Of a stretch of 60,547 nucleotides of DNA, positions 1-60,547 are shown piece by piece. The notes beneath the pieces were generated by a model. It saw only the letters and a list, made by a program, of their open reading frames with translations, did not search any database and was not told the origin of the DNA. A program made the translations under genes and the position numbers. The stretch's first letter is position 1, and each line of letters begins with the position of its first letter. Source of the DNA: Spartobacteria bacterium (lineage in GTDB: Bacteria; Verrucomicrobiota; Verrucomicrobiia; Chthoniobacterales; UBA6821); assembly GCA_947471565.1 (NCBI GenBank), contig CANIVT010000015.1, positions 1 to 60,547 on the forward strand. Reading direction: 5' to 3'.

Positions 1-66
1 CGATACCCTGTGGTTGATTGATGCTCATAATGCCCCGTTGGATCTTACAGGATCTTTCTTTTGAAA

Positions 67-86
67 TTGCTCCCAATTGGGAGCAA
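67..86. repeat. Perfect 20-bp palindrome
   Basis: TTGCTCCCAATTGGGAGCAA reads identically on both strands with no spacer. It lies four bases before a tRNA-like 3' end (90-113) and 38 bases beyond the stop of the minus-strand SDR gene. It could be an operator, a recombinase arm site of an integrated element lying to the left, or a terminator stem; no T-run follows on either strand, so a terminator is the weakest reading. Confidence 0.6.
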
Positions 87-89
87 CAT

Positions 90-113
90 GTTCGAACCCT
101 GTATCGCGCACCA
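90..113 (+). other. tRNA 3'-end fragment, possible att site
   Basis: These 24 bases look like the T-loop to CCA part of a tRNA: GTTCGAAC, the T-stem 3' strand CCTGT, a 7-base acceptor strand ATCGCGC, discriminator A and an encoded CCA (111-113). The upstream bases do not complete a proper T-stem (one mismatch in five), and no D-arm, anticodon arm or 5' acceptor strand (GCGCGAT) is visible, so it is not an intact gene. Such fragments are typical of the far end of an element integrated into a tRNA 3' end; by orientation the element would lie to the left, outside the window. Confidence 0.45.
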
Positions 114-124
114 CGTTCCCTCTG

Positions 125-958
125 TCAGGTTCCAGCAGGGAAATCGGTCGCAAGTCCCCGTTCCTTCCAGGCTTCCAGTTCCGAGGCGTTGGCCGCGATC
201 TTCTTGCTGAGCATGGTGGTGGCGTAATGGCCGATCACCAGTCGGAACGGCGGTTTCTCCTCGCCGAGCAGGTCGAGGATCAGTCGGGATGCGGCGATGG
301 GATCGCCCGGTTGCTTCCCGTTGACCTTGGCAAGGTAGGCGCCGAATTTCCCAACGGTCGCCTCATAGTCGGGAAGGCGTTCTGCATGATCGAGTGAACG
401 GCCGATGAAGTCGGTCCGGAAAGGCCCGGGGATCACTTGGGTGAACTTGATGCCCAAGGACGCCGTTTCCTGTGCGGCGGCGTCACAGGCGGCGTCGAGC
501 GCTGCCTTGGCTCCAGCATACACAGCGAAGCCGGGATGATTCGCATAAGCAGCAATGGCCGAAAGACTGATGATGCGCCCTGACTTTTGCGCCCTCATCA
601 CAGGGAGCACGGCACGGATCATGCGGAACGGGCCGGTGAAATTGGTCTCAAGGTTCCGGGTCAACTGCTCGTCGGTCGTTTCCTCGAGGGCGGCGAGTAA
701 GCCGTATCCCGCATTGTTGATGAGGACATCGAGAGAGCCGAACTGCTCGACGGTTTCACGAACGGCGCGTTCCGCATCGGCGGGCTTGGTCAGATCAAAT
801 CGGATCGCATGGGCTTTCCCCGGATACTCCCCGACCAGATCGGCGACAGACTCCGGGTTGCGGACTGCCAAGGCAACCTGATGGCCGCGGCAAAGGGCTT
901 CGGTGGCCAGGGATCGGCCGAATCCTGTGGAGGCGCCCGTGATGAGGATGGTGGACAT
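125..958 (-). CDS. Short-chain dehydrogenase/reductase (SDR)
   Basis: A classical SDR oxidoreductase of 277 residues. The Rossmann cofactor loop TGASTGFG is at residues 7-14, the NNAG motif at 81-84, the catalytic serine around 131-133 and the YxxxK pair at Y147/K151. The substrate cannot be told from the sequence; NAD(P)H-dependent reduction or oxidation of a carbonyl or alcohol is the family role. The ATG at 958 is chosen because the glycine-rich loop then begins where it does in the family; a longer frame up to 1054 adds 32 residues without SDR character. The gene is transcribed away from hisC, and the space between them carries a pyrimidine-rich tandem tract. Confidence 0.88.
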   Translation of the reverse strand: MSTILITGASTGFGRSLATEALCRGHQVALAVRNPESVADLVGEYPGKAHAIRFDLTKPADAERAVRETVEQFGSLDVLINNAGYGLLAALEETTDEQLTRNLETNFTGPFRMIRAVLPVMRAQKSGRIISLSAIAAYANHPGFAVYAGAKAALDAACDAAAQETASLGIKFTQVIPGPFRTDFIGRSLDHAERLPDYEATVGKFGAYLAKVNGKQPGDPIAASRLILDLLGEEKPPFRLVIGHYATTMLSKKIAANASELEAWKERGLATDFPAGT

Positions 959-1076
959 AATGATGCCAGCTTCAGTGCTTCGGCTCCCTAGTGCCAGATC
1001 AAACAGGCCCGACTTTTCCACCTTCCCACTTTCTGCTGTCTGTGTCGCATGCATCTTGGGACTAGCTCCCGACCAT

Positions 1077-1097
1077 CGACTCTCGACTCTCGACTTT
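1077..1097 (+). repeat. Tandem 7-nt tract before hisC
   Basis: Three consecutive heptamers (CGACTCT, CGACTCT, CGACTTT) followed by a C/T-rich run end about 20 bases before the hisC start. A comparable triple heptamer (TTTTCAT) precedes mqnD. No SD-like site is present between the tract and the ATG. Confidence 0.5.
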
Positions 1098-1119
1098 CCC
1101 CCTCCCTATTCTCCCACCC

Positions 1120-2235
1120 ATGTGGAAAAGCGCCCATGAGCATGTCCTGAAGCTGACCGTCTACGAGCCCGGCAAGCCGGTCGAGGAACTCGCCCGCGAC
1201 CTTGGCCTGCGCGAGGAACAGATCATCAAACTCGCCTCCAATGAGAATCCGCTCGGTCCCTCGCCCAAGGCACTCGAGGCGATGCGCACCACGCTCGAGC
1301 GCTCGCACTTTTACCCCGATGGCGGTGGCTACGAGCTGCGTGGCGCGATCGCGGAGCGTTTGGGGATTGGCTTTGCGCGCGAAAACATCGTTCTGGGAAA
1401 TGGCTCCAACGAGATCATCGAGTTCATCGGACATGCCTTTTTCCGTCCCGGCGACGAGGTCGTGGTGGCACGTCACTCCTTCGCGGTCTACAAGCTCATG
1501 GCCCAGCTCTTCGGGGCTGACACGGTCGAGGTGCCCGATCCCGGCTTCACCGCCGATCTCGACGCCATGCTTGCGGCGATCACGCCGCGCACCCGCGTCC
1601 TCTTCCTGGCCAATCCTAACAATCCGACAGGCACGCTTGTCGGGCAGGAGGCGATCGATCGCTTCATGGCAAAGGTTCCCCCGCACGTTTTGGTGGTCTT
1701 CGACGAGGCCTACTACGAGTTTCTCGACGAGGAGGCCGCCCCGGATGTCCTGAAGTATGTGCGCGAGGGACGCAATGTGGTCGTCATGCGGACCTTTTCC
1801 AAGATCATGGGCCTGGCCAACCTCCGCATCGGCTACGGCGTCACCACGCCGGAGTTGGCCGCCGTGCTCCAGCGGACGCGTCAGCCCTTCAACGCCAATG
1901 GTATCGCCCAGGCCGGCGCTCTGGCGGGGCTCCTCGACACCGAGCACATGCTCCGCACAAGGCAGATCACGCACGAGGGGCGCGAGTATCTCGAGAAGGA
2001 ATTCGCCGCGATGGGGCTGGAGTATGTCCCGAGCGCCGCGAACTTCGTGCTCGTGAAGGTAGGCGACGGCAACGCCGTCTTCCAGGCCATGCTTCGCAAG
2101 GGAATCATCCTTCGCGCGATGGGAAGCTACGGCCTGCCCGAGTGGATCCGTATCTCCGTCGGCACCATGGATCAGAACCACCGCTGCATCGAGGAACTGC
2201 GCGCACTGGCCACGGAAGGAAAGCTTCCTGCCTGA
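1120..2235 (+). CDS. hisC: Histidinol-phosphate aminotransferase
   Basis: A fold-type I PLP aminotransferase of 371 residues converting imidazole-acetol phosphate and glutamate to histidinol phosphate. The N-terminal substrate motif ASNENPLGPSP is at about 39-49, the NPNNPTG motif at 165-171, the PLP-contacting DEAYYEF at 195-201 and the Schiff-base lysine K228 in TFSKIMGLANLRIGYG. Length and motif spacing are normal. The gene is followed after 17 bases by mnmE on the same strand, so the two are probably co-transcribed. Other histidine genes in the window (hisD, hisI) are far away, so the pathway is not in one operon. Confidence 0.95.
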   Translation: MWKSAHEHVLKLTVYEPGKPVEELARDLGLREEQIIKLASNENPLGPSPKALEAMRTTLERSHFYPDGGGYELRGAIAERLGIGFARENIVLGNGSNEIIEFIGHAFFRPGDEVVVARHSFAVYKLMAQLFGADTVEVPDPGFTADLDAMLAAITPRTRVLFLANPNNPTGTLVGQEAIDRFMAKVPPHVLVVFDEAYYEFLDEEAAPDVLKYVREGRNVVVMRTFSKIMGLANLRIGYGVTTPELAAVLQRTRQPFNANGIAQAGALAGLLDTEHMLRTRQITHEGREYLEKEFAAMGLEYVPSAANFVLVKVGDGNAVFQAMLRKGIILRAMGSYGLPEWIRISVGTMDQNHRCIEELRALATEGKLPA

Positions 2236-2252
2236 AAGGCCAGGGAAAACCA

Positions 2253-3590
2253 GTGCAGGGAGAGACCATCGCCGCAATCGCCACGCCTCCCGGCGAGGGG
2301 GCGCTTGCCGTGATCCGGATTAGCGGGGAGATTGCTCTGGATGTGGCCGACGCAATCTTCCTTGGGAAGGTTATCCCCTCTGAAACGGAGAGGCAGGTGC
2401 TCTTCGGCAGGATCATCAATTTCAAGACCGATGTCCTCGACGAGGTCCTGCTGACTGTGTTCCACAATCCCCGCAGCTACACCGGCGAGGATCTGGTGGA
2501 GATCAGCGGGCATGGCGGTCCTGTCGTGGCGTCGCGGGTGCTTGCGGCCGTGCTTGCCGCCGGAGCAAGAATGGCGCGACCCGGAGAATTCACCGAGAGG
2601 GCCTTTCACAACGGAAAGCTCGACCTGACGCAGGCCGAGGCGGTCATGGATCTTATCCATGCGCAGACCGATCGTGCGGCAAAGGCGGCGGCTGGCCAAC
2701 TCGAAGGGCGGCTTGGTTTGGAAATTCATACCTTGCGCACGCAGCTTCTCGAAACGGTCGCCCATCTGGAGGCTTTCATCGATTTCCCCGAAGAGGGAAT
2801 CGATCCCGAGAGCGGCGAGGTGCTTCGCAAGAGAATGGAATCGGTCGGCGCCCATCTCGATCGCCTGCTGGCAACCGCCAACGAGGGACGACTTCTTCGC
2901 GAGGGAATCACGCTGGCGCTCTGCGGTGCGCCGAATGTGGGAAAGTCGAGCCTGCTCAATCGCCTGCTCGGCGTGGAGCGGGCCATCGTCAGCGAAATTG
3001 CCGGAACGACACGCGATACGATCGAGGAGAGGGCAAGTCTCGGCGGCTATCCTTTCCGGGTCATCGACACGGCCGGCCTTCGTGAGACGGAAGACCCCGT
3101 GGAGCGTGAGGGTGTGGCGCGCGCTCGTCGGGCAGCGGAAGAGGCCGACCTTCGGATCCATCTCATCGATGCCGCGGAGCAAAACAATCCGCCTGCTCCG
3201 CTCTTTGCGGATGAACTCCTCGTGATCAACAAGGTCGATCTCGTCGCAAACCGTGATGCGTTGCCGAACGGCATCCAGATCTCCTGTCGGACGGGCGAGG
3301 GGGTCGAGCCACTCGTGCAGGCTATCCTTGCGAAGGCAACGGGCAGATCATCCCCCTTGGGCGAATCAGCACCCGATCTCACGGCCATCAACACCCGCCA
3401 CCGCGACTGCCTCCGCAAGGCGCAGGGGCATTTGGCCGCCGCGATCGCCCTGCTCGAGTCGGGCGAGCCCCCGGAACTTGTTGCCGTGGAGTTGCGTTCC
3501 GCCCTTGGCGATGTCGGAGAGATTGTCGGTGAGGCCGGAACCGAGGAAATCCTCGGCAAAATCTTCTCCAGCTTCTGTATCGGGAAGTAG
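2253..3590 (+). CDS. mnmE: tRNA modification GTPase MnmE
   Basis: MnmE works with MnmG to install (carboxymethyl)aminomethyl groups at U34 of tRNAs. The 445-residue product has the N-terminal tetrahydrofolate-binding domain (about 1-115), a helical domain and an inserted G domain: GAPNVGKS at 225-232, DTAGLRE at 272-278 and NKVD at 326-329. It ends with the diagnostic C-terminal CIGK, whose cysteine is essential in the family. The GTG at 2253 is preferred because the family signature ETIAAIATPPGEG begins three residues later and an AAGGCCAGGG stretch precedes it; a longer in-frame ATG at 2142 would overlap hisC by almost 100 bases. Confidence 0.95.
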   Translation: MQGETIAAIATPPGEGALAVIRISGEIALDVADAIFLGKVIPSETERQVLFGRIINFKTDVLDEVLLTVFHNPRSYTGEDLVEISGHGGPVVASRVLAAVLAAGARMARPGEFTERAFHNGKLDLTQAEAVMDLIHAQTDRAAKAAAGQLEGRLGLEIHTLRTQLLETVAHLEAFIDFPEEGIDPESGEVLRKRMESVGAHLDRLLATANEGRLLREGITLALCGAPNVGKSSLLNRLLGVERAIVSEIAGTTRDTIEERASLGGYPFRVIDTAGLRETEDPVEREGVARARRAAEEADLRIHLIDAAEQNNPPAPLFADELLVINKVDLVANRDALPNGIQISCRTGEGVEPLVQAILAKATGRSSPLGESAPDLTAINTRHRDCLRKAQGHLAAAIALLESGEPPELVAVELRSALGDVGEIVGEAGTEEILGKIFSSFCIGK

Positions 3591-3631
3591 GTTGGGAGAT
3601 GTGAGTTAGAAGCTAGGGGCTGGGGGTTTTG

Positions 3632-3658
3632 CTCGCGCAGAGACGCAGAGGCGCGGAG
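3632..3658 (+). repeat. Family A repeat, single arm
   Basis: A purine-rich arm built from three 8-nt units (CGCAGAGA, CGCAGAGG, CGCGGAG) preceded by CTCGCG. It starts 41 bases after the mnmE stop and ends 20 bases before the pyrD start. No inverted partner is found nearby, unlike most other copies. Confidence 0.85.
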
Positions 3659-3677
3659 AATAAAGTTTCAATCTGCC

Positions 3678-4697
3678 ATGGACGTTTACACGCGACTGCT
3701 TCGCCCGGTTTTCTTTGCCCTCGATCCCGAGGAGGCCCATGACGCTGTGCTGGCAATGCTGGAGGCCGGATCTCAGATTTCGGTAGGGCCGGGTCTGATC
3801 AGATCGACGGCAGGAAAAGCCGTTCCCGCAGCACCCCGTACCGTTGCCGGGATCACCTTTCCGAATCCCGTCGGACTCGCTGCCGGGCTGGATAAGAATG
3901 CGCTCGCCCTCCCGGCCTGGGAGGCGCTCGGCTTCGGATTCGCCGAGATCGGCACGGTGACGGCTCTTCCCCAACCGGGTAATCCGAAGCCACGCCTCTT
4001 CCGCTACCCTCACCACCAGGCCCTCATCAATCGATTCGGATTCAACAATGAGGGGTGCGAAGCAGTGGCCACGCGCCTTGAGGGACTTCATGCATCGGGC
4101 CGCTGGCCGGGCATTCCCGTCGGAATCAATATCGGCAAGTCGAAGGTTACTCCAGCCGAGGATGCTCACAACGATTACCTCATCTCCTACAAGAGGTTCC
4201 AAGAACTGGGTGATTATGTCGTCATCAATGTCAGCTCCCCCAACACTCCCGGCCTGCGCGACCTGCAGTCCACCGAGGCACTGGGCAAAATCATCCGCAC
4301 TCTGCGTGACTGGGAGGGCTCTTCCCGGAGGCCTCTTTTCGTGAAGGTGGCTCCTGATCTGGCGGAAGAGGATCTTGTAGCGATCGTCCTGCTAGCGGAG
4401 CAGGAGAAGCTTGCCGGACTGATCGCGACGAACACCACGCTCGACCATTCCTCGATTCCGGTTGGCCAGGATCAGACCGGCGGTCTCAGCGGCGCCCCTC
4501 TCCGCGACCGCTCGCAGTCCTCGCTCCGCACGATCCGCAGTCACACGAAACTTCCTGTCATTGCCTGTGGTGGGATCGGCGATGCGGAGAGTGCCCGGGA
4601 GCGCTTCGATGCCGGCGCCGACCTCCTCCAGATCTACACCTCCTTCATCTACCAAGGGCCAGGGCTTTTGAGAGAGCTCTCAAAAGCAACATCCTGA
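3678..4697 (+). CDS. pyrD: Dihydroorotate dehydrogenase (quinone), class 2
   Basis: Membrane-associated flavoenzyme of pyrimidine synthesis that oxidises dihydroorotate to orotate with quinone as acceptor. At 339 residues it matches class 2 rather than the shorter cytosolic class 1. The N-terminal helical extension (MDVYTRLLRPVFFALDPEEAH) marks the class 2 quinone tunnel. NRFGFNN is at 118-124, and the catalytic serine S187 sits in NVSSPNTPGLRDLQ. The C-terminal FMN phosphate region contains ACGGIGDAESARE and QIYTSFIYQGP. It stands alone behind a family A repeat. Confidence 0.95.
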   Translation: MDVYTRLLRPVFFALDPEEAHDAVLAMLEAGSQISVGPGLIRSTAGKAVPAAPRTVAGITFPNPVGLAAGLDKNALALPAWEALGFGFAEIGTVTALPQPGNPKPRLFRYPHHQALINRFGFNNEGCEAVATRLEGLHASGRWPGIPVGINIGKSKVTPAEDAHNDYLISYKRFQELGDYVVINVSSPNTPGLRDLQSTEALGKIIRTLRDWEGSSRRPLFVKVAPDLAEEDLVAIVLLAEQEKLAGLIATNTTLDHSSIPVGQDQTGGLSGAPLRDRSQSSLRTIRSHTKLPVIACGGIGDAESARERFDAGADLLQIYTSFIYQGPGLLRELSKATS

Positions 4698-4773
4698 CAT
4701 GCTGAAAAACTGACATGCTGAAATCAGCAACGGGATCTCTGTTTATGGAGCTCGCGCAAGCTTGGTTCATCCC

Positions 4774-4794
4774 TTTTCATTTTTCATTTTTCAT
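4774..4794 (+). repeat. Tandem TTTTCAT x3 tract before mqnD
   Basis: Three exact copies of TTTTCAT followed by TCATCC and a T/C run that ends at the mqnD ATG. Translated, it yields an artificial FSFFIFHSSFF prefix in the longer reading frame, which is why the upstream ATG at 4762 is rejected as the mqnD start. Confidence 0.6.
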
Positions 4795-4809
4795 TCATCC
4801 TTTTTCCCC

Positions 4810-5688
4810 ATGTCCCACGCTCCCGACTCAACCCTCCTTCTTGGCCATTCTCCCGATCCCGACGACGCCTTCATGTTCTACGCGATGGCCGCGGAGAAAA
4901 TCGACCTGATGGGTTACAAGTTTCAGCACATCCTCCAGGACATCCAGACGCTGAACGAGCGTGCCATGCGCGGGGAGTTGCACCTCTCTGCCGTCTCGAT
5001 CCACGCCTATTCCCACCTTCTCGACAAGTATGCCCTGCTCCCCTGCGGCGCGAGCATGGGTGACGGCTATGGCCCGATGTTCGTGGCCCTCAAGGGCAAG
5101 GGCCCGGCGGCCGACGCCTCGCTCGAGGAGAAGAAGGCCTGGCTCCGATCAAAAAAGATCGCCGTCCCCGGCCTCATGACGAGCGCTTATCTTAGCGCCC
5201 AGCTTTTCCTCGGGCCGGAGTTCAATCACACAGTCGTTCCCTTCGACGAGATCTTCGATGCCATCCGTTTGGGATCGGTCGATGTTGGCCTGATCATCCA
5301 TGAGGGTCAGCTCACCTACTCGAACGAAGGCTTTGAGAAAATCGCCGACATGGGGGAGTGGTTCAAGGCCGAGACCGGTCTCCCCCTCCCGCTGGGCGGC
5401 AACGTGATCCGCAAGGACTTCACCCCGGAACAACGGACGGAGCTCAACGTCATCATGAAGGAGAGCATCCGCTACGGACTGGAGCACCGCCGCGCCGCCG
5501 TTGACCACAGCATGGCGCACGCCCGCGGTATGGAGGTGCCTCTGGCCGACGAGTTCATCGGGATGTACGTGAACGATTACACGCTCGACTACGGCGAGAA
5601 GGGACGCGCGGCGATCCGCGAGTTCCTCGGACGCGCCGCCGACCGTGGGCTGGTGCCCCGCCTCGACAAGCTCGAGTTTGTTTCCTGA
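4810..5688 (+). CDS. mqnD: 1,4-dihydroxy-6-naphthoate synthase-like protein
   Basis: A MqnA/MqnD-family protein of 292 residues with a periplasmic-binding-protein-like fold, acting in the futalosine pathway to menaquinone. MqnD converts cyclic dehypoxanthine futalosine to 1,4-dihydroxy-6-naphthoate. The N-terminal GHSPDPDDAFMFYAM (residues 12-26) and the central SVSIHAYSHL segment fit MqnD better than MqnA, but assignment between the two is by resemblance only. The ATG at 4810 puts the conserved strand near the N-terminus. purD follows after eight bases on the same strand. Other mqn genes are not in the window. Confidence 0.8.
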   Translation: MSHAPDSTLLLGHSPDPDDAFMFYAMAAEKIDLMGYKFQHILQDIQTLNERAMRGELHLSAVSIHAYSHLLDKYALLPCGASMGDGYGPMFVALKGKGPAADASLEEKKAWLRSKKIAVPGLMTSAYLSAQLFLGPEFNHTVVPFDEIFDAIRLGSVDVGLIIHEGQLTYSNEGFEKIADMGEWFKAETGLPLPLGGNVIRKDFTPEQRTELNVIMKESIRYGLEHRRAAVDHSMAHARGMEVPLADEFIGMYVNDYTLDYGEKGRAAIREFLGRAADRGLVPRLDKLEFVS

Positions 5689-5696
5689 GGCGCGCG

Positions 5697-6965
5697 ATGA
5701 AGCTTCTCGTCATCGGATCAGGCGGCCGCGAGCACGCACTCGTCTGGAAGCTCTCTCAGAGCCCGCGCGTCACCTCCATTCTCTGCGCCCCCGGCAACGC
5801 CGGCACCGCGCAGCTTGCGGTGAATCATGCGGTCGCCGCCACCGATCTCGACGGCCTCGTGGCCCTAGCCGAAAACGAGAAGGTCGATCTCACGCTTGTC
5901 GGGCCGGACGATCCTCTCGCCGCGGGCCTCGTCGACCGGTTCCGCGCGGCTGGTCTACGCGTCTTCGGCCCGACCGCCTCGGCTGCCCGGCTTGAAGCTT
6001 CCAAATCGTTTGCGAAGGATTTCATGGTCCGCCACGGAATCCCGTCGGCCGGATCGGCAACCTTCACCGATGCCGACAAGGCGCTCTCCCACTGTGCCTC
6101 GGCACGCTACCCCCTCGTTGTGAAGGCCGATGGACTGGCCCTTGGCAAGGGGGTCGTCATCGCGCAGACCCCTGAGGAGTCTTCCAAGGCCGTCCGTGAG
6201 GCGATGATCGAAAAGGTTTTCGGATCGGCGGGAGATACCGTCGTCATCGAGGAATTTCTGACCGGTCCCGAGTGCTCGATCCACGCCCTGGTGGATGGAA
6301 ACTCCTACTCCCTGTTTCCTGATGCGAAGGATCACAAGCGAGCACTCGAGGGCGACCGCGGACTCAACACCGGCGGCATGGGGACCATCAGTCCCTCGCG
6401 CGAGGTGGACGCCGCGATGCAGTCGCGGATCCGCACGGAGATTCTCGACCCCTTCCTGCGGGGGTTGAAGACCGATGCCCTGGAATTCTCCGGAATGCTC
6501 TTCCCCGGACTCATGATGACGCCCGAGGGGCCGAAGGTGCTGGAGTTTAATTGCCGCTTTGGCGATCCGGAGACGCAGTCGCTGATGCGCCGCCTCAAGG
6601 GCGACCTGCTCGATCTCATCGAGGCGACGGTCGACGGAAAACTCTCCTCGGTGGCGCCCGAGTGGGATGACCGCGCGGCCGTTTGCATCGTGCTCGCCTC
6701 GGGCGGCTATCCAGGCCCCATCGAGAAGGGGAAGGAGATCACCGGCCTTGCGGAGGCTGCCGCATCCAGCCCAGACGTCGTGGTTTTCCATGCAGGAACC
6801 TCGCTGAAGGATGACAAGGTCGTCACCTCGGGAGGCAGAGTTCTCGGGGTCACCGCGCTCGGGGCCACACTGGAGGAGGCTCGGGCCAAGGCGTATGCCG
6901 CCGCCGACCTGATCCGGTTCGAGGGAAAACAACTGCGCCGCGATATCGGAGCGTCAGTCATCTGA
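5697..6965 (+). CDS. purD: Phosphoribosylamine-glycine ligase
   Basis: Second step of purine synthesis: ATP-dependent joining of glycine to 5-phosphoribosylamine to give GAR. The 422-residue protein shows the N-terminal GSGGREHAL (8-16), the ATP-grasp region with KADGLALGKGV near 145, and the family signature RFGDPETQ. The length is typical of bacterial PurD. It starts eight bases after mqnD and is followed after eight bases by a CAAX-protease-like gene, so the three form a tight run. Confidence 0.96.
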   Translation: MKLLVIGSGGREHALVWKLSQSPRVTSILCAPGNAGTAQLAVNHAVAATDLDGLVALAENEKVDLTLVGPDDPLAAGLVDRFRAAGLRVFGPTASAARLEASKSFAKDFMVRHGIPSAGSATFTDADKALSHCASARYPLVVKADGLALGKGVVIAQTPEESSKAVREAMIEKVFGSAGDTVVIEEFLTGPECSIHALVDGNSYSLFPDAKDHKRALEGDRGLNTGGMGTISPSREVDAAMQSRIRTEILDPFLRGLKTDALEFSGMLFPGLMMTPEGPKVLEFNCRFGDPETQSLMRRLKGDLLDLIEATVDGKLSSVAPEWDDRAAVCIVLASGGYPGPIEKGKEITGLAEAAASSPDVVVFHAGTSLKDDKVVTSGGRVLGVTALGATLEEARAKAYAAADLIRFEGKQLRRDIGASVI

Positions 6966-6973
6966 CAGGGCGC

Positions 6974-7654
6974 ATGAATCCGAAGAGAATCTTGGTCGCC
7001 TACACGGCGCCCTTTGCTCTTTTCATGACGGGACTTGCCGCCGTCTCGGTGGCTGAGGCGGCCGGAATCACGATCTTTGCCGGGGTCCCTCTCCCTCCGA
7101 TGTATTGGATCTATCCGATCCAGACGGCTGTCTGTGCGGGGGCCTTGCTCTGGTTCAGGAGCATCTATGATTTTTCGGGAACGACGGCCCCAAAACTGCT
7201 GGTCGGACTTCTGATCGGGGTGCTGGTCTGCGGGATCTGGATTTCCCCGCAGGAGCTTTTTCATCAGGCGGCACGCACCGAGGGTTTTGACCCCGGGATC
7301 GTTCCGGGTCTGACCCCATGGATGATCGCGGCGCGGTTCACGCGTCTGGTCATCGTGGTGCCGCTCGTGGAGGAGATCTTCTGGCGAGGATTCCTGCTCC
7401 GCTATCTCGTGCGGGAGGATTTCACCACGATTCCGTTCGGCTCGTGCAGCCGTTTCAGTTTCTGGGCCGTTGTCGTCGCGTTCACGGCCGTCCATGCACC
7501 GGCCGACTGGCCCGCCGCCTTCCTCACAGGTGTTCTCTTCAACCTCGTCGCCGTCCGGACGCGCAGTCTCGCATCCTGCGTCACGGCGCATGCCGTCGCC
7601 AATCTTGCGCTTGGTCTCTACATCTGCGCGACGAAGCAGTGGGGCTTCTGGTAG
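6974..7654 (+). CDS. CAAX/ABI-family intramembrane protease
   Basis: A 226-residue polytopic membrane protein of the CPBP (ABI) family. Motif 1 EEIFWRG puts the paired glutamates at E133/E134 and the arginine at R138; motif 2 has H174 in FTAVHAPADW; a third histidine, H206, lies in CVTAHAVANL. These are the expected catalytic or metal-binding positions. Five or more hydrophobic segments are apparent. The role is unknown: relatives include prenyl-protein proteases, bacteriocin-immunity proteins and proteins linked to exosortase systems. It is packed between purD and nadE with spacings of 8 and 10 bases, but this does not indicate a pathway. Confidence 0.82.
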   Translation: MNPKRILVAYTAPFALFMTGLAAVSVAEAAGITIFAGVPLPPMYWIYPIQTAVCAGALLWFRSIYDFSGTTAPKLLVGLLIGVLVCGIWISPQELFHQAARTEGFDPGIVPGLTPWMIAARFTRLVIVVPLVEEIFWRGFLLRYLVREDFTTIPFGSCSRFSFWAVVVAFTAVHAPADWPAAFLTGVLFNLVAVRTRSLASCVTAHAVANLALGLYICATKQWGFW

Positions 7655-7664
7655 AGTGCCGCGC

Positions 7665-9293
7665 ATGAAGGTTGGCCTCGCCCAGATCAACACGACGGTC
7701 GGTGACTTCGCCGGCAACGCCGACCTGATCCTTGCGGCCTATCGGAAGCTTGTTGCCGAGGGTGCGGAGCTGGTCGTGACCCCCGAGCTCTCCGTCACCG
7801 GCTATCCTCCCCTTGATTTGATTTTCGCCGGGGAGTTCGTCGAGCGGAACCTTACGAGCCTTAGGGAGATCCATGTGCAGGTCGGGGAAGTTCCCTTGCT
7901 GGTCGGTTTCATCGATCGGAATGTCACGGGCCACGGCAAACCCTTCCACAATGCCGCCGCCTTCCTTGAGAAGGGGAGACCGCCGGTGATCATCCACAAG
8001 CGTTTGCTGCCGACCTATGATGTCTTTGACGAGGCCCGCTACTTCGAGTCGGGTGCGGCCTCGGAGCCTATTGAGTTCGCTGGAAAGAAAATTGGCGTGA
8101 CCATCTGCGAGGACCTTTGGGCGTCCGACTATCTTCCCGGTCCCCTCTACAGGGTCGACCCTCCGGGTGAATTGGTCTCCAAAGGTGCTGATTTCCTCAT
8201 CAATCTCAGCGCCTCCCCATTCCAATACGGCAAGCCCGTGCGGCGGCTTCAGATGCTGGAGTCCCAGGCCAAGCGCCTTCGGGTTCCCATCTATTATTGC
8301 AACTCGGTCGGCGGCAATGATCAGCTCGTGTTTGACGGACACTCCCTTGTTCTCTCTGCTGATGGCACACGCTGCAGTGAGTTGAAGGGCTTCGCCGAGG
8401 AATTGGCCGTTGTCGGGGAGCCATCCGCACCCTGCTTCCCCGACCATCGGGACGACCTAGGGGAGCTGTATCACGCCCTTGTTCTGGGGCTGCGCGACTA
8501 CTTCCGCAAAAGCGGATTCAAGAGCGCGGTGCTGGGCCTGAGCGGAGGAATCGACTCAGCGCTGACGGCAGTTCTCGCCGTGGAGGCTCTCGGCAAGGAT
8601 CATGTCATTGGTGCGGCCATGCCAGGCCCTTACTCCTCGGAGGGAAGCGTCACGGACGCCCATCTGCTTGCAAAAAATCTTGGCATCCCGTGTTTCGAGC
8701 TTCCGATCACGGATAGTTTCGACGTCATGCTCTCCGGATTACAGAGCGCCTTTGAGGGGCGGCCTGAGGATGCCACCGAGGAGAACCTTCAGGCGCGTTT
8801 GCGCGGTGTCACGATGATGGCCCTCTCCAACAAGTTCGGGAGCTTGCTCCTGACGACAGGGAACAAGAGCGAGTTGGCCGTCGGCTACTGCACGCTCTAC
8901 GGCGACATGTGCGGCGGTTTGGCGGTCATCTCCGACCTCCCCAAGACCCTTGTGTACTCACTCTCCCGCTGGATCAATCGTGATCGAGAGATCATTCCGG
9001 CTTCGACCATCGAAAAGCCGCCAAGTGCTGAATTGCGTCCCGATCAGACCGATCAGGACACGCTTCCTCCCTACGATATGCTCGATGCCGTGCTGGGGCT
9101 CTACGTGGAGGAGAACCTTCCCGTCCGTGAGATTGTGGCGCGCGGGTACGACGAGGCGCTCGTGCGTCGGATCACGATGCTCGTGGATCGGAACGAGTAT
9201 AAGCGCAAGCAGGCCGCTCCGGGACTGAAGGTCACTGGCCGAGCCTTTGGGATGGGGCGTCGTTTGCCCCTTGCGCAAAGATACACTCCCTGA
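7665..9293 (+). CDS. nadE: Glutamine-dependent NAD+ synthetase
   Basis: Final step of NAD synthesis, amidating deamido-NAD with ammonia released from glutamine. The 542-residue protein has an N-terminal nitrilase-type glutaminase domain (about 1-255) with the triad E41, K112 and C148 (VTICEDLW), and a C-terminal synthetase domain with the PP-loop SGGIDS at 293-298. The two-domain form explains independence from a separate ammonia source. The ATG at 7665 begins MKVGLAQINTTVGDF, the normal start of the nitrilase domain; the frame is open 65 codons further upstream over the previous gene and is not used. Confidence 0.95.
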   Translation: MKVGLAQINTTVGDFAGNADLILAAYRKLVAEGAELVVTPELSVTGYPPLDLIFAGEFVERNLTSLREIHVQVGEVPLLVGFIDRNVTGHGKPFHNAAAFLEKGRPPVIIHKRLLPTYDVFDEARYFESGAASEPIEFAGKKIGVTICEDLWASDYLPGPLYRVDPPGELVSKGADFLINLSASPFQYGKPVRRLQMLESQAKRLRVPIYYCNSVGGNDQLVFDGHSLVLSADGTRCSELKGFAEELAVVGEPSAPCFPDHRDDLGELYHALVLGLRDYFRKSGFKSAVLGLSGGIDSALTAVLAVEALGKDHVIGAAMPGPYSSEGSVTDAHLLAKNLGIPCFELPITDSFDVMLSGLQSAFEGRPEDATEENLQARLRGVTMMALSNKFGSLLLTTGNKSELAVGYCTLYGDMCGGLAVISDLPKTLVYSLSRWINRDREIIPASTIEKPPSAELRPDQTDQDTLPPYDMLDAVLGLYVEENLPVREIVARGYDEALVRRITMLVDRNEYKRKQAAPGLKVTGRAFGMGRRLPLAQRYTP

Positions 9294-9334
9294 AAGTTCG
9301 AGTAGATACCCGCGGCAGGAGTTGTAGATTTATA

Positions 9335-9351
9335 TTGCGACTGGATCTCAT
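9335..9351. promoter_or_regulatory. Putative Fur box upstream of exbB
   Basis: TTGCGACTGGATCTCAT is an imperfect 7-3-7 palindrome 21 bases before the exbB ATG, overlapping a further TTCTCAA half-site. The same 17-bp pattern occurs before the TonB-dependent receptor (twice) and before feoAB, supporting one regulator. Fur, encoded at 13825, is the obvious candidate. Confidence 0.65.
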
Positions 9352-9372
9352 TCTCAATAATGATCCGCCGTC

Positions 9373-10002
9373 ATGAGCAACGACCCCATCGGTATCTTTC
9401 TCAAAGGGGGGCCTGTCATGGTTCCCATTCTCATCGTTTCCCTGCTGGTCACCGCCACGGTGATCGAGCGGATCCTTTTTCTCGTGAGGCTGGGACGCAG
9501 GCGGGATCCCGCCGTTGTGCGCGAGATCTTTGCCTGTGTGGAGCATGGTCGGCCGGAGGATGCCCTCAGGGCCGGGGAACATTCCGCTGATCCCGTGGCT
9601 AGGGCAGTAACGTCCGCTCTCCGTGAACGTGATACCAGCTACACCTCTGCTCTTCTGGCGGCGGCATCACGCGAACTCAGGAAGTTCAACCGCGGCCTGC
9701 CGCTTCTCGACACGGCGATCACGGTCGCGCCCCTCCTCGGCCTGCTGGGCACGGTGATGGGAATGATCCGGAGTTTCGGCCTCATCGCAGGCGAACTCGA
9801 CGCACCCGCCGCCATCACGGGTGGCATCGCGGAGGCGCTGATCGCGACGGCCTTTGGACTGCTGGTGGCCATCTTGGCCCTGCTTCCGTTCAACTACCTC
9901 AACGCTCGCCTGGAGGAAGCCCGAGCCGAACTCGAGGAGGCGGGCAACAGGCTCGAAATCTTGCTGGTCAGGGGTGGCGTCCGTGCCGGCCAAGAGCCAT
10001 AG
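9373..10002 (+). CDS. exbB: MotA/TolQ/ExbB proton channel protein
   Basis: ExbB is the inner-membrane scaffold and channel subunit that, with ExbD, energises TonB from the proton motive force. The 209-residue protein has three hydrophobic segments (about 16-38, 114-139 and 150-176) with the conserved VAPLLGLLGTVMGMI and GGIAEALIATAFGLLVAI stretches of the family. It opens an exbB-exbD-tonB run directly before a TonB-dependent receptor, which favours ExbB over TolQ or MotA. A Fur-box-like site sits just upstream, implying iron repression. Confidence 0.92.
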   Translation: MSNDPIGIFLKGGPVMVPILIVSLLVTATVIERILFLVRLGRRRDPAVVREIFACVEHGRPEDALRAGEHSADPVARAVTSALRERDTSYTSALLAAASRELRKFNRGLPLLDTAITVAPLLGLLGTVMGMIRSFGLIAGELDAPAAITGGIAEALIATAFGLLVAILALLPFNYLNARLEEARAELEEAGNRLEILLVRGGVRAGQEP

Positions 10003-10011
10003 CCGCCGCTG

Positions 10012-10476
10012 ATGCCCCTCGTTATTCCATCTCCCGGGTCTCGCAGGAAGGCGCGCATTGAGATCATTCCGCTGATCGACATCATGTTCTTCCTGCTGGC
10101 GACTTTTGTCATGGTGTCGCTCTCGATGGTGAAGAACAAAGGGATCCCGGTGAACCTGCCCGGAGCCACCACGGCGCAGGCGCAGGAACCGGGGGAAACT
10201 CATTTTGTGACGCTCTCACGTGACGGCGGGATCTCGGTGGACCGACGCCCTGTTGCCACTGCAGCGATTGAGGCCTCACTTGCCGATCTCAAGGCTGCGG
10301 ACCCCGAGCTCCGTCTCCTGATTAACGGGGACACCGATTCGAGCTTCGGCACCGCGGTCCTGGTCCTCGATACGGCGCGGCGCCTCGGCATTCGCAGGAT
10401 CGCCATCCAGACCAAGGGGTCGGCGCCCGCCGCGCAGCCTGCCTGGCCTGCTAAGGCCAAGGAATTGCCAAGGTGA
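10012..10476 (+). CDS. exbD: Biopolymer transport protein ExbD
   Basis: ExbD pairs with ExbB in the TonB motor. The 154-residue protein has a short cytoplasmic N-terminus, one transmembrane helix (about 19-40) carrying the essential aspartate D23 in IPLIDIMFF, and a periplasmic domain containing VTLSRDGGISVDRR and a C-terminal RRLGIRRIAIQT strand. The C-terminus after about residue 138 is Ala/Pro-rich and less conserved. It starts 9 bases after exbB, and its stop shares a base with the tonB ATG, indicating translational coupling. Confidence 0.92.
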   Translation: MPLVIPSPGSRRKARIEIIPLIDIMFFLLATFVMVSLSMVKNKGIPVNLPGATTAQAQEPGETHFVTLSRDGGISVDRRPVATAAIEASLADLKAADPELRLLINGDTDSSFGTAVLVLDTARRLGIRRIAIQTKGSAPAAQPAWPAKAKELPR

Positions 10477-11147
10477 TGAACCGGGAGCTTTCGCTCTGTT
10501 TTCTGGGGGCCCTGATGATCCATGGGTCGGTTCTCTGGGCGTGGGCACAGGCGCCCGCGCCTGTGATCGGTGCTCGGGAGACACCTGCTGTGGAAATCGA
10601 GATTTCGGAGGAGCGGACGCAGGCACCCTCACCTGAGTCAGCGGAGACTGAGAAGGCAACCGCCATGCCCCCTGCTACGCAGGAGAAAGAGACCGAGTCC
10701 CAGCCGGAGTCCGAGGCAATGGTGTCCGAGCCGCAGTCCAAGCCGGCCCCGCAGCCCACAACCCAAGCCCGGCAGCAAACCAACCATATGCCCCCGCGTC
10801 CCCTTACGACCAATCCGCGCTCCGTTCTCCCGTCCGCTGCATCCACATACCTTGCGGCCGGTGGAAAGGACCGCGCGCATGCCTCGTGGAAGCATCGCGT
10901 CACACCCTCATATCCCCCTTCGGCGTTGATGGCGCGGAGTTCCGGTCGAGTGCTGGTGACGGTCCAGGTGAATGCCCTCGGGCAGGCAACGGCGGCCTCG
11001 GTCAGTTCCTCCAGCGGCAACGCAGTCCTTGATTCCGCGGCAGCCCGTGCGGCCCGGGCCTCCACCTACAACCCCAGGTGCGTTCTGGGTGTCCCCCTGC
11101 CCGACACGGTGGTCATTCCCTATAATTTCGGCATCCGGGGCCGCTGA
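10476..11147 (+). CDS. tonB: TonB energy-transducing protein
   Basis: Periplasm-spanning protein that transmits ExbBD energy to outer-membrane receptors. The 223-residue product has an N-terminal signal anchor (about 5-22), a long Pro/Glu/Gln-rich linker (about 40-110), and a C-terminal TonB domain (about 145-220) with YPPSALMARSSGRVLVTVQV and the usual terminal strand ending PYNFGIRGR. The ATG at 10476 overlaps the exbD stop in TGATG; a GTG three bases earlier is an alternative start. It belongs to the exbB-exbD-tonB operon. Confidence 0.9.
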   Translation: MNRELSLCFLGALMIHGSVLWAWAQAPAPVIGARETPAVEIEISEERTQAPSPESAETEKATAMPPATQEKETESQPESEAMVSEPQSKPAPQPTTQARQQTNHMPPRPLTTNPRSVLPSAASTYLAAGGKDRAHASWKHRVTPSYPPSALMARSSGRVLVTVQVNALGQATAASVSSSSGNAVLDSAAARAARASTYNPRCVLGVPLPDTVVIPYNFGIRGR

Positions 11148-11175
11148 ACGAGGGTGCCGGGCGGCCGCGAAAATA

Positions 11176-11192
11176 TTGAGACTCGTTCTCAT
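11176..11192. promoter_or_regulatory. Putative Fur box a, upstream of receptor
   Basis: TTGAGACTCGTTCTCAT contains the inverted arms TGAGA and TCTCA separated by five bases. It lies 29 bases after the tonB stop and matches the 17-bp pattern seen before exbB and feoAB. Confidence 0.65.
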
Positions 11193-11200
11193 CTTTAATG

Positions 11201-11217
11201 TTGCGACTGGATCTCAA
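11201..11217. promoter_or_regulatory. Putative Fur box b, upstream of receptor
   Basis: TTGCGACTGGATCTCAA is almost identical to the site before exbB (16 of 17 positions). It starts 25 bases after the first position of box a, so the two sites are about 2.4 helical turns apart, as in multi-site Fur operators. It lies inside the longest receptor reading frame, an argument for a later start codon. Confidence 0.65.
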
Positions 11218-11239
11218 TCTCATGTATGAACTCCCGCCC

Positions 11240-13513
11240 ATGAATCCATCAAACCACGCCGCTGTGAGAGGCGCCGCTCAATTCCTGACGTTCGTGTGTC
11301 TGACGACGCTAGGTAATCTCCTCGCTGCAACGGCCATTGTGGATGAAATCGAGAAAAAAGCCCTAACCAACGGCGCCACCGCCGCACAACTCGAGGAGGT
11401 GAACGTGATCGAGACGCTCCAACCGGCGGAGAATGGCCCGTTCCTCCCCGATGTCGAGGGAGCCGAGATCTTCGCTGGCAAGCGCACGGATAACATCGAT
11501 CCCAACCTCCTGCCCCAGATCAACAACAACAATTACCGCCAAGCCCTCCAGACGACAGCGGGAGTGGTTCTCTCCGAGGAGTCGACGCCGCTCGTGAGCA
11601 TCGGCACGCGAGGCCTGCCTCCAGACCGGATGAAGTTCCTGCAGGTGATGAAGGACGGCTTTCCCATCCATGCCGACATGTTCGGTTATCCCGAGGCCTA
11701 CTACACGCCGCCGATTGATGGGACGAAGCGCCTCGAGATCATCCGGGGTGGCGCGGCGCTCCTCTATGGACCGCAGCCCGGCGGTGCCGTGAATTACGTC
11801 ATGGAGAAACCTCCGCTCGACACCCCTTTCACCATGCGGAGCCTCAATACACTTGGCAGCTTCAATTACTACGCGAATTTCACGGAACTCGGCGGAACCA
11901 TCGGGAATCTGGGTTATTACGGCTATTACAACCGCCGCCAGACGGATGGATTCCGCCAGGCCAACAGCGCGTGGTGGGTGAACAACTGGAGCGGCACCCT
12001 GGCCTGGGGAGCCAAGACGACCAAGCGCACCTACCTCATCGTCGATGCTTATCAGAACAGCAATCAAGAACCCGGAGGACTGACCACGTCGACAGCCACC
12101 AATGCCGTGAACTGGAACTCCAACCCCACAGGCACCTCGCGCTTTTACGACATGCTCAACATCAGCCGCTACGCCGTCTCTCTCCTGCATGAGAACGACC
12201 TGAGCGAGAAGGCTTTCTTCAGTTTCCGCACTTGGTGGAACTACTATGGTCGCTGGAGCCGTCGGCAGAATGGCGGCGGGTTCGGCACGATCCCGACCGG
12301 TTCCAAGGCCAACAGCAACCAGATCCAGAACCAGCAGTTTTATACCTTCGGAGCTATCCCCCAGCTCCGCTACGACTACGACTTCCTAGGGAACACCCAC
12401 ACGATCACCGCGGGGGCGATGCTCTACAACACGCAGTCACCCCTCAACCAGCAAACCGGCGCCACTCCTTGGGCAACCAGTGGATCCCTGGCCAACCAGA
12501 GCTGGAGGCAAAATTGGTATGCCTCCTTCTTCGCGGAGAACCGCTTTGTCTTCGGGAAATTCCAGTTCATCCCCGCTGTCCGCTTCGAGAACATCTGGCA
12601 GACCATCAACGAGTCGGCCAATGTCGCCAAGACTGCGGCGGGACAGCCGCTCTCCAACGAGAGCAACTATGCCTTCGTGCCCCTTCCCGGATTCGGAGCA
12701 GAGTACAAATTCAACGACTGGGTCACCGCCTACGGGAATGCCTCCCAGTCCTACAAGCCGGTCACCTTTAGCCAGGCCATTCCCAACGCCCCGAATGTGT
12801 CCGTCCCAAACAACCTCCAACCAAGCATCGCCTGGAATTTCGAGGGGGGTTTCCGCGGTAACCCGCGTCCATGGCTAGCATGGCAAAGCAGCTACTTTGT
12901 CCTGAATTTCTACAACCAGATCGGATCGGTGAACCCCACACCCTCGACCACCGTTATCCAGACTATCGGCAACTCCTCCACGATCGGGTGGGATAACATG
13001 CTCCAGCTGGATTGCGTGGGTCTGGCCGACGAGGTCCGCAAGACACCCTCCACGCTTAGGCAGGCCGGTCCGGGTGACATCAAGCAGGGAGGAACAGCCA
13101 ACATCCACAGCCTCGTGGACACCTATGGCTCCATGCTCCTCACCATGGGATACACCCTGCAGAGCGGCACCTACACGAGTGGTCAGTATCAGGGGAAGAC
13201 CCCGCAATACACTCCGGATTACCTGCTTCGTCTCGGAGCCCTCTACAACTGGCGTGACCGTGTGAAACTGGGTCTCCTTACCACGTTCAGTGCGTCGGCC
13301 TATGCCAACGACAACAACACCCAGCAATACCTGATGAACTCTTATAACGTCTGGGACTTCACCTACGAGGTGAACCTCCTCAAGGACCGCCTCAGCGTCA
13401 TCGGTGGCATCAACAACCTCTTCAACCTGAAATACACCACCCGGATCACTCAAACCGGCATCGATCCGGCGATGCCGCGCAACTGGTACGCCGGGGTGCA
13501 GGTGAAGTTCTGA
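11240..13513 (+). CDS. TonB-dependent outer-membrane receptor, FecA-like
   Basis: A TonB-dependent receptor of 757 residues, probably importing a ferric chelate. A signal sequence ends near the AATA at about 28-32. The plug domain (about 60-200) has SIGTRGLPPDR and the LEIIRGGAALLYGPQPGGAVNYV region (split here only by position), both resembling FecA-type receptors. The rest is beta-barrel with aromatic-rich strands, and the C-terminus ends in VQVKF with a terminal Phe as in outer-membrane barrels. ATGs at 11198 and 11222 are also in frame, but the first overlaps Fur box b, so 11240 is preferred. Ligand identity (citrate or siderophore) is an inference. Confidence 0.88.
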   Translation: MNPSNHAAVRGAAQFLTFVCLTTLGNLLAATAIVDEIEKKALTNGATAAQLEEVNVIETLQPAENGPFLPDVEGAEIFAGKRTDNIDPNLLPQINNNNYRQALQTTAGVVLSEESTPLVSIGTRGLPPDRMKFLQVMKDGFPIHADMFGYPEAYYTPPIDGTKRLEIIRGGAALLYGPQPGGAVNYVMEKPPLDTPFTMRSLNTLGSFNYYANFTELGGTIGNLGYYGYYNRRQTDGFRQANSAWWVNNWSGTLAWGAKTTKRTYLIVDAYQNSNQEPGGLTTSTATNAVNWNSNPTGTSRFYDMLNISRYAVSLLHENDLSEKAFFSFRTWWNYYGRWSRRQNGGGFGTIPTGSKANSNQIQNQQFYTFGAIPQLRYDYDFLGNTHTITAGAMLYNTQSPLNQQTGATPWATSGSLANQSWRQNWYASFFAENRFVFGKFQFIPAVRFENIWQTINESANVAKTAAGQPLSNESNYAFVPLPGFGAEYKFNDWVTAYGNASQSYKPVTFSQAIPNAPNVSVPNNLQPSIAWNFEGGFRGNPRPWLAWQSSYFVLNFYNQIGSVNPTPSTTVIQTIGNSSTIGWDNMLQLDCVGLADEVRKTPSTLRQAGPGDIKQGGTANIHSLVDTYGSMLLTMGYTLQSGTYTSGQYQGKTPQYTPDYLLRLGALYNWRDRVKLGLLTTFSASAYANDNNTQQYLMNSYNVWDFTYEVNLLKDRLSVIGGINNLFNLKYTTRITQTGIDPAMPRNWYAGVQVKF

Positions 13514-13576
13514 GGGGAAGGGGATCACGCTTTATCCCGAATTGTGCACTAAGAACAAGAACCCGAGCAGGACAGG

Positions 13577-13687
13577 GGTTAAAAGTGTTAGAATCGTTAC
13601 AACGTTAAAACGTGCGGAGGTGGCACCTTCAGCTGAAACAAGTCCATTCGCCACCTTTTAACTTTCTAACGCCTTCACGTTTTAACC
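13577..13687. repeat. Family B inverted iteron repeat, copy B1
   Basis: The left arm (13577-13613) is a run of about four 9-nt units of the form GTTAAAAnn; the right arm (13655-13687) is the inverted equivalent (TTTTAAC, TTCTAAC, TTTTAACC). About 41 bases separate the arms. The copy lies in the 311-base gap between the receptor and fur. The rest of that gap (13688-13824) holds only a short ATTACGGATTGTAAT palindrome and no convincing gene or Fur box. Confidence 0.75.
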
Positions 13688-13824
13688 ACGCACAGAATCA
13701 CCAACCGGGTGAAGCCCCCAAATCTGAGAGACAAGCCCAATAGGCAAATTACGGATTGTAATGCGGGATCACCCCCATCCGGCGTCTTGACTGGCGTCGA
13801 GGATTGTCGTCATGGTGCAGTGAC

Positions 13825-14325
13825 ATGGATCAACAGTCGCTCAACGCCGTTCTTGGTCAGGCACAGGCCTTCTTTGCCTCCAAGGGACTCCGCTTCACTC
13901 GGCAACGTGAGGCGTTGGTCACCCTGATTTTCCGCAACGACGATCATTTCCGCCCCGAGGATCTCCTGCCCAAGCTTCGCAAGAAAGACGGGGCCGTTTC
14001 CCGCGCCACGATCTACCGCACGATCCTGCTGCTTGTCGAAAGCGGTATGCTCCGGGAGATTTCGCTCGGCGGCGGCGAACGTCTCTACGACCCGAACTTC
14101 CTTAAGAGCCCCAACCACAACCACCTGGTCTGCGTCGACTGCAAGGAGATCATCGAGTTTGAGGATCTCAATATCGACGTGATGCAAAACTGCATCACGC
14201 GACGTCTCGGTTTCTCGCCGACCCAGAAGGCGATCCGCATTGAGGGAAGCTGCGACCGCCTCCGGCTGCTTGGTTCGTGCGCCAATTTCAAGGGCGGGAA
14301 GAGCCGCAGAACGGCACGCCGTTAG
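13825..14325 (+). CDS. fur: Ferric uptake regulator, Fur family
   Basis: A Fur-family repressor of 166 residues. The winged helix with the ATIYRTILLLVESGMLREI recognition region spans about 20-85; the dimer domain follows. The metal-binding HNHLVC/C segment has H98, H100, C103 and C106. The usual second CxxC near the C-terminus is altered: C143 is present but the partner position is L146, with another Cys at 152. Context (TonB system, receptor and FeoAB on both sides with shared palindromes) supports an iron-responsive Fur rather than Zur or PerR. ATG 13825 is chosen over a TTG seven codons upstream. Confidence 0.88.
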   Translation: MDQQSLNAVLGQAQAFFASKGLRFTRQREALVTLIFRNDDHFRPEDLLPKLRKKDGAVSRATIYRTILLLVESGMLREISLGGGERLYDPNFLKSPNHNHLVCVDCKEIIEFEDLNIDVMQNCITRRLGFSPTQKAIRIEGSCDRLRLLGSCANFKGGKSRRTARR

Positions 14326-14375
14326 GCTGGGGACTTTACCAGGTAGCATCAGGGAAGATTGACGAGAGGTGCTTT

Positions 14376-14392
14376 TTGAGATTGTATCTCAA
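14376..14392. promoter_or_regulatory. Putative Fur box upstream of feoAB
   Basis: TTGAGATTGTATCTCAA is a perfect 7-3-7 palindrome 14 bases before the feoAB ATG, followed by a further TCTC half-site. It is the most symmetrical of the four sites and best defines the motif TTGMGAYTSKWTCTCAW. Confidence 0.75.
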
Positions 14393-14406
14393 TCTCCTTT
14401 CGATCA

Positions 14407-16872
14407 ATGCCTCGTCTTTCCGAACTTAAGCCCGGCCAGAGCGCCGTCGTGACAGGACTGCCTGCCGACGAGAATCTGGCGATCCGTCTCAGGGAGATGG
14501 GACTGCTCAAGGGAACCGCGATTACCTTCATCCGGAGCGCCCCGATGGGGGATCCGATGGAGTTCCGCCTCCGAGGTTTCGAACTGAGCATCCGGTGTTC
14601 CGACGCCGCCCAGGTCATGGTCGATCACCTGCAGGAGGAGAAGTCCGCGGGAAACGTGATGCCAGTCGTTCCCCCTGCCCATGTGATTCCCTCGGGTGCC
14701 GTCCGCAGTGCGGTCTCGGTTCATCAGGTCTTCACGGAAGAAGTTGTGGTGAAGACCGGAGCGTCGAGGCCCAAGTCCTATGCGGTTGTCGGGAATCCCA
14801 ACTCCGGGAAGACCACGCTCTTCAACGCCCTCACCGGCCTGCGTCAGAAGGTCGCCAACTACCCCGGCGTGACCGTGGAAAAGAAATCGGGTCAGTTCAT
14901 CGGACAGCATGGTGAAAAGATCGAGCTGCTCGACCTGCCCGGAAGTTACAGTCTGGGTGCACACGCCCCTGACGAGCGCATCACGCGGGATGTCCTGCTC
15001 GATCTGCGTCAGGATACACCACGGCCGGAACGCATCCTCTGCGTGGTGGATGCCTCCCACCTGGAACGGAACCTCTATTTCGTGACCCAGGTGCTCGAGC
15101 TCGGACTACCCACCGTCATCGCGCTGAACATGACCGATCTTGCGCAGGCACAGGGCACTCCGGTGAATGCGGGCCGGCTCGCCGAGGAACTTGGTGTGCC
15201 GGTGATCCCGGTGCAGGCAACCCGCAGGGAGACGCTCCTTGCGCTCCGCCTGGCGCTGAGCCGTGCCGATGTCCCTTGCAGCGGCTGGACCGCTGATTTT
15301 CCACCGGTGTGGACCCGGGCGACGGACAAAGTCGCCGCCTGCTGGCCGGAGCGTCGTGACGAGGCAAGAGGCCCTCGGGACCCTCAGGCCCGGATGAAGG
15401 CCTCCATCCTGATTGCGGCAACCGACCAGGAGTCGGCCTCCTTGGGGAGCGAGCTGGGGGCCGGCCCGGCGTTGAGTGCCGCCATCGGGCAGCGGGCTGC
15501 CTTAGAGAGGGAGCTGCCCGAGTGGCGCGAGACGATCGTCGCCTCACGCTACGAACGGATTGGAAAGCTCTCCCACATAGCCCAGGGAGGAATGACCGCC
15601 ATCAGTGACAAGCTCACCCAACGGCTCGATGATCTGCTGACCCACAAGGCATTGGGGTGGCTGGTGTTCCTGGGGATGATGGTGACGATGTTTGTCTCCA
15701 TCTTCACCATCGCCTCGTACCCGATGGATTGGATCGAGGCCGGATTCGGAATGCTCTCCGGTGCCGTTCAGGAAGCCATGCCCGCAGGGGACCTTCGTGA
15801 TCTTCTCACCGACGGAGTCATCGCCGGGGTGGGGGGCGTGGTTGTCTTTCTGCCCCAGATCCTGATCCTGTTTTTCTTCATCGGCCTGCTCGAGGACACG
15901 GGCTACATGGCGCGGGCTGCCTTTCTCATGGACCGCGTGATGAGCCGGGTCGGCCTGCATGGGAAATCGTTCATTCCGCTGCTCAGTTCCTATGCCTGCG
16001 CGATTCCGGGAATCATGTCGACGCGCACGATCGAGAATCCCAAGGACCGGTTGGTCACCATTCTTGTCGCGCCGCTGATGAGCTGTTCGGCGCGTCTCCC
16101 GGTCTATGCCCTCATGATTGCGGCGCTCCTTCCCTCGGAATCCGTCTGGGGCAAGGGTGGCATCATGATGGGGCTCTACCTGCTCGGCACGGTGGCCGCG
16201 CTCTTCTTTGCTTGGGTCTTCAAGAAGACAATCCTCAAGGGGGAGACGCCGGTCTTCCTGATGGAGCTGCCTCCTTACAGGATCCCGTCCCTTCTTCAGA
16301 TCGCGGCACAGATGTGGCAGCGCTCCGCTTTATTCCTGAAGCGTGCCGGAACCGTGATCCTCGGCATCTCGATCATCCTTTGGTTTCTGGCTACCTTCCC
16401 AAAGGTTGAGGCAAAGAAAGGGGATCCTGAGCCGACCAAGGCCGAGCAGCTTCAGCAGAGCTTCGCAGGACGAATCGGCCATCTCATGGAGCCCGCCATC
16501 GCACCACTCGGTATGGATTGGAAGATGGGTATCGGACTCGTTGCGGCACAGGCTGCGCGGGAAGTCTTCGTCGGCACCATGTCGATCGTTTACAACGTCG
16601 AGGCTGGTGAAGAGGAGCAAGGCGGCACCCTGGTCAAGACTCTCCGCGAGGAGAAGCGCCCGGATGGGACGCCGGTCTTCACCCCGCTCACCTGCCTCTC
16701 GATCCTCATTTTCTTTGTTCTCTCCATGCAGTGCGTGAGCACCCTGGCCGTGGTGAGGCGCGAGACCAACAGCCTCCGCTGGCCCATTTTCCAGTTCTGC
16801 TACATGACGGGTGCGGCCTGGATCGCGTCGTTCCTAGTTTACCAAGGGGGACGCCTCCTTGGATTTCACTGA
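14407..16872 (+). CDS. feoB: FeoA-FeoB fusion, ferrous iron transporter
   Basis: An 821-residue fusion. Residues 1-75 form a FeoA SH3-like domain (LSELKPGQSAVVTGL, REMGLLKGTAITF); residues about 124-290 are the FeoB GTPase with GNPNSGKT (129-136), DLPG (176-179) and NMTD (G4). The polytopic transport region (about 405-815) follows, with the two gate domains including AAFLMDRVMSRVGLHGKSFIPLLSSYACAIPG, cited by position. It imports Fe2+ across the inner membrane. Most bacteria encode FeoA and FeoB separately, so the fusion fixes their stoichiometry. A Fur box precedes it and a FeoB-associated Cys-rich peptide follows. Confidence 0.95.
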   Translation: MPRLSELKPGQSAVVTGLPADENLAIRLREMGLLKGTAITFIRSAPMGDPMEFRLRGFELSIRCSDAAQVMVDHLQEEKSAGNVMPVVPPAHVIPSGAVRSAVSVHQVFTEEVVVKTGASRPKSYAVVGNPNSGKTTLFNALTGLRQKVANYPGVTVEKKSGQFIGQHGEKIELLDLPGSYSLGAHAPDERITRDVLLDLRQDTPRPERILCVVDASHLERNLYFVTQVLELGLPTVIALNMTDLAQAQGTPVNAGRLAEELGVPVIPVQATRRETLLALRLALSRADVPCSGWTADFPPVWTRATDKVAACWPERRDEARGPRDPQARMKASILIAATDQESASLGSELGAGPALSAAIGQRAALERELPEWRETIVASRYERIGKLSHIAQGGMTAISDKLTQRLDDLLTHKALGWLVFLGMMVTMFVSIFTIASYPMDWIEAGFGMLSGAVQEAMPAGDLRDLLTDGVIAGVGGVVVFLPQILILFFFIGLLEDTGYMARAAFLMDRVMSRVGLHGKSFIPLLSSYACAIPGIMSTRTIENPKDRLVTILVAPLMSCSARLPVYALMIAALLPSESVWGKGGIMMGLYLLGTVAALFFAWVFKKTILKGETPVFLMELPPYRIPSLLQIAAQMWQRSALFLKRAGTVILGISIILWFLATFPKVEAKKGDPEPTKAEQLQQSFAGRIGHLMEPAIAPLGMDWKMGIGLVAAQAAREVFVGTMSIVYNVEAGEEEQGGTLVKTLREEKRPDGTPVFTPLTCLSILIFFVLSMQCVSTLAVVRRETNSLRWPIFQFCYMTGAAWIASFLVYQGGRLLGFH

Positions 16873-16882
16873 GGTGAAGATT

Positions 16883-17170
16883 CTCGCGCGGAGGCGCGGA
16901 GGCGCGGAGGTGGTGAAAGAAAAAGGCGAAAACTGTGCTACCGTGAAGCGATGACACCTGAGATTCAGACCGCCATCGCCCTTGGCATTGTCGTGCTGGC
17001 TATCGCCTTCTTCGTCACCCGATGGGTCAGGGGCCGCAAGAAACCCGGATGTGGGGGTGGGTGCGGCTGCTCTTCGGGAAAGAAGTTTTAGGCATCTCCC
17101 TATCTCGTTGGAGACAGGATCATTACTGCCTTCCAAATCAATTCCTCAGCGTCTCCGCGCCTCCGCGCGA
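16883..17170. repeat. Family A inverted pair around a small ORF
   Basis: The left arm (16883-16910, purine-rich, units CGCGGAGG) begins 10 bases after the feoAB stop. The right arm (17145-17170) is its inverted counterpart with a few changes; the outer 18 or so bases of both begin TTYTCGCGCGGAGGCGCGG when read inward. The pair encloses the 46-residue FeoB-associated ORF at 16951. Confidence 0.8.
16951..17091 (+). CDS. FeoB-associated Cys-rich membrane protein
   Basis: A 46-residue product missed by length cut-offs. It has a single transmembrane helix (about 5-25, IQTAIALGIVVLAIAFFVT), a basic stretch RWVRGRKK, and a C-terminal glycine/cysteine cluster with C34, C38 and C40 ending SSGKKF. This is the layout of the small Cys-rich proteins found after feoB (sometimes called FeoC-like or FeoB-associated), thought to assist FeoB or bind metal. 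Its position 78 bases after feoAB strongly supports the call. It lies entirely between the inverted arms of a family A repeat pair. Confidence 0.82.
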   Translation: MTPEIQTAIALGIVVLAIAFFVTRWVRGRKKPGCGGGCGCSSGKKF

Positions 17171-17207
17171 AAATTATTCCGTAGGTACTTTTGTTGCTTT
17201 GTCTGCC

Positions 17208-17240
17208 GATCCTCCCGGATCAGGCATCCTTGTGCCTTTT
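17208..17240 (+). terminator. Possible terminator hairpins, feo operon end
   Basis: Two small hairpins follow each other: GATCC-TCCC-GGATC (17208-17221) and AGGCA-6 nt-TGCCT (17222-17237), the latter followed by TTT. They lie between the convergent feo genes and topB. The stems are only five base pairs, so this is weak; the remaining bases from 17092 to 17274 show nothing else beyond the family A arm. Confidence 0.35.
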
Positions 17241-17274
17241 GGCGCTCGGACTTCTCGCCCTACGGCTCGAATGA

Positions 17275-19920
17275 CTAAGCTGGCTTCCCAGGCACCTTTT
17301 TCATCTTCGCGGGTGCCTTCTTTGGCTTGGCGGTTTTGGATGCCTTGGCCGTTTTCTTTTCGACCTCGGCCGTCACGGCGTCGGTGGTGAGCTTGGGTTT
17401 GATCGGTTTGCCAAAGCGGCCGCGTTTCACGGTCGATTCGTCACCCTCGGCCTTGGGAGCGCGGGGTTCGAACTCGAAGCCGACCTTCTTCCCGTCGAGG
17501 ACGAGGAAGGCCTTGAACTTGCGGCCCTTCTTGGAGACGAAGCCCTCGAGGAGGTCGGTCTTGCCGCTCTCCGAAATTTTGACGACCTGCTCGCGTGGGA
17601 TGGAGCGCTGCAGAATCGTGCGTCCCATGCGGAAGGTGCACTCCTTCTCCGCGCCGATCGAGCGATCGCAGACGTAGTTCGTGGTTCCCTCGCGGATCGT
17701 TCCTTTCTTGCAGACAGGGCATGATGTGATGGCCTCGGCATTACGAAGTGCCTCCTCAGCGGCGGGATCCCCCTCACGCTCACCGAAGACGAACTTGAGC
17801 TTCCACTCGGGATCAAATTCGAGCTCGGCGGAGAAGGGTTTGCCAAAACGGCTGCGGAATCCCTCGAGCGGGCCGACGATTTTCTTTTCGAGCAGGGTCG
17901 CGATCTCGCCGCGCTCGAGCGGACGACCGGCAAGGGTTTTCCAGAGTGCGAGGCCGCACCCGCGGCAGGTGAACTGGCGGACGTTTTCCTTGAAGGAGCT
18001 CTTGCCGCACTTGGGGCAAGTAGCCTCGAGGTCGGGATAGGAGCCCTCGGCGTCGTCGGTGAAGCCCTTGGCCTTTTCCACGATCTCACGCGTGAAGGTG
18101 CGGATCTCCTCCATGAACTCGGGCCGGCGGAACTTGCCGGCCTCCATCTGCTTGAGCTTGTGCTCCCATTCGCCGGTGAGCTCAGGGGATGTCAATGCGG
18201 TCACCCCCATGTGTCGCAGGAGATGGATGAGGGCGATGCCCTTGCTGGTGGCGGTGAGGTCGCGGCCCTCTCGGAGGACATAGCCGTCGCCGAGGAGTCC
18301 TTCGATGATGGCGGCGCGCGTGGCCGGGGTGCCTAGTCCTCGCTCGCTCATCGCCTCGCGCAACTCCTCGTCCTCGACGAATTTCCCGGCGCCCTCCATC
18401 GCGCTGAGCAGGGTGGCTTCCGTGAATCGTGCCGGGGGCCTGGTCTGCGCCTCGCGTACCTCGACCGAGTCAGTGCGGGCAGGCTCCAGATTCCCCGGCG
18501 TGCCGGCGACGGCAACGAGTGTCTTGGCTGAATCCTCCTCACCCTCGGTCTGGGCATGTTTGCCGTAGACTGCGAGCCATCCCGGATCGGTGAGGATTTT
18601 CCCCTCGCTCTTGAACGGCTCACCTTCCACGCGAGTGATGCGGGTCGTGACGTCGAAACGGGCTGGCGGGTAGAAGACGGCGACGGTCCGCTGGGCGACC
18701 ATCATGAAGAGCTTCATCTCCACCTCATCGAGGCCCGCCGTGGTGGCCCCGGTCGGGATGATGGCATGGTGATCGGATACCTTGGCGTTGTTGAAGACCT
18801 TGGGGGTCTTGGTCACGAGGCTCTTCTGCAGTGCATGCTCGGCATGCGAGGACAAATCCTTGTCCTCAAAGGACTTGAAGGCAGCTTTTACGGCGGGAAG
18901 GTTATCCTCGGGGAGGTAGCGTGAGTCGGTACGGGGATAGGTGAGCACCTTGTGGTGCTCGTAGAGGCGCTGAGCCAGTTGGAGGGTGCGCTTCGCGCTG
19001 AAGCCGAAGCGGCCGTTGGCCTCGCGCTGGAGCGTGGTCAGGTCGTAGAGAAGCGGAGCGGCCTGGGTCGTGGACTTCTTGGTTTCCTCGATGACACCCG
19101 GCTTGCCGGTGCACTTGGCGAGGATCGCCTCGGCGCGCTCCCGATCCCACAGGCGCTCGGCCTTGGCATCGGGCGCGGACTCGTCCTTTGAAAATGTTTC
19201 GTCGAACCAGCGGCCGGGATACTGGCCAGCAGCCACTGAAAACTCAGCGTGGACCTCAAAGTAGGTCTTGGGAACGAAGGCGCGGATCTTCTCCTCGCGC
19301 TCGACAAGGATAGCCAGCGTAGGGGTCTGGACGCGTCCAACCGGAGTCAGCTGAAAGCCACTCTGGCCCGAGTTCACAGCGGTCAGCGCCCGGGTACTGT
19401 TAATGCCGACGAGCCAGTCACTCTCCGAGCGGCAGACGGCCGCGTCGGCGAGAGGCTCCATGTCGCTCCCCTTGCGCAGTTGATCGAATCCCTCCTTGAT
19501 CGCCTCCTTGGTCATTGACTGGAGCCAGAGACGTTTGACCGGCTTGTTGCAACCGGTGAGTTGGATGATGTTGTGGAAGATCAGTTCTCCCTCGCGCCCG
19601 GCATCGCAGGCGTTGATGACCTCGGTCACCTCGGGATCCTTGAGGAGCTTTTTGACCACTTTCAGACGGTCTGCAGACTTGGCAATCGGCTGGAGTTCAA
19701 AGGCTTCCGGAATAATCGGAAGTGCATCGAGCTTCCAGGAAAGCCCCTTGCCTCCGGTCATCTTGTTGGGGAGGCAGAGCTCCACAAGATGGCCCACGGC
19801 GGAGGTGATGACGTAGTCGTCCACCTCGAAGAATTCGGCGCGGGCGGCTTTCCCCCCCAGGGCTCGGGTCAGGTCGGCGGCGACGCTTGGTTTCTCGGCG
19901 ATGACAAGGGTTTTGGGCAT
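17275..19920 (-). CDS. topB: DNA topoisomerase III (type IA)
   Basis: A type IA topoisomerase of 881 residues that passes single strands through a transient 5'-phosphotyrosine break. The Toprim domain starts MPKTLVIAEKPS (E9) with DAGREGE at 106-112; the catalytic tyrosine is Y328 in LTYPRTDSRYL. The absence of a standard TopA N-terminus and the motif order point to TopB. The C-terminal part carries zinc-ribbon-like cysteines (CPKCGKSS, CRGCGL, CPVCKKG) and ends in a Lys/Ala/Pro-rich tail (about 835-881), probably unstructured and DNA-contacting. The gene is monocistronic and convergent with feo. Confidence 0.92.
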   Translation of the reverse strand: MPKTLVIAEKPSVAADLTRALGGKAARAEFFEVDDYVITSAVGHLVELCLPNKMTGGKGLSWKLDALPIIPEAFELQPIAKSADRLKVVKKLLKDPEVTEVINACDAGREGELIFHNIIQLTGCNKPVKRLWLQSMTKEAIKEGFDQLRKGSDMEPLADAAVCRSESDWLVGINSTRALTAVNSGQSGFQLTPVGRVQTPTLAILVEREEKIRAFVPKTYFEVHAEFSVAAGQYPGRWFDETFSKDESAPDAKAERLWDRERAEAILAKCTGKPGVIEETKKSTTQAAPLLYDLTTLQREANGRFGFSAKRTLQLAQRLYEHHKVLTYPRTDSRYLPEDNLPAVKAAFKSFEDKDLSSHAEHALQKSLVTKTPKVFNNAKVSDHHAIIPTGATTAGLDEVEMKLFMMVAQRTVAVFYPPARFDVTTRITRVEGEPFKSEGKILTDPGWLAVYGKHAQTEGEEDSAKTLVAVAGTPGNLEPARTDSVEVREAQTRPPARFTEATLLSAMEGAGKFVEDEELREAMSERGLGTPATRAAIIEGLLGDGYVLREGRDLTATSKGIALIHLLRHMGVTALTSPELTGEWEHKLKQMEAGKFRRPEFMEEIRTFTREIVEKAKGFTDDAEGSYPDLEATCPKCGKSSFKENVRQFTCRGCGLALWKTLAGRPLERGEIATLLEKKIVGPLEGFRSRFGKPFSAELEFDPEWKLKFVFGEREGDPAAEEALRNAEAITSCPVCKKGTIREGTTNYVCDRSIGAEKECTFRMGRTILQRSIPREQVVKISESGKTDLLEGFVSKKGRKFKAFLVLDGKKVGFEFEPRAPKAEGDESTVKRGRFGKPIKPKLTTDAVTAEVEKKTAKASKTAKPKKAPAKMKKVPGKPA

Positions 19921-20089
19921 TAGAAAAGTGTTTTAGACCGAAGGCTGAAGACTATTCGGAAGTCAAAAGTCATCAGCGGTCGGGGCGTGAACCGATAAAG
20001 GCATCGTCACGGAAATGCAACGGGAGAATTTCAGGAGAGGCTTTTTCCGGAGGAACTTTTTGCATCGGAGAAAAGAGATACGAAGAATT

Positions 20090-20537
20090 TTCCCGCAGAG
20101 ACGCAGAGGCGCAGGGAATTTTATTCATGGAGTTGGTTCACGCAGCGCGTGATGCCGTCCTTGAGCACGGCTTCCCCGAAATTCAGCAGATAACCCAGTC
20201 TGAGACCCGTGAGTCGGAGATAGGTCTGGACCTGTTTTTTGTGCGAGGGAATGACCCTCTCCACGGATTTGATCTCGAGAAGAACCAAACCTTCCACGAT
20301 GAGATCCGCGCGAAAACCTTCTTCAAAGCTGGTGCCTCGATAACTGATCGGCACAGGCACTTGGCGTTTCACCTCCAGTCCGAGACCGCCCAACTCCCGG
20401 CAGAGGATGATCTCGTAAACGGATTCCAGTAGTCCCGGGCCAAGTTCCCGGTGCAGGGAAATAGCCAATTCCAGAATTTTGGTTCCAAGTTCGTTTTCTT
20501 TCATGTTCATCTCCGCGCCTCTGCGTCTCTGCGGGGA
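20090..20537. repeat. Family A inverted pair framing GxxExxY gene
   Basis: Two perfect 21-bp inverted repeats, 20092-20112 and 20515-20535, each reading inward CCCGCAGAGACGCAGAGGCG plus C, with T-rich outer flanks (TTTTC). They enclose exactly one gene. On the coding strand the upstream arm ends GCGGAG, directly before the first ATG and 6 bases before the second. The right arm ends 8 bases before the dprA stop codon. Confidence 0.9.
20121..20504 (-). CDS. GxxExxY family protein
   Basis: A 127-residue member of the GxxExxY family, named for the motif seen here as GLLESVY (24-30). Charged residues in FRADLIVEG and LLEIK resemble a PD-(D/E)xK nuclease core, but no enzymatic activity has been shown for the family to my knowledge. 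The end LGYLLNFG..LKDGITRCVN is also typical. ATG 20504 is preferred because GGAG from the flanking repeat lies six bases upstream; an ATG at 20510 touches the repeat. The gene is precisely framed by inverted family A repeats, suggesting that gene and repeats move or are maintained together. Confidence 0.85.
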   Translation of the reverse strand: MKENELGTKILELAISLHRELGPGLLESVYEIILCRELGGLGLEVKRQVPVPISYRGTSFEEGFRADLIVEGLVLLEIKSVERVIPSHKKQVQTYLRLTGLRLGYLLNFGEAVLKDGITRCVNQLHE

Positions 20538-20543
20538 AAGCCC

Positions 20544-21641
20544 TCACATCAGCTTCACAAAGCGGCTGCCGGGAACTTGTTTCACATGGCGCCCGAGTTC
20601 GAGGGCAAGCAGGCGTGGGGAGACGATCGAAGCGGGAAGACCGGAACGCGCGATGATCTCGTCCATGCTCGCGGGGTCATCCCCGATCGCCTCGTACACG
20701 GAGAGTTCGTCACCCGAAAGGTTCGCCCGGGGACGCGACTTCGGGGGATTGATCGGGGTAGCCGACAGGAGCGGCAGGTCGGCGAGAATATCCCCCGCGT
20801 CGATCACGAGCTTTGCTCCCTGCTGGATCAGGCGGTTGGAACCGAGCGTGCCGGGTTGGTCGATCCTGCCCGGCACCGCGTAGAGGGAGCGTCCCTGGTC
20901 GCCCGCTTCACGCGCGCTGATGAGGGCCCCGCTGTTAAGGCCCGCCTCCACGACCAGTAAGCCGAAAGAGCAGCCGCTGATAATCCGGTTCCGTTTTGGG
21001 AAGGTCTGGCGCGTCGGCGTGGTCGCCATCGGGAACTCGCTGACCACCGCCCCATGACCGGCAGCTATTTTTTCGGCGAGCGCAATATTCTCCTCAGGGT
21101 AGATGCTGGCGAGTCCGCTGCCGAGGACAGCGATTGTGCGGCCGTTCGCTGCGATGGCTGCCTGATGGGCCGCCGTGTCGATTCCTCGTGCGAGCCCGCT
21201 GTAGACCGTGAGGCCGGCATAGGAGAGTTGGTAGCCAAGCTTCTTCGCCGATTCGGCGGCGTAGTGGCTGGCATTGCGAGTGCCCACGATCCCGATGCCG
21301 TGCCGATGATCGCGCTCCTCGAGCGTTCCCTGAACGTAGAGCACGATTGGCGGATCATGGATCTCGCGAAGCAGGGAGGGATACTCTGCGTCGGCACGAG
21401 TAATCACCCGTGCGCCGGCTTTTTCCACAAGGCCCAGCTCGTCGTCGAGATCGGCATGATCATGCCACCCGGTGATGACGGAGGAGACCTCCTGGCCGAT
21501 CCCCTCGACGGTACGGAGCGATGAACCCGTTGCGGAGAGAATCGCGGTGGCCGATCCGAACCGTTCCAGCAACCGCCCGAATCGAACAGGCCCCACCTGC
21601 GGAAGGATGTTCAGAACGATGGAGGCCTCGGTTTCGGTCAC
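20544..21641 (-). CDS. dprA: DNA processing protein DprA
   Basis: DprA binds incoming single-stranded DNA and loads RecA during natural transformation. The 365-residue protein has an N-terminal helix-hairpin region (about 1-60), a Rossmann-like core with GIVGTRNASHYA, SGLARGIDTAAH, VLGSGL and FPKRNRIISG, and a C-terminal winged-helix domain (about 300-365). The start is a GTG. rarA lies 76 bases upstream on the same strand with a short gap, so both may be co-expressed. Its presence suggests but does not prove competence; no other com genes are in the window. Confidence 0.95.
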   Translation of the reverse strand: MTETEASIVLNILPQVGPVRFGRLLERFGSATAILSATGSSLRTVEGIGQEVSSVITGWHDHADLDDELGLVEKAGARVITRADAEYPSLLREIHDPPIVLYVQGTLEERDHRHGIGIVGTRNASHYAAESAKKLGYQLSYAGLTVYSGLARGIDTAAHQAAIAANGRTIAVLGSGLASIYPEENIALAEKIAAGHGAVVSEFPMATTPTRQTFPKRNRIISGCSFGLLVVEAGLNSGALISAREAGDQGRSLYAVPGRIDQPGTLGSNRLIQQGAKLVIDAGDILADLPLLSATPINPPKSRPRANLSGDELSVYEAIGDDPASMDEIIARSGLPASIVSPRLLALELGRHVKQVPGSRFVKLM

Positions 21642-21717
21642 TGGGATAAGGAGTTAAGGCTGAAGGAGGAAGGCTGCTAGGAGAGCCGAGAAAACCATCA
21701 ACCCAAAAGGGCAAAAC

Positions 21718-23055
21718 TCAAGTGCGCTTCAAAGGTCCCTCGAATTGCTCCCGCCATGCGGCGAGACGCTGGGCAATGCGGATTTCCGCCCCTTGGTCGC
21801 CCGGCTCGTAGTAAGTTCTTCCCTCGGGGAGATAGGCCTGGGGTACGTATGCACCCTCATGGTTGTGCGGGTATTGGTAGCCTGTGCCGTGTCCGAGTGA
21901 GGCGGCTCCCTTGTAATGGCTGTCCTTGAGATGGGAGGGTACCGCCAGCGTTCTGCCTGAGGCGATGTCCGCCTCTGCCCGTCCGAGGGCGGCGTAGGCC
22001 CTGTTACTCTTCGGGGCGGTCGCGAGGTAGACGACGGCGTGGGCGAGGGTAATCCGCGCCTCGGGCAGGCCGACGAATTCGACCGCCTGCTGGGCCGACA
22101 TAGCCAATGGCAAGGCCAGCGGATCGGCCAGCCCCACGTCTTCGCTGGCAAAAATCACGAGACGACGCGTGATGAAGCGGAGCTCCTCCCCGGCATGGAG
22201 CATCTTTGCCAGCCAGTAGAGGGCCGCATCGGGATCACTGCCCCGCAGGCTTTTGATGAAGGCACTCGCCGTGTCGTAGTGATCGTCGCCGGTGCCGTCG
22301 TAGACGAGGGCTTTTTTCTGAATGCTCTCGGCGGCCACCTCCAGGGTGACATGAATCCGCCCATCGCTGCCGAAGGGAGTGGTGCGCGCCGCGATTTCGA
22401 GTGCGTTGAGGCACTTGCGGGCATCGCCATCGCTGACGGTTGCGAGATGGCGGGCGGCGCCCTCGTCCAGATCGACCGGGAGTTCGCCGAGACCCCTTTC
22501 CCTGTCGCCGATCGCCCGCTGTTGAAGGGTGACCAACTCGTCGACGGAAAGAGGCTGGAGTTGGAAAACCTGCGAGCGCGAGACCAGCGGGCTATTGATG
22601 GAGAAAAAGGGATTTTGGGTCGTGGCCCCGATGAGACGCACGGTGCCGCGTTCCACGTCGGGCAGGAGGGCGTCCTGCTGGGCTTTATTGAAGCGGTGGA
22701 TTTCGTCGATGAAGAGCAGGGTGCGGCCGCCGTTGAGGGCGGCGATGGCTGCTTCTCCCACCGCCTTGCGGATGTCGGCGACCGATCCCTCGACACCGCT
22801 CAACTCCACAAAGCGGCTCTTAGTCCGTGAGGCGATCAGGCGTGCGAGGCTGGTTTTTCCCGTACCGGGGGGGCCGTAGAGGATCACTGAGGAGAGGCGG
22901 TCCGCCTCAATGGCACGGCGCAGGAGTTTCCCTGGGCCGAGGATGTGTGACTGGCCAGCGTATTCCTCAAGCGTCCTGGGACGCATTCGCGCTGCAAGAG
23001 GAGCGTCGGCGGGCAGCAACGCCGGCCCGTCGGGTTTCCCGAAAAGATCATCCAT
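21718..23055 (-). CDS. rarA: Replication-associated recombination protein RarA
   Basis: An AAA+ ATPase (RarA/MgsA) of 445 residues acting at stalled replication forks with SSB. PLAARMRPRTLEEYAGQ precedes Walker A GPPGTGKT (61-68); Walker B is LLFIDEIHRFNKAQQD; sensor 1 is GATTQNP. The C-terminal tetramerisation part (about 250-445) includes KSLRGSDPDAALYWLAKML and the conserved HLKDSHYKGA. ATG 23055 (MDDLFG) has CCGGAG 12 bases upstream and matches family N-termini; an ATG eight codons earlier is possible. The gene is divergent from uspA. Confidence 0.94.
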   Translation of the reverse strand: MDDLFGKPDGPALLPADAPLAARMRPRTLEEYAGQSHILGPGKLLRRAIEADRLSSVILYGPPGTGKTSLARLIASRTKSRFVELSGVEGSVADIRKAVGEAAIAALNGGRTLLFIDEIHRFNKAQQDALLPDVERGTVRLIGATTQNPFFSINSPLVSRSQVFQLQPLSVDELVTLQQRAIGDRERGLGELPVDLDEGAARHLATVSDGDARKCLNALEIAARTTPFGSDGRIHVTLEVAAESIQKKALVYDGTGDDHYDTASAFIKSLRGSDPDAALYWLAKMLHAGEELRFITRRLVIFASEDVGLADPLALPLAMSAQQAVEFVGLPEARITLAHAVVYLATAPKSNRAYAALGRAEADIASGRTLAVPSHLKDSHYKGAASLGHGTGYQYPHNHEGAYVPQAYLPEGRTYYEPGDQGAEIRIAQRLAAWREQFEGPLKRT

Positions 23056-23120
23056 TCGCTTACTATCTCCGGAGCTCATTTGGCTGGCAAGGCACCCCGC
23101 CCCCGATCCATCGTGAAGGC

Positions 23121-23570
23121 ATGAAAACCCTCCTGACCGCCGTCGACCTGAGCCCCATCACAACCAAGGTGATCGAGGGTGCCGGAGCCCTTGCCTCTTC
23201 CCTTGGAGCCAAGCTTGTTCTTCTCCATGTCTCCGAACCTGTCGCCGCATACGTCCCGGTCGGGGCCGCTATGGATGTCATCACGGCTCCCGTTCCCATG
23301 GATCCGCCCGATATGGAGGCGCTCAAGACACGGCTTGAGGAACTGGCCGCCCCGATCCGCTCCAAGGGAGTGACCGTGGAAACGGTCGCGGCAGTCTCAC
23401 TACCGGCCGAGGAAATCCTCGATCAGGCCAAGAAGACCGGAGCCGATATCCTGGTCCTCGGCTCGCACGGCCACGGTGCCCTCTATCATCTCTTCAGCGG
23501 AAGCGTCGTCACGGAGGTGCTTGAGAAAGCCACCATTCCTGTGACGGTCATTCCGGTGCATGGCAAATAA
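23121..23570 (+). CDS. Universal stress protein UspA family
   Basis: A single-domain Usp of 149 residues. It starts MKTLLTAVDLSPITTKVIEGA and has the ATP-binding type signature GSHGHGALYHLFSGSV near residues 112-127 followed by STV-like IPVTVIPV, so nucleotide binding is likely. The exact stress role is unknown. GTGAAGGC lies directly before the ATG. The frame is open far upstream over rarA, but the N-terminal strand fixes the start at 23121. Confidence 0.92.
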   Translation: MKTLLTAVDLSPITTKVIEGAGALASSLGAKLVLLHVSEPVAAYVPVGAAMDVITAPVPMDPPDMEALKTRLEELAAPIRSKGVTVETVAAVSLPAEEILDQAKKTGADILVLGSHGHGALYHLFSGSVVTEVLEKATIPVTVIPVHGK

Positions 23571-23601
23571 GCCACACTGATGATCCGGAAAGCCCGGAAA
23601 A

Positions 23602-23922
23602 TTACCACTGCAGGCCGAAGAGGATAATGCCCTTGGGCTTGTCCGTATTATCGGGATCCCAGCTCACATCCTGACTGCCGTCGCCATATTTTTCGGGGGC
23701 GAAGGGATTGATGAGTTCAAGAGGCTTCTTCATGGTGATGGCCTGTTTGGCCACGCCGGTGACATCCACGGTGGAGGGATTCTCTACAGTGGCTGTGTCG
23801 ACCTTGGTTTTCTTCCGTTTCGGCGCGACAAATCCGGCATCAGGATTCGCCTGCTGGGCGTACGAGGTGGCTGCAGCCGTCAGGAGCGAGGCGAGGAGGA
23901 TTCGGGTAAACAGGCCGTTCAT
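23602..23922 (-). CDS. Small secreted protein, function unknown
   Basis: A 106-residue protein with a clear signal peptide (basic MNGLFTR, hydrophobic ILLASLLTAAATS, cleavage probably after YAQ at about 23). The mature part is hydrophilic, with PKRKKTKVD and a C-terminal KPKGIILFGLQW. I recognise no domain. The pattern INPFAPEKYGDGSQDV could be a lineage-specific motif. It lies alone between uspA and kdsD, convergent with the former. Confidence 0.6.
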   Translation of the reverse strand: MNGLFTRILLASLLTAAATSYAQQANPDAGFVAPKRKKTKVDTATVENPSTVDVTGVAKQAITMKKPLELINPFAPEKYGDGSQDVSWDPDNTDKPKGIILFGLQW

Positions 23923-24029
23923 CGGTGGCGACCATAGCCCTGTTTCCCCACCATGGGCAAGCCCGTCCGAGCATTTCCTGAGGGAGCTTCAGCGTTGATC
24001 ACGAAGCCTAAGCCCCCCAGAATCATCTG

Positions 24030-25013
24030 ATGCACACCCAGGGGGACATCCTCGAACGCGCACGGCTTGTGCTCTCCATCGAGAGCAGCGAGATCGAACG
24101 CCTTTCGGCCAAGTTGGATGATTCGTTCGTGAAGGCGGTAGCCCTCCTTCACGAGGCTGTGGAGCGTCGCGGAAAAATTGTTGTGCTGGGCGTCGGCAAG
24201 TCGGGTCATGTCGGCGGGAAGATCGCCGCGACCCTCACCAGCACAGGGGCGCCCGCCGTCGTTCTCGATTCCCTGAACGCCCTCCACGGTGACCTCGGGG
24301 TCGTTTCCGACGGTGATGTCATCCTGACCCTAAGCCACAGTGGCGAGACCGAGGAACTCCTCCGGGTCCTGCCCGCCCTGGCCCGCTTTGATGTCCGCAA
24401 GATCGCCGTCACCGGCAACACCGCCTCCACCTTGGCCAAGGCCAGCGACGTGGTCCTTGATGTTTCGGTAAGCCGCGAGGCCTGCCCTCACAATCTGGCC
24501 CCCACGTCCAGCACCACCTGCATGCTGGCCCTCGGCGATGCCCTCGCGATGGTCCTTCTGGAGGAGCGCGGCTTCACGCGCGAGGATTTCGCCCGGTTCC
24601 ATCCCGGCGGCAGTCTCGGCCGCTCCCTGCTTCTGAAGGTCCGTGACATCATGCGCGGCGGGGAGCAGGCCGCCGTAGTCGGCGAAAGTCTCACCGTCGT
24701 GGAAGTGCTGCGCGCCCTCACGGCCAAACGTGCCGGCGCAGCTCTGGTCACCGACGTCTCGGGAAAGCTTTCCGGCATCTTCACCCACGGGGATTTCGCC
24801 CGCCGGTTTCCCTCCGATCCGGAGATAGGATCGCGTCCGGTTTCCGAGGTCATGACCCGGGGGCCCGTGACCATCGATGCCGACAAACTTGCCGCCGAGG
24901 TCCTCGTGGTGCTAGAAAGACACCGCATCGACGATCTCGTGGTGACGGATGCCGAGGGGCGACCCCTGGGCGTGGTCGACTCCCAGGATCTCTCAAGACT
25001 CAAACTCCTCTAA
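24030..25013 (+). CDS. kdsD: Arabinose-5-phosphate isomerase, KdsD/KpsF family
   Basis: Interconverts ribulose-5-phosphate and arabinose-5-phosphate, the first step toward Kdo of LPS. The 327-residue protein has an N-terminal SIS domain (about 35-180) with GVGKSGHVGGKIAATLTSTG and SHSGETEE, and two CBS domains (about 205-325; VRDIMRGG, VSEVMTRGP). PTSSTT and RFHPGGSLGR are also family motifs. efp starts 12 bases later on the same strand. Other Kdo genes are not in the window. Confidence 0.93.
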   Translation: MHTQGDILERARLVLSIESSEIERLSAKLDDSFVKAVALLHEAVERRGKIVVLGVGKSGHVGGKIAATLTSTGAPAVVLDSLNALHGDLGVVSDGDVILTLSHSGETEELLRVLPALARFDVRKIAVTGNTASTLAKASDVVLDVSVSREACPHNLAPTSSTTCMLALGDALAMVLLEERGFTREDFARFHPGGSLGRSLLLKVRDIMRGGEQAAVVGESLTVVEVLRALTAKRAGAALVTDVSGKLSGIFTHGDFARRFPSDPEIGSRPVSEVMTRGPVTIDADKLAAEVLVVLERHRIDDLVVTDAEGRPLGVVDSQDLSRLKLL

Positions 25014-25025
25014 ACCACACCACCC

Positions 25026-25583
25026 ATGGCACTCGCAAACGACCTCCGCAAAGGCATGGCCATCAAGTACAACGGCAATGCCGCCATCGTCCTTGAAGTC
25101 ACCCACCGCACGCCCGGCAACCTCCGGGCCTTCGTCCAGCTCATCATCCGCTACATCGGCACGGGCAAGTCGGCCGACGTCCGCTTTGCCTCCACGGAAA
25201 AGGTCGATCTCGTCGACGTTCAGCGCACCAAGCTCGACTTCAGCTACGGCGACCACGAGGGATATCATTTCATGGATCCCGAGTCGTTCGAGACCGTGAC
25301 CCTTCAGGGCGAGCTCATCGGAGATTCCAAGGACTTTCTGGTCGAGAACATGCAGGTGGAAATCCTCTACGTCGAGGGCCGTGCGGTCTCCGTTGATCTT
25401 CCCGCCTCCGCCGCCCTGAAAGTCACCGAATCCCCCGAGGGGGTGAAGGGCGATTCCGCGAGCAACGTCATGAAGACCGCGACGCTCGAGACCGGCAAGG
25501 TCATCCAGGTGCCGCTCTTCATCAAGGAGGGTGAGATCGTGAAGGTCGACACCCGGACGGGCGAGTACATGGGCCGGGCGTAA
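25026..25583 (+). CDS. efp: Elongation factor P
   Basis: EF-P relieves ribosome stalling at polyproline stretches. The 185-residue protein has the three beta-barrel domains of the family, ending with the C-terminal GEIVKVDTRTGEYMGRA. The loop that reaches the peptidyl-transferase centre reads HRTPGNLRAF: the residue normally modified (Lys34 in E. coli, Arg32 in rhamnosylated forms) is Asn32 here. Thus neither EpmA lysylation nor EarP rhamnosylation applies. EarP, EpmA and YmfI are not seen nearby. Placement after kdsD is tight (12 bases). Confidence 0.94.
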   Translation: MALANDLRKGMAIKYNGNAAIVLEVTHRTPGNLRAFVQLIIRYIGTGKSADVRFASTEKVDLVDVQRTKLDFSYGDHEGYHFMDPESFETVTLQGELIGDSKDFLVENMQVEILYVEGRAVSVDLPASAALKVTESPEGVKGDSASNVMKTATLETGKVIQVPLFIKEGEIVKVDTRTGEYMGRA

Positions 25584-25600
25584 GCCTTTCCCTCCACCGG

Positions 25601-26578
25601 ATGGCCACCCCCGCGCGACCCAAGGGGAAGGGGAGCGGCCGCTCTGGTCGCCAACCGAAGGAGGACAGTCAGCGCGGGAAACGCCTGCGGGCCACCGCAG
25701 CAGTACTTGCTCCCGAGCTCTTCCCGGAGGAGGAAACGGCAGGTTTTGCGCCACGTTCCGCTCCTGCACTACGCGAGCCCGCGGACGAGGCGGAGTCTCC
25801 CCGGGGCGGAGTCTCCAAGCAGGCCCTCAAGTTTGTCCTGGGGGTGCTGCTTCTGCCTGTCGCCTTCATCCTGACCGGAGGCTTTCTTGGGACCTTCAAG
25901 CAATCCGTCCAGGACGGCCTGCTGGCCCAGCGCTCCTTCGGATGCCTGGCCGCCGGGATATTGCTCTTTGCCATTCTCTTCGCCCTTGTTCCCCGCCGGT
26001 TCCTGATGCTTGCCTACGTTTTCGGTCATGAGGTGACGCATGCGATCTGGGTGAAGTTCTTCGGCGGCAAAGTTGCCGATCAGTTCCATGTCAGCTTGGA
26101 GGGAGGGCACGTCCTCACCGACCGTGTGAATACGTGGATCGTCCTTTCTCCCTATTTTTTCCCGATTTATTCCATCCTCTCGGGAACGCTCTACGGGGTT
26201 CTGCTCCTTTCGGGATGGGTGATCGATCTGATGAACGGCCGTGCCGGTCTTTATCCCGCGATCGCCTCGTTCCAGTGGATCTTTCTTGTGGTGATCGGGT
26301 GCACGCTGGCCTTCCATCTCGCCTTCACCTTCCTACTCGTGACCAAGAGCCAGCCCGACCTCCACTACGGCGGCACCTTCTTCTCCCTGACGGTGATCTA
26401 CCTGATCAATCTGCTGATCATCACCGGACTCTTGCTTGGGACGAGCGCCCTGGGGCTCTGGGGCCTCTACGGAGACTGCCTCTGGAAATCAGCCGAGCTC
26501 TTCATCTTCCTGTGCGGGCAGCTTTGGGTCTGGGGCGCCGAAGGAATCGACGCCCTTCGCGCGGCGATCGGGAAATAA
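25601..26578 (+). CDS. Polytopic membrane protein with HExxH motif
   Basis: A 325-residue protein with a basic and acidic N-terminal tail (about 1-72) and five to six hydrophobic segments (about 75-97, 113-131, 190-215, 225-250, 262-290). H143-E144-V-T-H147 in YVFGHEVTHAIWVKFFGG is a zinc-metalloprotease motif placed at the edge of a membrane segment, as in M50-type site-2 proteases, but the second M50 motif (NPDG-like) is not seen. A protease role is inference. It follows efp by 17 bases and faces glmM. I do not recognise the family. Confidence 0.7.
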   Translation: MATPARPKGKGSGRSGRQPKEDSQRGKRLRATAAVLAPELFPEEETAGFAPRSAPALREPADEAESPRGGVSKQALKFVLGVLLLPVAFILTGGFLGTFKQSVQDGLLAQRSFGCLAAGILLFAILFALVPRRFLMLAYVFGHEVTHAIWVKFFGGKVADQFHVSLEGGHVLTDRVNTWIVLSPYFFPIYSILSGTLYGVLLLSGWVIDLMNGRAGLYPAIASFQWIFLVVIGCTLAFHLAFTFLLVTKSQPDLHYGGTFFSLTVIYLINLLIITGLLLGTSALGLWGLYGDCLWKSAELFIFLCGQLWVWGAEGIDALRAAIGK

Positions 26579-26587
26579 CGGAAGGCC

Positions 26588-27943
26588 CTACTCGCCGATT
26601 GCGACAATCAGCGCCGAGGCGATTGCGTCGGCGGCGGCGTTGATGACCGCCTCGTCCGGCCCCTCGATGAGCAGGCGGACTTTGGGCTCGGTACCGGAGT
26701 ATCGGAGCAGCACGCGTCCTTTCCCTGCCAGGGCCGACTCGGTGGCCGAGACAAGATGGGCCACCTCGGGAAGGGAATCGAGGGAAGGCTTTTCCTTCAC
26801 GCGGAGGTTGCGTTGGGCCTGGGGGTATTTTTTCAGCACGCGCCGGAGTTCGCTCAGCGGCTTGCCGCTTTCGGTGATCACCCGCAGGACCTGGAGCGCG
26901 GCGAGCAATCCGTCGCCCGTGGTGCCGTGATCCCGGAAAATCAGGTGACCACTCTGCTCCCCGCCTATCGAAAAATTCCCTGCGCGCATCGCCTCGACCA
27001 CATAGCGGTCGCCCACGGCCGTGCGGAGAACCTTGCCTCCTTCAGCCGCCAAGCAGTCATCGAGGCCAAAGTTACTCATCACTGTGGCGACAAGCGTTTT
27101 GCCGGCAAGGATTCCTCGTCTCAACGCGTCCAAGGCCGTGATCGCGAGGATCTCGTCGCCGTCGACGACCTCGCCCAACTCGTCGCAGAGGACAAGGCGG
27201 TCGGCATCGCCGTCGTGTGAGAGAGCAAGGTGCGCTCCGGATTCCTTCACCAGCCGCGCAATCTCCTCGGGATGGGTGCTGCCGCAGCCGGCATTGATGT
27301 TCATCCCGTCAGGCTCCGCATGAAAGAGGACCAGTTCCGCGCCGAGGTCGCGAAGCACGGAGGGCGTCGTGCGAAATGCGGCCCCGTTGGCGCAGTCGAC
27401 GGCGATCCTCAGACCATGTAGCGACATCCCCGGAACGCTCGCCTTGGCGATGCGACCATAGCGTTCGCCGGCATCGGTGATCGTGGAGACGGTGCCGATT
27501 CCGGAGCCTTCAGGACGGATTGCATCGATTTCCGGAGTCAGGATCAGCTGTTCCAGCCGCTCCTCGATCTCGTCGGGAAGCTTGTAGCCGTCCGCGCCGA
27601 AAAGCTTGAGGCCGTTATCGGCCGCAGGGTTGTGTGAGGCCGAGATGACAATCCCGCCGTTGGCCCCGAGTTCCTTGACAAGGCAGGCGACGGCCGGCGT
27701 GGGAACCACACCGGCTAGCAGTACATCGGCGCCCGTGGAATTCAGTCCCGCCACCAGGGCGGATTCCAGCATCGGCCCGGAGAGACGCGTGTCTCGTCCG
27801 ATCACGAAGCGCGCTCGGGAAGATTCACCGCGCAGAAGATGACCAGCGGCGCGACCGAGGCGGAAGGCTATTTCGGGGGTAACCGGGTGACGGTTGGCCG
27901 TGCCGCGGATGCCGTCGGTGCCGAAGAGGATGCGCTCCGCCAT
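26588..27943 (-). CDS. glmM: Phosphoglucosamine mutase
   Basis: Converts glucosamine-6-phosphate to glucosamine-1-phosphate for peptidoglycan and LPS. The 451-residue protein starts with LFGTDGIRGTAN, has the phosphoserine S103 in VISASHNPAADNG, the Mg-binding DGDADR motif and the C-terminal phosphate loop RYSGTEPKVRLLIEG. It is the last gene of a minus-strand run hisD-folP-cdaA-short cdaR-glmM; the cdaA-cdaR-glmM order is widely conserved, and CdaA is known to be regulated through GlmM in Firmicutes. Confidence 0.96.
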   Translation of the reverse strand: MAERILFGTDGIRGTANRHPVTPEIAFRLGRAAGHLLRGESSRARFVIGRDTRLSGPMLESALVAGLNSTGADVLLAGVVPTPAVACLVKELGANGGIVISASHNPAADNGLKLFGADGYKLPDEIEERLEQLILTPEIDAIRPEGSGIGTVSTITDAGERYGRIAKASVPGMSLHGLRIAVDCANGAAFRTTPSVLRDLGAELVLFHAEPDGMNINAGCGSTHPEEIARLVKESGAHLALSHDGDADRLVLCDELGEVVDGDEILAITALDALRRGILAGKTLVATVMSNFGLDDCLAAEGGKVLRTAVGDRYVVEAMRAGNFSIGGEQSGHLIFRDHGTTGDGLLAALQVLRVITESGKPLSELRRVLKKYPQAQRNLRVKEKPSLDSLPEVAHLVSATESALAGKGRVLLRYSGTEPKVRLLIEGPDEAVINAAADAIASALIVAIGE

Positions 27944-27948
27944 GAGAG

Positions 27949-28143
27949 TTACTGCAGCTTGGGCTTTTGCGACTTGGCGCGATGGGTGTCCTTTGAGGGA
28001 GATTTCTCCTCAGGATTCGCGGCGGGCCGGTAGCCGTGATCCGGGACCGGAGCCAGGTTTTGATGAATGAGATACCAGAGCGCCCCCCCCAGAAGGAGGC
28101 AGACCAGTTTCTCCTTCCAGTTGTGAAGCAGCAGTCGGCGCAT
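27949..28143 (-). CDS. Short CdaR-like single-TM protein
   Basis: A 64-residue product beginning MRRLLLHNWKEKLVCLLL, the typical first helix of CdaR/YbbR proteins (N-terminal 'N-W..K' then one transmembrane segment, about 10-28), but with no YbbR repeat domains: the remainder is a short hydrophilic Pro/Lys-rich tail. GAGGAAAAC lies just before the ATG, a good ribosome binding site. It overlaps the 3' end of cdaA by 134 bases in another frame and ends 6 bases before glmM. It occupies the exact cdaR position in the operon, so it is read as a minimal CdaR. Confidence 0.72.
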   Translation of the reverse strand: MRRLLLHNWKEKLVCLLLGGALWYLIHQNLAPVPDHGYRPAANPEEKSPSKDTHRAKSQKPKLQ

Positions 28144-28918
28144 TGTTTTCCTCGCGGAGCAGAAGCTGGGAAAGACGCTTCCGAAACCGCTCGACGTTGA
28201 GGTTGCGCTCAATCGAGCCCGAGTGACAAATCGAAACTTGGCCGCTTTCCTCGGAGACCACGATGGCTACGGTGTCCGATTCCTCCGTGAGGCCGAGCCC
28301 GGCCCGGTGCCGGAGGCCGAGCGTCCGGTCAAGATCGTCGCGCTGCGTCAGCGGGAAGATGCAGCCCGCAGCCACGATTCGGTCGCTCGCCACGATGACG
28401 CCGCCGTCGTGAAGGACCGTCTTGGGGTGGAAAAGGGTGAGGATGAGCTCCTTGGAGAAGGTCGCGTCGAGAACCACCCCGGTCTCGGCGATCGATTCCA
28501 GGCTGATGTCGCGCTCCAGGGCAATCAGGGCCCCGAAACCCCGGCTGGAGAGATCGAAAACAGCATCCGTGATCTCCTCGATCTCCTCCTTCCGTTGAAG
28601 GGCCGTCGTGAAAAACCGGTGACTGCCGAGTTCGTTGAGTGCGCGCCGAAGCTCCGGCTGGAAGATCACGACGAGTGCGATTGCCAGGAAGACCGTGAAA
28701 CTGCGGAGCAGCCATCCCAGCACTGCCAGATCGAGGATCTGGGAAACAAAAGTCAGCGTGAGGAAAACAAGCGCCACGCCGATGAGAATCCGGGCGCCAT
28801 GGGTCCCTCGCAGGTAGAGGTAGAGATAGTACAGGATCGCCGCGAGGATCAGAATCTCCACCCCGGAGCTCCAGTTCTCACGAAGGAACGAGCCAATCAT
28901 GGAGAAAAACCGGCTCAT
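28010..28918 (-). CDS. cdaA: Diadenylate cyclase CdaA
   Basis: Membrane c-di-AMP synthase. The 302-residue protein has three transmembrane segments in the first 85 residues, then the DisA_N/DAC domain (about 95-245). The first active-site motif reads DGG at 171-173 (DGA in most), the second RHR at 203-205. Residues after about 258 (APTAASQLEGETGLPPSGGG) look disordered and overlap the short cdaR gene, so this tail may be shaped by the second frame. Its start overlaps the folP stop by four bases (ATGA), which implies translational coupling. Confidence 0.92.
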   Translation of the reverse strand: MSRFFSMIGSFLRENWSSGVEILILAAILYYLYLYLRGTHGARILIGVALVFLTLTFVSQILDLAVLGWLLRSFTVFLAIALVVIFQPELRRALNELGSHRFFTTALQRKEEIEEITDAVFDLSSRGFGALIALERDISLESIAETGVVLDATFSKELILTLFHPKTVLHDGGVIVASDRIVAAGCIFPLTQRDDLDRTLGLRHRAGLGLTEESDTVAIVVSEESGQVSICHSGSIERNLNVERFRKRLSQLLLREENNAPTAASQLEGETGLPPSGGGALVSHSSKPGSGPGSRLPARRES

Positions 28919-29775
28919 GGCTGTACCTCCCCATGAATCATTGCCTCAGCGGTCCTGAGAGCCATCCGGTGCGGCGCGGGGTCATGCACTCGGAAAAGCA
29001 TGGCCCCAAGTCGTCTGGCCAGAGCGGTCATCGCTGTGCCGGCCTGAAGGCGGGCAGCGAAATCGGGTGAAGCCGACTCCCCGGCAATTGTCCCTAGGAA
29101 TGACTTTCGGGAATGACCGATCAGAATCGGGGAGTCGAGAGAGAGAAGCTCGGGAATCCGGCGAAGCAAGGCGAGATTGTGGGACAGCGACTTTCCGAAG
29201 CCGAGGCCGGGATCAAGGATGAGGGCGTCCGGTTGCACGCCGCACGCTACCGCCGCCGACCGCCGCTCCGAAAGGAATTTCGACACCGCCCCGACGACAT
29301 CGCCCCCTTCGTAGGAGGGATTTTGCTGCATCGTGATGGGGATGCCCTGCATGTGCATGAGGATCAGGCCGACACCCGAGGAAGCGGCAAGCTTGCCCAT
29401 GGAGGGATCGGAGAGTCCGCTCACGTCATTGATGATGTCGGCGCCGGCGGTGAGTGCTGCCTCGGCAACGACAGCCTTCGAGGTGTCCACCGAGATCGGC
29501 GCATCGGTAGAGTCACGGAGTGCCTTGACCACGGGAATCACGCGTCTCAATTCCTCTTCTGGCGAAACGGGCAGGGATCCGGGCCTTGTTGACTCCCCTC
29601 CGATGTCGAGCATGTCGGCTCCCTCCGAGAGCAGGCGGAGTCCAAGGATCCGTGCGGCCTCCGGATCGGAAGCCGATCCTCCATCGGAGAAGGAATCGGG
29701 AGTCACGTTGACGATCCCGAGGATCACTCCCCGCGAGGTCAGGTCGATCTCCCGCCCCCGGAAGCGCCACTTCAT
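28915..29775 (-). CDS. folP: Dihydropteroate synthase
   Basis: Condenses p-aminobenzoate with hydroxymethyl-dihydropterin diphosphate in folate synthesis; the sulfonamide target. The 286-residue TIM barrel shows GIVNVTPDSFSDGG (about 20-33), DIGGESTRPGS (about 57-67), DTSKAVVAEAAL, INDVSG and the C-terminal RVHDPAPHR. All expected motifs are intact. It is between hisD (4 bases away) and cdaA (4-base overlap) on the minus strand. folA and thyA, which also serve folate metabolism, lie about 6 kb away. Confidence 0.95.
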   Translation of the reverse strand: MKWRFRGREIDLTSRGVILGIVNVTPDSFSDGGSASDPEAARILGLRLLSEGADMLDIGGESTRPGSLPVSPEEELRRVIPVVKALRDSTDAPISVDTSKAVVAEAALTAGADIINDVSGLSDPSMGKLAASSGVGLILMHMQGIPITMQQNPSYEGGDVVGAVSKFLSERRSAAVACGVQPDALILDPGLGFGKSLSHNLALLRRIPELLSLDSPILIGHSRKSFLGTIAGESASPDFAARLQAGTAMTALARRLGAMLFRVHDPAPHRMALRTAEAMIHGEVQP

Positions 29776-29779
29776 GGGC

Positions 29780-31069
29780 TTAGGATTTCTTCACCCGCAG
29801 GGAAACGGAGCGGCCGTGCGCGTCAAGCCCCTCGACCGAGCAGAAGGATTCGATGATCGGCAGTGATTTCCCAAGCGAGGCCGCGTCGTAACGCACGAGG
29901 CTTGTGCGGCGCTGGAACTGCGAGGCGGTCAGTCCGGCGAAGGCCTTTGAGGCGCCGCCCGTCGGTAGCGTGTGACTCGGTCCCGCCAGAAAATCGCCTG
30001 CGGCAACCGGTGAAATATCCCCGAGGTAGATGGCCCCAGAGGAGGTGAGCCTCTTGGCGACTTTCTCGGGATTGCGAACGGCCAGCGAGACATGCTCGGA
30101 GGCAAAGGCATTGGCGATCTCCACTGCTTGGTCAAGGTCGTGGACATGGACGAGCACGGCATTTCCGATCGCTTTAGAAAGATACTGCGGCCGGGCGGAA
30201 AGCTTCATCTGCCGAGCAATCTCCTTTTGCACGGCGGCGAGGAGCTTCTCCGAGTCGCTGAGCAGGACAGCCACGCTGGAGGCACCGTGTTCCGACTGGG
30301 CGAGCAGGTCGGAAGCCACCCAGACGGGATTGGCTTTGGCATCCGCAATGACGAGCACCTCGCTGGGGCCGGGCAGGAGGTCGATGCCGACACGTCCGAA
30401 CACCTGGCGCTTCGCCTCGACAACATAGGAGTTGCCTGGGCCGAAGATTTTGGTGACCGGACGGATCGACTTGGTGCCGTAGGCGAGGGCGGCGACGGCC
30501 TGCCCCCCTCCGACCCGGTAAATCTCGAAAACCCCGCAGAGCGAAAGGGCCGCAAGCAGGGCCGGTGCGACCGTTCCGTCGGGGCCGGCCGGGGTGACGG
30601 CGACGATCTCGGGCACACCGGCCGCCTTCGCAAAGCCACAAGTCATGATGGCTGTGGAGACGAGCGGCGCGGTGCCTCCCGGAACATAGACGCCGACGCG
30701 GGGGAGCGGATCGAAACGTTCTCCGACAAGCGCTCCCTCGCTGTTCTTCATCGACCAGTCCTTGCTGAGGCTTTTTTTGGCAAAGGCGGTGACGTTTTTG
30801 AGTGATGCAGCGAGGGCCTTCCGGACAGCGGGGGTCAGCGAAGTGCTTGCTTTGTCGATTTCGGCAGGTGAGACCCGAAGCCTCGCCGGAGTCAGTTTCG
30901 GGCCACCGAACTTCGCCGTGTAGGAGCAGAGCGCCGCATCCCCTTTGGCGCGGATGTCGCGGATGATTCCGGCAACGGTTTCACGGACCTCGGCGGAGGG
31001 CTCCGCCTGACGGTCGAGCTTCGCGATTTCGCGGTCGAAGCCGCGGCTTTTGTGAGAAAGAAGGCGCAT
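29780..31069 (-). CDS. hisD: Histidinol dehydrogenase
   Basis: Catalyses the last two oxidations from histidinol to histidine with zinc and NAD+. The 429-residue protein carries YVPGGTAPLVSTAIM, GPGNSYVVEAKRQV, the signature SEHGASSVAVLL with a zinc-ligand His, and HTLPTGGASKAF. ATG 31069 (MRLLSHKS) is taken; an upstream start at 31105 adds twelve residues without support. Heads the hisD-folP-cdaA-cdaR-glmM run. It is separated from hisC and hisI, so histidine genes are dispersed here. Confidence 0.95.
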   Translation of the reverse strand: MRLLSHKSRGFDREIAKLDRQAEPSAEVRETVAGIIRDIRAKGDAALCSYTAKFGGPKLTPARLRVSPAEIDKASTSLTPAVRKALAASLKNVTAFAKKSLSKDWSMKNSEGALVGERFDPLPRVGVYVPGGTAPLVSTAIMTCGFAKAAGVPEIVAVTPAGPDGTVAPALLAALSLCGVFEIYRVGGGQAVAALAYGTKSIRPVTKIFGPGNSYVVEAKRQVFGRVGIDLLPGPSEVLVIADAKANPVWVASDLLAQSEHGASSVAVLLSDSEKLLAAVQKEIARQMKLSARPQYLSKAIGNAVLVHVHDLDQAVEIANAFASEHVSLAVRNPEKVAKRLTSSGAIYLGDISPVAAGDFLAGPSHTLPTGGASKAFAGLTASQFQRRTSLVRYDAASLGKSLPIIESFCSVEGLDAHGRSVSLRVKKS

Positions 31070-31114
31070 TCGATTCAGACTACCCGCAGAGGCCTTCCGG
31101 GTCAAAACCGGGCG

Positions 31115-32305
31115 TCATTTCGTGTCCCAGAACGGCCGGCCGATCCAAAACGGCGAGGCGACGCCCGAGCGGTAGGCTTCGAGCGAGCCTTTGGAAGAGT
31201 TCACCCGGAGGTTACTGTAGGAATCGTCCGCATTCTGCCAACGCTCGTGCCAGAACACAGCGGCCTTGAGACGGGGATATTTGGCGGCATTGCTCATCTC
31301 CCGGAAGGCTTCCGTGATCCATGTCCCCTTGTTCTCGCCTGGAGCGTGGGATTCCATCACGCCCCACTCTGCGAGCATCACGGGCTTGTCGGGATCGAGG
31401 GAGCACATCTCCCGGTAGGGCCATTCGAGCAGCGGCTTGAACGGGCACCATTTGTCGTCCTGCGTTCCGGCGGTTTGCTTGCCATAGACGCTCATGGCCA
31501 GCCAGTCGACATACTTGGGACCGGGGTAGTAGGAGGCTGGTTGATTCCAGGTCATGAAACCCGGAGGATCGGAGTAGTTGTTGGGCTGGAAGACCCAGAG
31601 AATGTTGGTCGCCCCGCGGGCGCGCACGCGGTCGACGACATAACGCCACGCTTTCTTGAATGTCTCCGGCCCCTGCCATGTGGAGGGATTCTTAAAGTCT
31701 CCGGAGCCGAACCAAGAGGCAGCGGCGTTTTCCTCGATGAGTCCGGCTGCCTTGAGTTGGCGGGCCTGCTTTTTGTCCTGAGGTTTATTGACCGGCATGG
31801 GATCCCGCGGCCCCTTTCCGTAATACCATCCCGACCATGGGAACCACGTGCCGTTCATCTCGCAGGCAAAGGAAACAAAAAACTGGGCCGGAACCTTTGC
31901 TGCCTCGTCTGCCCAACGGTCGATGTAGGCATCCCACTTGCCCGCGAGGATTTCCGTCAGCGAGAAACGGTCGGGCCCGCGGTTCTGGTCGAAGGGTGCA
32001 TCCCAAGGAGACCAATAGATCAGCGGCACGGCACCATAGGAGCGGACGATCCGCACCTGTTCCGAGGGGAATGACTGCCGTTCCCAAAAGGAGCCAAAGC
32101 CGACGATGGAAAGTTGCTTGCCGGTGAGTTCCTGGAACTTCTCGATGGACTCCAGCGTCACATGATCCTCGCCGTCGCTGAAGTCGCAGTAGGCCCCCGT
32201 GTAGGCGCCGATGGCGGGAACCTTCAGTGTTTCAAAGGCATGCAGGGAAACGGAGGCCGTCATCAAGGACGTCCCTGCTGTGAGGAGACACAGGAAACGG
32301 TTCAT
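31115..32305 (-). CDS. Secreted glycoside hydrolase family 26-like protein
   Basis: A 396-residue exported protein with signal peptide (about 1-23) and a TIM barrel resembling GH26 endo-beta-mannanases and related glucanases. The acid/base E149 is in FACEMNGTWFPWSG and the nucleophile E313 in VMLAEWGVMES, the two GH26 strand-end motifs; WVFQPNNYSD and WLAMSVYG are also in keeping. Its ATG overlaps the stop of the glycosyltransferase gene by four bases (ATGA), so the two are translationally coupled. The likely role is trimming or release of the polymer made by that synthase; mannan as substrate is not established. Confidence 0.8.
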   Translation of the reverse strand: MNRFLCLLTAGTSLMTASVSLHAFETLKVPAIGAYTGAYCDFSDGEDHVTLESIEKFQELTGKQLSIVGFGSFWERQSFPSEQVRIVRSYGAVPLIYWSPWDAPFDQNRGPDRFSLTEILAGKWDAYIDRWADEAAKVPAQFFVSFACEMNGTWFPWSGWYYGKGPRDPMPVNKPQDKKQARQLKAAGLIEENAAASWFGSGDFKNPSTWQGPETFKKAWRYVVDRVRARGATNILWVFQPNNYSDPPGFMTWNQPASYYPGPKYVDWLAMSVYGKQTAGTQDDKWCPFKPLLEWPYREMCSLDPDKPVMLAEWGVMESHAPGENKGTWITEAFREMSNAAKYPRLKAAVFWHERWQNADDSYSNLRVNSSKGSLEAYRSGVASPFWIGRPFWDTK

Positions 32306-35300
32306 GGGGCGACCGTCCCTTCGCGCTGTTTGATGGCGGCTGCCGTCCGTTCCAGCTTGGACCAGCGGACCCAACTTCCGCCAAGGGCTTTGAGGATGCA
32401 TTTCCAGACGACATACCCGAGCAGGGGGCGGTAGAGAAGCCTCATCGGCGCGCTCAGCCACGCGGTGCGCAGGGAGCGGCCAGCCAGCCAGAGCCCTGCG
32501 GCTGCGAGGATGGCGTCGAGAAGCAGGGAGGCCACGAAGTAGGGCCAGATGGCGATGCCGCGACCAAGCCACAAGGACCAGAGCACAAGCAGGTCGAGCA
32601 CGGGAGTGATCGCCACCACGGCGATCTGGAAGATCCAGACCGAGGGCAGCGCGAACCAACCGAGCCATCCCGATCCCTGGGCAAAGGTCAGGTCGCCGTG
32701 TTTCCAGAGGCATTGCAGCGTGCCGAAGGCCCATCGGAAGCGCTGGGAGAGGAGCGCCTTGACCGATTCCGGAGCCTCCGTGTCGGCGTAGGCCCTCGTG
32801 GCGAAGACCACCTTCCACCCCAGTCTGTGAAGCTGGAGGGTGAGGTCGGTGTCCTCGGCCAGCGTGTCATTGGTAATGGGCCCTGCCTCGTCAAGCGCTT
32901 GGCGGCGGAAAGCGCTCAACGCCCCTGGTGCGACGATGATACAGCCGAGGAAATCCTGAGCGCGGCGGTCGATCTCGAAGGCGGTCACGTATTCCAGATC
33001 CTGGAATCTGCCAAGCCATCGGCGGGTATTGCCCACACGGACATGACCGGAGACGGCGCCGACGTTGGGATCGGCAAGCGGCTCCACCAGGCTCCGGATC
33101 CCGTCCGGAGACACCATCGTGTCAGCGTCGATCATGACGATCGTGTCATGGGTTGCCGCGGAAAGCGCACGCTGGAGGGCCGAGGCCTTGCCCCCGTTGG
33201 ATTGTCGGAGGAAGAGGACGCGTGGTTCGGAGGCGGCGATGGCCTCCACGACGGCGGCTGTGCCGTCTTTGGATCCGTCATCCACGACGATGACCTGTAC
33301 CTCGGAGGGGTAATCGGAATCGAGCAGGTGCTGGATCGTGGAGGCGATCACCCTTTCCTCGTTGTAGGCCGCCAGCAGCACGCTTACGGGCGGAGTGAAA
33401 GTCTCCACAACCGGGATGGAGCGCTCACGGCGGAGATGGAGGATCGCGCAGGTGAGATGGAAGATCACCCTGCCGAGAGCCAGCAGAGTCACCACCAGAA
33501 GCAATGCCCAGGCCGTGGTTTCGAGGAAACGGAGGAAGGCGAATCCCTTGTAGACGTAGCGGGCCGCAAGAGGTTGGTTTTCCTCATTGAGCGGAGGCAT
33601 CACGGTCTCGGGGGTGAGGTCGATGATTCTGTTGAGAGGAGCGATTTCGTCACCTCGCTCGCGCAGGTAATCGATGATCCCCGGCAGGGCGGCGATGGTT
33701 TGGGATCGGTCGCCGCCTCCGTCGTGCAGGAGGATCACTGCTCCTCCCGCCGCACGCTGGGCCTTCACGCGCCGCAGGAGTGCGTCGGCGCCTGGTTTCT
33801 CCCAGTCGTCCGGGTCGATCGATTGCGTGACCGTCAGATAGCCGAGGTCGCGGGCCACGCGCAGGGCGCGCAGTTCTCCCGGTTCCACCGGGGTGCCGTC
33901 ACTGTTGTAGGGAGGCCTAAAATAGGCGGTGGAGCGTCCCGTGACCGCCTCGATGAGGCGTGTCGTGGCATTCAGCTCCAATTCGATCTGCTGATCACCG
34001 GCCTCGGCCAGATTCTGGTGGGTGTAGGAATGGTTGCCGATCTCGTGTCCCTCCCGGACGATCCGCTCTACGAGATCAGGGTAATGCTGGGCCTGCGTGC
34101 CGAGCACAAAGAAGGCGGCGGGTGCCTTTTTGTCACGGAGGATGTCGAGAATCCGCGGCGTCCACTTGGGATCGGGGCCATCATCGAAGGTCAGAGCAAC
34201 ACGATGGGGGCCTGGATCACCCTGACGGGTGATGCTCTCGGGCACAGGGAACTTCACAAACCGCTCGGTCAGATCGTTGTTCACGTCCTTGAGTTGACGG
34301 TCTCCGGGCTTTGATTCCTCGCCGACTGAAATGAAGTCACCGCTCCCGGTGGAGGCGATCTGCTCGTCGAGGGAGATCCGGGAGAGGGCCTTGAGTTCAG
34401 CCGCGCTCATCGGCTTGGCTGGATCACGCCTTAGAACATCCCAGACGGCAGGATCTTCCGAGCCAAGGCGGTTCAGAGCGATACCTCCAGGGTGGAAGGG
34501 TGCGGCGAGCCGGAGCTCGTTGGCGAGCGTGACCGCATCGAGGAACCAGACCTCGTGTTCCTGATTCTGCCCGGCACCGCCCAGATAGTTGAAATGAGGG
34601 GAGTCCTGCTCGGAATTGACGGTGGCGGGATCGACCCCGGCCGCTGCCGCACGGGCCATCACGTCGGTGAAAGCGATCTGCTCCACGGTCTTGTTATCCT
34701 TCCTCCAGTCATAGCCATAGGCACCCAAGCCGATCACCCATTGTTCGGGATCACCATAGAGCATCATCGTGCTGAGCCATCCCTGAAACCACTCGTTGCT
34801 GGCGAGCGGCCCCGGATCTTCCGGCTCCGAGTTTTCGTCGTGGAGGGTGGCGACCATCCGATCACAACATTCCGCGACAGCCTCCATGTCGAAGGCATCG
34901 AAGTCGTTGCCTGTAGGAACCGAGAACCAAAGTTGCTTGCCGGCGGCATGGAGGCGTGCGGAGAGTTCCCGGAGCAGGACGGACGTCGCGGCCTTGTTGC
35001 CCGGGTCGAGTTGACTCCACTCCACAAGCAGTCCGGCTGCGCCGGACGGAAGACGCGAGATGAGCTTGTCTAGGAAGGCCTTGCGATCCGATGGCGATCC
35101 ATTGGCCAAAGACTCGATCGCCTCGGGTTGCCATTCGTCACCGTCGAGATTCCGCAGGATCGGCAGGAAACTGATTCCCTTGCGGACACAAAGCATCCGA
35201 ACCTTCTCGGCTGCTTCCTCCTGCAACTCCGATTTCACCCCGGTGAGCGTGAACCAATCGGTTGCCACATGGGTCAGCTCCGCGGAATGCCGTTCCAGCG

Positions 35301-35637
35301 ACAAGACAGATGAGGGATCCCATTCGGAGACGAATCCGAGCACGATGTTGGCTGTCTGGGGCGCCCCGGCCTTTTTGACACCGGCTGAGGTGCGGACACG
35401 CCTCCAATCATCCTTGAGGTCGCGGCGCGGTGCATTGGCCGACGGGAGGGCCCTGAATCGGGCGTGAAAATCGCGGACGACCGAGGGGAGGTTCAACTGC
35501 GGCAGGATCAGCAGACCCGCGAAGAAGTAGGCGGTGGCGCCCAGCAGGGAAATGATCGCAACGACCGTGACTAGCTGGAGGATGCGACGACGGATGCCCT
35601 TGGGGTCGGCGAAGATACTTTGCTCAGGATCGCTCAC
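32302..35637 (-). CDS. GH18-like/polysaccharide deacetylase/GT2 fusion
   Basis: A 1111-residue, three-module enzyme. After one transmembrane helix (about 19-41) comes a GH18/YaaH-like barrel domain (about 95-400), a NodB-type carbohydrate esterase (about 485-690; TFDDGPDPKWTPRIL, HSYTHQNL, FRPPYNSDG) and, after another helix, a processive GT2 (about 755-990) with VVDDGS, MIDADTMV, EDTDL and QRFRW, followed by further membrane segments. The layout suggests synthesis, deacetylation and remodelling of a beta-linked amino-sugar polymer in one polypeptide. The start codon is GTG. The GH26 partner is coupled downstream. Product identity is inferred. Confidence 0.85.
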   Translation of the reverse strand: MSDPEQSIFADPKGIRRRILQLVTVVAIISLLGATAYFFAGLLILPQLNLPSVVRDFHARFRALPSANAPRRDLKDDWRRVRTSAGVKKAGAPQTANIVLGFVSEWDPSSVLSLERHSAELTHVATDWFTLTGVKSELQEEAAEKVRMLCVRKGISFLPILRNLDGDEWQPEAIESLANGSPSDRKAFLDKLISRLPSGAAGLLVEWSQLDPGNKAATSVLLRELSARLHAAGKQLWFSVPTGNDFDAFDMEAVAECCDRMVATLHDENSEPEDPGPLASNEWFQGWLSTMMLYGDPEQWVIGLGAYGYDWRKDNKTVEQIAFTDVMARAAAAGVDPATVNSEQDSPHFNYLGGAGQNQEHEVWFLDAVTLANELRLAAPFHPGGIALNRLGSEDPAVWDVLRRDPAKPMSAAELKALSRISLDEQIASTGSGDFISVGEESKPGDRQLKDVNNDLTERFVKFPVPESITRQGDPGPHRVALTFDDGPDPKWTPRILDILRDKKAPAAFFVLGTQAQHYPDLVERIVREGHEIGNHSYTHQNLAEAGDQQIELELNATTRLIEAVTGRSTAYFRPPYNSDGTPVEPGELRALRVARDLGYLTVTQSIDPDDWEKPGADALLRRVKAQRAAGGAVILLHDGGGDRSQTIAALPGIIDYLRERGDEIAPLNRIIDLTPETVMPPLNEENQPLAARYVYKGFAFLRFLETTAWALLLVVTLLALGRVIFHLTCAILHLRRERSIPVVETFTPPVSVLLAAYNEERVIASTIQHLLDSDYPSEVQVIVVDDGSKDGTAAVVEAIAASEPRVLFLRQSNGGKASALQRALSAATHDTIVMIDADTMVSPDGIRSLVEPLADPNVGAVSGHVRVGNTRRWLGRFQDLEYVTAFEIDRRAQDFLGCIIVAPGALSAFRRQALDEAGPITNDTLAEDTDLTLQLHRLGWKVVFATRAYADTEAPESVKALLSQRFRWAFGTLQCLWKHGDLTFAQGSGWLGWFALPSVWIFQIAVVAITPVLDLLVLWSLWLGRGIAIWPYFVASLLLDAILAAAGLWLAGRSLRTAWLSAPMRLLYRPLLGYVVWKCILKALGGSWVRWSKLERTAAAIKQREGTVAP

Positions 35638-35691
35638 GGGTGTTTGAGGAGGGCTCGGGATTTTGGCGGATAGCTGTGTTGGCCTGCGGTC

Positions 35692-35710
35692 GCCGTAGGA
35701 TTACTACGGC
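35692..35710. other. Hairpin GCCGTAG-GATTA-CTACGGC
   Basis: A perfect seven-base-pair stem with a five-base loop, set within a longer imperfect GGC/GCC-flanked region, in the leader of the polysaccharide synthase gene and 55 bases before its GTG. It might be a regulatory hairpin of that transcript or the terminator of the AT-rich ORF to its right. No U-run follows on the minus strand. Confidence 0.4.
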
Positions 35711-35751
35711 TTCCCTTGGCCGCCTTGCTCTCCATCCAAACTTCCAAGCCA

Positions 35752-36042
35752 TTAAATACCGTTTTTATGGAGGCGCTTTGCTTTGATGATGCGGAAGGAG
35801 CCAATCAAAACCGGGAACACTAGAATAGGCATGCACACCACCAAATTGAGGTAGAAAGCGGAGTGACTTAGATGGCTATTGAAAAGAATCCAGATTGAAA
35901 CTACCCCGAACCCAATAATCCCATACAGACAGCTTTTTAGGTGGCTAAGACGGCAAGTAGATAAATACCAAAGCCCAGAAACAAGGATTCCAAGATAAAC
36001 AATGCTAGGCAGTAAAACCAACCAGGTGGAAGTGACTTGCAT
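35752..36042 (-). CDS. AT-rich small membrane protein, unknown
   Basis: A 96-residue ORF with three hydrophobic segments (about 6-26, 35-54, 62-83) and a basic end (KAKRLHKNG). No family is recognised. Codon usage is clearly AT-richer than in neighbouring genes (many aaa, att, ttt, aat codons), and the AT-rich tract spans roughly 35740-36130, suggesting recent acquisition. No SD is visible before the ATG. It sits between the polysaccharide operon and folA on the same strand; whether it is expressed cannot be judged. Confidence 0.45.
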   Translation of the reverse strand: MQVTSTWLVLLPSIVYLGILVSGLWYLSTCRLSHLKSCLYGIIGFGVVSIWILFNSHLSHSAFYLNLVVCMPILVFPVLIGSFRIIKAKRLHKNGI

Positions 36043-36103
36043 GGCAACAAATGTCTAAAGGCATCTTTCTAAACTTAAAAGTTAATACCCATGCACATCG
36101 GAA

Positions 36104-36562
36104 TCACCGTGAGCGCCGATATTTCCAAATAGCAAAATCCGTCGTCTCCAGAACCTTGGTGCCTGCATCGAACTCGGACTCGAACTCAGGGAAGCGGGTG
36201 TCGCCTTCGATAGTGCGCGGGACTTTGGTGACGTAGAGTTCCTGCACTCTGGGGAGGAGGAGTCGGTAGATCTCTTCGCCGCCGATGACGAAGAGGTCAT
36301 GACCATCGGCGGGCTCTTTCAGATCGTCGAGCGAACGGATCACGGTGACTCCCGGGGTCTCTGGCATGGTGCGGGACAAGACGATGTTCTCACGACCCGG
36401 GAGCGGCTTGCCGATCGATGCGTACGTTTTCCGCCCCATCAGGATGGCATGGCCCATGGTGGTGGCCTTGAAGAATTTGAAATCCTCGGGCAGGTGCCAC
36501 GGGATCGTGCCGGCATTACCGATCACTCGATTCTCCGCCATGGCGACGATGGCTTTTATCAT
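36104..36562 (-). CDS. folA: Dihydrofolate reductase
   Basis: Reduces dihydrofolate to tetrahydrofolate with NADPH; trimethoprim target. The 152-residue protein begins MIKAIVAMAENRVIGNAGTI and has the active-site strand IPWHLPEDFKFFK (with the conserved acidic residue E26), the NADPH-binding MGRKTYASIGKPLPGR and VIGGEEIY. It lies downstream of thyA on the same strand, the usual thyA-folA pairing, with a family A repeat pair in the 178-base gap between them. Confidence 0.95.
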   Translation of the reverse strand: MIKAIVAMAENRVIGNAGTIPWHLPEDFKFFKATTMGHAILMGRKTYASIGKPLPGRENIVLSRTMPETPGVTVIRSLDDLKEPADGHDLFVIGGEEIYRLLLPRVQELYVTKVPRTIEGDTRFPEFESEFDAGTKVLETTDFAIWKYRRSR

Positions 36563-36590
36563 TTGCAGGAAAAGCTGGTCTGATTGATAT

Positions 36591-36674
36591 CCCGCAGAGG
36601 CGCAGAGGCGCGGAGGAAGGAAATAATAGAAACATTTTTAAAACCCCTCTCTGCGCCTCTGCGCCTCTGCGCGA
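36591..36674. repeat. Family A inverted pair between thyA and folA
   Basis: Left arm 36591-36615 (units CGCAGAGG, CGCAGAGG, CGCGGAG) and right arm 36646-36674 (inverted) are only 30 bases apart, so the whole could fold into one long hairpin with an AT-rich loop. It separates the thyA stop from the folA start. Apparent reading frames through it only translate the repeat. Confidence 0.85.
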
Positions 36675-36740
36675 GATCTTCCGATACCTTTCTTCCTGAG
36701 TTCCTGAGTTCCATATTAAAATCCCTGCAGTCTTCAGCCT

Positions 36741-37535
36741 TCACACAGCGATCGGGGCCTTGATCGCGGGATGGGGGTCATAACCTTCCAGCGTGAAGTC
36801 TTCGAAGCGAAAATCCTCCAGCGTTGTCACCGCCGGGTTGAGCAGCATGCGCGGGAGAGGGCGTGGTTCGCGGGAGAGTTGTTCCCGCGCCTGCTCGAGA
36901 TGGTTCACGTAGAGGTGGAGGTCACCGAAGGTGTGGATGAACTCCTTGGCCTGCAGGCCGCAGACCTGCGCGATCATCATCGTGAGGAGGGCATAGGAGG
37001 CGATATTGAAGGGGACACCTAGAAAAAGATCCGCGCTGCGCTGGTAGAGCTGGCAGCTGAGTTCGCCGTTGGCCACGTAGAACTGAACAAGGGCGTGGCA
37101 GGGAGCCAGCGCCATCTTGTCGATCTCGCCGGGATTCCATGCACTGACGATGTGTCGGCGGCTATCGGGATTCTTTTTCAGATCCTCAACGACACGCGCA
37201 ATCTGGTCGACAGTGCCTCCCTCCGGGGTGCGCCAGCGGCGCCACTGGGCACCGTAGACGGGGCCGAGGTCGCCATTGGCATCGGCCCACTCGTCCCAGA
37301 TGGTGACGCCGTTTTCCTTGAGGTAGCCGATGTTGGTGTCCCCTTTGAGGAACCAGAGGAGCTCGTGGATGATGGAGCGGAGATGGAGCTTCTTTGTAGT
37401 GAGGAGCGGAAAGCTTTCCCTCAGGTCGAATCGCTCCTGAGCTCCGAAGACTGAGAGCGTCCCTGTGCCGGTGCGATCCTCCTTCCTGGTCCCGTGGTCG
37501 AGGACGAGCCGGAGTAGCCGATGATACGCGAGCAT
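36741..37535 (-). CDS. thyA: Thymidylate synthase
   Basis: Methylates dUMP with methylene-tetrahydrofolate, producing dTMP and dihydrofolate. The 264-residue length equals the E. coli enzyme. The catalytic cysteine C146 is in [10 protein letters not shown]; the dUMP-binding [20 protein letters not shown] and the C-terminal [10 protein letters not shown] are intact. An upstream region on the minus strand leads to hisI (36 bases away); downstream is folA, which regenerates the cofactor. Confidence 0.96.
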
Positions 37536-37571
37536 GCGGTTTGTTCCCCGGTTGGTCGGATCAGCCCCTGA

Positions 37572-37958
37572 TCAGCCTTTATAGACGCTGTCGGGGTTGA
37601 AGAGAGGCTCCTCTTCAGGAGGCAGGTCGTTACCCTGAGCATCGAGCGGCGTGTAGAAGCAGCTGGCAAAGCCTGTGTGGCAGGCGCCGCCTACCTGTTC
37701 GACCTCGAAAAGGAGCGTGTCACGATCGCAGTCAACGAACCAGCGGAGGATCTTCTGCGTGTGTCCACTCGATTCGCCCTTCTTCCAGAGCTTCTTGCGG
37801 GAGCGGCTCCAGTAGTGCATGTAGCCGCTCTCGACGGAGTGCTTGAGGGAGTCCTCGTTCATCCAGGCCATCATGAGGACCCGGCCGCCGCGCTCGGCGG
37901 TCTCCTGAACAATTGCCGGGATGAGTCCCCGGTCATCAAATTTGAGGTTCAACTGCAT
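37572..37958 (-). CDS. hisI: Phosphoribosyl-AMP cyclohydrolase
   Basis: Opens the purine ring of phosphoribosyl-AMP in histidine synthesis. The 128-residue single-domain form (no HisE fusion) has LKFDDRGLIPAIVQE, MMAWMNEDSL, GYMHYWSRSRKKLWKKGESSGH (by position about 45-67) and the metal-binding cysteines of FVDCDRDTLLFEVEQVGGACHTG. ATG 37958 (MQLNLKFDD) fits the family start; ATG 38006 gives sixteen further residues and cannot be excluded. It lies 36 bases upstream of thyA on the same strand and faces away from the roadblock gene. Confidence 0.94.
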   Translation of the reverse strand: MQLNLKFDDRGLIPAIVQETAERGGRVLMMAWMNEDSLKHSVESGYMHYWSRSRKKLWKKGESSGHTQKILRWFVDCDRDTLLFEVEQVGGACHTGFASCFYTPLDAQGNDLPPEEEPLFNPDSVYKG

Positions 37959-38045
37959 CCGATCATTTCGGATCCGGGAGGCTCGCTGGGCAAGAAGATT
38001 CGCCATTGCGGGCGGGGTCCCGATGCGGAAGGATCATTGCTCCGC

Positions 38046-39188
38046 ATGGCTCCCGTCACGACACCCCGCTACCGCTACCGCGAGGAGGCTCCCGAGGTTA
38101 TCTCAGTGGCCGCAGGAGAGCTGGTCGCGCGACTGCCCGTGGAACTACGCGGGGAGGAGTTTCCGGAGGGTCGCCTGATCGACCTGCCCTGCTCCGAAAT
38201 CCTGCAAGGAAATGTTCCCGGGATCAGTCTTGGTCGTCTCGGTGAGCTGGCCTCCGGGCTCGTCCGTATTCCCGAGGGTCGAGACCAAGCTGAGAGGATT
38301 ATCCTGCCTCCCGGATGGATCGCCCTGCACTTCCGCATGGTGACCAGACGCGAGGAACTCCCATCGGAGCCAGAAAAGGAGAAGACCTCCGCTCTCATCG
38401 AACCCCTTGTCATCCATGAGGTGGCCGAAACAGCCACGACTGCTTCTCCCAAGAAGGAGGTTGCGGTGCTGGAAGTTGAACCGGTGGCCGAAGCCGCCCG
38501 GGGAAACGAGGGAGTTTCGATCACGCCGGTGGAATTCAAGGAAGAGCCCAAGGATGAGCCTCTAGCCGCACCGAAAAAGGGGTTCTTTTCCTCCCTGCCT
38601 ATTTTCCGCCGCACCTCGGTTTCGGAAAAACCCCCGGCACCTACGCCTGCTTCACCCGATCACTCCGAGCCGGTGAAGCTGCCTTCTGCTTTCCCGGCGA
38701 ACAAGGAACTCGTTCCTGTCGCACCCGCGCTGGAGCGGCTTTGGAAGATTGACCCGCATGATGAGCTGGCCGACGGCTCCTCTTTGCAGGCCCTCTTCAT
38801 GACCGACGAGAAGCTCACGCTCGAGAGGGTTGTTTCCAAGGCAGGAGAGCTTCCCGGTCTGGACGCCTGCGTCCTGGCCCACGGCGACCGGGTGATCTGC
38901 GCTTCCAAGGCCCCTGCCGATACCGACCTTCAGACTCTTAGCGGCCAGGCGATGACGATGCTCTCCCAGATCCGCGACTCCTCCGAGAAGATGGGTCTCG
39001 GGGCCGTTCCCGCCGTAACCCTCCATGCTGACCGCGGCGTCGTGAGCTTCCTGCACCGGGGGGAGCTCTGCCTGCTCGTCCTCCACTCCGATCGCGGATT
39101 CGTCCCCGGGGTACGCGAACGGCTTCAGGAAATGTTGGGCCACCTCTCGGAGGCTCGCCCGGCACTCCCGCCAGCCCCCGCTCCCTGA
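38046..39188 (+). CDS. Roadblock/LC7-domain protein
   Basis: A 380-residue cytoplasmic protein. The N-terminal part (about 1-110) has a repeated short pattern (LPVELRGEEFPEGRLIDLPCSEI); the middle (about 110-245) is Pro/Glu/Lys-rich and probably disordered; the C-terminus (about 255-370) resembles a Roadblock/LC7 (MglB-like) domain: LERVVSKAGELPGLDACVLAHGDRVICAS, read by position, and a final amphipathic helix. Roadblock proteins act on small Ras-like GTPases or as scaffolds; no MglA-like GTPase is nearby. ATG 38046 is chosen; the frame is open upstream over hisI. dnaX follows after 53 bases. Confidence 0.7.
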   Translation: MAPVTTPRYRYREEAPEVISVAAGELVARLPVELRGEEFPEGRLIDLPCSEILQGNVPGISLGRLGELASGLVRIPEGRDQAERIILPPGWIALHFRMVTRREELPSEPEKEKTSALIEPLVIHEVAETATTASPKKEVAVLEVEPVAEAARGNEGVSITPVEFKEEPKDEPLAAPKKGFFSSLPIFRRTSVSEKPPAPTPASPDHSEPVKLPSAFPANKELVPVAPALERLWKIDPHDELADGSSLQALFMTDEKLTLERVVSKAGELPGLDACVLAHGDRVICASKAPADTDLQTLSGQAMTMLSQIRDSSEKMGLGAVPAVTLHADRGVVSFLHRGELCLLVLHSDRGFVPGVRERLQEMLGHLSEARPALPPAPAP

Positions 39189-39241
39189 GGCTATCGTCAC
39201 CCCTCGACTTTCACCGCAGCCCTCCCTAAATTTCGGATCCC

Positions 39242-41086
39242 GTGAGCTACCGCGTCTTCGCCCGCAAATACCGCCCCCAGCGCTTCGAGGAGGTTGTGGG
39301 GCAGGAGCATATTACCCGGACGCTCCAGAACGCCATCACCGGCAAGCGTCTCGCCCAGGCCTATCTCTTTGTCGGCCCGCGCGGCGTCGGCAAGACTTCC
39401 TCCGCCCGGATCCTGGCCAAGGCCCTCAACTGCCTGGCCAACAAGGGGGAGCCGACGGATAACCCCTGCGGCTTCTGCGACGCCTGCGTGGAGATCGCCG
39501 AGGGGCGCAGCCTCGATGTCATCGAAATCGACGGCGCCAGCAACAACAGCGTCGAGAGCGTCCGCACCCTGCGCGAGAACGCCGCCTACGCCCCCGCGCG
39601 CGGGCCCTTCAAGGTCTACCTGATCGACGAGGTGCACATGCTCTCGACCGCGGCTTTCAACGCCCTTCTCAAGACGCTCGAGGAGCCTCCCGAGCATGTG
39701 AAGTTCCTCTTCGCCACCACCGAGGCGCAGAAGGTGCCCGCCACGATCCTGAGCCGCTGCCAGCGCTTCGATCTCCGCCGCCTCACGCCGGAGCTGATTG
39801 CGGGACACCTGCTTCATATCGCCGAGAATGAGAAGATCGTGCTCGATCCCGCCGCCGCGGCCGCCATTGCGCGTGGTGCAGACGGGGCGATGCGCGACGC
39901 AGAGTCGATGCTCGACCAGGTGGTCGCGTTTTGCGGGAACACCATCACTTCCGCCGATGTGCAGAGCGTCTTCGGGTTCACGCCCCGCGAAACGGTACTC
40001 GAACTCGCCGCCGCGCTCCTCGCCCTTGATACGACGGGAGCCTTGGCTGTCGTCAAGGAACAGGCCGAGGCAGGCAAGGATCTCGCTCGGCTTCTCGGCG
40101 ATCTGGTGGGACTGCTCCGCGACATCCTCATCGGCAAGGTGCATCCCCCGCAGGAGCCCTCCGACGAATCGCAACTCGGGGAATCCGTTACCCAGGAAAA
40201 GCTGCTTGTCCTGCTCGATCATTTCGGAGAGTCGGAGGGACGCCTCCGCTGGGCCACCGACAAGAAGCTCCAGCTCGACGTCGCCCTCATCAAGGGCATC
40301 CATCTGCTCGGCGAGGCGAGCCTCTCCGATGTGCTCGATGCGCTGAGTGCACTACGCGGCGGCGCTCCTCTCCCCGAGCGATCCGTGGCGCGACCTTCGT
40401 TCCAGCGCCCCCCGTCTTCAGCGGCTCCAGTGGCTCAGGCGACTTCAGCGGCGGGTCCTGTGTCACCCAAAGTGACACCGCTTCCAGCGGCCACCACACG
40501 CCCTGAGCCTCCCAAGGTGGAATCAAAACCCGCCCCAGCTCCAGCTCCTAAGGTGGAAGCCCCAGTCGAACCGCCAGCCTCCCCATCACCTATCCCCGAT
40601 GCCCCGGCTTCCAGCTCTTCCGACCCCTGGAGCGTGGTCGCCAACCAGCTCTCGACGGATTCGCCGTTGAAGTTCGGATGGACCGAGGACGGGAAATTCA
40701 TCGAGCAGATTGGGAACGCGGTTCTCGTCGAATTTCCTCCCTCGATGGAGCATCAGACCAAGACGCTTTTCTGGCCCCAGGCAGTGAAGAAGATCGAGGA
40801 ACAGCTCTCGGCACTGATCGGGGGCAAGGTTACCTTCGAATACCGATTCACCGGCGAGGAGCCGCCCGCCCCACCCGAGCCCGAGCCGGTTGCTGCTCCC
40901 CAGCCCAAAGCGTCCACGTCAGCCCCAAAACCTAAATTCGGGGAGCCTGCGGCCAAAGTCGCCGAACCAGCCGTCCCCGCCATCAGTCCCGAGGAACTGG
41001 AGGCCTTCAAGAACGATCCACTGATCAAAAAGGCGCTGGAGATCTTCAAGGCGGAGATCCTCCTCGATCCTCCCAAGCCCGCCTGA
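39242..41086 (+). CDS. dnaX: DNA polymerase III subunits gamma and tau
   Basis: Clamp-loader ATPase. The 614-residue protein starts (GTG) with SYRVFARKYRPQRFEEVVGQ, has Walker A GPRGVGKT at 45-52, a zinc module with C64, C76, C79 and C82, DEVHMLS and the sensor TTEAQKVPATILSRCQRF. Residues about 380-470 form a Pro/Ala-rich linker; the C-terminal tau region follows, ending FKNDPLIKKALEIFKAEIL. I saw no slippery heptamer clear enough to claim a gamma/tau frameshift. ybaB follows after 26 bases, the common dnaX-ybaB order; recR is absent here. Confidence 0.95.
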   Translation: MSYRVFARKYRPQRFEEVVGQEHITRTLQNAITGKRLAQAYLFVGPRGVGKTSSARILAKALNCLANKGEPTDNPCGFCDACVEIAEGRSLDVIEIDGASNNSVESVRTLRENAAYAPARGPFKVYLIDEVHMLSTAAFNALLKTLEEPPEHVKFLFATTEAQKVPATILSRCQRFDLRRLTPELIAGHLLHIAENEKIVLDPAAAAAIARGADGAMRDAESMLDQVVAFCGNTITSADVQSVFGFTPRETVLELAAALLALDTTGALAVVKEQAEAGKDLARLLGDLVGLLRDILIGKVHPPQEPSDESQLGESVTQEKLLVLLDHFGESEGRLRWATDKKLQLDVALIKGIHLLGEASLSDVLDALSALRGGAPLPERSVARPSFQRPPSSAAPVAQATSAAGPVSPKVTPLPAATTRPEPPKVESKPAPAPAPKVEAPVEPPASPSPIPDAPASSSSDPWSVVANQLSTDSPLKFGWTEDGKFIEQIGNAVLVEFPPSMEHQTKTLFWPQAVKKIEEQLSALIGGKVTFEYRFTGEEPPAPPEPEPVAAPQPKASTSAPKPKFGEPAAKVAEPAVPAISPEELEAFKNDPLIKKALEIFKAEILLDPPKPA

Positions 41087-41112
41087 CCTGTTTTTCCAAC
41101 CCAACCAATCCC

Positions 41113-41424
41113 ATGAACATTGCCAAGATGATGAGCGCCGCGGCCAACGCGCAGAAGAAGATGGCCCAGATCCAGGAAGACCTCGCCAAGCGCGAGATCG
41201 AGGCCTCTTCCGGCGGAGGAAAGGTCACCGTGAAAGTCAGCGGCGCCGGTGACATCCTCTCGATCAAGATCGCCCCCGAGGTGGTCAGTGCCGACGATGT
41301 CGAGCTGCTCGAGGATCTCGTGCTGAGCGCCGTCCGACAGGCGAACAATGACGCGAAGAAACTCGCGGCTGACGAGATGGGCAAGTTGACCGCCGGCCTA
41401 GGCATCCCCGGTCTGCCCTTTTGA
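41113..41424 (+). CDS. ybaB: YbaB/EbfC nucleoid-associated protein
   Basis: A 103-residue DNA-binding protein of the YbaB/EbfC family, forming dimers that bind DNA with tweezer-like helices. The sequence shows the N-terminal helix (AKMMSAAANAQKKMAQIQEDLAKREIEA, residues 4-31), the strand pair KVTVKVSGAGDILSIKIAPE and the C-terminal helix ending LTAGLGIPGLPF. Directly behind dnaX, as in many bacteria. A family A arm begins six bases after its stop. Confidence 0.94.
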   Translation: MNIAKMMSAAANAQKKMAQIQEDLAKREIEASSGGGKVTVKVSGAGDILSIKIAPEVVSADDVELLEDLVLSAVRQANNDAKKLAADEMGKLTAGLGIPGLPF

Positions 41425-41429
41425 GTCTT

Positions 41430-41460
41430 CTCGCGCAGAGCTGCAAAGACGCAGAGAAGA
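41430..41460 (+). repeat. Family A repeat, single arm after ybaB
   Basis: A diverged arm (TCGCGCAGAG followed by CTGCAAAGACGCAGAGA) starting six bases after the ybaB stop. It has no inverted partner; a family C element begins 33 bases further on. Confidence 0.7.
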
Positions 41461-41492
41461 GGAAGGATTTTTAATCTGGAACTCAGGAAACA

Positions 41493-41577
41493 AGCCGATG
41501 GGAATCGGTGCGTAAGACTATGACGAAGTCGTAGCCCGTAGGGCGGCACCGCTTTACGGGAGTAAAGTGACGTCAAA
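41493..41577 (+). repeat. Family C structured element, copy C1
   Basis: About 85 bases with three predicted hairpins: CCGAT-GGGA-ATCGG (41495-41508), CTATGAC-GAA-GTCGTAG (41518-41534) and CCCGT-16 nt-ACGGG (41535-41560), then a tail GTGACGTCAAA. It matches copy C2 at 53047-53131, and the differences fall at paired positions. It lies in the 277-base gap between ybaB and the OYE gene; the rest of this gap has a CTAACAGTCTAACAGTCTTC run at 41670 and no gene. Confidence 0.75.
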
Positions 41578-41701
41578 ACAGGAATAAAACCCTACCCGTG
41601 AAGGAACTCGCCAACTCCGAGAAGCCTCATCAGGATCGACAAAAGGCGTTCCTTTCAGCCCTTCCTAACAGTCTAACAGTCTTCAGCCTAAAACCCTTCC
41701 C

Positions 41702-42784
41702 ATGACCCCCAACATCTTCTCTCCGATCCAACTCGGCCCGCTTGCCCTGCCCAACCGCGTCTTCATGGCACCGCTCACGAGGTGCCGCGCCTCCGAGGGC
41801 CATGTCCCGAATGACCTCAATGCCGAGTATTACGCCCAGCGCGCCACTGCAGGTCTGATCATCTCCGAGGCCACCTCGGTCTCTCCGACGGGCTATGGCT
41901 ATCCCTCCACGCCCGGCATTCACACCGCGGAACAGGTCGAGGGTTGGAAAAAAGTCACTTCTGCGGTCCATGCAAAGGGCGGCCATATCTACCTCCAGCT
42001 CTGGCATGTCGGCCGTATCTCCCATCCCGTGTTTCAACGGGATGGAGCGCTTCCCGTGGCTCCCTCCGCCGTGAAGCCGAAGGGGCAGGTCTTTACCGGA
42101 GCCTCAATGGAGGATTATGTCACGCCCCGCGCACTCGAACTCTCCGAGATACCCGCCATCATCGCGGAATATGTCCATGGCGCCACGCTCGCGAAGGAAG
42201 CAGGGTTCGATGGAGTCGAGATTCACAATGCCAACGGCTATCTTCTGGACCAGTTTCTGAGGGACGGGACAAACCACCGGACTGACAGCTACGGAGGATC
42301 TGCCGCCAACCGCGCGCGCCTTACCCTCGAGGTGACCGAGGCAGTGATCGGCGTCTGGGGAGCCGAGCGCGTCGGCATCCGACTTTCTCCCGGCGGTGTC
42401 TTCAATGACATGAACGACAGTAATCCTCTTGAGACCTTCGGCCATGTGCTCCGCGAACTAAGCCAATTCGGACTCGCCTACGCCCATGTTACGCAGGTGA
42501 CGGCCCAGGACATTGCCCACGGCGCAAAGGAAGGCGTCGGACCGAAAGAACTGCGTCCCTTCTGGAAGGGCAACATCGTTTCCGCAGGCGGCTTTACAAA
42601 GGAAACCGGCAATCGTGCCCTGACCGAGGGGTGGGCCGATGCGATCGCCTTCGGCGTCCCCTTCCTGGCCAATCCCGACCTTCCCGAGCGTCTCCGCAAG
42701 GACGCTCCGCTCAATCAGCCTGATGAGGCTTCCTTCTACGGGGGAACGGAGAAGGGCTACACCGACTACCCCTTCTTGGCATAG
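41702..42784 (+). CDS. Old yellow enzyme-family NADH:flavin oxidoreductase
   Basis: A 360-residue FMN TIM-barrel of the OYE/NemA group, reducing activated alkenes or nitro compounds in vitro; the physiological substrate is unknown. Visible motifs: NRVFMAPLTRCRA near the N-terminus, QLWHVGRISHP (active-site region), GFDGVEIHNANGYLLDQFL with the paired His-Asn (HNANG) and the FMN phosphate-binding AGGFTKETGNRAL plus DAIAFGVPFLANPDLPER. The length matches NemA. A small membrane protein follows six bases later. Confidence 0.93.
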   Translation: MTPNIFSPIQLGPLALPNRVFMAPLTRCRASEGHVPNDLNAEYYAQRATAGLIISEATSVSPTGYGYPSTPGIHTAEQVEGWKKVTSAVHAKGGHIYLQLWHVGRISHPVFQRDGALPVAPSAVKPKGQVFTGASMEDYVTPRALELSEIPAIIAEYVHGATLAKEAGFDGVEIHNANGYLLDQFLRDGTNHRTDSYGGSAANRARLTLEVTEAVIGVWGAERVGIRLSPGGVFNDMNDSNPLETFGHVLRELSQFGLAYAHVTQVTAQDIAHGAKEGVGPKELRPFWKGNIVSAGGFTKETGNRALTEGWADAIAFGVPFLANPDLPERLRKDAPLNQPDEASFYGGTEKGYTDYPFLA

Positions 42785-42790
42785 GGAAGC

Positions 42791-43213
42791 ATGGCCGGGT
42801 TCTTCACGGCGCTCGGACTCGGTTTCCTCTACTTCGTGGCTGCCATTCCTGCGGGCGTGGCCGCTGGGACTCCCGCACTGTTTGCAGCCCTAGCCGCGTG
42901 GCTCGGGTATTCCCTCGGCGGGACCATTGTCCTGCTCACTGGAGCCCCACTCCGCGATTGGCTCACGCGGAAGCTGAAGGTGAATCCGCACCCCGACCCA
43001 TCCAAACTCTTCTGGCGGATCTGGGAACGCTTTGGCCTCTGGGGGCTAGGCCTCATCGCTCCAATCACGATAGGCCCGCAGGCGACGGCATTGATCTGCC
43101 TCTCGCTCGGAGAGACACCGCGCAGGATCCAGATGGCGATCTCGCTGGGGGTGCTCCCTTGGGTGATCGGTTTCGCCGTGGTGACAAGTTGTGGGTTTAA
43201 GGCTCTGCACTGA
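42791..43213 (+). CDS. Small polytopic membrane protein
   Basis: A 140-residue protein with four hydrophobic segments (about 4-26, 28-48, 82-103, 113-136). The central GLWGLGLIAPITIGPQATALIC and the cytoplasmic RKLKVNPHPDPSKLF loop resemble the small multidrug-export/COG2426 type of membrane protein, but the match is from memory and weak. Starts six bases after the OYE gene and is probably co-transcribed with it. Confidence 0.65.
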   Translation: MAGFFTALGLGFLYFVAAIPAGVAAGTPALFAALAAWLGYSLGGTIVLLTGAPLRDWLTRKLKVNPHPDPSKLFWRIWERFGLWGLGLIAPITIGPQATALICLSLGETPRRIQMAISLGVLPWVIGFAVVTSCGFKALH

Positions 43214-43276
43214 GGATTTAGGGGAGGTTCTAGTCTCAGAATCGCGTTGTGACCTTTGTGAGGGAGGGATGTATCT

Positions 43277-43505
43277 CCCGCAGAGGCGCAGAGACGCGGA
43301 GCAGTTTTAAATCTGGAAATGAGAATAGTCTGGCCGGAGATAGATCTCCACTGATGGGGGTGCTTCTCTCTTTGAGAACGGCACCAATATTACGTAGCCT
43401 ACCGTGTCAATTGTTCGCGGATCTTCCTTGGGTCTTGGTTCAATGCTTCAAGCTTCCAACGAATCTTTTTCCTACACCTCAGCGTCTCAGCGTCTCTGCG
43501 CGAAA
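43277..43505. repeat. Family A inverted pair, empty interior
   Basis: Left arm 43277-43302 (units CGCAGAGG, CGCAGAGA, CGCGGAG) and inverted right arm 43478-43505 (reading inward CGCGCAGAGACGCTGAGACG). The 175 bases between them contain no plausible ORF. The pair fills most of the 305-base gap 43214-43518 between the membrane protein and gabD, which are convergent. I see no other feature there. Confidence 0.8.
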
Positions 43506-43518
43506 CTTGGTCCTGATC

Positions 43519-44979
43519 CTATCCTATCCCGCCGAGGCAGAGGTATTTCAGGGTGAGGTAGTCGTCGATCCCGTGAGAGGAACCCTCGCGTCCGTAACCA
43601 GATTCCTTGATCCCGCCAAAGGGTGCTGCTGCATTGGAGATCGCCCCGGTGTTTACCCCGACCATTCCGTATTCAAGAGCTTCGCCGACGCGCCAGAAGC
43701 GTCTCATGTCGCTGGTGTAGACATAAGAAGCCAATCCAACGCGCGTGTCGTTGGCCATGGCAACAGCCTCTTCTTCGGTTGAAAATTCATAGAGGGCGAC
43801 GACCGGACCAAAGATCTCTTCGTGCCAAAGCTCCATGGCCGGGGTACAGCCATCGAGAATTGTTGGTTCGTAGAAAGTTCCACCAAGAGGATGGGGCCTT
43901 CCTCCAAGAAGTACGCGGGCTCCTTTCGCCACGGCATCACTAACAAGATGCTCCACCTTGTTCAGTGCGGCTCTGTCGATCAGCGGGCCCTGGGTGATAC
44001 TTTCCTGGGTTCCCGGGCCGACACGCAGTTCCGAGACGGCATGTTTCAGCAGGTTAGTGAAACGCTCCCTAATGGATTCGTGGACAAGGATCCTGTTGGC
44101 GCAGATGCAGGTTTGGCCGCTGGCACGGAACTTCGAAACCATGAGTCCAGTGACCGCCGCTTCCAGATCGGCATCCTCGAAGACCACGAAGGGGGCATTG
44201 CCGCCGAGTTCCATGGTCACTTTTTTGACCGTTCCCGAGGCTTGGGCGATGAGGAGTTTTCCAACCTTGGTCGATCCGGTGAAGCTGAGCTTCCGGACCA
44301 GCGGATGCGTGGAAAGAACCGGGCCGATGACGGAGGCCTCGCCTGTGACCACAGAGAAGAGGCCGGACGGTAGGCCGGCACGCAGTGCCAGTTCGGCGAT
44401 GGCGAGGCAGGAGAAGGGGGTCTGGGGCGCGGGCTTGACCACCATGGCGCATCCTGCCGCCAATGCCGGAGCAACCTTGCGGGTGACCATCGCGATCGGA
44501 AAATTCCACGGGGTGATCGCCGCACAGAGGCCGACCGGCTGTTTGAGCACGATGACCCTCTTGTCTGGAGAGGGAGCCTGCAGAATCTCCCCATCGATGC
44601 GGAGCGCTTCCCCTGCGAACCATCTTACATAATCGGCTCCGTAGGCGACTTCGGCTCTAGCCTCAGTCAGGGGTTTGCCCTGCTCCGCGGTGAGGATGCC
44701 TGCCAGATCCTCGGTATGGGCGACGAGAAGGTCGTGCCATTTCTGCAGGATCGCTGCGCGACGGGAGGCAGGCTCATGTTTCCATGAGTTCATGGCAGAT
44801 GCTGCTGCTTCCAGAGCCGACTCCGTTTCTGTTGCAGAAAGCAAGGGGACCGATCCGATCGTCATGCCGTCTGCAGGATCAAGCACTTCGATCCGTTCCC
44901 CCGATGAGGCATCGGCCCAGTGCCCCGCGAAATAAGCCTGTTGCCGGAAAAGGGAGGGGTCTTGAAGTGAAGGGTTCAC
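43519..44979 (-). CDS. gabD: NAD(P)-dependent succinate-semialdehyde dehydrogenase
   Basis: An aldehyde dehydrogenase of 486 residues oxidising succinate semialdehyde to succinate, as in GABA breakdown. The catalytic pair is E257 (MELGGNAPF) and C291 (SGQTCICANR); TPWNFPIAMVTRK and FTGSTKVGK form the cofactor site. Length and motifs match GabD; closely related aldehyde dehydrogenases cannot be fully excluded, and no GABA transaminase is adjacent. The start is a GTG, divergent from the MFS gene. Confidence 0.88.
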   Translation of the reverse strand: MNPSLQDPSLFRQQAYFAGHWADASSGERIEVLDPADGMTIGSVPLLSATETESALEAAASAMNSWKHEPASRRAAILQKWHDLLVAHTEDLAGILTAEQGKPLTEARAEVAYGADYVRWFAGEALRIDGEILQAPSPDKRVIVLKQPVGLCAAITPWNFPIAMVTRKVAPALAAGCAMVVKPAPQTPFSCLAIAELALRAGLPSGLFSVVTGEASVIGPVLSTHPLVRKLSFTGSTKVGKLLIAQASGTVKKVTMELGGNAPFVVFEDADLEAAVTGLMVSKFRASGQTCICANRILVHESIRERFTNLLKHAVSELRVGPGTQESITQGPLIDRAALNKVEHLVSDAVAKGARVLLGGRPHPLGGTFYEPTILDGCTPAMELWHEEIFGPVVALYEFSTEEEAVAMANDTRVGLASYVYTSDMRRFWRVGEALEYGMVGVNTGAISNAAAPFGGIKESGYGREGSSHGIDDYLTLKYLCLGGIG

Positions 44980-45109
44980 CCGGACGGCGTATCATCCCTT
45001 GCGACGGAGGGCCAGTCTCATCCCCTCTCTGTTCCCTTCATGCTGCTGGCGCAGTACGGGGTTCCGTGGGAAGATGGGGAATGAAGGCGCGCCCATCCCG
45101 ACGCTGGCG

Positions 45110-46348
45110 ATGAACTGGAAGTTCCTCGACCAAGGCACCGCCCCCCTCCGACAGCCCGAGTTTCGAGATCTCTGGGTCGCCAATTTCCTCTCCAATCTCG
45201 GGACGATCATGCACGGCGCGGCGGCTGCGTGGCTCATGACCACGCTGACTCATTCGCCGCTGCTCATCGGACTTGTGCAGACCGCGGCGAGCCTCCCTGC
45301 CTTTCTGCTCGGAGTGGCAGGGGGTGCGCTGACCGATCTGGTGAACAGGCGGCGCCTTCTCGTCGGAGCCCAGCTTTGGATGATGGCGACCGCCGCTCTC
45401 ATGGCCGTGATGGCCTGGAGCGGGCGGATGAAGCCAACGGAGCTTCTGGTCCTCCTCCTGTTGCTCGGACTCGGCTCCGCCATTCATCTGCCGGGTTGGC
45501 AGACCCTGCTCCAGGATCTCGTGACCCGTGACAAGGCGGCCGCTGCCGTTTCCCTCAACAGCATCAGTTTCAATCTCGCCCGGGCCATCGGGCCCGCGCT
45601 TGGCGGCTTCCTGGTCGGGGCCTTCGGCGCGGCCTGGGTCTTTGCCCTCAACGCTGTCTCCTTCGTCGCCGTGCTGGCGGGTTTGCAACGCGTGCCAGAT
45701 CATCTCGTCGTCCCCTCACGTGGACGGGCAACTCCCTCGGCCGTGCTGCATTCGCTTGCCGAAGGGTGGAGGTTCGTAAAGGGTTCGCCGCTGATCGGCG
45801 GCATCCTGCTGCGCACGAGCTGGTTCATGCTGACCGGATCGGGAGTCTGGGCGCTCCTACCGGTGGTGGCCCGCGACCATTTGGGCAGCGGAGCCACGGG
45901 CTACGGGATCCTGCTGAGTGCCTTCGGGGTTGGTTCGGTGATCGGGGCCGTGTTCATCCCGGCATTTCGCCGACGCTTCCAACTGGAGCGGATGGTGGGT
46001 ATTTCACTCCTGGTTTTCTCGCTGTGCATCCTGATCGTCGGACTATGCAGGAGTCTGCCCATGGTCGCCGCCGCAATGCTCGTGGCCGGCCTGTTCTGGA
46101 TTGTGGTGGCGGTGAACCACAATGTTTCGGTGCAGCACTGCTCCCCCGACTGGGTAAGGGGGAGAACGATTTCCTTCTACCTCCTGACCTTTCAGGGATC
46201 GCTTGCCCTGGGAAGCTGGCTTGCTGGATGGGTGGCCGATCGTGCCGGCATCGGCGTTGCGGTGCCGCTTTGCGGCGTGCTCTGCGCCACGGGGATCATC
46301 CTGATCCCTTTCTTTCCGCTGGCGCGGACAGAGGCTACGCCTTCTTGA
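45110..46348 (+). CDS. MFS transporter, EntS/MFS_3 type
   Basis: A 412-residue transporter with about twelve membrane segments. WVANFLSNLGTIMHGAAAAWLM, LTDLVNRRRLLVGAQ (the A-type loop motif) and NSISFNLARAIGPALGGFLVG resemble the MFS_3 group that includes the enterobactin exporter EntS. The substrate is unknown, and no siderophore genes are near. ATG 45110 is chosen; ATG 45074 is an alternative. Its last 14 bases overlap the end of panD, convergently. Confidence 0.86.
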   Translation: MNWKFLDQGTAPLRQPEFRDLWVANFLSNLGTIMHGAAAAWLMTTLTHSPLLIGLVQTAASLPAFLLGVAGGALTDLVNRRRLLVGAQLWMMATAALMAVMAWSGRMKPTELLVLLLLLGLGSAIHLPGWQTLLQDLVTRDKAAAAVSLNSISFNLARAIGPALGGFLVGAFGAAWVFALNAVSFVAVLAGLQRVPDHLVVPSRGRATPSAVLHSLAEGWRFVKGSPLIGGILLRTSWFMLTGSGVWALLPVVARDHLGSGATGYGILLSAFGVGSVIGAVFIPAFRRRFQLERMVGISLLVFSLCILIVGLCRSLPMVAAAMLVAGLFWIVVAVNHNVSVQHCSPDWVRGRTISFYLLTFQGSLALGSWLAGWVADRAGIGVAVPLCGVLCATGIILIPFFPLARTEATPS

Positions 46349-46688
46349 TCCCGTTCTTGTCGTCGAGGGTGATGACGGAGGGCTTGTGACGGGCGGCCTC
46401 CTCCTCGTTCACCCAGGTGAAGGACATGATGGTCAGGCGGTCTCCGATCTTGCCGAGATGGGCTGTGGCACCGTTGAGTTCAAAGGCTCCCGAACCGTGC
46501 GGCCCGTAGATCACGTAGGTCTCAAAGCGTTCGCCGTTACCCATGTTCCCGACCAGGATCCGCTCGTAGGGTCGAAGGCCGACCCGTTCGGCGAGGTCGG
46601 AGGCAATCGTGAGGCTTCCCTCGTAATCAACGGAGGCACCGGTGACGACGGCGCGGTGGATCTTGGACTTGAGCAGGCAGATGGTCAT
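46335..46688 (-). CDS. panD: Aspartate 1-decarboxylase
   Basis: Pyruvoyl enzyme producing beta-alanine for pantothenate. The 117-residue proenzyme has the self-cleavage site G24-S25 in YEGSLTIA, with the conserved K9 and Y22 around it, NGERFETYVI and the LNGATAHLGKIGDRLTIMSF segment. A short acidic/basic tail (EEAARHKPSVITLDDKN) completes it. No maturation factor gene is nearby. Its 3' end overlaps the MFS gene by 14 bases on the opposite strand. Confidence 0.95.
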   Translation of the reverse strand: MTICLLKSKIHRAVVTGASVDYEGSLTIASDLAERVGLRPYERILVGNMGNGERFETYVIYGPHGSGAFELNGATAHLGKIGDRLTIMSFTWVNEEEAARHKPSVITLDDKNGIKKA

Positions 46689-46737
46689 CGGAGAGCTCCA
46701 GAAGCTACGCTTCTGAGTCCCTCGCCGCCAGATTTTT

Positions 46738-47628
46738 TCAGACCACGACGGCCTCGGGAGGGAACTCCGCGGGCAGGGTTTCCTTCACGGGAACGGATTC
46801 CGCACGGTCAAGGGCCCCGCAGGTCGCCAGCGTACGGATGACTTCTCCATCCTGGTTGAACTGGAGGAGTTTGAGGCGTCCATCCTCCTCCTCGACCAGC
46901 GCGGTGAGGCTCTCGACCCAGTCGCCGGTATTGTAATAATCGAGGTCCTTGATCTTGCGGATCGCGGCGGTGTGGATGTGGCCGCAAATGATGCCGCCGG
47001 CCTTCGCGTCGGAGGCAAAATGGACCATCGACTCCTCGAATCCTCCGATGAAGTGGACCACGTTCTTCACACTGCTCTTCACGTAGGCGCTCAGAGACCA
47101 GTGTCCATGACCCAGGATGCGTCGGAAGAAATTGACCGGACCGTTGAGCTGGAGGAGAAACTGATAGCCGACGTCTCCAACATGGGCCAGCCAGCCGATA
47201 TTCTGGACGACGGTGTCGAGTTCGTGCCCGTGGGCCACGAGAAGCCGGCGTCCGTCGACCGTCTCGTGGAAGGCGCGCTGCTGGATGTGGACGTTGGCGT
47301 AGTCGCCCGTGAAGTCGGTGATGCGCTCGTCATGGTTTCCAGGAATGTAGATGATTTTGGAGCCCTTGCGTCCCTTGCGGAGGATTTTCTGGATCACGTC
47401 GCTGTGTTCCTGGGTCCAGTAGACGCCCCGCTTCATCGCCCAGATATCGATGAGGTCGCCGACCACATAGAGGGTGTCGCACTCGAAGGTCCGCAGGAAC
47501 CCGAGCAAAGCCTTGGCCTGACTGCCCCGCGTGCCGAGGTGAACGTCGGAAATCCAGACGCTCCTGTAGTGGGTGAGGGCCTCGTCGGTCACAAGATGTT
47601 GTGTAGGAGGGGCCGAAGAATTCTCCAA
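46738..47628 (-). CDS. lpxH: UDP-2,3-diacylglucosamine pyrophosphatase-like
   Basis: A calcineurin-type metallophosphoesterase of 296 residues resembling LpxH/LpxH2, which cleaves UDP-diacylglucosamine to lipid X in lipid A synthesis. Metal-site motifs run in order: SDVHLGTRG, GDLIDIWAM, GNHDERI, AHGHELD and CGHIHTA. The central helical insert (about 135-190) is the region that binds acyl chains in LpxH. A C-terminal extension (about 265-296) is poorly conserved. The longest frame starts at TTG 47628; GTG 47592 is also possible. It diverges from the NusG paralogue gene. Other metallophosphoesterase roles are possible. Confidence 0.82.
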   Translation of the reverse strand: MENSSAPPTQHLVTDEALTHYRSVWISDVHLGTRGSQAKALLGFLRTFECDTLYVVGDLIDIWAMKRGVYWTQEHSDVIQKILRKGRKGSKIIYIPGNHDERITDFTGDYANVHIQQRAFHETVDGRRLLVAHGHELDTVVQNIGWLAHVGDVGYQFLLQLNGPVNFFRRILGHGHWSLSAYVKSSVKNVVHFIGGFEESMVHFASDAKAGGIICGHIHTAAIRKIKDLDYYNTGDWVESLTALVEEEDGRLKLLQFNQDGEVIRTLATCGALDRAESVPVKETLPAEFPPEAVVV

Positions 47629-47702
47629 GAGGACTGATGTGACGATTTCGCCACAATCACACCATGTTGCCCCTCCTTCCGCTTCCTGACATGATTTCGT
47701 CT

Positions 47703-48272
47703 ATGTCGGAACAGCAGGTGCCCCCCACTCCTTTTCGTGATGAACTGCTCTGGTATTGCGTGAAAACCAGGCCAAAGCAGGAGGGGGTCGCCACCCGATT
47801 GCTCCGGGCCGAGCTCGGATTGGAGGTCTTCTGCCCCAAGATCCGGTTCAAGCGGGCCCGGTCAACAGGTGTCGCCTGGGTGAACGAGGCGATGTTTCCC
47901 GGATACCTGTTCGTCCGCTTCGTCTATCCCGCACTCCATCGTCGCATTGCCGCCACCAGCGGCGTGGCCAAGACACTTTCGTTCGGTGGTTCTCCCTGCG
48001 TGGTCGAGGATTCGATCGTCGACGATCTGCGCCGTCATGTCGCCGACGGGGAGACCGTGGAAATTTCCGCCGAGATCCGCGAGGGTGAAGAGGTCAAGGT
48101 CGTGGAGGGCCCGTTCATGGGAGTGAAAGCACTGGTCACCCGAGTGCTTCCGGCTCGCGAACGCGTGGCGATTCTGCTCAGCCTCCTGGGTCAGGAACGG
48201 GAGATCGAGGTATCCTCCAAGGCAGTGCTTCCCGACATGCGCCATCCCCTGTCGGGAGGCGGGGAATATTAA
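47703..48272 (+). CDS. NusG-family antiterminator (RfaH/UpxY-like)
   Basis: A 189-residue NusG paralogue with an NGN domain (about 20-110; WYCVKTRPKQEGVATRLLR, FPGYLFVRF) and a C-terminal KOW domain (about 125-180; EGEEVKVVEGPFMGVKALVTRVLPARERVAILLSLLG in pieces). The conserved PGYLF stretch and the KOW glycine are present. Core NusG normally sits between secE and rplK; its isolation here indicates a specialised antiterminator such as RfaH, UpxY or LoaP, which control long envelope or polysaccharide operons. It is divergent from an LpxH-like gene and ends overlapping the CorC-like gene by four bases. Confidence 0.85.
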   Translation: MSEQQVPPTPFRDELLWYCVKTRPKQEGVATRLLRAELGLEVFCPKIRFKRARSTGVAWVNEAMFPGYLFVRFVYPALHRRIAATSGVAKTLSFGGSPCVVEDSIVDDLRRHVADGETVEISAEIREGEEVKVVEGPFMGVKALVTRVLPARERVAILLSLLGQEREIEVSSKAVLPDMRHPLSGGGEY

Positions 48273-49672
48273 TCCTTCGGCGGCAGGGCGGCCTGCCGTT
48301 TGAAATTCACCTTTAGCACGCGCCGGCCATCGGTCTCGGTCACCGTGACGGTGTAGTCGCCGACGGTGACTTTCTCGCCGCGCTGCGGGAGATGACCCAG
48401 AAGCTGGGTGACGTAGCCACCGATGGTGCTGACCTCGGTTTCCTCGAATTTCAGACCCGTCTCCTCGGCAAGATCGTGCAGGGCGAGCGTCCCCTCGGCG
48501 TCGAATTCACCGTCCCGCACCTTGGTGATCTCGTCTTCCTTGGTGTCGAATTCGTCGTGGATCGACCCCACGAGCTCCTCCAGCACGTTGTCGAGTGTCA
48601 CGATGCCTACGGCTCCGCCATATTCATCCACGGCAACGGCAAGGTGGGCGTGCTTGGCCAAAAAGTAGTTCAGCAGCTTCTCCAGCGGCATCATTTCCGA
48701 GACATGGTGGATCGGACGCTGAACCCCGCGCAGGTCGGGCTGTCCCGAATGGACGAGGCCGAGAAGATCCTTGATATGGACGAGGCCCGCGGAATCGTCG
48801 AGGGCACCCGCGCAGAGGGGGAATCGCGTGTGACGGGAGCCGATCGCTTTCTTGAGTTCCGATTCGAAGGGTTCCTCCGGGTCGAGGAAGATGACCTCGC
48901 TGCGCGGGGTCATGATGTCACGGACGACGCGGTGCTGGAGATCGAGCGCATTGACGGCGAGTTGCTGACCCAGCGGAGTGACCTCCTCGGCCTCGCGGCT
49001 CTCGGTGAGAATCACCCGGAGTTCCTCGTTGCTGTGAGCCCCATCGCCCTCCTCGGGCGGCTCGATTCTGAGGATGTGACGGAGGAAGAGGTTCGCGGAA
49101 TCGTTGAGCAGGCGGATCACCGGGCGGAATACGGTGTGAAAGAGGCCGAGTGCGGGGCTGAGCCACAGCGCCACGGCAAGGGGCTTGCGGATGGCAACGG
49201 CCTTGGGGGCCAACTCACCGAGCACGATGTGGAGGAAGGTGATCAGCGAGAACGCCAGGATGAAGGAAACCGTGGTCACCAGCCCGGGGCTTCCGATGCC
49301 TGCCACATGAAAGAGAGGTTCGATCAGGTGGGCCACGAAGGGTTCGCCAAGCCAACCGAGCCCCAGACTCGAGAGGGTGATGCCCAGTTGGGTGGCCGAG
49401 ATGTAGGACTCGAGGTGGTCGGTGATGTGCCGGGCGATGCGCGCCCGCTTATTTCCGGCCTCGACGAGAGGGTCCAGCTGGGTGCCACGGATCTTCACGA
49501 CCGCCAGCTCGGAGGCCACGAAAAAACCGTTCATCAGGACGAGCGCCAGGATCGCTGCGACCCGGAGGAGGATGAACTCCGCGGAATCCCAGTGGTCTGC
49601 TGGAAGAGGGGTGGCGGGCAGTCGGGCGGGATCCCCTGCCGCCACCGCCAGAAGGACGGTGACGAACGTCAT
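48269..49672 (-). CDS. CNNM/CorC-HlyC family transporter-associated protein
   Basis: A 467-residue membrane protein with a DUF21/CNNM domain (about 30-225; MNGFFVASELAVVKIR, LGITLSSLGLGWLGEPF, HIVLGELAPKAVAIRKP), a CBS pair (about 245-370; VRDIMTPRSEVIFLD, VAVDEYGGAVGIVTLDNVLEELVG) and the C-terminal CorC_HlyC domain (about 380-460). Relatives are implicated in Mg2+/Co2+ efflux; older names call them haemolysins. No toxin role is implied. Convergent with the NusG paralogue. Confidence 0.93.
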   Translation of the reverse strand: MTFVTVLLAVAAGDPARLPATPLPADHWDSAEFILLRVAAILALVLMNGFFVASELAVVKIRGTQLDPLVEAGNKRARIARHITDHLESYISATQLGITLSSLGLGWLGEPFVAHLIEPLFHVAGIGSPGLVTTVSFILAFSLITFLHIVLGELAPKAVAIRKPLAVALWLSPALGLFHTVFRPVIRLLNDSANLFLRHILRIEPPEEGDGAHSNEELRVILTESREAEEVTPLGQQLAVNALDLQHRVVRDIMTPRSEVIFLDPEEPFESELKKAIGSRHTRFPLCAGALDDSAGLVHIKDLLGLVHSGQPDLRGVQRPIHHVSEMMPLEKLLNYFLAKHAHLAVAVDEYGGAVGIVTLDNVLEELVGSIHDEFDTKEDEITKVRDGEFDAEGTLALHDLAEETGLKFEETEVSTIGGYVTQLLGHLPQRGEKVTVGDYTVTVTETDGRRVLKVNFKRQAALPPKD

Positions 49673-49813
49673 GGGAATCTCAGTTGGAGAGACGGCAGCC
49701 CGATGCAGGCACAGCGAGGTCGCACGTTGCGGTGTGTGCGACTCGGGAAACCATGGTGAACGATCTCAAGGGAAGCGGAAGGATCCGGCTTGGAGCCTCC
49801 CGCGGGAGATTCT

Positions 49814-50083
49814 TTACCAGGAGGACTTGGTGACGCCGGGGATGAGCCCGTTGGTCGCCAATTCGCGGAAGGTGATACGGGAGACCTTGAAGCGGCGCAG
49901 GTAAGCACGGCGGCGGCCGGAGACCAGGCAGCGGTTGACGAGGCGGACAGGGCTGGCGTCGCGGGGAAGCTGGCTCAGGCCGATGTAGTCCTTCTTCGCC
50001 TTGAGCTCAGCACGGAGCTCCGCCCACTTCGCGACGGTCTCGCGCTTGCGTTTGTCTCTTTCAAGCCAGGAAGTCTTTGCCAT
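49814..50083 (-). CDS. rpsN: 30S ribosomal protein S14
   Basis: An 89-residue S14. Start [17 protein letters not shown] and the C-terminal [26 protein letters not shown] are diagnostic. The zinc-ribbon cysteine pairs of the C+ type are absent (only one Cys), so this is the zinc-independent form. It stands alone rather than in an spc operon, between the CorC-like gene and the M24 peptidase. The 140 bases before 49814 show no other feature. Confidence 0.95.
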
Positions 50084-50194
50084 AGGGACGGGAGACAATA
50101 GGGAAAACAGAGCAGGCAGCAAGCTCTTTTTGTGGAAATTTTCGCGGGGAATTCCGGTTGCCCGCAATGCTGCTCCCCGCCCACGCTATCGCGC

Positions 50195-51346
50195 ATGGCA
50201 TCCGGAAAAACATCAGGTCGTTCTGCCCGCACCCAAGCCCGCCTTCTCTTCTCCGAGAGTGAACACGGGGCCGACATGTTTCACGCAACGGGTTTTCGCG
50301 TCCCCGATCCCTTTGTGTTTCTCGAAAGCAGGGGAAAGACCTCCATCCTGCTGAGTGATCTGGAGATCGACCGTGGCCGAAAGGAGGCACGGGTCGATGA
50401 GGTTGTCTCCTGGAGCGATCTGGAGAGGAAGGTGGCTGCAAAGGCCGGGGCTAAACCGTCCCCCTCCGCCGTCATTGCCGCCTTTGCCAAGGCTCGAGGC
50501 GGCAGTCGCCCTCACGTGCCCTGTGAGTTTCCGCTGGGTCTGGCGCGCGAACTCGAAAAGCACGGGGTGAAGGTCTCTCCCGTCGAGGGGATGTTCCGTC
50601 CCGAGCGTCAGATTAAGACGCCCGAAGAGATCCGTCTCCTGAGCGAGGCGACCCGCATCACGGAGACGGGGATGGAGCGTGGTTTTGAAGTCCTTCGCGC
50701 CTCGTCAATTGGTCGTGGGGGTATCCTTCGCTGGGGAGGCGGCGTCCTGACGTCCGAGCGTCTGAGGATCGAAATCGAATCGGCGATCCTCCGTGCCGGA
50801 GGCATTCCCGCGGGCAACTCGATCGTAGCCTGCGGTGAGCAGGCGTGCGACCCGCATGAGCGCGGCCACGGCCCCCTGAAGGCCCATTCACTGATCATCC
50901 TCGATCTCTTTCCCCGTGCCCGGAGTGGCTACTACGGGGACCTGACGCGGACGGTCGTCCGGGGTAAGGCTTCGGAGGCCCAGGCGCGCCTTTGGGAGGT
51001 TTGCCTGCTCGGTCAGAGGCTGGCCCTGGGATCGCTGCGGGCCGGGGCCGACGGTGGGGCCATCCACCGTGAGGTGACGGAGTTTTTCCGCGACAACGGC
51101 TATCCGACCGAACGCATTGACGGGCGCTGGACGGGATTCTTTCACGGCACGGGTCACGGACTCGGGCTCGACCTGCATGAGGCCCCGAGGTTTGGAGCTG
51201 GGAAGCTCAAGGCCGGTCAGGTCTTCACGATCGAGCCGGGGCTCTACATTCCGGGAGTCGGCGGCGTGCGCCATGAGGATGTCGCTCTGATCACTAAGAC
51301 CGGACACAAGCTGCTGAGCCGCTGTCCGAAGCCGCTCGAGCTCTAG
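50195..51346 (+). CDS. M24-family Xaa-Pro-type aminopeptidase
   Basis: A 383-residue metallopeptidase with the pita-bread fold. The N-terminal creatinase-like domain (about 1-140) precedes the catalytic domain, where metal ligands are visible in order: D in LDLFPRARSGYYGDLTRT (two Asp), H in HGTGHGLGLDLHEAP, E in TIEPGLYI and E in VRHEDVAL. The substrate is likely to be peptides with penultimate proline, though other M24 roles are possible. ATG 50195 is chosen; it diverges from rpsN. Confidence 0.9.
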   Translation: MASGKTSGRSARTQARLLFSESEHGADMFHATGFRVPDPFVFLESRGKTSILLSDLEIDRGRKEARVDEVVSWSDLERKVAAKAGAKPSPSAVIAAFAKARGGSRPHVPCEFPLGLARELEKHGVKVSPVEGMFRPERQIKTPEEIRLLSEATRITETGMERGFEVLRASSIGRGGILRWGGGVLTSERLRIEIESAILRAGGIPAGNSIVACGEQACDPHERGHGPLKAHSLIILDLFPRARSGYYGDLTRTVVRGKASEAQARLWEVCLLGQRLALGSLRAGADGGAIHREVTEFFRDNGYPTERIDGRWTGFFHGTGHGLGLDLHEAPRFGAGKLKAGQVFTIEPGLYIPGVGGVRHEDVALITKTGHKLLSRCPKPLEL

Positions 51347-51412
51347 TGGATTCCCTAAGAAGTTGAACATTTTTACCACCCGATTGTCTGGTATCATGCA
51401 TCTCCCACGACC

Positions 51413-52096
51413 ATGAACTTCGAGACTTACATTCTACTGATCGGCGTGCCTCTGGCTTTTGGACTCTGGGCCCAGTTTCGCGTCTCCTCCGCCTTCAAGA
51501 CCTGGAAAGAGGTGTCCGTTGCCTCGGGGCTGACCGGTGCCGAGACGGCTTCCCGGATCCTTGCCGACGCAGGGATCACCGATGTGCGCGTCGAGGAGAT
51601 CAACGACATGCTCGGCGACCACTACGACCCGTCGGGCAAGCGACTCTGCCTTTCGACCGATGTCTATCGCGGCAACTCGGTTGCCTCGGTGGGGATCGCC
51701 GCCCATGAGTGCGGACATGCCCTCCAGCATCAGTTGAACTACGGGCCGCTGAACCTGCGGATGCAGATCGTTCCGGCCACCCAGTTCGCCTCGCAGATTC
51801 TCCCCTTTGTTATCCTGGGCGGTTTCTTTTTCCACATGACGGGGCTAATTACTCTCGGCATCGCCTGCTACGTGATCCTGATGGTATTCCAACTCGTCAC
51901 GCTTCCGGTGGAGTTCGACGCCTCCAACCGCGCCAAGGCGATCCTGCAACGGATGGGAATCGTCCAATCGGGTGAGGAAGCAGGCGGGGTCAATGCCGTC
52001 CTCGACGCCGCGGCCCTGACCTACGTGGCTGCCTTCGTCGCAGCACTCGGGAACCTGATCTATCTGGTCATGGCTCGGAACCACGACGAGAGGTGA
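51413..52096 (+). CDS. YugP-like membrane zinc metallopeptidase
   Basis: A 227-residue membrane protein of the neutral zinc metallopeptidase 2 (YugP) family. H98-E99-C-G-H102 in AAHECGHALQHQ is the zinc motif; STDVYRGNSVASVGIA precedes it as in the family. An N-terminal anchor (about 5-22) and two further hydrophobic pairs (about 125-160, 205-222) are present, with PVEFDASNRAKAIL between. The substrate is unknown. It follows the M24 gene by 66 bases on the same strand. Confidence 0.92.
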   Translation: MNFETYILLIGVPLAFGLWAQFRVSSAFKTWKEVSVASGLTGAETASRILADAGITDVRVEEINDMLGDHYDPSGKRLCLSTDVYRGNSVASVGIAAHECGHALQHQLNYGPLNLRMQIVPATQFASQILPFVILGGFFFHMTGLITLGIACYVILMVFQLVTLPVEFDASNRAKAILQRMGIVQSGEEAGGVNAVLDAAALTYVAAFVAALGNLIYLVMARNHDER

Positions 52097-52105
52097 GGCG
52101 GGCGA

Positions 52106-52204
52106 GGTTAAAAGGGTTAGAAAAGTTGAAACGTTAGAACTGTACGGGAGTTTCATTGCTCCTCACGCCACTTTTTAACACTTTCACTTTTTAACATTTC
52201 AACC
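52106..52204. repeat. Family B inverted iteron repeat, copy B2
   Basis: The left arm (52106-52140) holds units GTTAAAAGG, GTTAGAAAA, GTTGAAAC and GTTAGAAC; the right arm (52170-52204) is the inverted series (TTTTTAAC, CTTTCAC, TTTTTAAC, ATTTCAACC). It fills the gap from 9 bases after the YugP stop to 19 bases before the thiD ATG. Confidence 0.8.
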
Positions 52205-52223
52205 TGTCTTCAGAATTCCCCCG

Positions 52224-53009
52224 ATGCTTCCCGTTGTCCTCACCATTGCCGGTTCCGATTCCTCCTGCGGGGCGGGGGCGCAGGCCGACCTGAAGACCTT
52301 TTCGTCGCTGGGATGCCACGGACTCACCGCAATAACCTGCTTGGTTGCCGAGATCCCCGGCAAGGTCCGCTCCATCCAACCAGTGAAGCCCGAGATCGTC
52401 CGCGATCAACTCGAGGTGATGCTGGCCGCCTACCCCGTCGCCTCGATCAAGACCGGGATGCTCTTCTCCGTGCCGATCATCCGTGTCGTCGCCGACGTGC
52501 TTGGACGGATGAAAAAGCGTCCGCCCCTTGTGATTGATCCGGTCATGGTGGCCTCGAGCGGCGATCCGCTCCTCAAGGCGGGAGCTGTCGCATCTTACGA
52601 GAAGCTTCTTTTCCCGATGGCGACGCTGATCACGCCGAATCTCGACGAACTCGGGATGCTCACCGGCTTGAAGCCTGATTCCCTGGCCGAAATGCTGGCA
52701 GCGGGCAAGCGACTGACCGCCGGGACCGGCTCTTCCGTCCTGCTGAAGGGAGGGCATCTCCGCAGCGACACGGCAACCGATATCCTGATCACGCCGGACT
52801 GGGAGCAGCACCGCTACAGCGCTCCCTTTGTCCGCGGCATCGAGACTCACGGAACCGGCTGCACCTATTCGGCGGCGATTGCTGCGGGACTCGCCAAGGG
52901 GCTTTCCCTGCCAAAGGCCGTTGGCGAGGCCAAGAAATTCATCACCCGCGCGATCAAGGGTGCTCGGAAATGGGGTAAAGTCGCGGCTCTCGATCAGGTG
53001 CAGCGCTGA
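52224..53009 (+). CDS. thiD: Hydroxymethylpyrimidine (phosphate) kinase
   Basis: Phosphorylates HMP and HMP-phosphate for thiamine synthesis. The 261-residue ribokinase-like protein has TIAGSDSSCGAGAQADLKTF (about 7-26), LVIDPVMVASSG, LITPNLDE, VLLKGGH and the anion-hole/catalytic ETHGTGCTYSAAIAAGLA with the general-base cysteine. No TPP riboswitch was recognised in the upstream gap, which is taken up by repeat B2. Confidence 0.95.
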   Translation: MLPVVLTIAGSDSSCGAGAQADLKTFSSLGCHGLTAITCLVAEIPGKVRSIQPVKPEIVRDQLEVMLAAYPVASIKTGMLFSVPIIRVVADVLGRMKKRPPLVIDPVMVASSGDPLLKAGAVASYEKLLFPMATLITPNLDELGMLTGLKPDSLAEMLAAGKRLTAGTGSSVLLKGGHLRSDTATDILITPDWEQHRYSAPFVRGIETHGTGCTYSAAIAAGLAKGLSLPKAVGEAKKFITRAIKGARKWGKVAALDQVQR

Positions 53010-53019
53010 GTCTGTGCGG

Positions 53020-53224
53020 AGTTAAAATGTGAAAGCGTTAGAGCCTAGCCGGTGGATACCGGCGCGGCAGACTACGACGAAGTCGTAGCCCGGAGGGCGC
53101 CAAGGCTTCCCGGGCAGGAAGTGGCGTCAAAGTTAAAAAGGGAGGGGCGAAAGAACCTCGCTTCAGCATCAGGTGCCACTCCCGCACGTTTTAACCTTGT
53201 AACGGTTCCAACCCTTTTAACCCC
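53020..53224. repeat. Family B copy B3, carrying a family C element
   Basis: The left arm 53020-53045 (GTTAAAAT, GTGAAAGC, GTTAGAGC) and the right arm 53187-53224 (GTTTTAAC, TTGTAAC, GTTCCAAC, CTTTTAAC) are inverted as in other B copies, but the interior is about 140 bases because a complete family C element (53047-53131) lies inside. It occupies the 228-base gap between convergent thiD and the C39-like gene. Confidence 0.75.
53047..53131 (+). repeat. Family C structured element, copy C2
   Basis: Three hairpins at the same spacing as C1: CCGGT-GGAT-ACCGG (53049-53062), CTACGAC-GAA-GTCGTAG (53072-53088) and CCCGG-16 nt-CCGGG (53089-53114), then the tail GTGGCGTCAAA. Relative to C1, A-T becomes G-C in the first stem, T-G becomes C-G in the second and T-A becomes G-C in the third, so pairing is kept while sequence changes. 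Confidence 0.78.
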
Positions 53225-53237
53225 TCATCCCGGTGCC

Positions 53238-54545
53238 TTACTCGATGACCGAGAGTCCCGTCGGCTGCATGATCTGACGGGCCTCCTCCTCGGTCATCCA
53301 GCGTTCCGTTGCTGCGGGACCCCATGAGTCGGTGATGGCGATCTCGCGGGTCTTTTCGTTGTAGCCGATAATCAGGCAGACATGGCCGTACTGGGAGTCG
53401 GGCTTGAGCGGTGATCCTTTCTTAAGTGCGGGCAGGAACTTGGTCGCCCAGTCGTTCCAATTCGTGATCGCGACCCGGCGTTCCATCCGTCCGTTGACAC
53501 GCTTGTTGAATTCCTCGGTGCTGTAGTGGGCGAAGATCAGCGGCTTTCCTGCATCGATGAGCGGCTTGATCTCCTGGATGCTGCCGCTGAAATTCCTCGG
53601 AGTGATCGTCCCACCGGCATCGTAGACCACGCTCTGGGTGGCCCCGATGATCTGCGAGATGCTGGTGCCTCCGCCGGCCCTCGTCTTTCCTGCCATGGCG
53701 AGCACGTTCATGTCGGCGGGCAATCCGTAGTAGCGCAGCAAACGCTCGAACGTTGCCGGGACGCAGTAACCCTTGCGCCCCTGATCGATCATCGGAAGAT
53801 CGCTGATGAGGACATCGCCGTTGGCGCGTTTCTCGACACGACGGGAGAGTTCAAGCTTTGTGGCGGCAAAGGCTTTCTTTGACGAGTCGGCATCCTCCAG
53901 GACAGCTGTGGGGAGGATTCTGAGAGCGACATATTCGCCGGGCAATTCCACCAACAGAAAGGAATGCCCTTTCCAATCCCAGCGCTCCGCCTGTTCCCTT
54001 GTCTGCTGGAAGCGTCCCAAGCTGACGCTTCGGGATGGCCCGAAGAGATTCCTGAGTCCCGAGCGAAGAGCCGCGGCATCAGTCCTGATGGCTTCTTGCA
54101 GACCACGCATCATGCCGTCGGTGACATTCAGCGGTTCGTCGGGTTTCTGACGGGCTGCCTCCTCGGGCGACATGTAGAAGGCGATGTCTCCCTTGTTGGC
54201 GAACAGGATCGAGATGCGGGCCGTCTTGTCTCCAATCCCCTGCAGGAAGAGGCAGAGGGCGCGCACTCCGAAAACCCGCGTGTCGGAGTTAAACGTGTAG
54301 GGATAGCGGCGATAGCCGGCCTCGTAGGTGGTTTTTGATTCCTGAGGCCAGCGGAGTCGGTTTGCCGCCATCGCATCATTCTCCTCCCAGAGACTTCCCG
54401 CACCGAAAAGGGAAATGCCCATGGCCTTGTCCACCTCGGCAACTGTGGGTTCATGGAGGGATGACTGTGGAATTTCCGCCCTCGCCGAAAAAAGGGTCAG
54501 CACGAAGAGCAGGCAGAACGCAGGGAGGAGAATTCGAGTCATCAT
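53238..54545 (-). CDS. Secreted C39-like cysteine peptidase
   Basis: A 435-residue exported protein with signal peptide (about 1-23, ending FSARA). An N-terminal domain of unknown type (about 30-240) precedes a papain-like C39_2 domain (about 250-430): the catalytic Cys is in GYCVPATFERLLRYYG, the His in YGHVCLIIGYN and the third residue in AITDSWGP. The N-terminal region (KTTYEAGYRRYPYTFNS) is not recognised. The protein probably cleaves peptides in the periplasm or outside; there is no ABC transporter for a bacteriocin nearby. Confidence 0.8.
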   Translation of the reverse strand: MMTRILLPAFCLLFVLTLFSARAEIPQSSLHEPTVAEVDKAMGISLFGAGSLWEENDAMAANRLRWPQESKTTYEAGYRRYPYTFNSDTRVFGVRALCLFLQGIGDKTARISILFANKGDIAFYMSPEEAARQKPDEPLNVTDGMMRGLQEAIRTDAAALRSGLRNLFGPSRSVSLGRFQQTREQAERWDWKGHSFLLVELPGEYVALRILPTAVLEDADSSKKAFAATKLELSRRVEKRANGDVLISDLPMIDQGRKGYCVPATFERLLRYYGLPADMNVLAMAGKTRAGGGTSISQIIGATQSVVYDAGGTITPRNFSGSIQEIKPLIDAGKPLIFAHYSTEEFNKRVNGRMERRVAITNWNDWATKFLPALKKGSPLKPDSQYGHVCLIIGYNEKTREIAITDSWGPAATERWMTEEEARQIMQPTGLSVIE

Positions 54546-54625
54546 GCAGGGGGGGAAGGCGGGGCAGGTTTGAGAGAACCTATGCCCCGGCTCATGACGC
54601 TTTCAACAGCAGAAAGCTGGAAGGG

Positions 54626-54701
<76 letters not shown>

Positions 54702-54802
54702 GTAAGCCCGTTTCAACGAAGGGAGGTTGAAAATCCCCGAAACGGGGCTTCTCGGCAAGTCTCTTTCTCCGACGGGAGATGCCTTCCCCCGGAAGAACCA
54801 TG

Positions 54803-54841
54803 GAAAAAAGAGAACGCCGCACCCCGTGAGGGATGCGGCGT
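54803..54841 (-). terminator. Rho-independent terminator of acpP
   Basis: On the minus strand the stem ACGCCGCAtcCC / GGggTGCGGCGT with a short TCAC loop (54814-54841) is followed by TCTCTTTTTT (54803-54812). The stem starts 28 bases after the acpP stop. It also separates acpP from the downstream tRNA-Phe gene. Confidence 0.85.
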
Positions 54842-54869
54842 CCTGCAAAGGGAACGATGAAGAGGGGGC

Positions 54870-55115
54870 TTATTTGCCCTGCTTCTCCTCGATGTACTTC
54901 ACCACGTCGCCGACCTTCTGGAGCTTCTCGGCATCTTCGTCGGGGACTTCCACGCCGAACTCTTCCTCGAAGGCCATGACGAGCTCGACGGTGTCGAGGG
55001 AATCGGCTCCGAGATCCTCGATGAACGAGGCGTTGGTGGTGACTTGCTCCGCGGTCACGCCGAGTTGCTCGACGATGATGTCACGGACTTTTTCTTCGAT
55101 GGTTTTTTCAGACAT
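54870..55115 (-). CDS. acpP: Acyl carrier protein
   Basis: An 81-residue acidic carrier of growing fatty acids. The phosphopantetheine attachment serine is S39 in [21 protein letters not shown]. Helices and length are standard. The product ends [14 protein letters not shown] 55115 is selected because the open frame further upstream is unrelated. It is not next to fabD, fabG or fabF in this window, and has its own strong terminator. Confidence 0.96.
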
Positions 55116-55222
55116 GGTGGTTGTGGTTATCGGATACCCGAGCACGAGTAAAGTCCCAGCGCATGATTGGCAACGATTTTTTCGGTGTCGCCGTTGGTCG
55201 CCGCTTCTGATCGCCTTGAAGC

Positions 55223-55696
55223 ATGACCCCTTCGCACTCCCTTTTTGAGCGCAGTGTCCTGCTTGCCGCGCCGCCTGCGGAGGTCTACGCCTTTCATGAG
55301 GATCCCCGTAACATCGTGAAGATCTCGCCTCCTTCGCTTCGCGTGGAAAAGGTCGAATGCACCGTGCCGGCACGCGCGGGGGAAGAGTTCCGCCTGCGGG
55401 TCAGCCAGTTTGGCCTGCCTCTGGAGTGGATCGGATTCTGGGACGAGGCCGTTCCCTGCTCCCGTCTGGTCGACGGGGCGCGCAAGTCACCCTTCCGTCA
55501 TTGGCGTCATCATCACCTCTTCGCGGAGACACCGGGAGGCACACTCATGACTGACCGGGTGGAGTACGCGCTCCCCTTCCCTCTTCTGGGCCGACTCTTG
55601 GACGCGACCGTGATGAGGGTGGTCTTCGCAGCAATGTTCGCCGCACGGCACCGGGCGACGGCGGCCTACTTTACGAAAGTCAATAAGGCCGGTTAA
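55223..55696 (+). CDS. SRPBCC-family ligand-binding protein
   Basis: A 157-residue protein with the START/Bet v1-like fold used to bind hydrophobic ligands. [29 protein letters not shown] (split by position 8-36) is the typical first strand-helix segment, and the C-terminal helix carries [15 protein letters not shown]. Similar proteins are annotated as cell division inhibitors or cyclases without proof. Function here is unknown. It diverges from acpP. Confidence 0.85.
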
Positions 55697-55792
55697 AACC
55701 GTTAGAAGAGTGAAATGTTAAAAAAGGTCGGGACAAGCAGGAGCGGCCGCCCTTCCCACTTTTTGACGTTCTAACCTTTTAACTTTTCAACT
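55691..55792. repeat. Family B inverted iteron repeat, copy B4
   Basis: The left arm 55691-55726 contains GTTAAAACC, GTTAGAAGA, GTGAAAT and GTTAAAAAA; the right arm 55758-55792 contains the inverted series (TTTTTGAC, GTTCTAAC, CTTTTAAC, TTTTCAAC). The left arm overlaps the last codon and stop of the SRPBCC gene. The gap to the BsuPI-like gene holds nothing else. Confidence 0.8.
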
Positions 55793-55807
55793 CCTGCGAT
55801 CCCAAGG

Positions 55808-56701
55808 TCAGGGCCTCGGCGTGACCCTCGTGCTGGTGGTGAAGCCCTCCTGATTGGCGAGCGATGCCTCGATCGTGTAGTTCTCACCGGCCTTCATCTT
55901 TCCTGTGGAGATGTGCTCTGCGTAGATGACGTATTCGTCGGGATTGATCTCGGTGAAGCCTTCCTGTCGGTCGAAGGCACGATCCTCGGACCAGCGGCTC
56001 ACGACGTTGCCCGAGGAGTCCTTGATGAGGATCTCGAGGCGTTGATTGTCAGGATAAGTGAGCTCGATCTCATGCTTCCGGGCGTTCGAGATTTTCAGCG
56101 AGACATCCAGTTCGGAAGTCTGTGAGAGCGAGATGTCGGAAGGATCGACCGTGAGTGTCATCGGCGCAGGGCCGCCGGCTGCACCCGGTTTTTTCCCGTG
56201 GCCGAAGAACCCTTGGAAAAACTTTTTGACCTGCTGTCCGACCGGAGGGTGGGGCGGCTTGGGAACATACATCCCGTAGCCTTCGACCCCGGCCTTTGCC
56301 GCAGCGTCCCTGGCTTCCTGACGCTCGATGAAAAAGGGGCTGTCGCTCGGTGGCGGTTGCACGGAGATCGCCTGGACCTCGCTCTTGCTCACGGGTGCGT
56401 CGGAAGGAGTTTTGGCCGGTGACTTGCCACCCTTGGAGGGTTTGGGGAGGGCGGAAGGCGGCGCCGTCCGCGACATGCTTTCCGGTCCCGGCGTGGGGGC
56501 TCCCTGGGAAGGGGGGACCAGCGAGTCGACTCCGGTTACGGGATCCGGTGCCGGCGGAGGCGTGGGCTGCGAAAGAGCCGGGGATACTGGGGATACGGCT
56601 GCACCCGTGTCGATGGGGCCGGCGCTTTGCTGCTGGGCGCGGACAGTAGAGCCGGCGGCAAGAAGCAGTGCGGCAATCAGGAGGCAAGCGGACCGGGACA
56701 T
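55808..56701 (-). CDS. Secreted protein with BsuPI-like domain
   Basis: A 297-residue exported protein. Signal peptide 1-22 (ending GSTVRAQ), a long Pro/Ser/Ala-rich region (about 25-125), a basic segment with FFQGFFGHGKKPGAAGG, and a C-terminal beta-sandwich (about 185-297) with LDVSLKISNARKHEIELTYPDNQ, LEILIKDSSGNVVSRWSEDRAF and a KAGENYTIEASL strand. The last part resembles the intracellular proteinase inhibitor BsuPI domain, by memory of family pattern. The role is unknown. ATG 56701; divergent from the next gene. Confidence 0.7.
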   Translation of the reverse strand: MSRSACLLIAALLLAAGSTVRAQQQSAGPIDTGAAVSPVSPALSQPTPPPAPDPVTGVDSLVPPSQGAPTPGPESMSRTAPPSALPKPSKGGKSPAKTPSDAPVSKSEVQAISVQPPPSDSPFFIERQEARDAAAKAGVEGYGMYVPKPPHPPVGQQVKKFFQGFFGHGKKPGAAGGPAPMTLTVDPSDISLSQTSELDVSLKISNARKHEIELTYPDNQRLEILIKDSSGNVVSRWSEDRAFDRQEGFTEINPDEYVIYAEHISTGKMKAGENYTIEASLANQEGFTTSTRVTPRP

Positions 56702-56769
56702 CCATGAGGCGTAACCCGACCGGGGCATCGGTTGCAAATGTTATCCCGCCACATTACTCTCCCGGCATC

Positions 56770-57369
56770 ATGCGGCTCCCGTTCCCGGCACTCCTCTCGC
56801 TTGCACTCCTCGCCTCCGGGTTCACCCCCGCGCATGCGGGAACCTCCAACAAGAAGAAGGATGTCCTTTCCGTCAGGATCCACGGCGAGGGGGGGGCTGA
56901 GGAGGGTGAGAAATTCACCGTGCCGGTTGTCCTGATCGACGGCCGCCGGGCCGCCCTTTCGATCATGCCGCTCCTCTCCGAGCACGACATCAAGTCCGTC
57001 TATCCTTTCCGCGCGGCGGACGGCAGCTTCGGTATTTATCTGCGACTCGATCCGCACGGGGCCAACCTGCTCACCCAGTATTCTCTGGAGCGGATGGGAC
57101 GCAACAACGTGCTGGCTGTCATGGTCAACGGCCGTCAGGTCACCGATGTCATCGTCGACAAACCGGTCCGGGACGGGCTCTTCTGTATTCCCCAGGGCCT
57201 GACCATGATCGAGGCGGCGCGCTTCGTGAACGCCTACCCCGTCATGGGTCAGGAGAATTCCAAATCGCAGAAAAAGAAGAACCCCAAGTTCATGCCGAGC
57301 AACATCATGCTGCCGCCCAAGGCTGCCGATCTCAAGGGGGCGTCGACGCCGGCCCCAGCCGCCCCGTGA
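56770..57369 (+). CDS. Exported protein with SecD P1-head-like domain
   Basis: A 199-residue protein with signal peptide (MRLPFPALLSLALLASG, cut after AHA at about 24). The mature part IYLRLDPHGANLLTQYSLERMG, NVLAVMVNGRQVTDVIVDKPV, GLFCIPQGLTMIEAARF follows the pattern of the periplasmic head of SecD (first base/head region), seen here without the membrane domain. I infer a similar fold, not a translocation role. The C-terminus is basic and Pro-rich. ATG 56770; the next gene begins within its last bases. Confidence 0.65.
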   Translation: MRLPFPALLSLALLASGFTPAHAGTSNKKKDVLSVRIHGEGGAEEGEKFTVPVVLIDGRRAALSIMPLLSEHDIKSVYPFRAADGSFGIYLRLDPHGANLLTQYSLERMGRNNVLAVMVNGRQVTDVIVDKPVRDGLFCIPQGLTMIEAARFVNAYPVMGQENSKSQKKKNPKFMPSNIMLPPKAADLKGASTPAPAAP

Positions 57370-57371
57370 CG

Positions 57372-57821
57372 ATGTCCTCCAAACCCTCGCTCCGTTCAGG
57401 CTGGATTCTGGTGGTTGGCCTGATCGGTCTTTGCGTGCTCGGCACTTGGCTCACCTCGCGGAACTACCGCGCGCAGGTCTTGACCAGCACCCGGGCGACG
57501 GTTCTTGAGAACATGTGGCCGGAGAGCAAGATCTCCGCACAGTTTGCTGCCGGTGAGGCCTCCCGCATGCGCCCCGGCATGGTTGCCCGGATCACCGTCG
57601 GCAACGACAAGACCTTGATTCCCGGCCGCATCTTCTCTGTCGGAACTGTTACCAATGCCGCTACCGTGATGATCTCCGTGACCGGTGATGTCGGGAATGC
57701 CGGCAGGCCAGCAGGCGAGACGGGCAAGCCCCATCACTATCTGCCCGCCGGTGCCGAGTGCGCCGTCACGATCGATATGACGATCCCTCGGGAGGCCTTA
57801 GCGTCTCCATCGCCCCGATGA
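57372..57821 (+). CDS. Single-TM protein with HlyD-like beta domain
   Basis: A 149-residue protein with an N-terminal anchor (about 10-30, WILVVGLIGLCVLGTWL) and a periplasmic part in which MRPGMVARITVGNDKTLIPGRIFSVGTVTN and LPAGAECAVTIDM look like the last beta-barrel part of HlyD/EmrA membrane-fusion proteins. The coiled-coil and lipoyl parts are missing, so it is either a minimal relative or a coincidental resemblance. It starts at GTG 57366 (4-base overlap) or ATG 57372, and its stop overlaps the lnt start. Confidence 0.55.
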   Translation: MSSKPSLRSGWILVVGLIGLCVLGTWLTSRNYRAQVLTSTRATVLENMWPESKISAQFAAGEASRMRPGMVARITVGNDKTLIPGRIFSVGTVTNAATVMISVTGDVGNAGRPAGETGKPHHYLPAGAECAVTIDMTIPREALASPSPR

Positions 57822-59476
57822 GGCAGGATTCCCTGAACAAGGGTATCCCGCAGACCTCCATCCCATGGATGCCATGGGCGCTGGCATTGCTCTCGGGCGT
57901 GCTTTCGGGCGGTTGCTTCACCTCCCTGCCGGAGCGCATTCTTTCGTGGCTGCCGTGGGTCGCCCTTGCGCCGCTCTGCTGGGCGGTTTGGATGCTTCCG
58001 CTTTCCGAGAGGCCTCGTCTGCGAGCTCGCCTTTGCTTCCTGCTCGGCTGGGTTGCCGGCATGATCAGCTTCCTCGTTTCCCTGTTCTGGATCACCACAG
58101 TGACGGTTGCAGGCTGGATCGCCCTATGCGCGATCCTCGCCATCTACCACGGGCTCTGGGGCCTCTTCGCTGGGATGATCCTGCGTCCCATTGGCATGGG
58201 GCAGGATCCCGCACGGACGTGGCTCGGATCGCTCCGGAACCTCCTGGTCGCCCTGCTTGCCGCCGCCGCATGGTCGGCGCTTGAGTGGCTGCGCGGGACC
58301 CTCTTCAGCGGGTTCGGGTGGAACTCCCTCGGCGTCGCTCTTGGAGGAAACATCCCCCTCTCCCAAATTGCCTCCGTCACGGGAACCTCCGGCCTCACCT
58401 TCCTTTGCGTCCTCTCCTCGGCGATCGCAGCGATCACGGTCGAGCGGCTGCGCCGCGAGATCCGCACCGGCAGGCCGCGGCCTCACTTCGACTTTTTTGC
58501 GGTGGTCTTTCTGATCGTCCTCGTCTTCAGCCACGGGGTGAGGGTCCTCACCGCACCGCGTATTCCCTCGTTCCCGCTGCTCGTGGCGGGAGTGCAGGGC
58601 AACATCCCGGTCTACGATTACTGGGACAAGGACAAGGGGGATGCCATCCTTGCGCGGTATCTTCGCATGAGCCGCGAGGCCCTGAAGGGAGATCCGGACC
58701 TGCTCGTCTGGCCCGAGGCTGCTACTCCCCGCCCCCTGCTCCTCGACGAGATCACCTTCGCCCAGGTGAAGCAACTCGCAGAGAAATCGAGGGCTGATTT
58801 TCTGATCGGCAGCGTCCACTACGAGGCCGAGCCCAAGGGAGACTACAACTCCGCGATCCTGCTGACCGGACACGCCACCACTTCGCAGATCTACAACAAG
58901 GTCCATCTCGTCCCCTTCGGAGAGTTTGTCCCGTTCCGGAAAAGCTTCCCGCTCATTGCCTGGATCGAGCGCAAGGAAGTGCCCTACGACTTCGATCCCG
59001 GCAAAGGTCCTGCCCTGCTGGAGATGGCCAACCGCCCTGTGAAGCTCGGCCCGCTCATCTGCTTTGAGGACACTCTAGGAGATCAGACACGGCGAACGGC
59101 CGCCCTCGGGGCACAGTTGCTGGTGACGCTGACCAACGACGGCTGGTTCGAGCATTCTGCCGGGACACGCCAGCATCTCGCCAACGCACGCCTCCGCACC
59201 GTCGAGACGGGACTGCCGCTCCTGCGCGTCGCCGACACCGGGATCACCTGCGTGATCGACCGCTTTGGCCGGATCATCCAGGAACTCCATGGCTCCGGAG
59301 GAGACACCTTCATCGAGGGAATCCTGAAGGCCGAGATTGCCGTCCCGCAGCATCCCGTCCCGTCATTCTACACCCTTCACGGCGAACTCTTCGCCCACGT
59401 CTGCTTCGCGGTGACTGCCGCCACGCTGGCTGCCTCTCTGCTCGGCATCCTACGCCGCCGCCGTCAGCACAGCTGA
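57818..59476 (+). CDS. lnt: Apolipoprotein N-acyltransferase
   Basis: Adds the third acyl chain to the N-terminal cysteine of lipoproteins. The 552-residue protein has about six hydrophobic segments in the first 230 residues and a nitrilase-like domain (about 265-505) with the triad E in VWPEAATPRP, K in YNKVHLVPFGEFVPF and C in LICFED; LVTLTNDGWF and a final membrane helix complete it. The ATG overlaps the preceding stop (ATGA), so the gene is coupled to the two upstream envelope proteins. Confidence 0.95.
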   Translation: MRQDSLNKGIPQTSIPWMPWALALLSGVLSGGCFTSLPERILSWLPWVALAPLCWAVWMLPLSERPRLRARLCFLLGWVAGMISFLVSLFWITTVTVAGWIALCAILAIYHGLWGLFAGMILRPIGMGQDPARTWLGSLRNLLVALLAAAAWSALEWLRGTLFSGFGWNSLGVALGGNIPLSQIASVTGTSGLTFLCVLSSAIAAITVERLRREIRTGRPRPHFDFFAVVFLIVLVFSHGVRVLTAPRIPSFPLLVAGVQGNIPVYDYWDKDKGDAILARYLRMSREALKGDPDLLVWPEAATPRPLLLDEITFAQVKQLAEKSRADFLIGSVHYEAEPKGDYNSAILLTGHATTSQIYNKVHLVPFGEFVPFRKSFPLIAWIERKEVPYDFDPGKGPALLEMANRPVKLGPLICFEDTLGDQTRRTAALGAQLLVTLTNDGWFEHSAGTRQHLANARLRTVETGLPLLRVADTGITCVIDRFGRIIQELHGSGGDTFIEGILKAEIAVPQHPVPSFYTLHGELFAHVCFAVTAATLAASLLGILRRRRQHS

Positions 59477-59531
59477 AGGGGGATCTGCCCTTGGCATCGG
59501 GCGATTCTTCCGCCATAGATCGCTGTTTCCC

Positions 59532-60428
59532 ATGAAGCATCTCCTCTCCATCGAGTCGCTGAAACCGGCGGAAATCCTCGAGATCGTCCGCCTGGCCCAC
59601 GTGCTGAAGGCGGATCGTGGCCGCGAGAACTCCAAGCCGCTTGCTGGCGAATGCTGGGGGCTTCTCTTTTCCAAGTCCTCCACCCGCACCCGGGTCAGCT
59701 TTGAGGTCGGCATCCGTGAGCTCGGCGGGGAAGCCCTCTTTCTCTCCTCCAGCGAGATCCAGTTGGGACGGGGAGAACCGATCGAGGATACGGCCCGCGT
59801 GCTGGGCCGCATGCTCCACGGCGCGGTCATCCGCACCTTCAAACAGTCCGATATTGAGACCTTTGCCCGCCTCTCCGGCATCCCGACCATCAACGCGCTC
59901 ACCGACGAGGAACATCCCTGCCAGATCCTTGCAGACCTGCTCACCATCGAGGAGCTTCGAGGCTCTCTGGATGGCCTCAAGCTCGCCTTCATCGGCGACG
60001 CCGACTGCAATATGGGCCGTTCCTGGATCTGGGCCGCCGCCCGGCTTGGCTTCGAACTACGCCTCGCTTGCCCCGATCTCTATCGTCCTCCCGCCGATCT
60101 GCTTGCCCGCGCCGATGCCGCCGTCACGATCACCGAGGATCCCGAGGAGGCCGCACGCGGGGCCGATATCCTCTACACGGACGTCTGGGTCAGCATGGGC
60201 AAGGAAGAGGAGGCCGAGCACCGCGCCGCCCAGTTCGCCCGCTACCAGATCAACGACCGTGTCCTCGCGGCCGCCGCCCCGGGCGCCCATGTCCTCCACT
60301 GCCTTCCGGCCTACCGCGGGAAGGAGATCACCGCCGAGGTCTTTGAGCGTCATGCCGACGCGATCTTCCGCCAAGCCGAGAACCGTCTCCACGCGCAGAA
60401 AGCGGTGATGACGCTCCTCAAATCATAG
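59532..60428 (+). CDS. argF: Ornithine carbamoyltransferase
   Basis: Forms citrulline from ornithine and carbamoyl phosphate. The 298-residue protein has the carbamoyl-phosphate signature SSTRTRVSFE (49-58), HPCQILADLL and the ornithine-binding HCLPAYRGKEIT, in place of the aspartate-carbamoyltransferase pattern. It has an encoded TAG stop seven bases before a family A arm. The adjacent arginine genes are not visible. Confidence 0.95.
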   Translation: MKHLLSIESLKPAEILEIVRLAHVLKADRGRENSKPLAGECWGLLFSKSSTRTRVSFEVGIRELGGEALFLSSSEIQLGRGEPIEDTARVLGRMLHGAVIRTFKQSDIETFARLSGIPTINALTDEEHPCQILADLLTIEELRGSLDGLKLAFIGDADCNMGRSWIWAAARLGFELRLACPDLYRPPADLLARADAAVTITEDPEEAARGADILYTDVWVSMGKEEEAEHRAAQFARYQINDRVLAAAAPGAHVLHCLPAYRGKEITAEVFERHADAIFRQAENRLHAQKAVMTLLKS

Positions 60429-60434
60429 AAGAAA

Positions 60435-60527
60435 TTCTCGCGCGGAGACGCGGAGATCGCAGAGAAGAAGACTGCAACCACCATGAGCGAAACCACGCCC
60501 CCCTGCGCCTCTGCGCCTTTGTCCTCA
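60435..60527. repeat. Family A inverted pair at the right edge
   Basis: A left arm (60435-60467: TTCTCGCGCGGAGACGCGGAG, then a degenerate unit, cited from its start) begins seven bases after the argF stop; an inverted arm follows at 60501-60527 (CCCTGCGCCTCTGCGCCTTT). The two are separated by 33 bases that contain an ATG opening a frame through the right arm. Confidence 0.75.
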
Positions 60528-60547
60528 GGATCTCCCGAGCCGTTCGC
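60483..60547 (+). CDS. Possible start of a truncated CDS
   Basis: An ATG at 60483 opens a frame (MSETTPPCASAPLSSGSPEPF) that runs off the window. Its codons 7-15 are made of the right arm of the family A pair, so either the repeat has invaded the N-terminus of a real gene or the frame is spurious. No family can be assigned from 21 residues. No strong SD is present, although AGAAGAAG lies about 14 bases upstream. Confidence 0.25.
   Translation, partial: MSETTPPCASAPLSSGSPEPF

Follow-up and report, generated by a model that had tools for sequence, protein, structure and literature searches.

Organization of the locus

The window (the whole stretch of 60,547 nucleotides that was analysed, from a Spartobacteria bacterium) carries on its minus strand a gene for a large fused synthase, followed directly by a gene for a GH26-fold enzyme (Table 1). 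Both open reading frames were present as the sequence-only reading had claimed, and Pfam and fold matches agreed that a GH18-like domain, a NodB deacetylase and a glycosyltransferase are joined in one polypeptide. The overlap it had noted between the synthase stop and the start of an apparently exported GH26-like gene was also borne out, as the synthase TGA (32304-32302) and the ATG of the GH26 gene (32305-32303) share an ATGA.

Table 1. Features of the synthase/GH26 gene pair (positions in the window; residues are those of the encoded proteins)
Feature	Position	Strand	Details
Fused synthase	32302..35637	-	1111 aa, GTG start; anchor, GH18-like, NodB/CE4, GT2, C-terminal membrane helices
N-terminal hydrophobic helix of synthase, predicted membrane anchor	35506..35580	-	about residues 20-44; hydropathy
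GH18-like domain of synthase	34438..35340	-	residues 100-400; S208 at catalytic Glu position, H266 at Tyr position
NodB/CE4 deacetylase domain of synthase	33622..34218	-	residues 474-672; five of five motifs
Hydrophobic helix of synthase between predicted periplasmic part and GT2	33448..33504	-	residues 712-730
GT2 domain of synthase	32722..33393	-	residues 749-972; DDGS, DAD, AED, QRFRW motifs
ATGA overlap, synthase stop/GH26 start	32302..32305	-	sequence
GH26-fold enzyme	31115..32305	-	396 aa; acid/base E149, nucleophile E313, clade signature WHERW.N at 352-358
Signal-peptide-like N-terminus of GH26	32237..32305	-	residues 1-23, judged by eye

The pair is followed on the same strand, at 26588-31105, by hisD, folP, cdaA (diadenylate cyclase) and glmM, and genes that resemble hisD-folP-cdaA-glmM by eye recur in 11-12 verrucomicrobial loci. 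GlmM feeds UDP-GlcNAc synthesis, although folP, cdaA and glmM are commonly arranged together. On the other side, 466 bases of low GC (0.46) at 35638-36103 separate the synthase from a gene that looks DHFR-like by eye. Judged in the same way, the 96-aa ORF located there (36042-35752) shows three hydrophobic stretches. We considered this membrane ORF as a PgaD/IcaD-like partner and rejected it, since its only match among the loci compared was the window's own copy (L001). No outer-membrane exporter was seen near the pair, and PADLOC gave no matches.

Distribution of the pair

A search for the same two genes in other genomes had been named as a test, and the pair does recur. Among 387 genomes of the window's phylum (the window's own genome included; fusion threshold E<=1e-60) the fusion was present in 8, the same 8 had a close GH26, and the two genes were adjacent in 7. 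Of these 7, G257 has two tandem pairs and G366 has its synthase cut by the contig end; in G280 the synthase and GH26 are unlinked. Seven further genomes of the 387 had only remote GH26 relatives (best 1.5e-14). In the phylum of Desulfobulbus elongatus, 13 of 345 genomes carried the fusion and all 13 had a close GH26 (E<=1e-40), which was adjacent in 12 and not in G645; 19 of the 332 fusion-less genomes of this phylum gave GH26 matches at 1e-10 or better (best 3e-38 and 7e-31). We found no GH26 at E<1e-40 in the fusion-less genomes of either survey (387 and 345 genomes). Fisher tests of the co-occurrence, with relatedness ignored, gave 8.6e-17 and 8.0e-24.

We further scanned 84,980 species (one genome per species) with the GH26 alignment and obtained 387 relatives, of which the best 80 were used for the locus counts. 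By their titles, these 80 were mostly Spartobacteria/Chthoniobacterales and other Verrucomicrobia, with some Methylacidiphilum and with desulfobacterial or 'deltaproteobacterial' bins. A synthase lay upstream on the same strand in 64 of these best 80 of 387 loci, mostly close by (the gaps being larger in L089, L120 and L136), and, counting second copies, 34 of 68 GH26 genes have a possible start within an overlap of 4 bases or 1 base. The 16 loci that lack an upstream synthase comprise six with less than 1.3 kb of upstream sequence and ten with at least 2.4 kb. Eight of these ten genomes carry the fusion elsewhere (L073, L105, L076, L117, L126, L133, L077 and, as a broken copy, L130), while the genomes of L072 and L134, which have the GH26, showed no synthase. 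These surveys establish the pair as a real two-gene module that is kept together in distant bacterial groups, and not a chance arrangement.

We looked for a third conserved operon gene and discarded the idea, as the widest cluster beyond the pair covered 16 of the 80 loci and its example was an ORF opposite the pair. Two smaller clusters spanned both groups as labelled by us, the first with 8 loci (5 desulfobacterial, 3 verrucomicrobial) and the second with 7 (6 and 1, respectively). Since no further gene recurred widely, the module was taken as two genes.

Several loci depart from the simple layout. Three (L101, L115 and L124) have a tandem pair of GH26 genes behind a single synthase, and L028 (G322), from a genome that lacks the fusion, is a short remnant of a GH26 gene interrupted by an in-frame stop. 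A remoter GH26-like type, with Glu for Arg and Thr or Pro for His, occurs in L042, L043, L047, L117 and L182; four of these five show a WWNE.W.N signature, and the first four come from genomes that also carry the pair's GH26.

In the open-access literature we found no description of the pair (the coverage lacks most subscription journals), and phage records gave only partial matches, none of them over more than 80% of the query.

The deacetylase and glycosyltransferase domains of the synthase

The two domains were recognised by Pfam with Polysacc_deac_1 at 6.7e-36 (residues 474-600) and Glyco_tranf_2_3 at 4.5e-37 (residues 749-972). CE4 domains of the NodB homology type have five motifs and a DHH metal triad, and the window synthase shows TFDDG, HSYTH, RPPY, DPDDW and LHD. 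These motifs were retained in 60 of 60 GH26-partnered fusions, with small changes only (SFDDG in 5, RPPF in 7, MHD in 7 and one DY for DW). The GT2 motifs DAD, AED and QRxRW were found in 59 of 59 readable partnered fusions, and DDGS in 55, with NDGS in the other 4. The L085 synthase, which is split in two frames, was counted for GH18 and CE4, appears as gaps in the GT2 counts, and was excluded from the tree and the change counts. Twenty-one additional rows (SG_), mostly frames of the wrong strand, do not enter any of the counts.

A membrane helix separates CE4 from GT2 in the chain, which is the arrangement of MatB-type CE4-GT2 proteins. From the order of domains and helices, we infer that the GH18-like and CE4 domains lie outside the membrane and the GT2 domain inside.

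The GH18-like domain of the window keeps its predicted fold and lacks the catalytic residues

The Pfam match of Glyco_hydro_18 (residues 100-324) was 9.5e-5 and 22.6 bits, under the cut-off of 29.6, but the relationship to GH18 was firm by sequence against PDB 5jh8 (1.4e-20). The predicted model of synthase residues 90-690 had a pLDDT of 90.3, and its GH18-like part aligned with 5jh8, a bacterial chitinase, with Z 33.9 and an rmsd of 2.2 over 302 residues. The predicted model thus firmly supports a GH18 barrel fold in the synthase.

Active GH18 enzymes have DxxDxDxE with the catalytic Glu, and the Tyr of a YD motif. In the alignment to 5jh8, the window's domain has S208 in place of the catalytic Glu and H266 in place of the supporting Tyr, and so lacks the residues of an active GH18. 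The claim of three enzymes on one polypeptide therefore stands for the deacetylase, whose motifs are present, and fails for the GH18-like domain; the check for missing catalytic residues that the sequence-only reading had proposed came out the same way, positive for the GH18-like domain and negative for the deacetylase.

When we examined 60 GH26-partnered fusions, we observed that the catalytic position was Glu in 26, Gln in 16, Ser in 10, Gly in 4, Asn in 2, Thr in 1 and Asp in 1, and the Tyr position was Tyr in 20, His in 25, Phe in 10 and others in 5. The loss is not universal in these aligned sequences, since 26 of 60 keep the Glu and 20 of 60 the Tyr; in the window's clade, the Glu was absent in 12 of 12 rows. 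Glu and Tyr were found together in only 5 of the 60, as against 6 of 6 fusions without a GH26 on their plasmid. On a tree of 69 rows we counted at least 12 changes at the Glu and 9 at the Tyr, and none at ten CE4/GT2 positions picked by us for comparison.

Three residues, H123, W237 and W287, never varied among the 60 partnered fusions, and the ten remaining fusions differed from them at these positions. This pattern points to a new role of the domain rather than plain decay, and a well-folding barrel with clade-specific invariant residues suggests that the domain has been retained for something. The fold matches of the GH18-like model include the chitinase-like proteins YKL-39, SI-CLP and AgBR1. 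These are non-hydrolytic GH18 lectins, and they offer a precedent for a binding role. The lower mean identity of the GH18-like domain was dropped as an argument, as it is also below that of CE4 and GT2 in the unpartnered fusions.

The GH26-fold enzyme lacks the usual Arg and His of subsite -1

The second protein belongs to GH26 by both profile and fold. Glyco_hydro_26 gave 34.7 bits (cut-off 20.2), and the model (pLDDT 80.7) was nearest to the CtLic26A lichenase (PDB 2vi0; Z 33.8, rmsd 1.8 over 270 residues, 34% identity), with which Foldseek agreed. Other GH26 mannanases and xylanases came next at Z 22-27, and structure ranks 1-36 were all GH26 chains or their carriers except rank 27 (an engineered protein); rank 7 was Endoglucanase H. 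The N-terminus looks exported by eye, although a 19-residue hydropathy scan flagged no segment, and a loose pattern found a lipobox in 39 of 97 GH26 relatives.

Both catalytic Glu residues (E149 and E313) occur in every one of the 98 close rows, which were cut at a score of 300 and comprise 97 distinct sequences, the window's own gene among them. PMC6556568 describes an Arg and the His of an HE motif that are conserved at subsite -1 in GH26 mannanases; the His is described there as lacking from the xylanase branch and from a further branch whose function is unknown. By alignment, CtLic26A has both residues. In none of the 98 close rows did we find the Arg four residues before the acid/base (Ser 53, Ala 34, Val 8, Thr 3) or the His directly before it (Leu 33, Asn 21, Cys 20, Val 16, Ile 5, Asp 2, Pro 1), whereas 30 remoter GH26 rows had the Arg in 20 and the His in 16. 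The clade instead has a signature of its own, WHERW.N, each named position of which was found in at least 95 of 99 close rows. So the catalytic machinery appears to be kept and the contact with the -1 sugar rebuilt in this clade.

As the canonical Arg and His are absent, we call the protein a GH26-fold enzyme of a divergent subfamily and not a mannanase; the family name does not predict its substrate and gives no reason to expect mannose or mixed glucan. The mannose-type or beta-glucan links that the sequence-only reading had drawn from the GH26 partner, and with them any mannan or lichenan links read from the name, were abandoned on this count of 0 in 98.

In other families of clan GH-A, the residue before the acid/base contacts the 2-hydroxyl. 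The change at this position would fit a 2-amino or 2-acetamido sugar. We know of no GH26 enzyme active on amino sugars. Neither the 50 matches listed by Foldseek nor the 50 listed by VIA-align included a chitosanase, which is not evidence of absence.

Fusions with other partners

Plasmids yielded 22 fusion records (H1-H22), 13 from outside the Rhodobacterales (6 examined, among them one of eight alike Sphingobium records) and 9 from the Rhodobacterales (4 examined). Seven plasmid records had a GH26 match, and none of these was among the 22. The six non-Rhodobacterales fusions (four sphingomonads, Deinococcus and Prevotella; two, from Novosphingobium, unannotated) have no GH26 on the plasmid, and they are the six that all keep the GH18 Glu and Tyr, the plasmids alone being covered by this count. 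In Sphingomonas and Sphingobium (L139, L143), the fusion lies beside a VirJ-like lysyl-phosphatidylglycerol hydrolase, MprF/LPG-synthase genes and a two-component system.

On the four Rhodobacterales plasmids (L142, L200, L201, L202) the fusion is followed by a DUF3131 gene, once with a 4-base overlap, and the GH18 Glu was kept in 0 of 4. DUF3131, for which a literature listing gave no function, may be a third hydrolase partner.

In a tree of CE4 plus GT2, all 59 GH26-partnered rows fell on one side of a branch with 100/100 support, so that a single gain of GH26 is enough to explain them. The branch that leads to the window's clade is long (0.83). The tree was rooted at its midpoint, the deepest fork in it is weak, and long-branch warnings were issued (L140, L141 and L201 among them). 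Its phylum labels are the submitters' titles, with 'Deltaproteobacteria' mapped to Myxococcota, and L059, titled Proteobacteria, falls within the window's clade.

Relation to known systems

The accounts compared here are those in the available parts of the cited papers. The closest likeness is to Streptomyces MatB (MatAB), which makes PNAG as judged by antibody and dispersin B, and which has an extracellular CE4 and an intracellular GT2 on one chain with a membrane helix between (PMC5972031). Unlike the window synthase, MatB is described there with two domains only and no GH18-like domain, and no GH26 partner is mentioned in that part of the paper. A Streptomyces plasmid protein aligned to synthase residues 480-1097 at 39.6%.

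PgaABCD, with the CE4-GH153 protein PgaB (PMC5933820), shares a PgaC-like GT2, deacetylation by a CE4 and a barrel hydrolase acting on the deacetylated chain. Here, by contrast, CE4 and GT2 share one chain, the barrel fused to them is GH18-like without the catalytic Glu, cutting would fall to a separate GH26-fold protein, and no PgaA passes the cut-off. The best PgaA (TIGR03939) match in the window's genome, which is 97% complete, was 21 bits against a cut-off of 366.65. Cutting by PgaB of PNAG made in situ required an active deacetylase domain. Deacetylase-GT fusions in operons without detectable pgaA and pgaD have already been met among divergent pgaB clades, for which other export routes were suggested (PMC7112194); the main text of that paper has 0 occurrences each of GH18 and GH26.

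For the hydrolase, CtLic26A is nearest in fold and sequence, and the regions of its acid/base Glu and nucleophile align; the window's clade differs in Ser, Ala, Val or Thr for the Arg, mostly Leu, Asn, Cys or Val for the His, and the WHERW.N signature. CcsZ, a GH5 enzyme of clostridial cellulose synthase (PMC7710045), is likewise a hydrolase encoded together with its synthase, and its specificity tells which polymer is made; both GH5 and GH26 belong to clan GH-A (PMC5217682). There the pairing is GH5 with cellulose, and here a GH26-fold protein with what is probably an amino-sugar chain. WpsE of the wps-1 cluster of Actinoplanes missouriensis (PMC13390465) also places a GH26-family gene inside an exopolysaccharide cluster, but that cluster is of the Wzx/Wzy type with no fused synthase described, and the likeness is by description only.

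Proposed function and alternatives

We favour the reading that the fusion is a MatB/PgaC-like synthase-deacetylase of a GlcNAc polymer, in which a coupled GH26 with a new specificity has taken over trimming from the fused GH18, and put its probability at roughly 0.58. The nearest NCBI family of the GT2 is PgaC_IcaA (TIGR03937; 192 bits, below the cut-off of 422.3), and with the precedent of MatB this suggests a GlcNAc polymer as the product. That the locus is a compact system for an amino-sugar exopolysaccharide, as first proposed, is therefore probable given the conserved pair, the PgaC_IcaA likeness of the GT2 and the PNAG made by MatB. A beta-1,6 linkage does not follow from these comparisons, as PgaC_IcaA and NodB both score under their NCBI cut-offs.

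The pair would then form one minimal synthase-dependent exopolysaccharide module. Judging from its family and motifs, the GT2 would polymerise UDP-GlcNAc at the inner membrane face and extrude the chain, and the tethered CE4 on the outer face, which has the motifs, would remove some of the acetyl groups. In the window's lineage the GH18-like domain would no longer cleave, and may hold or guide the chain. The exported GH26 would make retaining endo cuts in the partly deacetylated chain; such cuts may set the chain length or clear the exit, as PgaB GH153, BcsZ or CcsZ do elsewhere. A separate GH26, its -1 subsite rebuilt, would thus have taken on the hydrolase function of the fused GH18.

An unlikely alternative is that the product is a beta-1,4 chain resembling chitosan, or else a short oligosaccharide, made in the manner of NodC/NodB and cut by a chitosanase-like GH26. 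It would agree with the best CE4 equivalog, which is NodB (157 bits), and with the solved neighbours of the CE4 domain, which are mostly chitin, peptidoglycan or xylan deacetylases (CE4 deacetylases were also matched by Foldseek). The GT2, however, scores 192 bits with PgaC_IcaA and only 111 with NodC. The CE4 of MatB, moreover, has similar nearest characterised relatives (PgdA, chitin deacetylase and NodB) and yet the product is PNAG (PMC5972031).

Less probable still is a mixed polymer of amino sugar with mannose or beta-1,3/1,4-glucose, in which the GH26 recognises the neutral links. The GH26 fold, with a lichenase as its nearest solved structure, would suit such a polymer, and the specificity of a GT2 cannot be read from its motifs alone. 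Against it, the -1 Arg and His, seen in that lichenase and in many of the remoter rows, are gone from the entire close clade; each module has a single GT2, nearest to PgaC_IcaA; and a CE4 domain requires acetamido or acetyl groups. That the GH26 is co-transcribed with the synthase and yet acts on some other glycan, of the wall or of the environment, seems very improbable, for although it does not adjoin the synthase in 10 of 74 loci with sufficient upstream sequence (from the best 80 of 387), all 21 fusion genomes of the two surveys have a close GH26, no genome without the fusion has one, and in eight of the ten unlinked cases a synthase is present elsewhere in the genome.

Beyond the favoured reading of a GlcNAc-polymer synthase-deacetylase with a coupled GH26, we tentatively consider a wider one, which we would not rate as high as even: that this is a distinct exopolysaccharide machine, its GH18 turned into a binding domain and its rebuilt GH26 into the dedicated hydrolase of a partly deacetylated amino-sugar polymer, with hydrolases as exchangeable cassettes on one synthase chassis. 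On this view the GH18 stays intact when alone and degenerates beside GH26 and beside DUF3131. To our knowledge, hydrolysis of an amino-sugar polymer would be the first such activity in GH26.

The pair offers a two-gene, easily cloned exopolysaccharide module common to verrucomicrobial and desulfobacterial lineages, and it points to a function for a branch of GH26 whose members might be annotated as mannanases. It also provides a natural test of why synthase systems retain a hydrolase, since the same chassis is found with a fused hydrolase, with an exchanged one and perhaps with a third kind of partner.
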